Assembly: GCF_963675165.1 (NCBI RefSeq)
Contig: NC_087391.1
Coordinates: forward strand, 4,638,646 to 4,702,645
DNA from: Halichondria panicea
Taxonomy: Eukaryota > Porifera > Demospongiae > Suberitida > Halichondriidae
Direction: 5' to 3'
DNA length: 64,000 bases
Shown here: positions 1 to 64,000 of the stretch, piece after piece
Position numbering within the stretch: position 1 is the stretch's first letter
Layout of the letters: every line of letters starts with the position of its first letter
The notes under the pieces: generated by a model
Told to the model about the DNA's origin: nothing
Database searches by the model: none
The model's input: the letters and a program-made list of their open reading frames with translations, nothing else
Position numbers and translations under genes: made by a program

Positions 1-2
1 AC

Positions 3-926
3 ACTGACCACCTACCAGCTACGCGAAATGATACGACTAACTCTCAAAACACACAGAGCTTGTTTGGAGCCAGAATATCGAATAAAAGACGAACATACCA
101 TGAACGAGAAAGCAACGAAGAAGATAGTCAAGTGACTTGTGCCAACGAGGATGACACCTGCTTCAATTCTCTGTGCGAAGAGGGTCTAAACTTTGAAGCG
201 AACAGTAGCCACATTTCTCGGACTGAAAATCAACCATCACTACCGATTATTAGTGGTGCTACATTGAACATTGATGTTAGAGACCTGAGTGAATACAGTG
301 TTCGAGCTGAAATCGAGTCTCAACTTTCACAGCCGATATTGGGAGCTACAGCTTCGCCTATTATTAATTGGTTTGATAAAGGTTCCAGTAATAGTGAAGA
401 CAGTGACGAAGAGATGAGTATCAGCAACTTTGATGAGCTGGAGAATTGCAGTGAGGGAGATTCATTCACCGAGGGCATGGAGTGTGGGTCTGGAGGAGAT
501 GATGACATGACTGAGTACGATGAGCTAGGACTCTATCATGAAGATGGCAGGCAAACCAACGCTCAATTACAGCATACAGCTAATTCAACGCTAATCGAAA
601 AAGGGTGGAACATTGCTACTAACGAATCAACCCATTTTGCTAATGAGGGATCCCATACAACTGCTGCTCTACCTCTACATGAAGCCAGACTAGAGCAGGT
701 GGCCGGTGGCTCAGCCAGTGACGACGAATGGGATAATTTATTAGCCTGCAAGTCTAAGGAATTTCAACACACCCTTCAGGCAAATAACAAAGCTGATGAT
801 GTCATGGCTGAACAGTTAGCTGACCATGCTTCTAAGAACACTCAAGATACTCTTTACAGGACTACATTAGATTCTCATAGCAGTTCTGTATTGGATGTTG
901 ATGTTAACGATTTTGAGTGGGACTAA
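3..926 (+). CDS. 3' end of an unrecognised acidic, Ser-rich protein (partial)
   Basis: An open frame runs from the window edge to a TAA at 924-926, so the true start lies upstream; no convincing ATG opens it. The roughly 307 visible residues are rich in Asp, Glu, Ser and Thr and look disordered. There are runs of acidic residues with serine (for example SEDSDEEMSISNFDEL near the middle) and the C-terminus is acidic and ends in DVNDFEWD. No enzyme motif, membrane segment or cysteine cluster is visible. The acidic serine runs resemble casein-kinase-2 sites, which is inference only. I do not recognise the family. The length and steady composition favour a real last exon over a chance frame. Confidence 0.6.
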   Translation, partial: TDHLPATRNDTTNSQNTQSLFGARISNKRRTYHERESNEEDSQVTCANEDDTCFNSLCEEGLNFEANSSHISRTENQPSLPIISGATLNIDVRDLSEYSVRAEIESQLSQPILGATASPIINWFDKGSSNSEDSDEEMSISNFDELENCSEGDSFTEGMECGSGGDDDMTEYDELGLYHEDGRQTNAQLQHTANSTLIEKGWNIATNESTHFANEGSHTTAALPLHEARLEQVAGGSASDDEWDNLLACKSKEFQHTLQANNKADDVMAEQLADHASKNTQDTLYRTTLDSHSSSVLDVDVNDFEWD

Positions 927-1097
927 CCACTACTCCTGTATACATGTATAAGAGTTTATTGTCAATGTGCCATGAAAAAATATGCTATTTAACAATCACA
1001 AAAATTATATAATTATTTGCTCTGACACTAATTAAGTGAAATGAATGCACAGTACACAAAATAATCAAACATAAACAGCTAATATATTAGCAAGAGT

Positions 1098-2761
1098 TCA
1101 CCTAGTTAAAAAATTAAAGTTCAGTGATATCTTGAGTCCTTGAGAGACTATCCCAGTGGCCAATCCAAACACACAGCCCCACACTACCAGCCAGCCAAGG
1201 TGTCTATAGATGAGCTTCCTCATGAGAGACCCCACCCTCTTCTCAGTCAACTCCCCCACCCTCCAGTTGAGGTAGTGGTCCATCTGCTCTCTGAAACGAT
1301 GCACATTCATTGCCTGCAACAGGTGAATGTTTGTGCTAGTTTCAGTATACTTCAATCGCACATATAGAATTCTTTGCTGTGAGGAAGTCATGTAGGCATA
1401 CAAGCCATAAAATTATATATAGAACTCCAATCAATAATTATTTTATGCAATACCACTCTTTAGGTATATTATGTATAGCTGATTGCATACATGCTGTTTT
1501 GGATGTGAAAGGCTGTGTGTTATTGTAACAAGAAAGCTCATGTCAAAATCATGGTGGTTTCTAGGAAAGTTTTTTGGACCCGTGGGAGACATTACTTTCA
1601 ACAACAAAAAACAGATTATCGTATGCCATTGTTGGCGCATGTGCACTGTGGCATAATCATGTGACAGAGCCCCAAAAACAAACAAATAATGATAAGCAAA
1701 CTATGATACACCATTACTGCACTGTATACTTTACTGCATACTTTACTATTATAATAACACTTCCACACAAACAAAACAAACATTAATTCTTTCACCTGCT
1801 CTGAGTCGGCATCTGCCACAGTGTCCATAACATAAGGAGCTGACTCGGCACAGAGTGAGATAATCGAAGGCTTTATAAGTCCCTTCACATCCTCCTTCTT
1901 CAGTCCTAACTGCTCCAGATAGTAGGACTCAGGTTGTGAGTATAGATAAGAGAGTCTGTCTTCAATCACCTCCTCTATTTCAGAAGAGTTCAAAGCTTGG
2001 GTGATGTTGTCTACAATGCGAACACGAGACGAGAATTGTTTGATTTTACGTGTGACATAGTGCTCTAAGTGCTGTGTGTCAAAGAGCAGCTGAAGAACAA
2101 TCATCTTGATGACTTGTCGGATAAGCTCGTGTCGTTTGTAGAACACACTGTGAAAATCGAGAATTACATCAAACACAAAGAAGAGAATAGTACTAATAGG
2201 TTCAGACTTGCGCCACATAAACAACTTATTTACAACATTTAAAGCCTACTGACTTTAGGAAGTACAAAAAGTGTTGATCTTGATATTTTTTAAGGTGCTT
2301 CTATACTATAATATGAGGTGTCCTTTATTTCATATCAACAGGATGCAATAGGTGCCATAATCTGACAACGACACTTACCCACTCCCATAGACAAATGGTA
2401 TCTTAAAGAGGAGCATGAACACAGCGATGGCGTTAGTCCCTCCACCAGCCAGACCAAACACACCCGCTGAGATGAAATAGAGCGACAATTCCTTCACTTG
2501 TGGAGGCCACTCCAATTCTATGGTCAGCACCAGTAGAGCCACTCCGATAGTCATTATAAGGAACGTGATCACCATACTGATGGTTCCCTTATCCAGACAC
2601 ACCAGTTCACAACAGCGCATACACTGGGAACACTTTGATGATCCCACAGCTCCTAGTTCATCATCGTCAGTGAGAAAAGACTGATCTAGCTCGTACAGGA
2701 CCGCTCTTTCCTCATCATTCAACAGGTTGTCCTGTAGGGATTGTAGAATAGCTGTCAGCAT
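1098..2761 (-). CDS. DUF445-type integral membrane protein, 3 exons
   Basis: Exons on the minus strand are 2761-2379, 2147-1796 and 1313-1098. The joins keep frame and give 316 residues. The N-terminal third is cytosol-like with a Cys cluster (CSQCMRCC). Two hydrophobic helices follow; the second carries GGGTNAIAVFMLLFKIPFVY, which matches the Gly-Thr-Asn-x-x-Ala helix and following PF/GSG turn typical of DUF445 proteins. The middle is amphipathic and helical. A last hydrophobic segment (WLVVWGCVFGLATGIVS) lies near the C-terminus, also as in that family. DUF445 members are membrane proteins of unknown biochemical role, so no function is given. The gene is divergent from DPP3, with about 300 bp between the two start codons. 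Confidence 0.72.
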
Positions 2762-3061
2762 GTACAGGTCAGGCTAGATTTACGGATTTTCAAAGCCCTG
2801 AGGGCCTCACTGTGACATTTATATGAACTCACCTCTAGAGGAGACCTAGATCTTGTTTTTCTTGGCTTTCTTGGTCGCTGCATATCAATGAAAGGTCACG
2901 TAGCTAGTTAGAAAGTCAAAATGGTAAGGATCATCATTGTGCGTAAATGCAAATGCACATTGAGATCTACAAAGATTTGTTAACGACCTTTACCAACGAG
3001 AGAGAAGTGACAGGTGTACATTAGTGTCTGTGAGTTCCAAGATTTATGAACTACTGCTGTC
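2762..3061. promoter_or_regulatory. divergent intergenic region, DUF445 gene / DPP3
   Basis: Three hundred bases separate the two start codons of oppositely directed genes. No TATA box or long open frame is visible. The arrangement suggests a shared bidirectional promoter, which is inference from spacing only. Confidence 0.35.
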
Positions 3062-7753
<4,692 letters not shown>

Positions 7754-7939
7754 GGAAAACAAACTTGTGTAGAACTTACTGAAAAACCTGGTTGTGCAAA
7801 AAATATTTTAATTTGTGTGCAAATTATGTGGTTTATGAGTGGGTGTGGCTTAATTGACTGCTTTGCTCCATTGACCACGTTTTACATGCAAGAGAAAAAA
7901 AGTTCATCACAAAACTCCTGTTGTTTGTTTCGCTCAGCA

Positions 7940-10275
7940 ATGCAGTTTCCTTGCAAGCGCCTCTATTACAGTCGATTTCAACCCACCCCAAAGCATCTGC
8001 AGCTACTGTGGCTTGCAGTGGCCATGCTGCTGTGCATGTATGTGTCGCATTGTGGAAGCAGTTCCTGTCCTTCCCCGTGTGACATGTCTGCCTGTCCACG
8101 TTTAGTTCCAAGGAATTGTGCGCATAGATACAGAGATGCTTGCAACTGCTGTGAATATTGCGGAGGAGGGCCTGGTGATTTTTGTGAAGGACTGTATAAC
8201 GCATTTGGATATTGTGCAACTGGACTGGAGTGTGTGAAGGAGCTCGAGGAAGGCCTACCGCCAGAGCAGCAAGTACAGTTGCCAGGAGTATGTACAGGTA
8301 AGGAATAAACTGTAGACTTGTCTCTGAAAGACCACGTGTGTGCATTTGGATTTGCATGGTGGTCAATCAGTTGGTTAGATTGGGTTTTGTGGTAAAATTT
8401 AAATCTGATGAATGAGAGTCAATGACACTGGTTTTGAAGAGTCAGTGTTTATGTGACATAATTATCCATATACAGCTCCTACTGATGCCCCTATTATTGA
8501 AACTACCACTTCTACCACTGCTCCTACCACTGCTCCTACCGCTTCTACCACTACTATGGTTACGAGTGATCATAACACAACGACGTCTTCAACTGCCACT
8601 CCGACTGTGCCTGTGCTCAGTACTACTTCCAGCACGGCTCCAGAGACAACCATATCTGTCATATCACCTACTGTACCAGTTGAGTGCAGAAAAGAATGCT
8701 CAGTGGACATGTGTGAAGGAAAGAACAAAGTATGCTCAGCAAAAGGGTGGGTAGGTTCATAACATTACAATTGCCTGTTGCCCCACTCTAAAATTATTGC
8801 TGTATTCTTAGCTGTGCAGTGGGAAGCAATTTTGTGCTCCAACTCTAGGCTTTTAATGGAGACAGCATTATCAGTTCCTAGTTACTATGCCTTTGCTCTG
8901 AGGTACCTGCTATCCAGCTGATTGTTTGTAACCACATCAATGACTGTAGTGGACTCTTAACATTTCTTTCTTCCCCTCATACAGGTTAGAGTTTGCTCCA
9001 TCTTCAACTAGAAACAGTTGTCAGCATACTTCCTGCCATGCTTGTGTGCTGCTAGTCCGACCAGCAGGCTGTGGGGACATTCAGTGTGGGGAGCCTCCAT
9101 CCAAGACCTGCTTACGAAACTATTATCTTTGCATTCAAAACTACTACTTTGGAGTATCCAGCAGCACTAGAGTACTTGTAAGTGTTGCATGGGATATTCC
9201 ACAAGCTATTTGTTGCAAGCTAGAAGAGGTGTTATAGCAAATTGTAATAATGTTTGCTTGTGTAAAATTAATTAGTCTGACAGTGATGTAACAACCTTGT
9301 AATGTGGCTTGTAAATTAAGTGGTGGGGCTTGCTAAGCCAAGTGCATTGTTGTTTTAGCTCCCTCTAGCCACTTAATATCCCAGCCAAGCATAACAAAAA
9401 GCTTTGTACAAAGAAATTCTTCCCCCTAGTTAAAGAGTTGTACTGGAACCTAATCAGCTGTTGGGTATAGTGAGGTAGTGGCTTACACTAGAACATATCT
9501 ACTCTTTGTGTGGTTGGTGCTGTGTAGTTTGTGGTCCCCTCCTGACCAACTGAATGGGTGTAATTGCACTCTAGAAAGCAGTGTAGTATGACTAGTACTG
9601 CTACAGCTTGTAAGTTAAGTGCATTGGAGTAAGGTGGTACACATGTCTGGACCAATAGACAAATTTAGGAAGGTGGAAATTAAGTTATTGATTAGATGGT
9701 GTGTGTGATTTTCCCAGCAGGTGAAGAAAAGAAAAATTATGAGCATGTGGGAGCTCACTAAAATATTGCTGTGGGGAATGCAAATTAGAGAAGCTTTCCC
9801 TTTTGCATTTATTTTCTCATTGTCTAATTAGTTTAGACTTTCTTATTCCACATTCCTGGTTACTGTTAGATTAATTGTTTTATTAGAAGGCTTCTGTGAG
9901 ATGGAGAAGGTCTCTCCCCTGCCTGCCTGGATTCCTGTATAGGTAGCTAGCTGTGTTATCAGTGTCACTAGATTTGAGGTGGCCACACTGAATTTGTTGA
10001 TAAGGAGATAGAGTGTGTATGTAGCGAAATTCCAATTTGACAGTGGCTCTGTACAAAACTTAGTCTCGATTCCAGGCCGCACTGAAGATGGTTGAGGCCT
10101 TGTGAAGGAGGCTATACAAAACTATGCTCTTGTCACTCTACTGTAATGTAACGTATCCCCTGATTTACATGTATTTCCCCCTCTTATGCAGAAATTACAC
10201 GACTCCGAAGCGAGAGAAATATACCAACAAGGAAGAGGAAGAATACTATGTCACGTATCCAGCTTAATATCATAA
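7940..10275 (+). CDS. Secreted IGFBP-like cysteine-domain protein with Thr-rich stalk
   Basis: Exons 7940-8297, 8476-8746 and 8985-9177 join in frame. A fourth at 10192-10275 closes the frame with a stop (about 301 residues in all) but is the least certain part; reading it in another phase gives an acidic Tyr-rich tail. ATG at 7940 is chosen because it precedes a hydrophobic segment (LQLLWLAVAMLLCMYV) that can serve as signal peptide or anchor. Next comes a Cys-rich block with CNCCEYCGGGPGDFC and GYCATGLECV, the pattern of the insulin-like-growth-factor-binding N-terminal fold. Exon 2 is mucin-like, rich in Thr, Ser and Pro, and ends with a second Cys block (CRKECSVDMC). Exon 3 adds about ten more cysteines. 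An extracellular or cell-surface role is inferred; the ligand is unknown. Confidence 0.65.
9178..10191 (+). other. last intron of the IGFBP-like gene; little content
   Basis: No coding frame is convincing here. The only recognisable piece is CTCGATTCCAGGCC at 10064-10077, which matches the end of the inverted-repeat transposon at 24288-24830 and is probably a fragment of that family. Confidence 0.4.
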
Positions 10276-10994
10276 ATCAACTGCTAACCCTCTACAGGTA
10301 TTACTGCACGTCTATGCGTTTATTGTGCACACATTTATATTTTTTTGTCACTCGGTTGTGCCTAGCAAACCTATTTTTTCAGCATTTTGTGCGTCTTTGT
10401 ACATGTTTGTATAACTGTGTGTGCTGTCTATTTTTAACTCTCCCCTAATAATATAACTTAATTTGTTGTTGTTAGGGCAACATCAACAAAATTGTTATAA
10501 TTTTGTGATTTTGTCTGGTCTTGATGTACGTTCACCCTTATTTGAATATACCCCTCACCTCATTCAATCTATCTGTATACATTGTTTCAGTATACGTGCT
10601 GTATACTTGCCAATAATTCATCAATCATGATTTTGCATTTAATTTTACTGCGAAAATAATTAAAGCTGGTCTTTTATGCACTTGAGCATTGCAACGTTCT
10701 TATATACTAGTAGACTGCTGTACTGCACACTATAATTTTAATGCCTTTTGCAACTTAACATGTACACAAGAGTGTTCGTTACAGATAACTCTGTAGGGAT
10801 GAAACTGTTATAGATATATATCGTGGGGTCTTCATGTAATAATAATAATACATTTCTTAAAAGTGATGTGGGGACCAGGAGTAATCCTGGTGGGACACAA
10901 TGCCTTAATTTTAATTTGCTGCTTTTGCCCTCTCAGACGACATGCATGATGGTTACTCAGCTGTATAAACGAATCATGCTGAAAAAATTTATGA
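10276..10994. other. convergent intergenic stretch, no features seen
   Basis: AT-rich DNA between the 3' ends of the IGFBP-like gene and CPSF2. AATAAA-like words occur but none can be assigned firmly. No open frame here is convincing. Confidence 0.4.
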
Positions 10995-12390
10995 TCAAAT
11001 GATTGCAAATTGTTCATACAACAGTTTCCTAATTGTGTAATAGTCTGGGCACACGGCTCCCTCCAGGCTAATCCCACCACTCTCGCCCTACAACAAAAAG
11101 ACGACAATAATAATTACATCATAAAAATTTTGAACTTAAGTGAACTTACTCTCCTGATGGCAACCACTCCACTGCATACAAGTACTCCGCCCGAGAACTC
11201 GGCCTACAAAAAATAATGAAGTTATATTCAAAGACAGAAGCCAGGTACGCATATAGCCACAAGGTCATTGGGGAGAAGAGAGAAACCATAACATGCATGT
11301 GAAGCTATGACCACATCGTGTGCAGTCCGCACAGCCTGTGGTAACCGCAAATAAACAAACTCAACCTCCATGAAGACTATTGCGTGCTTCATAAAGTCTA
11401 TAGGCAAGGCTTCTGGGGGGAGGGGAATTCCCTATACATTTACATCAACAAGTGATCAAGTGCTACAATCGGCCTATGAAAAGAAGGCTGCAAGAAAACC
11501 TTAAAACCACAATGCTGTTGCCTGGTAAGCAATGAACTGACCGATATTCCAGCCTTAGTGAGGACCTGCTTGAAATCTGACAGTCTAGGAGGATTGATGA
11601 ACACACTCGAGTGCCCTTTGTCCTGTGAACAAATCAACAATAATTATTATGATTACACGAGCACAGTTCTTGTGTAAACTATAGTAGTAGAACTCTTCGA
11701 TAGAAATGTACGAAGAAAATTGTTAAATCAATTAAAATGGGTGATTATGATTCAAGACAAATAATATTGCGTATACACATACACACATGTACGTACAGTT
11801 GTGATAGGTCCAGAAGAGATTGGTCCGAGTACTGGCCCCTCCTTATTGTCTCCGCCCTCTTCAGGACAAGAGGAGGTGGTCTGTGTAAAGTGTATCTCTC
11901 CGTCCAGCCATGCCAACTCAGCGTCCTTGGCATGGCTAAAGTTGACAGAGCTCATTAGCGAGTCCTTTAGCTTCACCTGTGGTGGTGGAGTTGATCAGAT
12001 GAACAACACAGTAGTACTATGGTAGTAGGACATGAAACCACACTGACAAAATCACCTAGATGCCTGGCTACCATAGCGACAACCAGAGGTCACCAGTGAG
12101 GCCAATACATAGGTGATTCAGACTTGTTTAGTAGCAATAATCTTAATTCAGTTGCCTGCAGAGTGAGTGGCTGAAATGTGCACTAACCTGATAGATGTGT
12201 GATTCTGTTGTAGCGTTAACTGTTTCACCAATGTATGGAGCCATTACGTTATCATCCGTTATATTCAGCGTCTTCCTAGCAAACTCCATCAGAGTGTTGG
12301 TACAGTCACTGCTACCATGAACCAGCACCTGAATAAGTGTGCGCGTATGTGTGTGTGGGGGTGTGTATGTGTGTGTGTGTGTGTGTGTGT

Positions 12391-12476
<86 letters not shown>

Positions 12477-15400
12477 CTTGGTGGGGTGATGGTGGATAGG
12501 TTAGTGGTAGCTGTGTACTGTTATATGAATGTCTGGTAAACAGGAAGAAGGAATTTGCTAGTACACACATACACACACATACACACACACAAGCCCCTAG
12601 TACACACACACAAGCCCCTAGTACACACATGTAAGCCTGCCTGAACAACAATAATAATTGCATTAGAAAACCACAAGCAAAACAAACACAGTTAGACACA
12701 GTAGCCTATGGCAACCAAAGGTACCCTCATTACTGAAGCATGCAACATGCTGGCAACCACTGTGATGAATGGAACACTTGAACACTACAATTCCCCATAG
12801 TTACAAAATTCACAGGCATATAATAATTATAAAGAACACAATTAAGTGATTAATATTTACCAGTTGTCGAGGCTTCACAATAGACAGGATTCTTTTGATT
12901 GATTCTCCATCAGACTTTCCCTCAAAGTCAATGTGGGAGAGAGAGCATCTGTCAGAGGAAACAAGTTAGGCAAGAATTCTAAGCCACCATTCCAATTAGG
13001 AGTTAAAGATCGAAACTGATTTCAAATACCACATTTATAATGCATCATCAGGCCACAAAAATTAATTAACGAAAGCACCGCGATGCTAATGCCTCGGTGG
13101 ATGTGTCAAAGCTAGCTATTGCTAATACACACATGATTATCATGGTGAATTATTCCAGCTGCAATCACAGGGAAACTCGGGAAATAATCGACCATAACGC
13201 CAAAAGCCCAAAATCTAACATTAATGGCTACACCAATTGCTAGCGTTCTAGTGCAGAGCTAACTACTTGCAACACTCCATGGACAAGTTTTGCTACGTAC
13301 TCTTCAGAAAAGGGTGCAATGACATTCCAAGTAAGCAGGCATAACTCGAGAACAAAGCATTATTTGCAAATCCACGAATAAAAATCTAAAAACGAGACTA
13401 GAAGCATAGAGACTCTTACTTGCACTTCGTTGATGCTTGAGCAGCTGTAGCAGTCTACACACAGACACACAAACACACTACCGTATACCTCGCTTGCGCA
13501 TGCGCACACCGAGGCATAATATGTAATAGAAACCAATATGCTTCGATTTTCTTTTATGACAATTAACATATCAACCAACGATTTCAAAGTAATATGCAAA
13601 TTATGTTCATTAAAAGGCCTCTAATTATGATAATGTGCGTATACTGTGAGACCATAAACATGCTTTGATTCTACACAACACATCAACCTAAATACTCAAG
13701 AGAACACAAAATATGTGTTTTATGGCGGAAACAACAAAGATTACTATGACAACACATCAGCCTATTACCTTATGGCAACAGTCTGTTTTTGAGAAATACA
13801 CTTCGTGGGGATGGACGAATCTGTGGAATGTATCAGTACAATACATGCACAGTGGAAGAAACACTCTCTCTCTCTCACCAGTTCTCTTGATAGTGTTGCT
13901 CACATCCATTGCATTATTGGAGACCTAGGCAGAGGTAGAGTTCACATAAATGTATCATACCTTTAGAATAGAGCTACGCAGCAGCTCACCGGTCCAACAG
14001 GTACCGACACGTCCTTCAGCTTGTAGTCTTCCTGTCTGTAGAGTATAGGCACTCGTATGAATACTACACACATGCAGTAATAGCACTTTAAAGACACAAA
14101 ATAGTGCAATAGAATTGCTCAGTAATATATAGCTACTCATTCAGAGACACATGTACCCCCACCGCCCACACACCCTCACCTGATCGGCTCCCCATACTCG
14201 TCCCACCGTGGCCTCTCCTCACGACAGGGGAACATGGGGAAACTCTTGGCCTGTTTGAAGAAAATACTCTTGGCTTTACCCTCCTCCAACATGAGATCGT
14301 GTTTGGGTGCCTTTGGAGGTCCGAAAGAAGCCGAAAGTTCAACTTCCATCTCCTCATCACTGTCTTCTGTTAACTCAGAGTCTCTGTGGTGTGTGTACAT
14401 GATGTGATTAAGTTGCATTCTTTTTCAGACCATAATTATAATTATGGAAAATTAGCGCTAGGAAATAAATGGACAGAGGGATGAAATTGTACACACATAC
14501 ACACCTCAACACTATCAACATTTCTCATCACATTTCCCACTAGAACAAGTGATAAGCATCTCCCATATCCCCTATTTCACGACCTGAGGGTAGCTATAAC
14601 ATACTACACGAAATACATGATCACAGCCAAGATAGAACAACTAGCTGATCACAATGATCAGCATGCAGTAAAAGTCCTTTTCTAGAATCCCACATGGTAG
14701 CCTGCCCTTATTCTTTTGATATAACCACAAAAAACCACACAAAAGTTCCCACAGCAGACAACCCAGACACTCCAAACAACAAGAAAGAAGAGCCCTAACC
14801 CTAATGACCCATTCCAGTCATTTCTGCACAAAAACATCTCTTTGTTTATGCTGATTTAATTAGAAGTGGTAGGCCCTTGGCCTACTAAAGTGAGGCCAAG
14901 ATTTCAGGCACCCAGAGCCTACCTCTTCATGTGGTTGTACTCTACTAGTATTCTTTTAGATGGCTGAAGAGTCCAAGCTCAGAGTCTCCAGAAAGGCATC
15001 CTAATTGAGTTACATGTTGGGAGATATAGTTACCCAGTACTACCAATCTCCCTTGGACAAATACCAAAAACGTGGCATGATTTAGAAAGTGTCAAACCTT
15101 ACAGTAGTAAGTATAATAGGCCCCAGGATCAATAATAAATTATAGAACTAATTAACCTAATCCAACACATTCAGTGTACACACTGTGCAGACTACACACT
15201 GTACGGACGTATATTGCACAATACCAGCTAAGAGGAGGGACTCACTTCTCTGCCTCCAGTTGAGCTTTCTTCCGCTCCTGCAGACGATAGGCCTCTAGCT
15301 CTTCCCCCTCTAGGGACACTCGTTGACGCACCTGGAGGTAGTAAAGAAGGAAGGTTGAGCTAGAGTGTCAGCAAGATAATAACTTTTTCCGTAACAAATT

Positions 15401-18229
15401 AATAATACTACTATATGCCTACTAAGTAAAGCGGAAAAAATCTTTGCCACAGACATAGGGCTAAAAATTATTAGAGTTGTTCATCTGAAGGGCGTGTGAA
15501 CGCCACACCCATCACTGGGCCATTGTGACCGTGGAGGGTGTAGAACGGACAACTAGATAATTTGTTTATAGACACACTGTACACACGCACGCACACACAC
15601 ACACACACACACGTACTGTGAGGTCTATAGACTTGACATTGAGGTCATTAATGAGCTGCCTGGCTAGAGTGCCCTGAGGCGGTTTGCTGGTGAGAATGAT
15701 GCTGTTACGCTGGACAGAGGCCCACTGGATAAACAGCTGTCGGGAGAAACCACACTCCAAGTCAGACATGCTCGCCAGTACCGCCTGAACGAGCGAGAGG
15801 AATGAGTAAGTAAAATGTGTCGAACATAACAATAATTATACTAAGCTTATAAATGTTGCACATTGCAAAGATTATATACTGTATACCGGGAAATTTTTTT
15901 CGAGGGCAGAGCAGATAACAGGAACATTAAAACTGGGCCTAACTCCCACACACTAGTATTTCACATGCAAATCTTGTTGGTGGGTGTGGTTTCTTGGCAT
16001 TGAAACGCAAATATTACACATTTCTTCTGAGGGCTCTCGAGCCATTGAGCAAACATTTCTTGCTTTACGGTACCATTTTCAATGGTCGGCATAATGGAAG
16101 CAACAACACAGCACAAGAAATGCTGCTTTTTCAATTGAACAGTGCAGTACCTTTGGCTCAGGCACTTTCATGAGGTCGGCCATGTTGTGGCATATTGTGA
16201 TATGTCTGGATAGGGGATCGAGGAAAAAGAATATCACACATTTTTCCTGTAAGTTAAGACCACCACACACACACACAAACAGGGACGTACTTGAACTGGA
16301 ATGGGTTATTCCTGTGATCCTCGAACATCCTCATAATCTTGTCACTCATCCACTCGACTTGGGACTTAGCAAACTCTACTACGTTATAACCCACATTGTT
16401 CAGGAGAGCTATGGAGTAGGCACACAGCCCAGACTCCTGGTTACGCCACATCTGATCCTGTGTGTGGTGGGCGGGGTGTGATGGATGAGTGGGTGGGTAT
16501 GTGTGTGTGCTTGCGTGTGTGTGTGTGTGCTATTTTTTTTCATTTTCTTGCATATAAAAAAAGAGGTGGGTGGATGGGTAGTACCAAAAGTGCATGCACT
16601 CCTGGTAGTACTAAGGAAGACGACTGACGACTAATTCATCAACTTGTTTTTTTTGTTGTTGTACCTTAGGTTAATCTCTGACCAATATGGTAAAGAATGA
16701 TCAGTTTAGAAAGCACATATACACCACTCACTGCTCACCAGTAGCTGTGATAGCTCCAACACTCGTCCTGCAGTGTCCACAGCAATGAGCACATTGCCAT
16801 CACTTCTCAATGTCTTCAGAATGTTCGCTGTGTGAGCAAAAGGAGGAGAGGAATTTTAGACAAAGGCTTGGAACCAAAATAGATCATTATGCAAGGACAC
16901 CTTGTACTACGTCTGCTGAACAATTCAGTAGCATAGGGTCAACATGACCACAGTCCTGATCGCCCTCCCTGCTATACTAACCTTTGCTAACCCTAAGCAG
17001 AAAGTACCCAATAGATCTGATGCTGTAGCTTGCATTATCGTGAGTAGGTTTCATGCATACACATGGACACTCACTGAGCAGTGCTTGATCTCTCTCCTTC
17101 CTCCTTGCCTGCACATTGAGGGCATTGTAGGTATCCGTGATGAGTAGGTGTGGTCTAGACAGGGACTCCAGCACTGCACCATCAAGATGTCTGAGGAGCG
17201 ATTAAAAACAAACCTAAATTCGGAGGTGTCAATCACTGCATAAACTGCTGAAACTACACCTAACAATACAAGATAGAGGAGTCTGGATTACATTGTAAGT
17301 CAAAGAGGAGTGCAACAACCACTAAAGGCAAGCTTTATGATAACACTGATATGAGGACAGCTACACCAAAGGCCTAAACACACACACATCAAGAATAGAT
17401 ACTGTGCACTCTTCCATGGAAACTGCTTAAAGATCATTACCAACTATCAATGCATCCCACTCACCTCTCTTTCTTATGGTTGTAGTCGACAGCATAGATA
17501 ATCTCCTCCTCACCGTCCTTGACAATCTTCCACATGGCCCCGCCCACCATATGACCGGCAGCATACGGAGTGATCGTCAGACCATGACCCTTACCTGAGA
17601 ATGGTGGCATATTTAGCAAGAGTTGATCAATAATTATGAACATGCCTTTAAGTTGAATGGTCTGAGAGTACTTGACCTGGACCACCTGATCAAAGGCAGC
17701 GTCCACATCATCCAAAGTGAACAGATCAAACTCCTCCCCATTCCTACGAGACTGGTACAAGTCGTACATGAACATCTGGCCCATCTTGAACACTGGGATG
17801 GTGGCGTACACGGGACACTTGAGTTCCAACTTCCCCACAAGATAGGGCAAGGCTCCGAGGTGAGTTACGTCGGGAAAGGACAGGAGGACGGCATCTATCT
17901 GAGAAACATGTCTGTGTGTGTGTGTATGTGCAAACGCACGTAACAGCCTGCCTTCTTGCGTATGTCCGGAATTCGTCAGCCATACTAATGCACATACACT
18001 TCATCATATTAATGGACCCACTACAATCTTGATATCACAATGAATATGATATCACTTTCATGACTTATGATTGGGCTCACTTCTTGAGGGCCTCAAACAG
18101 CTCAGTGTTGACATTGCTGTCCCATCCACAGTCCAACAGGAAGCAGAACTCGTCCACTTGCAGCAGGTAGCACGGAGGAGACTCGTTGTGGGCGCCAGAC
18201 AGCGCAGTGAAGTTGATGATGGACGTCAT
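10995..18229 (-). CDS. CPSF2: Cleavage and polyadenylation specificity factor subunit 2 (CPSF100), 19 exons
   Basis: CPSF2 is the non-catalytic metallo-beta-lactamase/beta-CASP partner of the CPSF3 nuclease in mRNA 3'-end cleavage. Exons, 5' to 3' on the minus strand: 18229-18081, 17898-17646, 17594-17465, 17190-17076, 16827-16739, 16457-16289, 16205-16151, 15784-15617, 15331-15246, 14383-14180, 14035-13990, 13924-13879, 13444-13420, 12948-12861, 12328-12188, 11976-11797, 11622-11542, 11203-11150, 11087-10995. The sum is 2,172 nt, in frame, 723 residues against 782 in human. Diagnostic blocks are the start [60 protein letters not shown] and the C-terminus YEQFAII. Zinc ligands are degenerate, as expected for this subunit. 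Oddities: intron 2 is 51 bp with a GC donor and is readable in frame; exons 11-13 (46, 46 and 25 nt) encode the variable linker, and exon 13 sits inside a transposon-like repeat. Confidence 0.96.
12350..12475. repeat. (GT)n microsatellite in CPSF2 intron 14
   Basis: About 125 bp of nearly pure GT on the plus strand, which is CA on the CPSF2 sense strand. It begins about 20 bases upstream of the exon 15 acceptor. Confidence 0.95.
13074..13520. mobile_element. MITE-like repeat with TGCCTCGGTG ends, surrounding CPSF2 exon 13
   Basis: The left end reads AGCACCGCGATGCTAATGCC followed by TCGGTGG, and the right end reads CGCATGCGCACACCGAGGCA followed by TAAT. The terminal ten or so bases (TGCCTCGGTG / CACCGAGGCA) are inverted. 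A second, longer element with the same ends and related inner sequence (ACTCGAGAA...CACGAAT...CTAGAAGC) lies at 28297-29336, and a lone right end lies at 22461-22495. Three occurrences with matching borders support a non-autonomous DNA transposon family. No transposase is visible. Confidence 0.6.
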
Positions 18230-18494
18230 GGACTCTCTTTCAATCATGCATGCTGCAAGGATCGTCAAATCTAGTGCACTTTCATTCTGACATCATGCAT
18301 TTACCACCCACACATACTTGTAGTATTTGGGGAGTGGCTGGTACAGCTTTGTACTACCATAGATTGAAGAGTTAGATTCAATCTATGGTACTACTGAGGT
18401 TTATAGGTAAACAATAGCCGAGCACAATAGCTAGCTGAGCTGAGTTGTACACCTTGTTTCAAGTGGATCAATCCTCAAAGCAATACTCACCGCC
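18230..18494. promoter_or_regulatory. divergent region CPSF2 / ubiquitin-like pseudogene, with hairpin
   Basis: The 265 bp between the start codons of CPSF2 (-) and the ubiquitin-like pseudogene (+) contains an inverted repeat. Arms are 18351-18368 and 18377-18394 (18 nt each, one mismatch) with an 8-nt loop. The repeat could be a small foldback element or a regulatory palindrome. Confidence 0.5.
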
Positions 18495-20704
18495 ATGCAA
18501 GTGTTTGTGAGAAGTACCTTTAATATCTCCGACCATAAGCTGGGCATTGAGACAATCAGCTTGAATATGAAGCCAACACAAACTATCATGGAACTAAAGA
18601 GAATGGTCCACAAAGCTGGTGCCCTCTCGTCACCCATGGAGCAGAAGCTCACCTTGGCTGGGGAAGAATTATCGAATGCCAGAACCATCGAAAGTTATAA
18701 TGTGAGGGAAAATACTCTAATCATTGATCAAGTCTCATGGATTTTGGTTAAAATGGGCAATACAAAAACAATTGTGAATGTTAGTTTTGTCATGACTGAT
18801 TCCTTAGAAAGAGTAGCTGAAAAAATTCGAGCCGAGTTTAATGTACCCAAGCAAGCATCGGTTATGTTTTCAACTAGTAGGAGTCCTGGCGCTAGGATCA
18901 TTCACACTTCTCTCGTTGATTTGCTATTTAAAAGGCATATTTCAGTGCTGGTTAAGCAGATGAATCATAAAGTGGTTTGTTGCCTAGAATCTGCTGATCA
19001 GATCTGTGTATATGTTAAACATTAACAGGCAAGTGTCACACAATCAAAATCTCCCCTGCTCATTGCATTTTATATCTCAAATATCAAATAGCAAAAGCTT
19101 TTGGCCCTGAATTAGATAACATTCGTTTGATATTTGCTGGAAAACAGCTGGAAGATGAGCAAACATTAAAGGATTACCACATTGGGAGTGATAGTACAAT
19201 ACACCTTGTCTCGCGTATAAGGGGTGGTGGTGGAGGTGCACGCAATTTGGAGCTTTACATTGTTACAGAAGCACCCAGTCTCACTAATCCTCTCGTGTTA
19301 AGTGTAGGCAGTGAAAACAGTGTCTTAAGTATAAAAAATAAAATTTATAGGAAAATTTCGTATAGGCCGGAAGATCAAGTGCTCCGTTTTAATGATATGA
19401 TCTTAGAGGATGATAAGAAGATCTGTGATTTGTCAATTCAAAATTATCATGTAATTCATCTTTCTTTACAACCCCAAACGGGTATGATTAAGTTTTACGC
19501 ATACCTGCCTAATGGAAAATGTATTACATTGTTCCTACACCGGAATGAAAATGTTCATCGCTGCATCAAGATTATTCAAAAAGATATGCTTAGTTGAAAA
19601 TTTTTTATTTCGTTTGGTACAACCATCTTGAAGAAAGGAAGGCTGAGCGATTACAATATCCAAGGCGGAGTAATGATACATGTTGTTCCTAGAGATGGGG
19701 CAGTGCATATTGAATTGATGCTACATGGCAAGACGATAAGGCACACATCGATGTCTGTTGATTTGAGTGATACTGTATTTTCCTTAAAAATGAGAATATT
19801 AATAATTATTTGTGAAAGTCTTCCGACTGCAAAACTACGATTGTTCCTTGGTGATCGGCAACTTGAAGACCGTAAGGTGTTGAGTGACTATCAAGTATGT
19901 AAGATGATCACGGTTCATGTTCGAACCATGGCTGATGAGGCAGAATCAATTCAACGGCCTTCACTTAGATTGTGCTCCACTGACTCTCCTATGTGTACAG
20001 GTTCACTCGAAACGAAGGGAGCTTGTGGCACTAGTACTGAGCCTTGTGTTACCAAAAATGGTAAGTTTGTTAGCTTTTATAGGCTTATTAATATCATGCC
20101 ATCACCCTCCAGATATCATTAAGCAAAAGGGAGCTTGTGGTATTGGACCCTGTGCTACTAAAACTGGTACTGTATATGTTTGCTAAACATTCATTTAATT
20201 TGTCATCATAATTTGGAACATTGTCCTTTTAGATGTGCCAAGAGATGCTCACCGGACAAAATGGAATAGTGCAACTGGTACGTTAACACTGTAAATACAG
20301 TCTTTAGATATTTTTCTTTCAGCATATGAGGCAGAAACGAGACAGCTAACTATTGAAACCTTGATGATCAAGACCAATGTGAGACTGACTGATGCTCAAT
20401 TGGACAGTGAAATTGAAAGTAGAGATCTTTATCCTGTGGCTGGCTACTTTGATGACGTGGAAATTACATTCGTAATCTGGAGCTGAATAAATCAGAGATG
20501 GCTGATGTAAGAAGACGTACTCGTGAACTGGGAAACCAGCTTGGAATAGTGTATGCCCTCGAGCTATGGAAGAACAGTACTGTGTCCCCAACGTACAAGT
20601 CACTTATCAATATACTCTTGCACCTTAATCATGTCGAGGTAGCTAGAAGCATTTGTTTGTTTTTAACAAACGTGCTTGCTTCTAAAAAATGTTTACCAGA
20701 GTAA
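18495..20704 (+). pseudogene. Decayed multi-ubiquitin-like / Death-domain gene
   Basis: This is a host gene copy closely matching 25950-28210. It has its own ATG (MQVFVRSTF) on the first ubiquitin-like fold, which the intact copy lacks. It is broken at three places. A base is missing in an A run near 19012-19020: the frame stops at 19025, and the following ubiquitin fold (TLTGK...[10 protein letters not shown]...RIRGGGGG) resumes in another frame. A CGA-to-TGA change gives the stop at 19595-19597, where the partner reads DRKFDISF. A base is missing near 20461 in the Death exon. The third fold is closer to true ubiquitin than its counterpart in the intact copy ([10 protein letters not shown] and a Gly-Gly-type tail), so decay began from a more ubiquitin-like state. 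Small exons at 20112-20166 and 20233-20278 and the Death exon from 20324 keep their splice sites. Alternative splicing or assembly error could soften the call, but three independent breaks favour a pseudogene. Confidence 0.82.
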
Positions 20705-20851
20705 TAATAATTTGTACAATCTCTACTCACTTTATAAAATTATCATTCTTATTGTTATGTAACGTGCTAGCAGGAGTGCATGAATATAATATTATAGCAG
20801 AGCATTATAAAAGCAGTCTATGTGATCGAATGCACATTGACTACCATATAC

Positions 20852-21624
20852 GAGGGTATAAATGTTTGCGGATGGACCATTACAAAGGATTTTGCGGATT
20901 TTATTTTCGTGGTCTGAGTTCCAGCCTTTTGGCGCATGCGCACATCAACATGCAGCTGTACCTCCACACCGTTAGCCCCGGTAAAAAAATTTTTTTTCGT
21001 GGTAATAATAATAGGAAAAAGAGCATGTATACATGTACATAATAATTTATTGGAAACAGTTACAGTTAATTAAATTTGAGGGATCAGGCCCTCTTCCGTT
21101 GCGAGAGTAATGTCCGCGTCACGTAGGGGTCGATGAGTTGATGATCTTGTCCCTCGGATGCACATGATTGATGATCGGACAGCAGCGAATGATAGCTTGC
21201 ATCTTAGCCAGCTGATTACTACTGAGTAGTTTTTTCCTTCTTTCCAGGCGAGCATGTCTGCTAATCTTTTGTAAAAGGTGGTGGCCTCTTGTCCCAGTCC
21301 ACCTGTGGTTGAGAAGACTAGGGGGTGAAAACTCCTTGCTCAATGTCTCTGAGCTGACACGTTGGCCGTAAGCCCGTTTTTTTTTCGTCTTCATGTTTCT
21401 TGTAGGCAGCTTTGATGGTTCTGGAGCTGTTGCTGGGCGCATTTGGGTGGAAAACCCTCACATCAAAATATGCGTCTTGAGTAGCAGACCAGAACCCTCT
21501 CGCACGGATGTCAAGACGGGAATTGCAGTGGTAATGGCTGAGCGGTGGGATAAAGACTCTCCGCTTAGTATGAATTTTCGCGGTACAGGCTCAATCCGCG
21601 AAAACCGCGAACATTTATACCCTC
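20852..21624. mobile_element. Non-autonomous DNA transposon with GAGGGTATAAATGTT ends
   Basis: The left end is GAGGGTATAAATGTTTGCGG (20852-20871) and the right end is its near-perfect inverse (21604-21624), so inverted repeats of about 20 bp bound a 773-bp element. A related left end recurs at 30226. One 107-residue frame on the minus strand (21119-21442) is basic but not recognisable as a transposase. No clean target duplication is seen. Confidence 0.7.
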
Positions 21625-21675
21625 CGCTATAGCATAGATACTACCAGAGATACAAATACTACTCTATGGCTATAG

Positions 21676-22449
21676 CAGAGATACAAAAGAAAGGGGATTG
21701 GAAACGAAATTTTTACGAAATTTTTGCGTGAAGCATTCCGCGTTATAGGGCGTGGCTAAAACTACAAAGGATTATATTTATAGTCAGCATGCTCATTACC
21801 TGTCTTGACTGCTCTACAATGTGCTGTACATAGAAACAGTGAAATTGATCATTTTTAATGTTGATTTTTCTAAAAAGTAAAGAGAATTTAGCTCTAAAAA
21901 GTCGACTAAGCCACGCAGCCACTATTACTAGACAAATAAATGCTATGCAAGAAGAAATAGCCTTTACTATGAAGTCGTAGGAGGGACAGGCCCGTGGTGT
22001 GTCTAAAAGTATACTAAAGCAGTTTGAAGGACTATACTGCAAACGTTTATGAACAGTACAGCTTATTTATAGCATGAAGCCATTCTATGTAGCACTTAGA
22101 TACATAATAACCAAGTCAAGCAATGTCCTTTGCTGTTTTGACTTCATAGGAGGGACAGAGAAAAGTTGACATAGAGTAATTCAAGCTAAACTCAAAAAAA
22201 TTGGAAACAGAGTAAAGACAACGGACTTAGAGCTTGTCAGTGGTATAAGCTTACTTCTCTCAAGTATCTCCCAGGCCCTGAGTGATCTCTAGTGGATAGG
22301 AGAGCTAGAAACCAGGGATACAAAACCGTAGCGCAGTCCTCCATGTAATTATTTGTGAGCAATAATTGCACGGAGTGCTTCACCGGATGTCAGTCCTTTT
22401 ACATAGGGCGTGGGCGGTCGTTTCCAATCCCCTTTCTTTTGTATCTCTG
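21676..22449. mobile_element. MITE with about 30-bp perfect inverted ends and 7-bp target duplication
   Basis: The left arm begins CAGAGATACAAAAGAAAGGG and continues GATTGGAAACG. The right arm is its exact inverse, ending at 22449. Both flanks carry GCTATAG (21669-21675 and 22450-22456), a target-site duplication. There is no coding capacity. Perfect ends suggest a fairly recent insertion. The sub-terminal blocks (GATTGGAAACG, GTGAAGCATTCCGCGTTATA) are shared with the element at 24145-25100. Confidence 0.8.
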
Positions 22450-22460
22450 GCTATAGGTAG

Positions 22461-22495
22461 TTACCTTGCTTGCGCATGCGCACCGAGGCATAATT
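22461..22495. mobile_element. Right-end fragment of the TGCCTCGGTG MITE family
   Basis: CCTTGCTTGCGCATGCGCAC followed by CGAGGCATAATT matches the right end of the elements at 13074-13520 and 28297-29336. No left end is nearby. It lies about 50 bp upstream of the GPR137-type start codon. Confidence 0.5.
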
Positions 22496-22548
22496 AGCTC
22501 ATCAGCTAGTCTACCTCTCTGAGTTTACTGCACTGATAGCCTTCCTTG

Positions 22549-25500
22549 ATGGCTTCTACTGACTGCACAAATAAAAAGTTCATGGAATATTCCTCTTTAC
22601 TTTCTACACTTGTGTTTCTAGTTGGAGCAGGAGTTTCAGCAAAGGAGATGTTTTCTGGACACAGTAACATGTCCAATGTCACTACACCACCCCCTATCCC
22701 TCCGTCCCCTTTCACTGCAATAACACCCTCTTCTGCATCACTAGTGCCTGAAGAAGTGGCCCTGCCTGTCCACCTGACTGTGATTGTTTTAGTAACTGTA
22801 CTCGTTGCTATTCTCTTTGTAGCGATATACATTCAACTGATACTGGTGATATGGTTCGGCTACAAACTTCTATCTTATCAAACTGTGCTACTGTTCAGTG
22901 TCCTATTGTGGGCAGCTCTGAGACTGACACTCTTTTCGTTTTACTATTACCACTGTTGTGAGAGTGTGAGGCTACTATTAAGTGGAGTTGCTGGTTGGGT
23001 GATTGTTTCTTTCCTAGCTGTATTACAATACTTCTCTCTTGCTGTGTTAGTGAGCTATTTTGGAGATGTGAGTTCATCTATTCAATATTGGTATATGCAT
23101 GTACTTGGGCAGACCATAGATAGAGACCAACAGTGGTTGTATTAAAGAGGTGGTCTGCTTGTATAACAGGTCCCAAACACATGGAGACTTTGGGGCCCAT
23201 TCAATACTAAGACAAGTTACTATTGTACATCATGTGCTTTAATTGTCCAATTGTGCACAATGTGTTGTCTACTATGATCTCATACCTATTGTACAGACGC
23301 GTGGAGGTTGGTGAACTCACGTATGCACTTAATTGGTGATATTTTGTACAGAGTTTGTTCAAGGTGTTTGAGAGACGACAAGAGATGGCTACACTCACTC
23401 CTCCATACAGGAAGATGACCACGTACCGGTGAGTCTGGTTTTGGTCCAATTGTTGCACCACAGCACTACATTGGCTACATGCTTTCCTGTACAGTGCATG
23501 TGTCACCTTCACATAATCCCCACAGAGCTCTTGCATCACTGCTCTGGTTTTCTTTCGTGTTTGTCTTTCTGGTCGGGAACATTTCATTCTACGTTGCCAT
23601 TGGCAACGATATTCAAAAGGACAGTTCACTTTTACCCACCTTCAGAGTCCTGCTGCAGGATGGGCTATTCCTAGCAACGGCTGTCATTCTGGGTGTCTGC
23701 ATTGTGTTGGTGAGTGGGCACTAAACTGTATTATTTTATGAATCTATGTATGTAACTTTTTTTGTTAACAATGAAACGATTTTTTGAAAACATGTTCATT
23801 CTCTTGAAACTACTCAAGTACCCTTTACTTTTAAAGAAAAGACAGCCCTGTTTCAACACATTGTTGCATTCCATATGCGTAGAGTGTGTGATATCCTCTC
23901 TCATCTACTGTTGTGCAGATGTACACGACCCGTGCTGGTAAGGATGTTCTGGAAGCCCAGAATGTCCACAAATGCTGGCCCATGCTTGTCTCAGTGTCAC
24001 TGGTCTTGCTGTTCCTCTCCAGAGCTATCTACAACATCATAGCCGTGAGGCTTACTGACATCAATGTGTTTGGGAATGGATACACATTCACAACTGATAT
24101 GGCGAGCAGTAATAGTACTTGGAAGTTGCACAAAGTAACCATAGATAGAACAGGAGAGGGATTGGAAACGACTGAGCCTCCCTGTGTAAACAGGTGAAAC
24201 ACTCCACGTTATATTTGGCGTTTGCGAATATTTTGGTGATTGATCATTCTGTGGTATAGTCCTTCAAACTGCTTTTAAATTTTAACTAGCCTCGATTCCA
24301 GGCCAATTAAAATACAGCTTGGTACCTATTGCATGGGTGATAGTGCGCATGCGTTAGTTCTTCAGAGTCAGGGGAATCCCCCTTCTTCTTTCTTTTCTAT
24401 CTATGTACATCAGTTTAGGTCTCTATATTGCGTTGTTCCAGAAGGCTTTTACACTAGTATGACTGAAGCCAGAAGAGGCTCTCATCTACCTCTATGACGG
24501 CTGTATGGTCAGGATGTCTTAGCTTGGATCTGTACAGGCTATGGGAAGTGTATGGTGCTTCTTAACTGCTACTTGCGAAGACAACCCGGCTATACGACCA
24601 TCATAGACGTAAATGAGAGCTAGTGTTCAAGCCTTCTAAATGGCATAAGCCACAGCTTCACGGAACTCAGTCATGGAGATAAAGTATTACGGAACATATT
24701 CTTAGTAAACAGACTAATTTACTATGTTCGTAGTACGATTACCCATATTCTGGGTAATTTGAAGCGCATGCACACTATCAACCATGCAATAGGTACCAGG
24801 TTGTGTTTTAATCGGCCTGGAATCGAGGCTAACTTTTAACATATCATGGGCCTTGACCTCCCATGACTTTAAGTTTTGTATAACATTTATTTGCTTGGTG
24901 ATATAGTGGCTGGGTGGCTTAAGAGCTAGTTTTCAGCATAATCAACATTGAACAGTGACTATTTCTATGTGCAGCACATTGTATGGCAGTCAAAATTAAG
25001 ACATGTAATGAGCATGCATGAGTGACTATCCTTCCCACGTCCTATAGCGCGGAGTGTTTCACGCCAACATTTTCATTTCCAATCCCTGTTACTGTTCTAT
25101 AAACCGACTACAGATTAATAATCTCCAAAGCACTCATAGCATGTGCTTCAACCTGTATGGCATATAGCAAGGCCACCTCTTTAGTATAGAGTATTTGCTG
25201 AATTGTGACTTAAAACAGGTTTGCTGAGTTTGAAACAGTAATGCACTGAATACCTGTTGTCAGGGGGCGTCATACAGGGAGGAAGGGGATATCCCCCTGG
25301 TTCAATTTCCCCTCCCTAAAATGTGCATTCAGTTACTAGTTGTATGACTGAGTATGCAAAGGCAACCAAAACCCACCAAAAAGATGCGACGACACACCTC
25401 TGCGTGCCTTATTCACTTCAAAACCCTGTGTGACATCCTGGTTGTTATTATAAATGTGTGCAAGCTTCTTATGATATACTATTGATCTCTCCCTTTAGTG

Positions 25501-28210
25501 AATACCTTTTCAGTGTTCACATGCATATAATATGGACCACAAAATGGAAACTACTGTGTACACTCTCTCTATACACACACACAGGCCGATAATGAATTCT
25601 ATACGTCCAATGGTAAGCACAATATGTATGGCTATGTGGCTTACTTTGCTGTGCTCGTGATATGGGAGATCATCCCAACGTACATGATTGTGGTCTTCTT
25701 CCGAGTCAGAATTCCATCCAAATCGAGCGTAAGTTGGCACACCGTTTTAGACTCCTCTCTGTTACATTCATGGTGGGTGTGGCAATTTAGAAGGAGTATT
25801 AGTATTTCCATTATGTTAGTAGTAAATTAATGTGTTATACTTCCCGTCAATGCAGCGAACCTGCCGAGTGCCTGAGGACATAGAACCTGTTAGAGAGAAC
25901 CATTTTTTTGAGAATCCACATCGCTTTGATAAAGTACTACACCATGCCAACGCTCGCTCTATTGTCCAAGTGTTCGTGAGAAGCACCTTTATTACCTCCG
26001 ACCATAAGCTGAGCATTGAGACAATCAGCTTGAATGTGAGGCCAACACAAACTATCATGGAACTAAAGAGAATGGTCCACAAAGCTGGTGCCCTCTCGTC
26101 ACCCATGAAGCAGAAGCTCACATTGGCTGGGGAAGAATTGTCGAATGCCAGAACCATCGAAAGCTATAATGTGAAAAAGAACACACTCATCATTGATCAA
26201 GTCTCATGGATTTCAGCTAAAGTTTATAAAGATGATGAGCTGTTAGGTGTATTCAGTGTTAGCTGTGCCATTACTGATTCTGTGCAAAGAGTAGCAGAAA
26301 TTTTTCGAGCCAAATTGAATGCGTCCAAGCAAAATTTTTTGATCTCATTGTTTTCATGGAAGCGTAACCTTTTGAACCCTCCTGAGAACAGCACTACTCT
26401 ATTTGATTTGTTGTTTCTTAGGGAGTTGCGTAAGGAAAAGAACATGAATCATAAAGTGGTATGTTACTTACAATCCACATCCTCTGAGACGTGTGACAAT
26501 AGATCTGTTTCAGACCAAAATTCAATTATGTTGTCTGTCAAAGCATTAACTGGTGAGATAATTGAATTGCCTATGCTTTCATCCACTGATTCGATATCCT
26601 ATGTTAAGTATAAAATATACAAGTCAACAGGTATTTTACCCTGTGCTCAAATGTTGATACATTTCGGAAAACAACTGGAGGACAAACACACACTGAGCTA
26701 TTACAATATTCATAGAGTCGATATGTTACACCTTGTGTTACGCCTATCAGGTGGAGGAGAGTTTGACTCCCATACAATCTATATCATAACACTCACTAAC
26801 ACTATCATGCTGGCTGTTGACACACACAGTAGTGTTCTAGATGTAAAAAAACAAATTGCTAAGAGAATTCAATGTAGGCCAGAAGATCAGGTGCTTCACT
26901 TCCGTAATGTGGTCTTAGAAGACGAGAAAACACTAAATGAATACTCAATTCCGAAAAATTATGCTGTTCACCTCTCTTTCAAGCCCAAAATGGGTATAAT
27001 TACGTTTTACGTATACCTACCTGATGGAAAATGTGTTACATTATTTCTACCCCAAAATGAAACTGTTCATCGTTGCGTCGAGATTATTCAAAAAGAAATG
27101 TTGGATCGAAAATTTGACATTTCATTCGGTACAACAATATTGAAGGAAGGATCTAGGTTGAACGATTACGATATTCAAGACGGAGTAATGATACATGTTG
27201 TTCCTAGAGATGGGGCTGTGCCTATTGAATTAATGCTACATGGCAAGACAATGAAGCAGACATCAATGTCTGTTGATTTAAGTGATACTGTATTGTCCTT
27301 AAAAATGCGAATATCAAATTTAGAACGTCTTTCAATCGCAAAGCTACAATTATTCCTTGGTGATCGGAAACTTGAAGACCATAAACTGTTGAGTGACTAT
27401 CAAGTACGTAAGATGACCATCATTCATGTTCAAATAGTGGCTGATGAGGCAGAATCTATTCGACAGCCCACACTTGGTAAGTACATTAATTTAGTTATGA
27501 TTGTATTTCCCCATAATTACATATACAGATCCACCAGAGAGCAAGAGACCTTGTCTTACTGGGACTTGTGTTTCTAAAATTGGTAAGGCGTAGCTATTGC
27601 GAATAACTATAGTATAATACCATGCTCGGCATCCTCCAGATATCACTGAGCAAAAGGGAGCTTGTGGTATTGGACCCTGTGTTACTAAAACTGGTATGTT
27701 TGCTAAGCATTAATTACCGGTAATTTGTCGTTATAATTTTGAACATTGTCCTTTTAGATGTGCCAAGAGATGCCCACCGTACAAAATTGAGTAGTGGAAC
27801 TGGTACGTCAACACTGTAAATACAGTCTTTAGATATTTGTTTTTTCAGCATATGAGGCAGAAACGAGACAGCGAACTATTGAAACCTTGATGAGCAAGAC
27901 CAATGTAACTGATGCTCAATTGGAAAGTGAAATTGAAAGTGGAGATCTTTATCCTGTGGCTGGCTACTTTAATGACGTGGAACATTACATTCATAATTTA
28001 GAGCTGAATAAATCAGAGATGGCTGATGTAAGAAGACGTACTCATGAACTGGGAAACCAGCTTGGAATAGTGTATGCCCTCGAGCTATGGAAGAACAGTA
28101 CTGTGTCCCCAACATACAGGTCACTTATCAATATACTCCTGTACCTCAAGCATGTCGAGGTAGCTAGAAGCATTTGTTTGTTTCTAACAAATCTTCAACA
28201 TGAATTATGA
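22549..28210 (+). CDS. GPR137-type 7TM protein fused in frame to six ubiquitin-like folds and a Death-fold domain
   Basis: Exons: 22549-23067, 23352-23428, 23526-23709, 23919-24134, 25585-25728, 25856-27476, 27529-27582, 27640-27693, 27758-27802, 27849-28210. The sum is 3,276 nt, in frame, 1,091 residues. Exons 1-5 (residues 1-380) match the GPR137 family of lysosomal/endomembrane seven-helix proteins: LLWAALRLTLFSFYY, SRAIYNIIAV, YVAYFAVLVIWEIIPTYMI and FFRVRIP. Exon 6 opens with the family's cytosolic tail (ENHFFENPHRFD, compare YFFDNPRRYD) and then continues without a stop into six ubiquitin-like folds (about residues 417-915). The first fold has no Met of its own: the decayed copy's ATG is GTC here. 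The third ends LRLSGGGE, like the ubiquitin tail. Three mini exons with Cys-containing repeats follow, then a Death-fold domain (about 972-1091; ELGNQLGIVYALELWKN...TYRSLINILL). Tail on the cytosolic side is inferred. The alternative is that GPR137 ends via a donor at 25945 (AAA/GTACTA), leaving a headless array. Confidence 0.78.
24145..25100. mobile_element. Inverted-repeat DNA transposon in intron 4 of the GPR137-type gene
   Basis: The left end ATAGAACAGGAGAGGGATTG (24145 on) and the right end (finishing CAATCCCTGTTACTGTTCTAT at 25100) are imperfect inverted repeats of about 27 bp. Sub-terminal blocks (GTGAAACACTCC...CGTTATA and its inverse) are shared with the MITE at 21676-22449, so both belong to one superfamily. 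It carries a second element inside it and no coding frame. Confidence 0.65.
24288..24830. mobile_element. Nested inverted-repeat element with AGCCTCGATTCCAGGCC ends
   Basis: Arms of about 65 bp at each end (24288-24352 and 24766-24830) are near-perfect inverses, and the element is flanked by AACT on both sides (24284-24287, 24831-24834). It sits inside the element at 24145-25100 and is therefore younger. The inner half also folds back (CTCTATGACGGC...ATACGACCATCATAGACG). A fragment of the same end occurs at 10064-10077. Non-coding. Confidence 0.7.
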
Positions 28211-28619
28211 TTTCTATCTCTGCTCACTTGTGTCAACTTGTCATTATTTTTTATTGTTATGTAACGTGCACTTTAATAATTTATGGGAAAATAAAAAGCA
28301 CCGCGGGTGCTGATGCCTCGGTGGAGGTACCAAAGCTACATTAACATAAAACTACTAATAGCTAGCTTTTATACAAATATTTATATCATGAACATTTTTA
28401 ATTTTGCTGCACAGGGAAACTTAATGATACCAAAAGTTAATACTATCAGATTCACTGCCCACTTTATACAAACCACTTCCGGTGACCCAAAGTAGCGCTT
28501 GGGTTATTCATGGGGCCCCAGAGCTGGTGGTGGGTGGGTGTCGGGAAACTGGCATCTGCCATCAGAGCGCTACTTTATCCGGAGTTCTGTAACTCACAGT
28601 ATGCACTGCTCGGTGTGGT

Positions 28620-28800
28620 GTACTTTATGCTGCCCTCGAAAGCAGTACTTATGCTACCCTAAAAAGTAGTACTTATGCTACCTTAAAAAGTAGTACTTAT
28701 GCTGCCCTCAAAAGCAGTACTTATGCTTTAAAAAGTAGTACTTATGCTGCCCTCGAAAAGCAGTACTTATGCTAGCTACCCTAAAAAGTAGTACTTATCC
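28620..28800. repeat. Minisatellite, about seven units of 20-27 bp
   Basis: Variants of AGTACTTATGCTACCCTAAA follow each other head to tail. Two unit types alternate, one with GCTGCCCTCGAAAGC and one with GCTACCCTAAAAAGT, with small length changes. The array is non-coding. Confidence 0.9.
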
Positions 28801-29048
28801 CCTAAGCAGTTTCTGGCCAGACCGCTTTTTTTTTTAACGTTGGCACTCAGTTAATTATGATCTGCTTGCCATTGTTTCGGCTTATATAATTGAGAGTGAC
28901 AAAGTTAATGTGGCATTAATATGTATACACAATAATAAGCGCATTTACTAAAATAGCTAGCTTCTTCAGCAGCTCTTTCTGACTCTCTTGTAACTAACAA
29001 AAAAGCTAGCGCTTTAGTGCAAGTTAAGGCTAACTCATAAGTTGAATG

Positions 29049-29130
29049 GAAAGTTTGTGCGAACAGATGATGCTATGAAGTCTTCAGTCTTCAGAATCTT
29101 TCATAGCATCATCTGTTCGCACAAACTTTC
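29049..29130. repeat. Perfect 31-bp hairpin with 20-nt loop
   Basis: Arms 29049-29079 and 29100-29130 are exact inverse complements, beginning GAAAGTTTGTGCGAACAGAT. A stem this long without mismatch is unlikely by chance. It could be a foldback element end or a source of hairpin RNA. Confidence 0.9.
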
Positions 29131-29463
29131 TTCAGTGAAGAGACTGCAACAGCCTTCAATGTAAGTTAAACTAGCCACTAGCCATAACTCGAGAAAGAAG
29201 CTTAATTCACGAATCAAGAAAGTGGCTAGAAGCCTATAGAATGGAACAGACACACACACACTCCATACTATCTAGCACACACACACACACAGTCAGCTTT
29301 ACCGTATCCCTCGTGCGGCTACGCCTCGAGGCATAACTAACAGTACAAATTATAACGATTAACTCACAAAACCCAACGATAGTCTAGTTTGAAATTAAGT
29401 TTAAAGTTTCTATGATTATTTCTGCTGATGCGATGCATGTCAGTAAATGAAACAGAGAGGAAC

Positions 29464-31079
29464 CTAGAGTTTTCCTTTAAACGTTCCTCTGTCTCTAGCT
29501 GTATAGATGGCCTTGTGGACTTGATCAAAGTGTGGGGCAAGCTCCTTCTGACAGTCAGTCAGCCATTGGGACAGTCGTGGCTTGTCTGCTACTGGGTCCA
29601 CTCCTGCCACCCAGAACTGAGTCAGCTCACAAACTGCCTGCAGGTCAGCAATGGAGATACTATCACTGTTGATGAACTTGGTGTCTTTAAGGAAGTGGCC
29701 GTCTAGTAACTTCAGGCTCTTCTTGAGAATCTTTTCACTGGTTCTTATCATCTCCTCGTTTGGGGGCTGTCCAGTCATTTTGGGCAAGAGTGCCTACAGA
29801 AATGAACACTTTACGTAGCTGGTCTAATACTGTAACAAGAGCTTGTACATTAACAAGCCTTAGCTATGCTTATATACAGTGGAACATCTGTTAACAACTA
29901 CCTCCGAATAAAGGCCAGTTGCTAACAGCCAGGCACCCAGGTCCCAATTGAATAGTTTGTGTATAAAACAACCTCTCAACAAAGGCCACCTCTGTATAAA
30001 GGCCAAAACATTGTTCTCCAAAGGTGTCCGTTATAGAGAGATTCCACTGTAGTAATAACGAGCCTAAATTAGCGGAGCTACCTGTAGAGTACGTGAGCTT
30101 GTACATTAACAAGTCAGCTGAGCTAGTACAAGAGTTTGTACATTAACGAACCTATAGCTGAGCTAGTACAACTAGTACAATAGCTGAGCTACTCTTAAAA
30201 CAGCTTGTACTACGTTCCGTGTAGCGGAGGGTATAAACTTTTGCGGAAAGAGACCGTTGAAAAGGATTTTCACAGATTTAAATTTCATGGACTAACAGCC
30301 TTTTGGCGCATTCGTGCATGTGATAATTAAAAGCATGGAACGCGCGCGCATACTCATTATCTGCGTTTGCGCGAATTTTCGCATAATTTACAATCGAAAA
30401 AGGCCGCATTCGAAATCTGATATACGGTATACAGTATTTGACCATACCAGTATAATAGCTGTAACTTTACATTTAAGCACATTTAAGCACACTCTACAAT
30501 GGCCTAATACATTAGCTCACCTTGTAGAAGACAATAGGGGCGGCACCCATTCTCAAGTTGGCGTGGTGCCAGTGAAGGTACTCGTCAATCTTGGCTTGTT
30601 GCTGGAGGTCAGCTGGGTACCAGTGGTCGGGCAACTTGTGCTTGCACACCAGGTACTTCATTATTGCAGCACTACAGGTATACTGAGGTAGCTTAATCAT
30701 GTGAGAAGGAGCAGATCTTTAATTGAGAAAAAATTTTCACCTCTCAAAAAGCTTGAATCCGTTGTCGTCAATTGCAGGCACTGTTCGAGTTGCACAGACT
30801 TTCGTAAACTCCTCATCAGTCTGGTGCTCCACTGCAAAAATAAAAGTCAGTAATACCATTATGCTGCTATGGATATCAAACTCTTGATATGATATTATGG
30901 ATATAGTAAAAAATTTTAATTAAATTAAAAGTGACTGGAGTAGCTAGAACCTATAGACACCCACTCTTTGCAATCTTGATGAGCTTGGGCTCAAATGGAA
31001 TTCTGTTGGCATGGCACAGGATAAGGACAGCCCTGCAGGGCTGAGAGAACGCATCAAAAAACAACTTCAGACCAGCCAT
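29464..31079 (-). CDS. Theta-like glutathione S-transferase, copy A, 4 exons
   Basis: Exons 31079-30965, 30831-30741, 30671-30521 and 29793-29464 (115, 91, 151 and 330 nt) give 228 residues in frame. The N-terminal thioredoxin fold shows FFDAFSQPCRAVLILCHA, with the Ser that theta-class enzymes use to activate glutathione, and TVPAIDDNGFKLFE with the cis-Pro turn. The helical C-terminal domain begins DHWYPADLQQQAKIDEYLHW and contains ISIADLQAVCELTQF, the conserved N-capping/hydrophobic-staple region. It is expected to conjugate glutathione to electrophiles in the cytosol. Intron 3 holds a TA-flanked MITE and a transposon fragment. Copy A is nearly identical to copy B 2 kb away with the same exon lengths, so the pair is a recent duplication. 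Confidence 0.9.
29877..30049. mobile_element. 173-bp MITE with CAGTGGAA ends and TA target
   Basis: It begins CAGTGGAAC and ends ATTCCACTG, with TA on each side (29875-29876, 30050-30051), the pattern of mariner/Tigger-related elements. It contains short internal repeats of the type CTCAACAAAGGCCACCTCTG. Non-coding, in GST-A intron 3. Confidence 0.75.
30226..30330. mobile_element. Left-end fragment of the GAGGGTATAAA element family
   Basis: GAGGGTATAAACTTTTGCGG and the following bases to CAGCCTTTTGGCGCAT track the first 90 bp of the element at 20852-21624 with substitutions. No right end is seen nearby. Confidence 0.55.
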
Positions 31080-31129
31080 CTTTAATTTGCAGTCAAAAGT
31101 GGGAGTGGCTGCTCTCTCTACTCCCTCAA

Positions 31130-31412
31130 GTTCACATGAATGAAAGGAAGAGGAGAGCTAACTAATGCTAACCCTCTGTTCGTATAGTGAGTGGAGGAGC
31201 TGAGAGATGAGAAGATGAATCTGTGGAGAAGAATGCAAAATCTCAGTATGCTTAGTTTTATTCTTAGGGGGGGGGGCCCCACTCAAGCACCCCCGGGGTG
31301 CTTGAGTATGGTGTCAAATATGTACCATCCCAGGCCCTAAGCTTTCTGCGTAGATACCCTCTCTCCCTGAAAGATTGTGCAATGTTTGACTTTTCATCAT
31401 TTTATTCATCAG
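31130..31412 (+). pseudogene. MUS81 5' fragment (exons 1-2 remnant)
   Basis: 31145-31255 matches MUS81 exon 1 (for example GCTAACCCTCTGTT, GTGGAGAAGAATGC, AAATCTCAGTATGCTTA). 31322-31372 matches exon 2 (CCCAGGCCCTAAGC...CTGCGTAGATACCCTCTC), with its acceptor. 31374-31412 tracks the intron up to the exon 3 acceptor. The MAAK start is gone and the frame is broken by several small changes. It stands head-to-head with GST-A, exactly as MUS81 stands to GST-B, so it is the relic of a duplicated GST/MUS81 unit. Confidence 0.88.
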
Positions 31413-31443
31413 TAAACATAGGCTAAATAACATCCTTTTTTGC

Positions 31444-31625
31444 AGGTGTGGCAAAAACGAGACAGCTAACTAGATCTAAACGAAACCAATGTGACTGATG
31501 CTCAATTGGAGAATGAATTTCAGCTCTGAGATGGCTGTTAACTTGTAAAACATGCGCGTGAACTGGGAAACTAGCTTGGAATATAGTGTATGCCCTCGAG
31601 CTATATGGAAGAACAATACTATGTG
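31444..31625 (+). pseudogene. Death-domain exon fragment
   Basis: Sequence from GTGTGGCAAAAACGAGACAG through GACTGATGCTCAATTGGA, GAACTGGGAAACTAGCTTGG and GTATGCCCTCGAGCTA aligns with the last exon of the gene at 27849-28210. Deletions and stops leave no usable frame. It directly follows the MUS81 remnant, so two unrelated gene fragments have been joined. Confidence 0.85.
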
Positions 31626-31999
31626 TACTTTAATCACTTATTGCGAAATATGTGTCACGTGTAGATCATTTATTCTTCAAATATCCGAAGAACTTCATCT
31701 CAAAATTATACAATCAATGATTGCACTGCTGCAACATGTACATGCATGCAGGTATAATAATCTATTAATAGACTATATACCAGTATGCCAACAACTACAC
31801 ATGTCATGGAAGGATGAACAATAGATAATAAAAATTTGCATGAAATAAATAAAATAACAATCAACTGTCAAACACCTGATTCTCAGCTATTGTCTATAGC
31901 TACAAAAGTAATTTGTTTAAGTACTCTTGATAAATGTTCACGAATCAAAAAAGTCCTGTGTAGCACTCGTATCTAAATGCATGGAACGGAGTGGAGAAC

Positions 32000-33052
32000 C
32001 TATAGCATTCCCTTGAATGTTCCTTTGTCTCTAACTGAATAGACGGCCTCATGAACTTGATCGAAGTGTGGGGCAAGCTCCTTCTGACAGTCGGTCAGCC
32101 ATTGGGACAGTCGTGGCTTGTCTGCTACTGGGTCCACTCCTGCCATCCAGAACTGAGTCAGCTCACAAACTGCCTGCAGGTCAGCGATGGAGATGCTATC
32201 ACTGTTGATGAACTTGGTGTCTTTAAGGAAATGGCTCTCAAGTAACTTTAGACTCTTTTCGAGAATTTTTTCACTGGCTCGTATAATCACCTCATTCGGG
32301 GGTTGTCCAGTCTTTTTGGGCAAGAGTACCTATGGAAACAGACAAAGGCCTAATACATTTATAAGGGGACAGGTTTTTCTAGCCGTCTTGTACTTGTTTT
32401 TCCCCTTGGCTGGTACAACCTTCTCTCCCCTGTCTTAGCTCACCTTGTTGAAGATAATTGGGGTAATACCCATTCTCAAGGTGGAGTGATGCCAGTGAAG
32501 GTACTCGTCAATCTTGGCTTGTTGCTTGAGGTCAGCTGGGTACCAGTGGTCGGGCAACTTGTGCTTGCACACCAGGTACTTCATTATTGCAGCACTACAG
32601 GAGGTTTAGTACATAGGGAGGTAGCTCAATCATTTAATACGGTGGCCCAGAGAGTTCACCTTTGCTAGTAGAGAGTTCTAGTAGAGAACTCTCTACTAGC
32701 GAAAGTAAACTCTGTGAACTCTTTGGGCCACTGTATAAGTGCATCAGGGGAGTAGGTCTACAAACGAGTAGAACTTCACCTCTCAAAAAGCTTAAATCCG
32801 TCATCGTCAATTGCAGGCACTGTCCGAGATGCACAGACTTTCGCAAACTCTTCATTGGTCTGGTGCTCCACTGCAAAAGGACAAATCAGTGATACCATGT
32901 AGCTAGCTATGTATTAAACATCAAGGTGATTGCTTACTCTCTCCAATCTTGATGAGCTTGGGCTCAAATGGGATTTTGTAGGCATGGCAAAGGATGAGGA
33001 CAGCCCTGGAGGGCTGAGAGAATGTATCAAAGAACAACTTCATTCCAGACAT
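32000..33052 (-). CDS. Theta-like glutathione S-transferase, copy B, 4 exons
   Basis: Exons 33052-32938, 32870-32780, 32594-32444 and 32329-32000 have the same lengths as in copy A and give 228 residues. It starts MSGMKLFFDTFSQPSRAV, keeping the theta-class Ser. The C-terminal domain matches copy A apart from a few changes (VIIRASEKILEKSLKLLESH; tail TFKGML). A frame can be extended upstream of this Met into the promoter, but MSGMK aligns with MAGLK of copy A and with family starts. Intron 2 holds a near-perfect hairpin (32642-32731). It is head-to-head with MUS81, 151 bp between start codons. Confidence 0.9.
32642..32731. repeat. Foldback repeat in GST-B intron 2
   Basis: Arms 32642-32679 and 32685-32731 pair as GTGGCCCAGAGAGTTCAC / GTGAACTCTTTGGGCCAC and CTAGTAGAGAGTTCT / AGAACTCTCTACTAG. 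A 9-bp piece is missing from the left arm. Copy A has no such insert at this place, so this is a small mobile foldback element that arrived after the GST duplication, or was lost from A. Confidence 0.85.
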
Positions 33053-33203
33053 CTTTGGGTTGATTGCTGCATGTACGTATACACGTGTGCATGTACTAAT
33101 TGTCTGTGCAATGCTGAAAACACTTTGCAGCCAAAAGTGGGAGTGGCTGCTCTCCACCTGTAACTCAAATAAAGCCGCCCTCAAGTTATTGGGTGCAATG
33201 CAA
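33053..33203. promoter_or_regulatory. Bidirectional promoter region GST-B / MUS81
   Basis: Only 151 bp separate the divergent start codons. The block TTTGCAGCCAAAAGTGGGAG followed by TGGCTGCTCTC is preserved in the duplicated copy upstream of GST-A (31086-31120). It was copied as a unit and may hold core promoter sites for both genes. Confidence 0.5.
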
Positions 33204-38892
<5,689 letters not shown>

Positions 38893-39336
38893 CTCTCTCT
38901 AGCTAGCTGCCATTGCGGCACTGGTCTGTATCTGACTTTCTTAGTACAAACTGCTATTATTTATCACCTCTATGTTTTGTACAGGCTCTTGTTTTGTATA
39001 CCTCACTAGGTACGTAGCCGTGTTGTGGCCTCTGCGCATTCATTCCTGCATGTCTGTACAACCTACCTTCAATCACCCATGATCAATCAGTATTCATCCC
39101 CCGTCATTTGATATCATATCAAAATTGCTCTCAATACAATGACCGTATTGTAGAACTATTGCTTGCTAATTAATGAATGCGATCAAGTAGAAAATGCTAC
39201 ACAAAATGCATTCAGAATATTGATACGTAGGCTACTGCATTTTTGCATGTAACAACATTTTGTGGACCATTAAAATCAATACAAAATCATCCATACTAGT
39301 TAAAAGTAAGTGTTTCAGTTTTTCAGTTTCAAGGGC
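38893..39336. other. convergent intergenic stretch, MUS81 / GST-C, no features seen
   Basis: AT-rich DNA between two converging 3' ends. No repeat or frame stands out. Confidence 0.4.
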
Positions 39337-39677
39337 TCAAGGGCTAACATCGATCTCTGCCTTGAGGTGTCCAGATGCTTGCACATTCCTAAGTTTAAAG
39401 AACACCTTGTCAAAATGAGGGGCCAGTGTGCTCTCACAGTCCTGCATCCATTGCTCCATGTTTGGTCGTCCCTTGTAGATTTCATTATGGGATATCAAGT
39501 ATTGAGTGATCTCACCCAGGTATTGAAGGTCAGCTATCGAGATGTTGTCTCCTCCGATAAACTTTTTGCCTTTAAGTAGAGAGTTTTCGGTGAAATCAAG
39601 GGCTAATTTCAAGCTGGCACGTAGTTCAGCACACCTCACTTCATCTCTTGGCTTGCCCGTCCTTAATGGGAGGATGC

Positions 39678-39741
<64 letters not shown>

Positions 39742-40553
39742 CGTGCGTGCGTGTGTGTGTGTGCGTGTGTGTGTGTGTAGGGGGAGATTCAGTACGTGTT
39801 TTGAGGTTATCTGTAGACTAGGAACGGTGATACGCAATATGACAATGTGTACATGCATTGGCAGTAAAAAAGGGGGCGGTTCCAAGGCTCTTTGTGCTAT
39901 TATTGCAAGACACACATCGGTACGTATAGAGATCTCACTCACAGTATGGAAGAAGCAGCCATTACGGATGTTCTGAGGGAAGAAGGAGAGAGCTTCGTCC
40001 ACTCTGGCCCTGTCTTGTAGAGCAGTCGGGTACCAGTGGTCTGCCACCTTGTGCTTGACAGCCAGATAGCGGAGAATTGCAGAGCTACAGGAAATAAAGT
40101 GTAATACTAATACAGGTTTTTGAGGAATGAGTACGTAGCTACTATTGAAAATAGGGTCAGTCGCTAAAATATCTCATTATAGACGGCTGAATTTGGATAT
40201 GGATTTGGTGCTGCTCCCTGTGAATCTTTTACCTCTCTGTTAGAATGAAGCCATTGTCATCGATCACAGGTATCCTCTGGTTGGGGTTGATCGCAGCAAA
40301 CGCTTCATTATTCACAGTGTCCCCTGCACAAACGGATAACAACACATTACCTTAAGCAGCACACACAATCAATATCAACACACTGTTAGAATGTGCACAC
40401 TAGATCTTGCTAGTTTAATACATGCACTAGAATCTCACTGTTTTTCAAGTCAATGAGCACAAACTCATGTTGAATGTCGTTTGCAGCCAAGAACAGCATT
40501 ACAGAGCGACAAACTGGAGAAATGGGGTCTCCAAAAAACTTCATGATGCTCAT
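39337..40553 (-). CDS. Theta-like glutathione S-transferase, copy C, 4 exons
   Basis: Exons 40553-40439, 40323-40233, 40084-39943 and 39678-39337 give 229 residues in frame. The start MSIMKFFGDPISPVCRSVML keeps a Ser/Cys active-site neighbourhood but differs from copies A and B. Further blocks are RIPVIDDNGFILTE, DHWYPTALQDRARVDEALSF and ISIADLQYLGEITQYL. Exon 3 is 9 nt shorter than in A and B. The acceptor of exon 4 is fed directly by a CA tract (39679-39779 as GT on the plus strand). Same family and intron positions as A and B but clearly diverged, so an older duplicate. Cytosolic glutathione conjugation is expected. Confidence 0.88.
39679..39779. repeat. (GT)n microsatellite abutting GST-C exon 4 acceptor
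   Basis: About 100 bp of GT with GC variants on the plus strand. On the gene's sense strand it is CA and runs straight into the acceptor AG. Confidence 0.95.
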
Positions 40554-40759
40554 TTTGAGGATGTCTCCTGTATTTAATATTGTAGACCGTACAGCTAGCT
40601 AGCTCTGCTCAAACTCAAAGCTCTCAGCAAGAACATGTGACAGCAGAGTGTGTGGGTGGGGCTCATTAAGTGAGATGGCTCATGATTATTACATAAAAAG
40701 GTGTGACAGGTATCTCATCCATAATTAAGACAATTAACTACTAGTTTCAGTTTCAGTTT

Positions 40760-41100
40760 TCAGGGGCTAAAATCAATCTCGGTCTTGAGGTGTCCAGCTG
40801 CTTGCACGGTCCTTACTTTTGTGTGCACCTTGTCGAAATGAGGGGCCAGTGTGCTCTGACAGTCCTCCATCCATCGCTCCATGTTCGATCGTCCCTTGTA
40901 GATGTCGTTATGGGACATCTAAAACTGAGTGATCTCACCCAGGTATTGAAGGCCAGCTATCGAGATATTGTCTCCTCCAATGAAATTTTCTGCTTTTGAG
41001 CAGAGAGTTTTCGGTGAAATTGAGGGCTGATTCAAGTCAGCACGTAATTCAGCACACTTTTCTTCATTTCTTGGCTTTCCAGTCCTTCGTGGGAAGATGC

Positions 41101-41139
<39 letters not shown>

Positions 41140-42042
41140 AGGGAGGTTCAGTGTTTCAAGGTTCTCTGCAAATTAGGTCATTGTGGTGACAATAATGACA
41201 ATGCAGGACAACAACAAACAAGTATAATAGTCTATAATTATTATAAAAGGGCTGGTCCCAGGGTTCTCTTTGTTACAAGCATCGGCATCACAATGGGATC
41301 TTACTCACAGTATGGAAGAAGCAGCCATTACAAATGTTCTGAGGGAAGAAGGAGAGAGCTTTGTCCACTCTGGCCCTGTCTTGTAGAGCGGTCGGGTACC
41401 AGTGGTCTGCCACCTTGTGCTTGACAGCCAGATAGCGGAGAATTGCAGTGCTACAGGAATTTATAACCTAGCGTTCAAATAGAAAACATCCGGGGCTGGC
41501 TGTGCGAGACTAATGTACACAGTCCTTCCACAGAGTAAGTAGGTCAGTAGCAAAAATAGGATAAGTCACTAAAAACGTCATAGTATAGTCTACTATAGCT
41601 AGAAGGCTGCAGTGGGCTGTAAAATTGGGTGTAGATTTGGTGCTGTTCTTGTGAATCTTTTACCTCTCTGTTAGAATGAAGCCATTGTCATCGATCGCAG
41701 GTATCCTCTTGTTGGGGTTGATCGCAGCAAACGCTTCATTATTCACAGTGTCCTCTGTACAAACGGTAAGCATGCAAATACACACAAAGTCATGATCAAC
41801 ACACTGCATATCTAGTGGAGAATAGATAGTTTGAAATGCAGACGAAAAAAATGAGAAAGAAAGGAGAGGGTTTCATAAATCCCGCGGTCCAATATACACA
41901 CTGTAGATCTACTATTAAAGCTCACTGTTCATCACATCAATGAGCCACAAACTCATGCTGAATGTCATTTGCAGCCAAAAAACAGCATTACAGAGCGACA
42001 AACTGGAGAAATGGGGTCTCCAAAAAACTTCATGATGCTCAT
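40760..42042 (-). pseudogene. Glutathione S-transferase pseudogene (copy D)
   Basis: All four exons align with copy C: exon 1 near 42042-41928, exon 2 near 41760-41670, exon 3 near 41452-41311 and exon 4 near 41103-40760. Exon 1 has an extra T in the run before GGCTGC, shifting the frame to a stop, and a second one-base insertion near its end. Exon 4 has a one-base loss and a compensating gain around 41005-41035, and an in-frame TAG where copy C reads ITQYL. Splice sites are kept and a CA tract again precedes exon 4. Too many breaks for a working enzyme, though decay is recent. Confidence 0.88.
41104..41138. repeat. (GT)n tract before GST-D exon 4
   Basis: A 35-bp GT run in the same place as the longer tract in copy C; it was present before the C/D duplication and has since changed length. 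Confidence 0.9.
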
Positions 42043-42235
42043 CTTGAACGTGTGTATACTGTGTGGGTGGGGCTCACATTCTAGCTAGTCATAACAAGGT
42101 ATAAGCTAGACTTCTGGAGTCAATATTAAACTATAACATATTCACACACATAATGATGTGGAAGGAATAATGATGATAATGATGTGAACAGGATGATGAA
42201 TACAGAGTTGAATACAAAGTACATATACTATGCAG

Positions 42236-43567
42236 TTATTTCTTCCGTTTCTTTGTGGTTGTAACAGTAACTGCTTCGTAAGCCCTCTTCTGCTTCAGTT
42301 TCTTCACAGCTGTGTCGTCTTTACTTGGCTCCCGCTTTCTTTTTCTTTTGGCCCCGACACTAGCCTCTCCAGATAAACCAGGTACAGAGGTAGAGTCTGA
42401 TCCGTTGACCTGCCTCTTAAATTCCAAGCCAGATGGTAGTTTCCATACCAAGACACGACAGCCTTCACCAGACGCCAGCACTTCACCAGTTCGGTTGAAC
42501 TTGTTCACACTCAAAATGCCAGTTACATGTGGACTGTAGATGTGCCCCGCCTTCTTTCCAGAGTCCAGACTGATTAGATCCACCCCTCGGATTTGTGTAT
42601 CGGCACTTGTGCGTGGATATCTCCCGACAACACATATGTTGTCATAGAGAGGATGCCAGGTGGCTGTGATATCGGTTAGATGTTGAAAATGTTTGTGAAC
42701 ATGCTCGATAGTTACAGTAGGCTCTGTCCACATGTTGAATGAGTCGTACACACGCAGCTCCCCATTTTGTGATGTAGTGAGTAATCTGGTGCCAGAGAGC
42801 GGGTCAAAATGAGAGGAGCTTACAGGAGCGTTGTGTTTTAGAGTAGATAGTGGTTTCACTGAAGTACCTAGCTGATCTTCTCTTAGCATTCGAACGTCCC
42901 ATATTTGCACTGTGCGATCTACCGAGGAAGTGGTTAGGATATTACTTTGAGCGTGGCAAAATTGAGCATGTTTGATCTTGCTCTTGTGCAGCTTTTTGAA
43001 CTCTTTGATCACTTTTCCATCAGTACTGAGCAAAGCACCTTTTCCTGTGTTGCCCCCGACAAATAGAAGATTGTAGTCGAGGCAATAGTCGAATGAAACC
43101 CACCAGAAATGGCAACTTTGTGTGTCTAAAAATATATTTGAGTGTTTTCCAGTGAAATCTTGCAAACGAAATGTTCCATCAATAGAGGTAGTATATATAC
43201 AGTTTGGATTTTTGGGGTGGAATTTCATTGAAGACACTGATCCATGTCCATAACCTATACCCTTGATCAACGTGTTGGGGTCGGAGGTAAAATCGTTACC
43301 CAATTCATCATATTTCCATAGTAGAATGTCGCCTGCTTTAGAGCTGAATGCAACAGCATTAGTGTGTGTCGGGTGCCACTCTATACAAGTGACTCGTCTC
43401 TTGAAAGGAGCATCAGATTTATACACTCTCCACTGCGAGGAGAGATTGAGGAAGCGTTCCCCAAGAAAGCCACGGGCTCTGTGATGATGGGAGGACTGTA
43501 GACTCTCACTGTAGCTACGCCGTAAGTAATGTATGCTTTGGAGGAGCGAGCTTGAGCTTGCCATCAT
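42236..43567 (-). CDS. DDB2: DNA damage-binding protein 2 (WD40), intronless copy 1
   Basis: DDB2 recognises UV photolesions in chromatin and links them to the DDB1-CUL4 ubiquitin ligase. The single 443-residue frame starts MMASSSSLLQ. N-terminal helices precede a seven-bladed WD40 ring: CIEWHPTHTNAVAFSSKAGD, FIKGIG-like LIKGIGYGHGSVSSMKFHP, SIDGTFRLQDFTGK, SVDRTVQIWDVR (a DWD box for DDB1), SGTRLLTTSQNGELRVYDS and HKHFQHLTDITATWHPLYD. These match vertebrate DDB2 blade by blade. The tail is basic and may be nuclear-localising (KRKRKREPSK, KKRKK). No intron is present, unlike the neighbours, so an ancestral retrocopy is possible. About 20 residues differ from copy 2. Confidence 0.93.
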   Translation of the reverse strand: MMASSSSLLQSIHYLRRSYSESLQSSHHHRARGFLGERFLNLSSQWRVYKSDAPFKRRVTCIEWHPTHTNAVAFSSKAGDILLWKYDELGNDFTSDPNTLIKGIGYGHGSVSSMKFHPKNPNCIYTTSIDGTFRLQDFTGKHSNIFLDTQSCHFWWVSFDYCLDYNLLFVGGNTGKGALLSTDGKVIKEFKKLHKSKIKHAQFCHAQSNILTTSSVDRTVQIWDVRMLREDQLGTSVKPLSTLKHNAPVSSSHFDPLSGTRLLTTSQNGELRVYDSFNMWTEPTVTIEHVHKHFQHLTDITATWHPLYDNICVVGRYPRTSADTQIRGVDLISLDSGKKAGHIYSPHVTGILSVNKFNRTGEVLASGEGCRVLVWKLPSGLEFKRQVNGSDSTSVPGLSGEASVGAKRKRKREPSKDDTAVKKLKQKRAYEAVTVTTTKKRKK

Positions 43568-44289
43568 GGTTTAGTAGGCCACGTGGGTGACAACAATTCA
43601 AATTTAAAGTAGACGATCATTTCCATAATCATGCTAAACACAAACCCTAGAACAATGACAATCCCATAAGCTGCCTAGCTACTAATGAACATTAATTTAT
43701 GAAATACTCAATACTCCTTTTTTTTAGTCAATGCCAGGTATAGATACAGAGGACGTAAAGTCAAAGAGTCGCTGGTCACAGCCGAGATAGACATAAACTA
43801 AACTGTTAAAATCATAATTCCATTCCTCTCATTTTATTTATTTTTATTGCTTCACATGTGTATAATTATTTAATAAGGGGCTTCCTCCCCCCATGAAAAA
43901 AAAAAAAAAAGAGAGTAGCTATTGCTACTCCTAAAATCAGTGAGTTCCTCTGAAGCTACGGGATCGGGAACAGTCACAGAACAGTCACATTGATAGTTGA
44001 AAACTTTATGATGTTCATCTTGAACGTGTGTGTATACTGTGCATGTGGGTAGGGCTCACATTCTATATAGTCATAACAAGGTATATAGAATCAAGAGTGC
44101 ATAATTATCTCTTCTTATGCATGCACTCTTGGTATATAGAATTAACAGGAGTACTCCTGGAATTACATATTCACATAGAGTCTACATAATTATATAATTA
44201 TGTGGAAGGAATAATGATGTGATGTGAACAGGATGATGAATACGTACAGAGTTGAATACAAAGACAAAGTACATAATTATACTATGCAG
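43568..44289. other. tandem-duplication junction: TALPID3 3' end joined to a GST 5' end
   Basis: 43729-43780 repeats the TALPID3 stop region (TCAATGCCAGGTATAGATAC). After a block not found in the partner (about 43783-43910, AT-rich with an A run), 43915-43996 repeats the next part of the TALPID3 last exon. At about 43997-44003 this changes to ACTTTATGATGTTCATCTTG, which matches GST-D exon 1 (42021-42050) and its upstream DNA. The TALPID3 piece is a truncated duplicate and cannot code on its own. Confidence 0.85.
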
Positions 44290-45621
44290 TTATTTCTTCC
44301 GTTTCCTTATGGTTGTAACAGTCACTGCTTCACAAGCCATCTTCTGCTTCAGTTTCTTCACGGCCGTGTTGTCCTTACTTGGCTCCCGCTTTCTTTTTCT
44401 TCTAGCTCCGGTACTTGCCTCTCCAGATAGACCAGGCACAGAGGTAGAGTCTGATCCGTTGACCTGCCTCTTAAATTCCAAGCCAGATGGTAGTTTCCAT
44501 ACCAAGATACGACAGCCTTCACCAGACGCCAGCACTTCACCAGTTCGGTTAAACTTGTTCACACTCATAATGCCAGTTACATGTGGACTGTAGATGTGCC
44601 CTGCCTTCTTTCCAGAGTCCAGACTGATTAGATCCACCCCTCGGATTTGTTTATCGGCACTTGTGCGTGGATATCTCCCGATAACACATACGTTGTCATA
44701 GAGAGGATGCCAGGTGGCTGTGATATCGGTTAGATGCTGAAAATGTTTGTGAGCATGCTCGATAGTTACAGTAGGCTCTGTCCACATGTTGAATGAGTCG
44801 TACACACGCAGTTCCCCGTTTTGTGATGTAGTGAGTAATCTGGTGCCGGAGAATGGGTCAAAATGAGAGGAGCTTACAGGAGCATTGTGTTTTAGAGTAG
44901 ATAGTGGTTTCACTGAAGTACCTAGCTGATCTTCTCTCAGCATTCGAACGTCCCATATTTGCACTGTCCGATCCACTGAGGAAGTGGTTAAGATACTACT
45001 TTGAGCGTGGCAAAATTGAGCATGTTTGATCTTGCTCTTGTGCAGCTTTTTAAACTCTTTGATAACTTTTCCATCAGTACTGAGCAAAGCACCTTTTCCT
45101 GTGTTGCCCCCGACAAATAGAAGATTGTAGTCGAGGCAATAGTCAAATGAGACCCACCAGAAATGGTAATTTTGTGTGTCTAAAAATACATTTGAGTGTT
45201 TTCCAGTGAAATCTTGCAAACGAAATGTTCCATCAATAGAGGTAGTATATATACAGTTTGGATTTTTGGGGTGGAATTTCATTGAAGACACTGATCCATG
45301 TCCATAGCCTATACCCTTGATCAACGTGTTGGGGTCGGAGGTAAAATCGTTACCTAATTCATCGTATTTCCATAGTAGAATGTCGCCTGCTTTAGAGCTG
45401 AATGCAACAGCATTAGTGTGTGTCGGGTGCCACTCGATACAAGTGACTCGTCTCTTGAAGGGAGCATCAGATTTATACACTCTCCACTGCGAGGAGAGAT
45501 TGAGGAAGCGTTCCCCAAGAAAGCCACGGGCTCTGTGATGATGGGAGGACTGTAGACTCTCACTGTAGCTACGCTGTAAGTAATGTAGGCTTTGGAGGAG
45601 CGAGCTTGAACTTGCCATCAT
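44290..45621 (-). CDS. DDB2: DNA damage-binding protein 2 (WD40), intronless copy 2
   Basis: A 443-residue frame about 95% identical to copy 1 and equally whole, with the same WD40 blades and DWD box (SVDRTVQIWDVR). Differences are scattered and mostly conservative: HVHK to HAHK, DTQ to DKQ, and several in the basic tail (KREPSKDN, KMACEA). Flanking DNA is also duplicated, on both sides. Its upstream neighbour is the intact TALPID3 3' end, so this copy keeps the ancestral setting on that side while copy 1 keeps it on the GST side. Both may be active. Confidence 0.93.
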   Translation of the reverse strand: MMASSSSLLQSLHYLQRSYSESLQSSHHHRARGFLGERFLNLSSQWRVYKSDAPFKRRVTCIEWHPTHTNAVAFSSKAGDILLWKYDELGNDFTSDPNTLIKGIGYGHGSVSSMKFHPKNPNCIYTTSIDGTFRLQDFTGKHSNVFLDTQNYHFWWVSFDYCLDYNLLFVGGNTGKGALLSTDGKVIKEFKKLHKSKIKHAQFCHAQSSILTTSSVDRTVQIWDVRMLREDQLGTSVKPLSTLKHNAPVSSSHFDPFSGTRLLTTSQNGELRVYDSFNMWTEPTVTIEHAHKHFQHLTDITATWHPLYDNVCVIGRYPRTSADKQIRGVDLISLDSGKKAGHIYSPHVTGIMSVNKFNRTGEVLASGEGCRILVWKLPSGLEFKRQVNGSDSTSVPGLSGEASTGARRKRKREPSKDNTAVKKLKQKMACEAVTVTTIRKRKK

Positions 45622-45776
45622 GGTTTAGTATGCCACGTGGGTGACAACAATTCAAATTTAAAGTAGACGATCATTTCCATAATCATGCTAACACAAACCC
45701 TATAACCAGAGCCCTACAACAATGACAATCCCATAAGCTGCCTACTAATGAACATTAATACTCAATACTCCTTTTT

Positions 45777-48700
45777 TTAGTCAATGCCAGGTATAGATAC
45801 AGAGGACGTAAAGTCAAAGTCGCTAGAGTAGCTATCGCTACTCCTAAAATCAGTGAGTTCCTCTGAAGCTACGGGAACAGTCACATTGATAGTGGTCCTA
45901 TGTGGTGAGGGTAGGGGTGGTGTGGGTGCTTCAACAGCTTCCTTATTGTCTTGTTTTGATACAGTGTCTGTTAGTTCCAGTTCTGAGAGGTTAATGTTCT
46001 GCATATGAAGGTCTTCAGATGAGCTAAAAGTAAGTGTTTTTGGTGATGGCTGTCGATCAGAGTAAGTTACAGAAGGCATTTCATTCCCTGTCGCCTGTTC
46101 TTCTTTATGAGCGTAGGTTGGCTGGACTAGTAGTAGTTTTGGCATGCCTGCTTCCACAGGAGAGCTCTTGACAGAGATTTGTGAGATGCTCTGCAGTGTG
46201 TCATCATCTAGCCTAGACTCCTCTTTGTCTTGGAGTTTAGATGAACTCAGTCGGGATAAGCTGATGACATCAATCCCATTCCTTATCTCATTGGTATTGT
46301 CCACGCTAACATCGAACTGACTTGTCTCAATCACATGTGGTCGATTTTTTCGAGCTTTAAGTCTTTTAGGAACTTCACCCTCAGAATGAGGAAAACTAAT
46401 ACTTGAATTCTCTCTCTTATCTTTGGTTCTTAAGCTCAATACTTCCCCAGGAGATCCTTTGTTCTTTCCAGCAGGTTTATGCCTTCGTACTTGGGTCAGG
46501 ATAGGGGTAATATCCGGGGCCAGAGGGTCCAGGTTAATAGAGGTTAACTCAGAGAGTGTGTTCTCGACTGATGAGCCTTCTCTAGTGCAGCTGGAGGAGT
46601 CGTCAGGTGTGGAGGTATTGATATTGGTCAGAAACTTCTCAAATGGGCCCACACATATCACTTTTGTTCTGCCCACTTCACCAACACTGAACTCCTATAA
46701 CAAACAATGGATACGTTAACTTATTGTTTTAAACTAGACGTTGGGTCCTACATGCATGCAGTGTTGTGTCTACTACATACTGTAAGTACAGTAGCTGTCC
46801 TGAAAGCTTACAAACCTGTGACTGAGAATGGCAGGTATCCTCAGAGCCACTGAACGAATCCCCTGAATGCTTTAATTCCAGGAAGGCCTCAACTGTCGGG
46901 TCCACCTTGGAGAACAGAGCACCCCATCTGATGTCACCGGGGGAGAGGGGGACCTCCCCTTCACTGAGTGAGGAGTTGGCATGAGGTAGGTGGAACCTGG
47001 GAGAAGAGGAATATGTATATATCTGTACAGTTACGAATAAGATCTACGATTGTACACGTATATGTAAGCGACATCCGTATACAGACTATCTGTTAGAAAT
47101 AACCAGCAGTACAGAGACTATCTGTGCTTACAAGTACATGTACACATGATGCTACTGTTAGACTGACTTTGTCTGAATGCATTCTCCCATTGAGATTGCC
47201 CTGTCTGTGGAGCTAGTAGAGGATGTCAGAGTGTGATCATGTGACGGAGTGGAGCTGATATCATTGGAGGTAGTGGAGGTGTCCTCAGAAGTATTTAATC
47301 TTAGGAAAGTAAACGAGTAATTTTTGTATAATTATCGATGATCAATACTCACTCTTTAGTGTGCTGTTGTGTGAGTGGAGTGACGGGTTCTGTAAGCGAG
47401 CGAGGGGGCGACCCTACACTAATGGGAGGAGGAATGGGTGTGGCTTGTGGGGTAGTAACAGTTCGATCGCTGAAAACACTTATTGTTTTGTGAACACTCT
47501 CAGACACACTGCTCTCCTCATCAGCACTCACCTGCACACAGTAAACAAACTCACTTAGTACGCTCAGTTTATCAAGAAGATTAAAGGTAAGCCAGTTATA
47601 TGTAGTATCGTAGTGATAATTATATGGGTAATTATTTCCTCGATTTAATGCTTCGATTTCGATGGGGATTGTATACTGGCCTTGAATAAAAAACCTAATA
47701 ACTGTGAGATAAAAATTTATGTGACATGGTAGCCGTTAGTATAAATAGCATTAGCACACCCTCCACACCACATAATAATAATATGTAAACTCTTTCAATT
47801 TAAAAAAACAACTGTGAAGTTGGTAAAGATCGTTGCAATAGAAAAGCATCCCAGGACAGGCAATCAACTGGTAAAGCATCATTACAGTAGAATGCCTCAG
47901 TTGAGGACAGATTAGTAAACTGGTAAAGGATCATTGGATTACCTGAGGTGTCTGTAGAGCAATAGTTGGTGAGTGTGGTCTACTCTCATTGTGTGGAGGT
48001 GTGAGGGGTGGTGTGCTGATAAGCCCCACCCCTTCACAAGTGAGGGTGTCGTCAGGTGTAGGGGAGATTGAGAGTGGGGGAGTGGGGTGAGGGGTAGAGA
48101 GAGAGTCCCGATCAGAGAGGGAGCTGGTGAAGGACTCTGGTGGAGTGTAACTGTACTGGTCATCAGTGTCTTCAGCAGCTCTGTGTGGGAGGATGTTGTT
48201 AGTTAATTTCGTTAAAATTCACTTTGTCTCTGGGCCAATTATGGTAATTGCAATATTATTGAGATGATGCATATACGTACCTTTGCTCCGTGGCTGGTAT
48301 AGTTTCCATAGCACCAGTCATCTCCCGAGCGAAAGAGAGAAGCTCTAACCTGATAGCCTCCTTCACAGCTGAGAACACCACTGTATTGTCCTCTGGTCCG
48401 GTATAAGAGGGAGCCAGCTTTGCAGCATCTACGTACATGTATTATTATAGGGAGATACACATGACCTATGTACGCAGCTTATTAAAGTATGACACAATTT
48501 ACTGTAACAGTACCGGGGTGTGTGTGTAATCACAAAAACATTGTTGTTATGCATTGAAATCTACACACTTAAACTACAGCACACTAGTGAAGTATGTTGG
48601 TTATCGAATAACAAAACCACCACAAATAAATAATACTGCTTATTTTAGGTGAATGGTTTTAAGTAGATAATCATTGTATCTGCTTATTTTAGATGGATCG

Positions 48701-51700
48701 ACATAAGTGTGTCTACATATGCGTACTTCTAAGACTGATAATCTTCTGAAAGTGAGGAGGATATAGTAAAATTTTGAACCTGAATATTCTAGTAATGTGA
48801 GTACAACTGAGTATTTAATACACTAGGAAAACTTTCAACATCTGTATGCCCACAAATATTATATTGATCAAAAATCATCCATTATTTGTTCATCAAGGAG
48901 CACTCTCTACAACCAACTCATGGCTAACACCTTACTCTGATAGTGTTTCACTTTCAAATGCTAATATGCAACTATAGGTCTTGCAAAGGTAGCCAGTCAC
49001 ACTGGCACCGTAGAGCAAGCACTTCCCTATATAATATTATTGTTTCAAGTTACAAGTACGCACGTATACGCACGTATTTATCAATGGCGTGAAAATTGAC
49101 CAATTACTTCTGAACGTATATGGACAAATTAGGTATGTACACTACTGTGATTGGAGTATGGTAACTGCTACTTACTGACCGGTGAGTTTGTTTAGGGAAT
49201 CAATGGAGCAAGTAGAGCAAGAGTTGGAAATGCTAGGAGTGTTAGACCCACTGTCTCCGAGAGGTTTCATTTGAGAGAGCATTCTCATTGTTAGCTCCTG
49301 TCGTAGCCTGGAGGAAAACAGAGTAATAGAGAAGGATCAGTATACGTAAACTATAAACAAACGAAACAAAAAGATCAGTAAGTACACCAATTACACTTGA
49401 TAGACACTCATAATAAACAAAAAATTAAGGTACTTAAATTTCACAGAGATTATAGCTACAATAACAATGAGATATGTATCATGTGATTGACTATACATAC
49501 CATTCAACAGCTCTCGATTCAAGCCGTTCCTGCAGCTGCTCGTTTAGCTCCTCTGAAGCACACTCTCTCACACACTGTGTGTGATGTGAGGGTCGTGGAG
49601 GGGGTGGCTGTGAGGGGGGTGGAGTGGGCGGGTGTTGGCCCAGGATGGTGAGAGCTGACTCTACACTTCCGGTACTGCTTAGTTCACTAGGGTCCACAGC
49701 CTGCAATAAATATTGATAATCTAATTACCACAAAGAGGAAAAGTTAGTAAAGGAAATCAACGAAAGAGTACATAGTGAAACAAGTACAGATGAGGAAATT
49801 TAAACATCAACTTCAACAGATTGGCTCTGAACAAATGGTAATTGTTTACTCATGCAAAAATTAGGGAGACCTAATATACGTGTGTGTGATAATGGATTTC
49901 CTCTCTGGTGCATCAATTGAACATATCAGGGTAAATTTTCAATAGCTGCCCAATTAGTGACAATAAAATGAGCATATGGAGCATACAATGTAAAAACCAC
50001 CTCATCATAACTAGGATAGCTAGATCACTTTCACACAGCTGACTGGCTCCCTTCCTCACAACACTGTTATTGGTCTACCATATGCCTATTGTCTATGGCC
50101 TAACAACAACCACACCAGACACATAGGCACTTTCTCAGAGGAGACTGGTCACAGTAATTACCCAGGCTACTTAATTAAGGTAAATTGGGTGCTTCCCCAG
50201 GTTCACAGCATAGAAACAATATCGCCACTACTTATCTCACACCAAAAAGGAAACAGCCAGAGACTACTAGTCTATTGAAAATGCTTAGAACAAAGGCTGG
50301 TTTGCATAACCCCCACAGTATACTACCACTCCACTTGGGCACTAAGAGTGCTTTTGTGCAGTGAAACCAGCTGCAGCATAAGGCAGTGAGCCTATATAAC
50401 CTCCTCTGTGTTTAAATTTGTTTCAATGCATTATCAAGCTTATTTAAGTGCTGCATGCCAGTCACTAAAACAGTTCAATATGCATGTGATGATGATGATG
50501 ATTCGGGAGGTTATATATACAGCATATGTATAAGGTACTGAGCCTCGTGGGTCACCTGACAGGGTGAAGGAATGCACTTCATCATTGACTGCTCAATAAC
50601 CTGAACCATGAACTATTATTATTTTTATTTCTTAGAATACGAAGAATTTCCCCAAAATAAACAGTCTCTTCCTGTGTATATTTTTTACTGCATGTGTAGG
50701 AGGGTGTTTCCTCAGTGTGTAAATGTCAGGAATAGAGTAATCCGTCACACTTTCACTGTAAAAAAACCGGTCCCACAAGGGCACAATACTACTGCACTGT
50801 CTCCCACAAGGGTACAATACTACTGGTATTGTCTAGCCAGAAGCCCAGCAGCTGTTTCTATGTCCGAGAGGGAAAAGTGTTTCCTGGATGGAAGTGTGTG
50901 AGGGGTGGTCAGGAATGGAACAAAGTGGTAGGAATAAAAGAGAGACGTCTCGTAACAAACAGGAGACTGTGTGTACATGTAAGCACAGACTGTTCCTCAC
51001 AGTGTACTGTCTCCATATACATGTGTAGGATCACTACCGAAGGTACAGAAACAATAACGAATCCTAATGAGACAATTCTACACAAACAAACAATTCCGCA
51101 TTCTTGTACAATACCAAACATAGAGCTATACACATTATACAGTACTATTGTAAATATAGAAAGAACTTTTAAGGCCAAATAGAAACTAATAGTAACATGC
51201 CAATACCGTATTAGATTCAAGGCAGTTTCCCTCGGAGGGACCACCTGACACCCCTTAAGGCGACCAATCAGGAAACAGGCACTGTCACAAGCTACCAATA
51301 TGCAAGCCACACAACACACCATTGTCCTCGTCATTTTGTACAGTTTCAACCTAATAAAAAAATAGTATTTTAAGGGCAACGCAGGAATTTAGGTCCTTCA
51401 AAGGCATGCCAAAATCCCCTTAGGGTCAAAACACGTCTGAACTGGCCAAAACTATAGGAATTCACTGCATTGTAATCCAATTAACAGTGTGTCATTGTGG
51501 TTAACTGTTGCTCAGAATTTCAATTGGATATTGGTAAACTAAACCCATATCAAAAAAGGTAAGAATTTCTATGGGCTCGATAACAAACAAAAGTTCAGTG
51601 AACTATACAACAGAATTAAAACAGCATCTCTTCACTTTGTATATGCTTCTACTCACTTTTAAATGTTACCCACATGGTGGCCAAAAGGTCAAAAAATAGA

Positions 51701-54700
51701 TATTGAATTACCTCTGACACAACATTCGTACTTACTACAACACATTCTCAAAAGGTCAAAAATAGATATTGAATTAATTACCTCTCACAATATGCCTATT
51801 TATACCGTATTATATCCAAACTGGGAAATGGTAATAGACACTAAGATACAGTTCAGTTCCACGGAGGATTGTTTTGTTCCCAACGCTATGTATTACATTT
51901 ATATTCAAATATGTAAATGCAAATGCACTTATAGAAGGAAGTTCTAAACATGCGATTCAATCAGCTAATTAACAACTGTTATGTAAGAAGCATGTGACTA
52001 ACAAAAAAGTTGTTTTGGTAGTATAGCCTAGTGCCTCTGCATACAATGATCTCAGCAACACAGTGTCACAGTGTATATATTGGGAAACAAATCGAATTGA
52101 AACTTCACTAATGTCCCAACTCCTAGGTGCATATACACATATACAACAGAGGGTTAAAATGAATATTTTAACAATGCAAACAAAATTTGTGTACGCTTTG
52201 GAATGACTGTTTGAGGAAAAATCAATTATAACAATGACCACAAACAGTAACCAGATATTTAATTGGTAGTATGCGTCATTGGTTCAGGGTTAAAGTCTCC
52301 AAATACAGAAATCGGGCAGTGACACTGTCTACACGTTCACAGCAAAACAAACACGGCACTAACAAACACAGAATGTGTTTACAATTAATTGAACTAATTA
52401 CAAACACAAAAGCTAAAATAATCATTTTTTAAAGCTTTAAACATGACATAATTATAGCCACACCCACCTGGAGATTCTCTTCCCTGCTCTCCTCAAGGCC
52501 ACCGCTACTCTCATTACTAATATCCTCCACAGTGTTGTCCATCTTGCTAACATCGACAACACCTTGCTCCTTCATTAGTAGCTCATCCAAAGCACTGCTG
52601 CCAGTCTCCTCTGTGTCGTGACTGAGGCTGGTCTGCAAGCAAGCGTCTGCAGTGGTGGCCACTGACTTCTTTGTGTCTGCACCATGGGGAGGGGCGTGTG
52701 TGCTGGTGAATTTGTCACACTGTGTGGGGGGTCTGCTTCTATGCAGGGGGTCGTGAAGAGTGTAGATTGGAGATGGGATCACACAGGGTGGCCCAATGGG
52801 AATCACTACCGGCCATTGGTTTAGCTGAGTGGGTACACTGTGAGAGTGTGGAGTTGCGCTAGTTGTGGGGGCGTGAGGGTGTGAAGCTGTGCTAGTTGTG
52901 GGGGCATTAGGGTGTGGAGCAGTGGTGGGGGTGTCAGTGTGTGGAGCTGTGCTAGCTGTGAATGAGACTTTTTTCAGAGGATAGTGGTACGAAGTTTTCT
53001 TTATTTGTGATGGGCGTAGTTTAGGAGTGGTCACTCTTGCACTAACACGAGGTTTGATAGACGTCATCTGTCGTGTGTGCATAATGTAAATTATGTGTGG
53101 ATTATTGAGTGCAATATTTACATAGCGAAAAGCATGCACTTAAACCTAGTGGGTTTGGAGCACAAAACTAACACACCCTTGTCTTGTCTTGCAAGGGGTA
53201 AAACAAACTTTATAAGTAGCTAAAAAACAATCCCTTTGAAGACAAAAAACATGTTTTAAGAGCTAAAAGCAATCATTAGTCTGTGGGACACAAATCAGAT
53301 TAAAAACCTCTTAAAATTAATTTTACACCCACTCAACAGGAAAATTATTACAGTGTTATCTAGAGAGAGTGACCTACCTTCCTGTCTGACCTCAAAAACC
53401 TATTTTTTCACAAAGACTTAATGAAAAGGCTTCCCAAGGGTCAGATATTAGCTACAGCTGGCTCCCATTTTTGTAAATATTTCCCTAATACCTCCAAGAC
53501 ACACAGGAATTTAAATCATATCCTGAGGCAAATTGGTGTCCAGTTGCATCATAATGAGTCACACACAAGACTAACCCACATCAGTAACTGAACCTTGGTC
53601 AGAAACCCACCAACTGGGAAACCACCTTACAACTCTGGGCATTGTTTGAGTTTCAGAAGTCAACCTCAGTACAAACAGAATACAGAGAAGTGAACAAGGA
53701 AGCGGACAGATACATGTATGAAAATCATCTTTTTTGGCTTACAGAAAGAAAATACGATCTTCTACATGTGCATGTAATTAAGATCATTTACAGTGATGAA
53801 TAGGAATAGCTATCGATTAGCCACAAAAGGACAAATTATTCAATAACATTACAGTCAGCAAAACGAGGAATAACAACTTAAATGAAGGAAGAAAATAGAA
53901 TGTGAGAAATTATAGACACCTACTTCTCACGGTAATGATTAAAAAGAGGAAAGAGGAAAGAGGAGCAAGGAATAATACCACCTACATGTATGCTCCAGAA
54001 AGTCTGACTCGTCAACTTCCTGCTTATTTATCAAGTTCCCGGGAATTCATCACTGTTCGCCAAATTCCGTCAGAAACAAGGGGAACCCCCTAAGTTAACG
54101 GCTTATACACACACTTTTTAAATTATGGTGAAAGACAAAAACTACACAAAATACATGTATTTCCCAATACAATTAAGGCTTTGAAAGCTAAAACAAGACA
54201 CAGAATTCCCACATAATTGCTGAAACTGAAGCTTGCTATCAAAACACTGTTCACACAGAGTGCATGGTACACAGTGTATAGCAAGTATTAACAATGGGGC
54301 AGACGTCAGTTGAAATTACAAACCGGTACTCGCGGTAGCTCACGTATGTACATGTACATGTAGCTAGCTACACCACAATCATGCTCTACACCACATGATT
54401 ACAGCAACTGATTTCTATGGCCCATTAATAGATTAAAAAGAGGAATATGCCAAGAATGCAAGAATGTAGAATTTGGTTTCAAAAAAACCACCCCAGGGCT
54501 GGATAAGACAACCAGAGGCATAGTTGGACCAATTACACTCGCCCGCCGGACACAGTACCACAACTCACCCTCTTATTGGGTCTAATTCCCACACCCCTGA
54601 CATCCTAGATTCCTCTAGAAAATTCATTTTAGTTGGTTTGGGGATTTTATAGGTCAATGACTTCAAAGAATTGTTAGTTCCTGTCAGACAGCCACTGATA

Positions 54701-57700
54701 CTCTCTAAAACCATTCATGACTGATAGACCACCTCTGGGATAAACTGTCTGTTTCCCATGCTAAATGGCAAGAGAAACTTCCCCCCCACAAATACACACA
54801 GATCATACACAAATAAATATGACCAGTATGCATAATACGCAGTGTACAAACAACCACATGACCAGCAGTCATTTAGACATATAGAGCTTTAGTACAAAGT
54901 CCACTAGAAGGAACTAAAAATGATTACATTCCTAAACATGTTTGCAAGGTAATATCGTACAAACAACATGCTATGGGGTTTACAAGACAATTAATACACC
55001 AGAAGGAAACATTTCTCCATAAGCTATATTCCGAGTTGGGGGCATTTTAAGAGCACTGACCTTTCCAGTAGCGATTGGTTTTTGTCTCGTTTCCTGGTTT
55101 GAAACCTTGTGAGCTCTTCCAGTCTTAATAGCCTCCTTCCTTTGTCTTCCCATAGCATCAGGCTTCCCTCCAGTCACAGACATTGCCTTAGGCATCTGTA
55201 CAAATTAATTGGCAGAGAGTGACACAGGGTGCAATCGCATAGTTGGAATGCACAGGTAATTTATGTATACAATACCCCTTTGAAGTGCCTGACAACTAAA
55301 GAAAAAGGGGCCTATTTTAAGCGGATGAAACTGTTTGATGTATTAGAGATTTCCTGACAATCTCTATTTTGGAGGAAAAGCATGCACACTTTGGGTGGGC
55401 TCTGTGGCCCTACAGTGCACAGGATGGGGAGTATAGGTAATGAATACAGCGTGAAATTCCTCCACAGTCATGTGCACAAGGTCAGGGTCTATAAGAACAT
55501 TATGAATACGCTACTAGGAAACGTTAAAACAAAGCCAATGACAATCATATGTACGTACGTTTGTATGTAAAACTAGCTGCAAGCAATCATGATTACTGAT
55601 GACAACAAGCTTGTTTTCATATGTGGTGACAGTGTGCTTAAACGTGCCTGGTACACTGTTTCATTTTCCTTCTACCAGGACAGAATTCCTGGAAAATCAA
55701 TTGAAATGCAGTTCCTCCAAACAACATTCATGGGATGATAAACTGTTGACTTTCAGAACTCAAGAGAAAATAAACTGCCTCTTGTACATAACAGGGCTGC
55801 TTTAATATTGGCAGAGTCAATAAAGCGCATGTGGGCAAACGATAACAATGTGATTTTAGATCACAAACTATGAAATTTCTTGGAATTGAGAGTGACTTGG
55901 TTTCAGGTTGGTCACATCTATGCAAACAGTTCAAATCATATCGGGACACATGGGAACAGCAGCGATAACTACATTACACACACACGATAGCAGTACACAC
56001 ACGACATGTACACTAAGTGTACTAAGTGAAACATGGAAGATTCGGAGCTTAGATCGATTAGAATCTACGTATTCAAAAGGTTCAATCAATAATTATTTTA
56101 TTTTGGAAAGGGATTTTCAGTTGACCATAGCTACTAGTACTTCATAATTCATATAAATATACATTGTTTTGCAATGTTGACAACTATCAAGTTTTAGGAC
56201 TATGACATATGGTGGTGTGAAGGTGTTAATGGCTGTGGAAAGACTATTAGATTGCCTCAAAGAGAATCAATTATCACTTTGTCTCTTATCCACCTAATAA
56301 TGGATGCCTGCTATTTTAAGCAATGTTAGGTGCAGATTAGACTATCTTTCATCCACTTATTCCCTCAATTTTACTAAAATTAGCATAGCATTCACTTCCT
56401 TCAGGTAACAACTTGTAAGAACAACATCTAAGAGCAACATTAAAAGAACACGCTAATCAATGCAAAAAGAGTAAATATTTCTAGACCTTGCATCATACAG
56501 CAAGTTAAGTGCATTTCGCCCCTCCAGCGGATGGAACCCTACTATGAATATCATTAACAAGCTATAAATATGATTAACCTGGACAGTCCACTAAGCATGT
56601 GACAAGTGGATAGTTTCTCAAAAATTAGACCTCCTTTTGGATGCCACATCACAATGATTATGAGAGTCAGAGTGTTAATTGCTCATGGGATAGATACACA
56701 CAGTGAAGATCCCCTAGTGCCTAGTCAGCACACTCAATGAATGCATTATTGCAGAGCATATGATGTGGCTTTGCTGCTGAGTGCACTGATTTTTTTTCAT
56801 GATCAAACATGCACGTACACACCCATACAAACACAGCTGTGCATGCAAATTGTATGCATGGCACCCCCAAACACCACTACAGGATATACTACCATGAAAA
56901 AGAAAATAAATCCCCATATCCAATTTCAGTTACTAGCCATATACCCACCTAAAGAGTGGTGTCTTAATTACTGCAATATATATTCCTAACCCACCTATGC
57001 ATATGTTTCACCCACCATAACTATACTATGTACACAAAACACACAACATATGTTCTTGGAGGGTGGAAAATTCACCTCTACATGTAAGTCTCGTGAAGTG
57101 ACAGCTGTTTCCTGATTGGTCCGCGCACTCTCGAGCAACTGAGCCACCTTGTAGCTGACATCACGGAACCTGGGGTCAACAGATAACAGAATGAGGTCAG
57201 GGTGACAAACCGAGAGTTCAAAGGATGCATGATATTGAGTATGCAATGATCCATATATTAATTATGTGACGTAAACGGCATTCAATAGTCTGTAATTCCA
57301 TCGAGAAAATTCTTATATGGCTTCCATTGATGCTGATGCTGTAAGGATCCGTCACTATATACAGCTGGAAGCAGATGTAGTTCTATTGTATCATGAAGCC
57401 ATCTTTACGGCTCTACTAGCAAAATTGGGTAACTCAACAAATTCACTCACTCAGCCGGACATAATTATTGCCTAAACTAGGACATGAACAAGAATGTGGG
57501 CAGTGTACAAGAACTGCCCTAATGATTTAATAGCTCCCATAGACAAGTATAGAAGGAGACACATTGTACACATACCCAAACAAAATTAATCTAATTATGA
57601 ATACAAATTAAGCAGATGATATGGCATGTGCCTACGTGCCATGCATGTGTACATACAAGTATATAGAGTTGGGGACACATTTCTGAAGATTTGTGGGCAC

Positions 57701-60374
57701 TGATAGGCAAGCCCACACTTGTTTCTGAATACCAAAAAGTCATTTACACACACTATTTGACTATTGGGGATACAGTAGGTTGAAAAGAACAACTAATTAG
57801 CTAGTATTTTTGGCACATTATTTGGGGAATGAGATAGCAAACTGTGAACTCATTAAGCAATTACAAAGTTATGGACACTGGTAGCTAGAATGGGCACACT
57901 CAAGAAATTTGACCCTTGAGCTAAAAAAACTGAGACCACTTTAGCCACCAGATAGCAACTAATTTAATTAACACTAGACATCTTCTCAGAAAACACCCAT
58001 ACTTGGCAAATGATGCATAGATCTATGTGAGAAAAATGTTAGCAAACAATGAGCTAAGTAAATTAGTAGGCTCTCTCCAAACATATGGTCTGGACTCCCA
58101 CAAATCAAGTTGCTGCCCCCACAGAGAAAACACAAGCCAATCATCGCTATCATGAGATACGTATGTATACACAAACTCAGATACTCAGATACTCGTGCTA
58201 GGGGCTGGGTGGAGGGAGAATGGTGCTAAGCTCAAAACACACTCGAGGATTTAGGCAGGGTTAGAGCAAAAATCACAAACACTCACTCCTCAGAATATTC
58301 CATTGATTGCAGGAGCTCCCCCAAATCAGTGTACTGTTCCTGGGCCTCTGTGAGTGCACACTGGAGGTCTATATCAGCTCTGGCTTGCTGCACGTCACTC
58401 AGAACCTTGGCCACACTCCAAACACCATCTTCCTCTAGTCTGACCGACTGTGGGGGGTCGTGGAGGAGAGGTCTAGTCACTGGCTGAATAGTGAAAGTAA
58501 CAGCACATGAATACACATACAAATTTACAAAGTAGAATGGAGTACTAAGAATACGATTTACTCAACACTGGTAATTGTATTGTTTGTCTGATTTAGGAAA
58601 AGTCATTTTTACAGTAAGCACTTTTTGTGTACATATGAATAATACATCAATGGGGTGTACAAACAGCTGAGTCAAGTTATAGTGCAGGTGTCTCCTAACA
58701 CTCAGGGGCATGCTGACAGTACATGCACAGCACATGGTCTACATTTTACCCACAGAATGTACAAAGCACATTATGATGAAACAATGCATTGCTTGTGGGA
58801 GAGTATGTGAATTCATAAAATGATTAATTCTGGTGCATGACCAGCCCACTGATGATCTCAGAGGCAAACAAGGCTTCTTGATGTCCCATGTGGGTCACAT
58901 GAAACATACACGTTACTAAATATAGTAATAAAAAAAAAGTGCCACTCCATATTCATTGAAACACTTGTCTAATGGAAGTCACGACATTTTCTGATGTAAT
59001 TAGGGGCAGCAAACATTCGTAGCTGTAATCTTGTACACGTGTATTTACAGTTCATATAAGTGTGTAACACGTATGCGTGAAAAACACAGCAAAATGGCTA
59101 ACTATGACAATTATGGTGTCACTATAAAAGCCATAGTAAACCCCCACTTACGGACGCATTCAATACTGCTACAAGAGCAGCTTGAGACAAATTTGTAAGG
59201 AAACACACATATTTACATAGGTTAGTACTATTTGTACGAATGTATTTCGAGGGTTGCTAAAGTATACACTATGAAGAATGTGACCACAAACGATTCCTCT
59301 GTTTTCACTACTCACAATTGTTTCTCACACAACATTGAATAGAATAAGCTATTGCAAACAATAGTTCTGAAGCTGAAATCAAAGAGAAGAGCCAGGTTAT
59401 AGGTGGCATCGTAAAAAGGAAATAGATATCAAAAATTTTACCTTATGTCAGTTGATTTTTAAGCACGGAGGCAGCCTGATACAGCACAGAAGTAAAGTGT
59501 TATGTACACTAAGTAGTGCTCAACACATAGCCGAAGAAAAACAACAACAAGGCCTATAATCAATTTTCTAAAAAAAAACATGGGGAATATTTTTGTTTAC
59601 AAAACTATAACATATTTGCTCGTTCAAATAGGTGATCACTGTCTCTCCCAATAAGTCTCAATGTCAATTCAGTGAATACCAATAATATGAAAACTATTGC
59701 CTTGAATTCCTCTACGTATACAGCAGCAACTTTCAATAACTGCTCCCAAAATACTGATACTAATAAATTAGAGCCAACGCTTTGACCTTTGGTGAAATGG
59801 CATGATAACGAAACATTAAAGTGCAATATTCAAAGAATGTGCATACTCACATCAAGCTTCTATTTTACCCTAAAAACTCCGGACCCACTGGAGCCAAAAT
59901 TCTGAATAATTACATATTGAGTCATTCACTGCTCTGCTTGGTTACCAGACTAGTATTATGGGAAAAAGGAAGCCTATACACAATTAAAAGAAGGGAAAGC
60001 ATAAGTAAGGAAGCTTGCACCTCACTGACTACCATAATTATTTCAGAGTTCAGAGCATTTGGAAGGGAAAGGTTAACACATGTACAAATGTAGGTTTATC
60101 ACTAACTAAAATCTTGGTTCCAGACAAGCCTTGGAGCCAGTGGTCACAATTGAAAGGGTGTGTGAATGGAGATATCAGTAGCTAATTGTACATGAGAAAA
60201 ACAGTGAAAAACAGGCATTGGTCAGAGAGAGAGCTGGTAGACAAGGGAATGTGGTCACCTAAACAAATTGAAATCACACAACAATGTGGATGTGTGGTGG
60301 TGTTTAAGCAGTAACATACCATATGAGAGAGGTGGGTAGACGAAGATGGGAGGCGTGTGTTCTCTTTCGAGTTC
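45777..60374 (-). CDS. KIAA0586: TALPID3 (KIAA0586) centriolar protein homologue, at least 13 exons
   Basis: TALPID3 is a distal-centriole protein needed for ciliogenesis and Hedgehog signalling in vertebrates. Exons: 60374-60320, 58483-58287, 57169-57076, 55195-55061, 53067-52468, 49700-49501, 49307-49180, 48428-48281, 48180-47943, 47531-47353, 47299-47168, 46996-46816, 46694-45777. Phases agree throughout and give about 1,067 residues. Matches to the vertebrate protein, as I recall it, come in order: a helical region (VAKVLSDVQQARADIDLQCA), a Pro-rich middle with PVVIPIGPPCVIPSP, the helix LQERLESRAVEW/LRQELTMRML, the block YVDAAKLAPSY...VKEAIRLELL, TP-rich tracts and SLSEGEVPLSPGDIRW. Identity is low, so the name rests on order and motifs. 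The true N-terminus is not fixed; an exon at 63504-63746 may belong here. Introns are long for this window (up to 2.8 kb). Confidence 0.68.
49701..52467 (-). other. TALPID3 intron, 2.8 kb; short direct repeats only
   Basis: Two near-identical 23-bp copies of CCCACAAGGGCACAATACTA lie about 30 bp apart near 50773-50824, and two copies of AAAGGTCAAAAAATAGATAT about 68 bp apart near 51685-51755. Frames at 50608-50901 and 50909-51379 show no family features and are taken as chance. Confidence 0.45.
53068..60319 (-). other. remaining large TALPID3 introns; no further genes recognised
   Basis: The introns 53068-55060, 55196-57075, 57170-58286 and 58484-60319 are AT-rich single-copy-looking DNA. None contains a frame with recognisable protein features, a clear transposon end pair or a long satellite. 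Confidence 0.35.
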
Positions 60375-61193
60375 CTGTGAGGGAGAACATAGAAACAAAA
60401 AGTTAGGATCTCAGTTTACTATTGGCAACAAACGATCATATGTATACGAGCAAAATTAACAAAATAATATGTGTACACACATTCAATTGGATACATAATT
60501 ATAGGCAAACATCTACCACCAACGTTCAGTGATTATCAACATGGCTATTAGTTTAAGAACAAACGCTAACTTTTAGTTTGGCCCACATTCGAAGTATACG
60601 AATGCTCTTAATACAGCTGCAGTGTTGAATATTCAGTTTAACATGTGCGCAATGGAGAAGAGAAAAAAGCACCTATCGATTAGGGTATGACTAACTGTTT
60701 GTTTGAACAAGCATTACTTCTACATGATAGCTAATGCAAGTGGTCTTGTTAGTGTTTTTTGCATGCATACTGGATACAGCTTGTGGGATGGTTCTGGTAC
60801 AGATAGCCAAGTAGAAAGAAATTCTAAAGAAATGAAACCATAGATACTTAACATTTTGATAGCACCATAGCTACTATTTTATACATACATATAGTGTTTT
60901 TAGATCTTATCAATTTTCTCAGAAAGCAATTTCTACCTTCCTGAATCAATCATGCATGGCATCCAACTTTTAGACTTTATAAGAAAATTTTTTTCTTAGC
61001 ATGAATGGTCTGAAATCAACAACACAAATGGTAAAAAGAGCACTTGGTACTTGCTTTAAATATATATTGACAGTGATTTTAAAGTTGCTAGGTGCATGTA
61101 TACACAGATTTGCTCCCTGTGACTGAGGTATGTTATGAAAAAAATACTCAAGACAAAAAAACACAGTGATTGTACAACACAGTAACTCAAAAA

Positions 61194-62792
61194 TTATGCA
61201 TTAGCAACTAAGATAGTTTTGATCTCTTGTTCCATGAAAGCCCATGGAGTTGAGCTGCCAGCTACAAGACATTTCATGCCACTAGGGCAGTACACATCGG
61301 ATGAGTTCGAGGATTGAGTTTTTATGCTTTCTGCAGAGCAGTTGAAACAAAATTTGTGAGAGTGCTTTGAGGGGCATTGTACGAATCTTGTGTCTTCCAG
61401 GGTTCGGTGACAGAGTAGGCAGTGCATATGTACGTCACCGTTTGTGGTCGGCATTGCAGCTGGGCTTACAGAACCTCGGCCTTGAGATGAGGGACTGTGC
61501 GGACTCTTGCGATCGGTGGGGCTGCCCAGAGGACTAGGACTGTGACTGTGACTGTGACCATTTAACTGGTGAGGGGATTTAGAGGGAGAACTGGGAGAGC
61601 GACTGCCACGGTTTTCAGGCGAGCCATTTACAGCTTCAATCTTTCGTTCTTTTCTTGAATCACTTCCATCTCGGTCTTCACTTGACGATTTTCTCTTGCG
61701 GTTTAGAAGGTTGTTTTTGAGGAACCCTCTCGTTGCATTCAATGTAGCAGGAGGAAGTTCAGGGAACTTAGGGTCGAGGAAGGGAGTAGGTAAGAGATCT
61801 TTCTTCATGGAGCCTCTGAAAAAACGAACTTCTTCGGTTAGAAGCTCACCGAGAACTTTCCAGTCATCTTCACCGTTCAATCGCTCAAATTCGAGATCTT
61901 TGTAGCCGTTCGAAGAAGCTCCTCGAAATCCACCGCCGATGCCAAGTCGCTCTCGAAACTCGCCGTACATCTGTCTTCCCGCACCAGATGCACTCTGAAA
62001 AACGGTACCACTTCCAACGGGATACTCGATGAAAACTTTAAGCTCATAATCGGAACCTCGGCAGACAGCATCGAATGCAATAACTCGACCGATAAGAGAA
62101 TGATCTTTGCTGAATCGAACACGAAATGGAGGAGATTTCGAAAGAGTGTTTAGAGTGTCTTGAATTTGAGCAAATCTCTGAGTAGTACTGTCAGGAGTAG
62201 GAATAACATCAGTTGGAAAATGAACTTTGTTGTTGTGAAGAGAATATACTGAAGTGGGAGCAACTGCTCCATTCACTCTCTGCATCTGTGCTGCAAAATT
62301 CTGCTGGGCCATTGTCGGTATTGCAGCAAATCCAGGGATACTCTTGCTAGTAGGTACAGGAGAGACAACATGCACTTTTCCCATTCCATCTCTGGAGCTA
62401 ATCATGTATGCAGGAGAAGAAGGATGGTGTCTTAGGTGGTTGTGAGCTACTACAGGTCTTGTAACTCCACCAACGGTCACTGCCGGCATGAATCCAAGCA
62501 CTTGCTGTTCATGGGGACTGTTTAAATGGTTCTGAGGCATTGCAGGAGGTGAATGTTGCTGCAGATTTATACTTCTCTGTGGTGGAACATCAAAAGTTTT
62601 TCTCAGTTGTTTTGCTTTCTCAATAACCTCACTGATTTTGTCTACACCTTCGTAGTTGCAGCAGGCTCTGCAAACGGGCTCGGAAAAATCGTAGAGCATA
62701 GCCCAAGGCCCTCGAGGAACTTCACATAAGAAGCATTTGTGTGTCGCAGCCGGAGCAGCATGGTTCGTTGTAGCCATCATGACAGTTGTCAT
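61194..62792 (-). CDS. IRF2BP-family transcriptional co-regulator / RING protein, single exon
   Basis: A 532-residue uninterrupted frame. The N-terminal IRF2BP zinc finger reads CFLCEVPRGPWAMLYDFSEP followed by VCRACCNYEG. The central part has a conserved block (RFSKDHSLIGRVIAFDAVCR) and a Ser/Pro/His-rich disordered stretch. The C-terminal C3HC4 RING reads HCLLCHRTLEDTRFVQCPSK...HKFCFNCSAESIK...VYCPSGMKC and ends with PWAFMEQEI. This is the full layout of IRF2BP1, IRF2BP2 and IRF2BPL, nuclear repressors that bind IRF2; the RING of IRF2BPL is reported as a ubiquitin ligase. The vertebrate genes are also nearly or fully intronless. It probably lies within the 5' intron of TALPID3 on the same strand. 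Confidence 0.96.
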   Translation of the reverse strand: MTTVMMATTNHAAPAATHKCFLCEVPRGPWAMLYDFSEPVCRACCNYEGVDKISEVIEKAKQLRKTFDVPPQRSINLQQHSPPAMPQNHLNSPHEQQVLGFMPAVTVGGVTRPVVAHNHLRHHPSSPAYMISSRDGMGKVHVVSPVPTSKSIPGFAAIPTMAQQNFAAQMQRVNGAVAPTSVYSLHNNKVHFPTDVIPTPDSTTQRFAQIQDTLNTLSKSPPFRVRFSKDHSLIGRVIAFDAVCRGSDYELKVFIEYPVGSGTVFQSASGAGRQMYGEFRERLGIGGGFRGASSNGYKDLEFERLNGEDDWKVLGELLTEEVRFFRGSMKKDLLPTPFLDPKFPELPPATLNATRGFLKNNLLNRKRKSSSEDRDGSDSRKERKIEAVNGSPENRGSRSPSSPSKSPHQLNGHSHSHSPSPLGSPTDRKSPHSPSSQGRGSVSPAAMPTTNGDVHMHCLLCHRTLEDTRFVQCPSKHSHKFCFNCSAESIKTQSSNSSDVYCPSGMKCLVAGSSTPWAFMEQEIKTILVANA

Positions 62793-63503
62793 TGCTAAAA
62801 ATTACACTTTTCTTGCACTAGAATTAAAATTGCTGCAGTACTACGCCTCTATTTATACTATGCTTGTTTGCATATTAATTTTTTTACTTCCTTTTTTAGA
62901 AGCTGTGGTTTCAGCTCAATTAGAGTGGTACATTCCACAATGTGTGTGACGTCACACCCACCCACCCACTCAAACAGCTCATACACTAATTATACGTTGT
63001 ACCTTACACTCATTCCGGTAAAAGATGCACCACTTTCCTGTAAAATTTATATGTCCATTTTAATAATACACAAGGTACTCAGATGTTGACAGTCAATCAA
63101 ATATTTCACACACACAGAAGATGCATTAAGCTACACTAATTCTGACTGTATTTAATAGAGTAAACTATTTATGTGTAATCAATGGTCATGGAAATGAATA
63201 AGAGACATTTTTAAACAATAGGCGGAAATCTTCAGGTAAACAATTACAAGGCTGAACATGCATCAACAGTAGGAGCAGAATAAACACCTGCAACCTCGTT
63301 ACAGGCACAGATATACACTCTGTACTTGTAATTCAATTCTCTAGGGAAGCTCTAATGATATTTACGGCTGTGATCTCATTGAGAACCCAGTCTATACATA
63401 CACCCAAAATGACTATGCTAATAAAATTACAACCAGGTATCAAAACAATGACATCAGAAGTGGTCATGCACGAGCGCCACTCATCATACGTGTACATACG
63501 TAC
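62793..63503. other. upstream region of the IRF2BP gene; no features seen
   Basis: Contains the presumed IRF2BP promoter (a TATTTATA-like word lies near 62850) and AT-rich DNA up to the next exon. No repeat stands out. Confidence 0.35.
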
Positions 63504-63746
63504 CTCTGTAGCCCCCTCTGTGTCGACATCAATGCCTATGCTAGGAGTACTAATGTGAGCTAAAGGGGCTGATAGTTTTGTTAACGGAAGCCCTCCAAGT
63601 GGACTAGTCTGACAATATTCATTCTTCACAAGTGAGAACACTCTTTTCCCAGGGCACGGATTTCTGTTGGCATGGTTATCTTTGAACACCGGATTTCTGT
63701 TGGCATGGTTATCTTTGAACAACGGCTTGTCTGTATCCATAACTAC
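63504..63746 (-). CDS. Exon of TALPID3 N-terminus or of another upstream gene
   Basis: Good acceptor (TGTGCAG/GT) and donor (GAG/GTACGT) frame an exon with an ATG at 63740. The 79-residue product MDTDKPLF...DTEGATE has an 11-residue direct repeat (VFKDNHANRNP and its variant). It ends in phase 0, while the next known TALPID3 exon (60374-60320) needs phase 2, so a further exon must lie between them if they belong together. No family is recognised from this piece alone. Confidence 0.5.
63657..63722 (-). repeat. 33-bp tandem duplication inside the exon
   Basis: Two exact or near-exact 33-bp units, each with GGATTTCTGTTGGCATGGTT, keep the reading frame and duplicate the peptide FKDNHANRNP. Confidence 0.95.
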
Positions 63747-64000
63747 CTGCACAGACAAAACCTCAATTAAATAAGCAGATTAACAGTGAGAAATAATGTG
63801 CAGAACAATGAGGAGTGGCTCACTGTGGTGGGATAGGTGTGTGAGCTGATATCAATGGACCATTATCATACAATTGTAAGGAAATAGTCTAGAGTAAAAA
63901 CTTGGCCAATAGACCAAACCCTTGGGGGGCATTAGCATGGAATGGATCAATGGATTATGGTGGGATCTTATTTCAACAACACTCAGTAGGGTCATTCAAT

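Follow-up and report, generated by a model that had tools for sequence, protein, structure and literature searches.

A locus of the demosponge Halichondria panicea raises the question of whether a seven-helix protein of the GPR137 type can continue, within one gene, into ubiquitin-like domains and a Death-type domain and, if so, how such a gene came about and whether it is being maintained. The locus lies within a 64,000-nt stretch of contig NC_087391.1 (assembly GCF_963675165.1), here called the window; coordinates are positions in this stretch, read on the forward strand, unless another location is given. Re-splicing of 22549-28210 (+) reproduced exactly the gene model that an earlier note on this DNA had proposed (10 exons with GT-AG borders, 3,276 nt, 1,091 residues), and the spliced-frame reconstruction had 1,091 codons plus a stop and zero internal stops. 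The model encodes, in order, a seven-helix GPR137-like part, then ubiquitin-like domains and, after a set of mini exons, a Death-type domain. The features concerned are as follows.

22549-23067, 23352-23428, 23526-23709, 23919-24134, and 25585-25728 (+): exons 1 to 5, the GPR137-like part (GPR137-B), from the spliced frame, homology, and hydropathy
25850-25852 (+): in-frame ATG at the end of intron 5, a possible start of an array-only product
25856-25971 (+): first part of exon 6, the GPR137 cytosolic tail with FFENPHRFD, from blastn and alignment to the paralogue GPR137-A
25964-26194 (+): ubiquitin-like domain 1, residues 417-493, 30% identity to ubiquitin (blastp, 2.7e-12)
25967-25971 (+): junction, where sister array A, GPR137-A, and the fusion all read CAAGT; this 5-nt overlap stands at the array gene's codon 2
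26201-26443 (+): putative domain 2, residues 496-576, a fold proposed in the earlier note
26522-26758 (+): ubiquitin-like domain 3, residues 603-681, 53% identity to ubiquitin (blastp, 1.7e-21; HMM)
26768-27439 (+): ubiquitin-like domains 4, 5, and 6, residues 685-758, 761-831, and 834-908 (blastp, 3.4e-12, 2.1e-6, and 7.1e-12; HMM)
27529-27582, 27640-27693, and 27758-27802 (+): mini exons 7 to 9, from the frame, the borders, and alignment with array A
27849-28210 (+): exon 10, the Death-type domain and stop codon, from alignment with relatives
28290-28295 (+): AATAAA, 80 bases past the stop, the sole AATAAA/ATTAAA 3' of the stop in a scan of 22549-28420
18495-20767 (+): the unfused sister array A, which starts at an ATG of its own (18495), from sequence comparison with the fused array

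The two halves meet inside exon 6 (25856-27476), which is open from the GPR137 tail motif through the ubiquitin-like array. Its stop-to-stop frame (25826-27577, 583 aa) contains both FFENPHRFD and the array, and the chance of an open stretch of 540 codons is about 2e-15 at the local base composition. The stop-free continuation described in the earlier note therefore stands, as do five of the six ubiquitin-like folds that it read in this exon; the sixth, domain 2 (residues 496-576), had no ubiquitin match by blastp or by a local HMM.

The origin of the upstream half can be read from a second gene. GPR137-B aligned with human GPR137B by blastp over 366 positions at 31% identity (E = 1.3e-40), and its hydropathy peaks, with overlaps merged by eye, at residues ~77-95, 113-131, 142-169, 200-218, 245-263, 279-301, and 353-371 correspond to seven helices. 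The fusion reads FFENPHRFD where the human protein has FFDNPRRYD, and neither sponge copy reached any Pfam cut-off. A genome search with GPR137 gave 12 matching places, six in the window and six at a complete, unfused gene of 455 aa, GPR137-A, whose coding span (C15:1850090-1853302) is on the same contig at a distance of 2.8 Mb; no other locus was matched. GPR137-A and the fusion have an identical six-exon layout as far as the join and alignable introns, but the paralogue lacks the array and has a short tail that ends in ...SPSFFSEH, 48 residues beyond the join point. The fusion, in contrast, has ~675 extra residues after its GPR137 part, the same exon proceeding into ubiquitin-like domains where a GPR137 would carry no extra domain after its short cytosolic tail. 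We thus assign the seven-helix part, on sequence, to GPR137 and the whole protein to something other than a standard GPR137.

The copied block includes introns. By blastn, GPR137-B and GPR137-A match from 22593 to 25971, though not continuously: the similarity is broken into several pieces, and intron 4 contains an insert that the two do not share. The start conserved between the two copies is the inner ATG at 22582, 11 bases before the first blastn match, and the copied block appears to begin at about the start codon. By blastn, the DNA 5' of the GPR137-B start is not common to GPR137-A, and it contains a repeat element, so that no promoter is apparent there. This short inverted-repeat element (21670-22456) has at least 39 other copies (the best 39 of 658 candidates) at 92-97% identity, most of them 96-97% identical at the right end; another such element in intron 4 (24287-24831) has many copies at 79-86% identity.

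At the other end, the breakpoint can be placed to within five bases. The reverse complement of GPR137-A matched 25849-25971 at 79% identity (blastn), and blastn and alignments on both sides showed that similarity to GPR137-A stops at 25971 and that similarity to the sister array begins at 25967. We take CAAGT to be the breakpoint because GPR137 similarity ends and array similarity begins within these 5 nt. The sister copy of the array on which the earlier note relied was confirmed at 18495-20767. That note had also read the triplet before the array as a start codon mutated from ATG to GTC, and this was mistaken: the GTC at 25964 falls in GPR137-derived sequence, and GPR137-A has GGC there, so that a substitution in the first fold is rejected. 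Also revised is the proposal of an insertion, in which a duplicated gene had entered GPR137 at its last exon. The 48-residue tail of GPR137-A had no convincing match in the window by tblastn (the best, E = 0.5, lay elsewhere and ran through a stop), and among the matches listed for the 3' DNA past the join there were only simple repeats or short chance stretches. Since the replaced tail has no convincing downstream match, the event was a join rather than an insertion: a partial second copy of GPR137 was joined to an array gene, and the complete gene is elsewhere. Among the 40 matches listed in a genome search, those to the GPR137 tail (residues 1-32 of the query) came from the fusion and GPR137-A only, and within that listing no second locus had the join.

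A partial GPR137 copy joined in frame to an array gene is thus real in the DNA. The alternative that the assembly united two separate loci is highly improbable: the window contains no N, the join is in frame at array codon 2 via 5 nt of shared sequence, and both sides have diverged in sequence from GPR137-A and array A.

The downstream half belongs to a family of array genes. Pfam ubiquitin (PF00240) matched the fusion in five stretches (E = 1.5e-52; 175.7 bits versus a cut-off of 25.4), and the local HMM likewise gave five ubiquitin-like domains. AlphaFold2, run on exon 6 as a single sequence, returned a low-confidence model (mean pLDDT, 36) that was uninformative. Two other genes, L024 (C5:314512-316875) and L025 (C10:2171558), also carry an array followed by the same Death-type domain, and the combination is therefore a family in this genome. 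Unlike the fusion, neither had a GPR137 match in the genome search, and the L025 array has, by eye, its own start, MQLYIK. Long ubiquitin-like-array genes at L018-L025 (C5, C17, C2, and C10) have varying C-terminal partners: Death-type in L021, L024, and L025, and ZU5-like and CARD-like segments, seen by eye and without a Pfam match.

Domain 3 deserves separate treatment, because it ends in LRLSGGG, a possible processing site. The whole protein could be translated and then cut, as ubiquitin precursors are, after LRLSGG, so that the Death-containing half leaves the membrane. The 53% identity of this domain to ubiquitin fits such a cut, as does the disabled array A, which reads IRGGGGG where fused domain 3 has its terminal glycines. 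However, cutting of ubiquitin precursors depends on recognition by deubiquitinases, and here the LRLRGG of ubiquitin is altered to LRLSGG, the other domains are far from ubiquitin, and only domain 3, among six segments, ends in a double glycine, which is not the pattern of a polyubiquitin-type precursor. We consider cleavage quite unlikely.

For the last exon, the Death-type assignment rests on relatives (L024 and L025) and not on a Pfam match of its own. The Death exon of the window, searched alone against Pfam, gave no match at E <= 1. Thirteen further copies, drawn from 12 loci of the genome, align with it at 29-43% identity, and its homologue in L024 exceeded the Pfam Death cut-off (25.3 versus 22.6 bits), that in L025 staying below it (18.2 versus 22.6). 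A profile of the 14 copies had no match among PDB chains at E <= 0.1. The Death-fold domain that had been reported at the end of the protein is supported by homology to an exon that passes Pfam Death, but the window copy itself has no Pfam match. The exon 10 family is large, with at least 150 matches genome-wide (150 scored of 601 candidates), including the window's own and two pieces in array A; Pfam Death gave at least 148 matches among the best 150 of 503 candidates. Among the nearest relatives after array A are three genes of the Roc-GTPase type, L046-L048 (44-48% identity), which carry the same Death exon downstream. They differ from the fusion in their upstream part: the ORF of L046 matches Roc above the cut-off and ankyrin below it, and L047 and L048 look alike by eye. 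Judging from adjacency, the Roc-type ORF and the Death exon at these loci presumably form one gene. A third, degraded piece of this Death-type exon was seen in the window at 31436-31624. Sponge genomes are known for large Death-domain repertoires (PMC12909245, PMC8195603), as described in the accounts of Dysidea avara, with 128 DEATH genes (PMC12909245), and of Amphimedon, with expanded Death-like/TRADD-N (PMC8195603).

Whether the joined frame is maintained was examined on both halves. Between GPR137-A and GPR137-B, dN/dS was 0.48 over 393 codons (bootstrap, 0.31-0.75), with 1.27 in the first 60 aligned codons and 0.42 in the remainder. We rejected this ratio alone as proof of selection; a value of 0.48 fits one neutral and one constrained branch. 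Frameshift and human-outgroup tests were made because it could average the two. In the four GPR137 introns that were aligned (intron 4 was left out), 684 aligned bases contain 21 indels, of which 15 would break a frame; a neutral B lineage should by that measure have accumulated about 13 frameshifts over its 1,179 aligned coding bases. Zero were observed (P ~2e-6, or 0.0016 at half the rate). Exactly one of the two copies agrees with human GPR137B at 16 sites, nine of them kept in B and seven in A, a split that a freely decaying B, with 80-90% of changes in B, would yield with P <= 0.0015.

On the array side, the fused copy is intact and the sister carries three disabling lesions: its frame shifts near 19000, meets a TGA at 19595, and shifts again near 20470. 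Fused versus sister dN/dS was 0.19 in domain 1, 0.29 in the Death exon, 0.96 in the mini exons, and 0.31 and 0.55 in stretches of domains 5 and 6, with synonymous sites near or past saturation in 26211-27000. In another alignment of the arrays, the array exon had a dN/dS of 0.43 (0.33-0.55) and the Death exon one of 0.52 (0.21-1.47). Taken together, the fusion reading frame looks to be preserved by selection. Part of this constraint may predate the join, as the paralogue splits are possibly older than it. Compared along their length, the two arrays (18495-20767 versus 25967-28269) form a mosaic, with ~93% identity in domain 1 and the Death exon and 52-66% in mid-stretches; the contrast of high end identity with a low middle suggests conversion at the ends.

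Splicing bears on whether this frame reaches a protein. Donors in 22549-28420 were scored in bits from donor frequencies. The exon-4 donor, AAA|GTAACC at 24134, is weak (3.5 bits), and the remaining eight donors of the fusion score 6.0-10.3. At the position of the GPR137-A donor (24101) the window copy reads GC, and a stronger donor of 7.3 bits at 24193, in the unshared part of intron 4, breaks the frame. These sites, together with the repeat elements in intron 4 and upstream, are what one would expect if a recent fusion were already decaying, with transcripts cut short or degraded through exon-4 mis-splicing and the open frame left as a remnant. That reading is improbable, however, given 1,091 codons without a stop or frameshift versus three disablements in the sister array, human-matching residues that B has lost no more often than A, and two donor choices that keep the frame, 24134 and, as a GC donor, 24101. 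Exon 6 also has internal GT sites, scoring as high as 8.8 bits (at 26552), where splicing is possible in principle.

The start and end signals speak to a different division of the locus. An internal promoter in intron 5 could yield an array-only protein from the ATG at 25850, with ~36 GPR137 tail residues, the seven-helix part being made separately or not at all. The earlier note had held that the array could be translated only within the upstream protein, which is too strong a statement, since this ATG is in frame with the array; the join, moreover, put other sequence in place of the array's start codon and of what preceded it. Yet the ATG is also present in GPR137-A and is thus inherited, not selected; no AATAAA or ATTAAA was found between 24306 and 28007, so that a separate 3' end for the seven-helix part is not apparent; and the seven-helix frame is preserved. 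An AATAAA also occurs at 28007, within the Death exon. We regard two separate products as unlikely.

The reading that we favor, as probable on balance, is that the locus is a young chimeric gene encoding a membrane-tethered ubiquitin-like/Death adaptor. A DNA-level copy of GPR137, with its introns kept, would have extended from about the start codon to the middle of the last exon and been joined, via the 5-nt microhomology, at codon 2 of one of two neighboring array/Death genes, with the array gene's ATG replaced and the last 48 residues of GPR137 lost. One mRNA ending near 28290 would then give the 1,091-residue protein. Mammalian GPR137B is described as lysosomal, binding Rag GTPases and promoting mTORC1 activity (PMC7429791), and, by analogy, the seven helices may place the chimera in the lysosomal membrane. 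With topology as in GPR137, the new tail would be cytosolic and display the ubiquitin-like folds and the Death-type domain. The chimera would thus be an adaptor permanently anchored in the membrane. Its Death-type domain could meet the numerous other Death proteins that this genome encodes, and partners that bind ubiquitin could be recruited by ubiquitin-like domain 3, so that Death-fold signaling would be coupled to Rag/nutrient state.

More tentatively, and at less than even chance in our estimation, the chimera is functional and specific to this lineage, a receptor-adaptor through which a lysosomal seven-helix protein linked to Rag/mTORC1 is tied directly to Death-fold signaling. If so, it would be a membrane-anchored, ubiquitin-decorated platform from which this genome's very large Death-domain network could be triggered in response to nutrient or lysosome state. 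GPR137 fixed to ubiquitin-like and Death domains would then be a natural experiment linking lysosomal nutrient signaling with cell-death or immune adaptors, in which a single genome has GPR137 in its complete form, the unfused sister array in a disabled one, and the precise breakpoint. The locus is also a clean case of how a multidomain signaling protein may originate: a partial gene copy, 5-nt microhomology, and an in-frame join at codon 2.

A domain order of this kind appears to be new. Literature searches for GPR137 with ubiquitin-like domains or sponges, for GPR137 fusions, and for the domain combination found no GPR137-ubiquitin-like-Death protein among the papers listed, and we count the locus as a chimeric gene whose domain order was not found described in the literature searched. 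The earlier note's statement that it knew of no described protein of this layout was borne out to that extent; a 2025 GPCR survey gives GPR137, across eukaryotes, as 7TM only, without other domains outside the 7TM region (PMC12716839). A tumor fusion-transcript study names GPR137 (PMC5370005). There is also a likeness to the GPCR-kinase fusions of sponges and choanoflagellates described in the same survey, in which a 7TM protein also gains a cytosolic signaling domain, but there the gain is a kinase instead of ubiquitin-like and Death domains and the 7TM family is another (PMC12716839).

Other genes lie near the fusion and its sister array. Downstream of the fusion, 29447-31254 and 31981-33328 (-) form a tandem similar pair, pieces of which are 82-97% identical and which by eye look like glutathione S-transferase genes. 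On the far side of array A, a gene at 17461-18292 (-), which by eye we take to be CPSF2-like, is divergent from the array and ~200 bases apart from it, so that the two possibly share a promoter.
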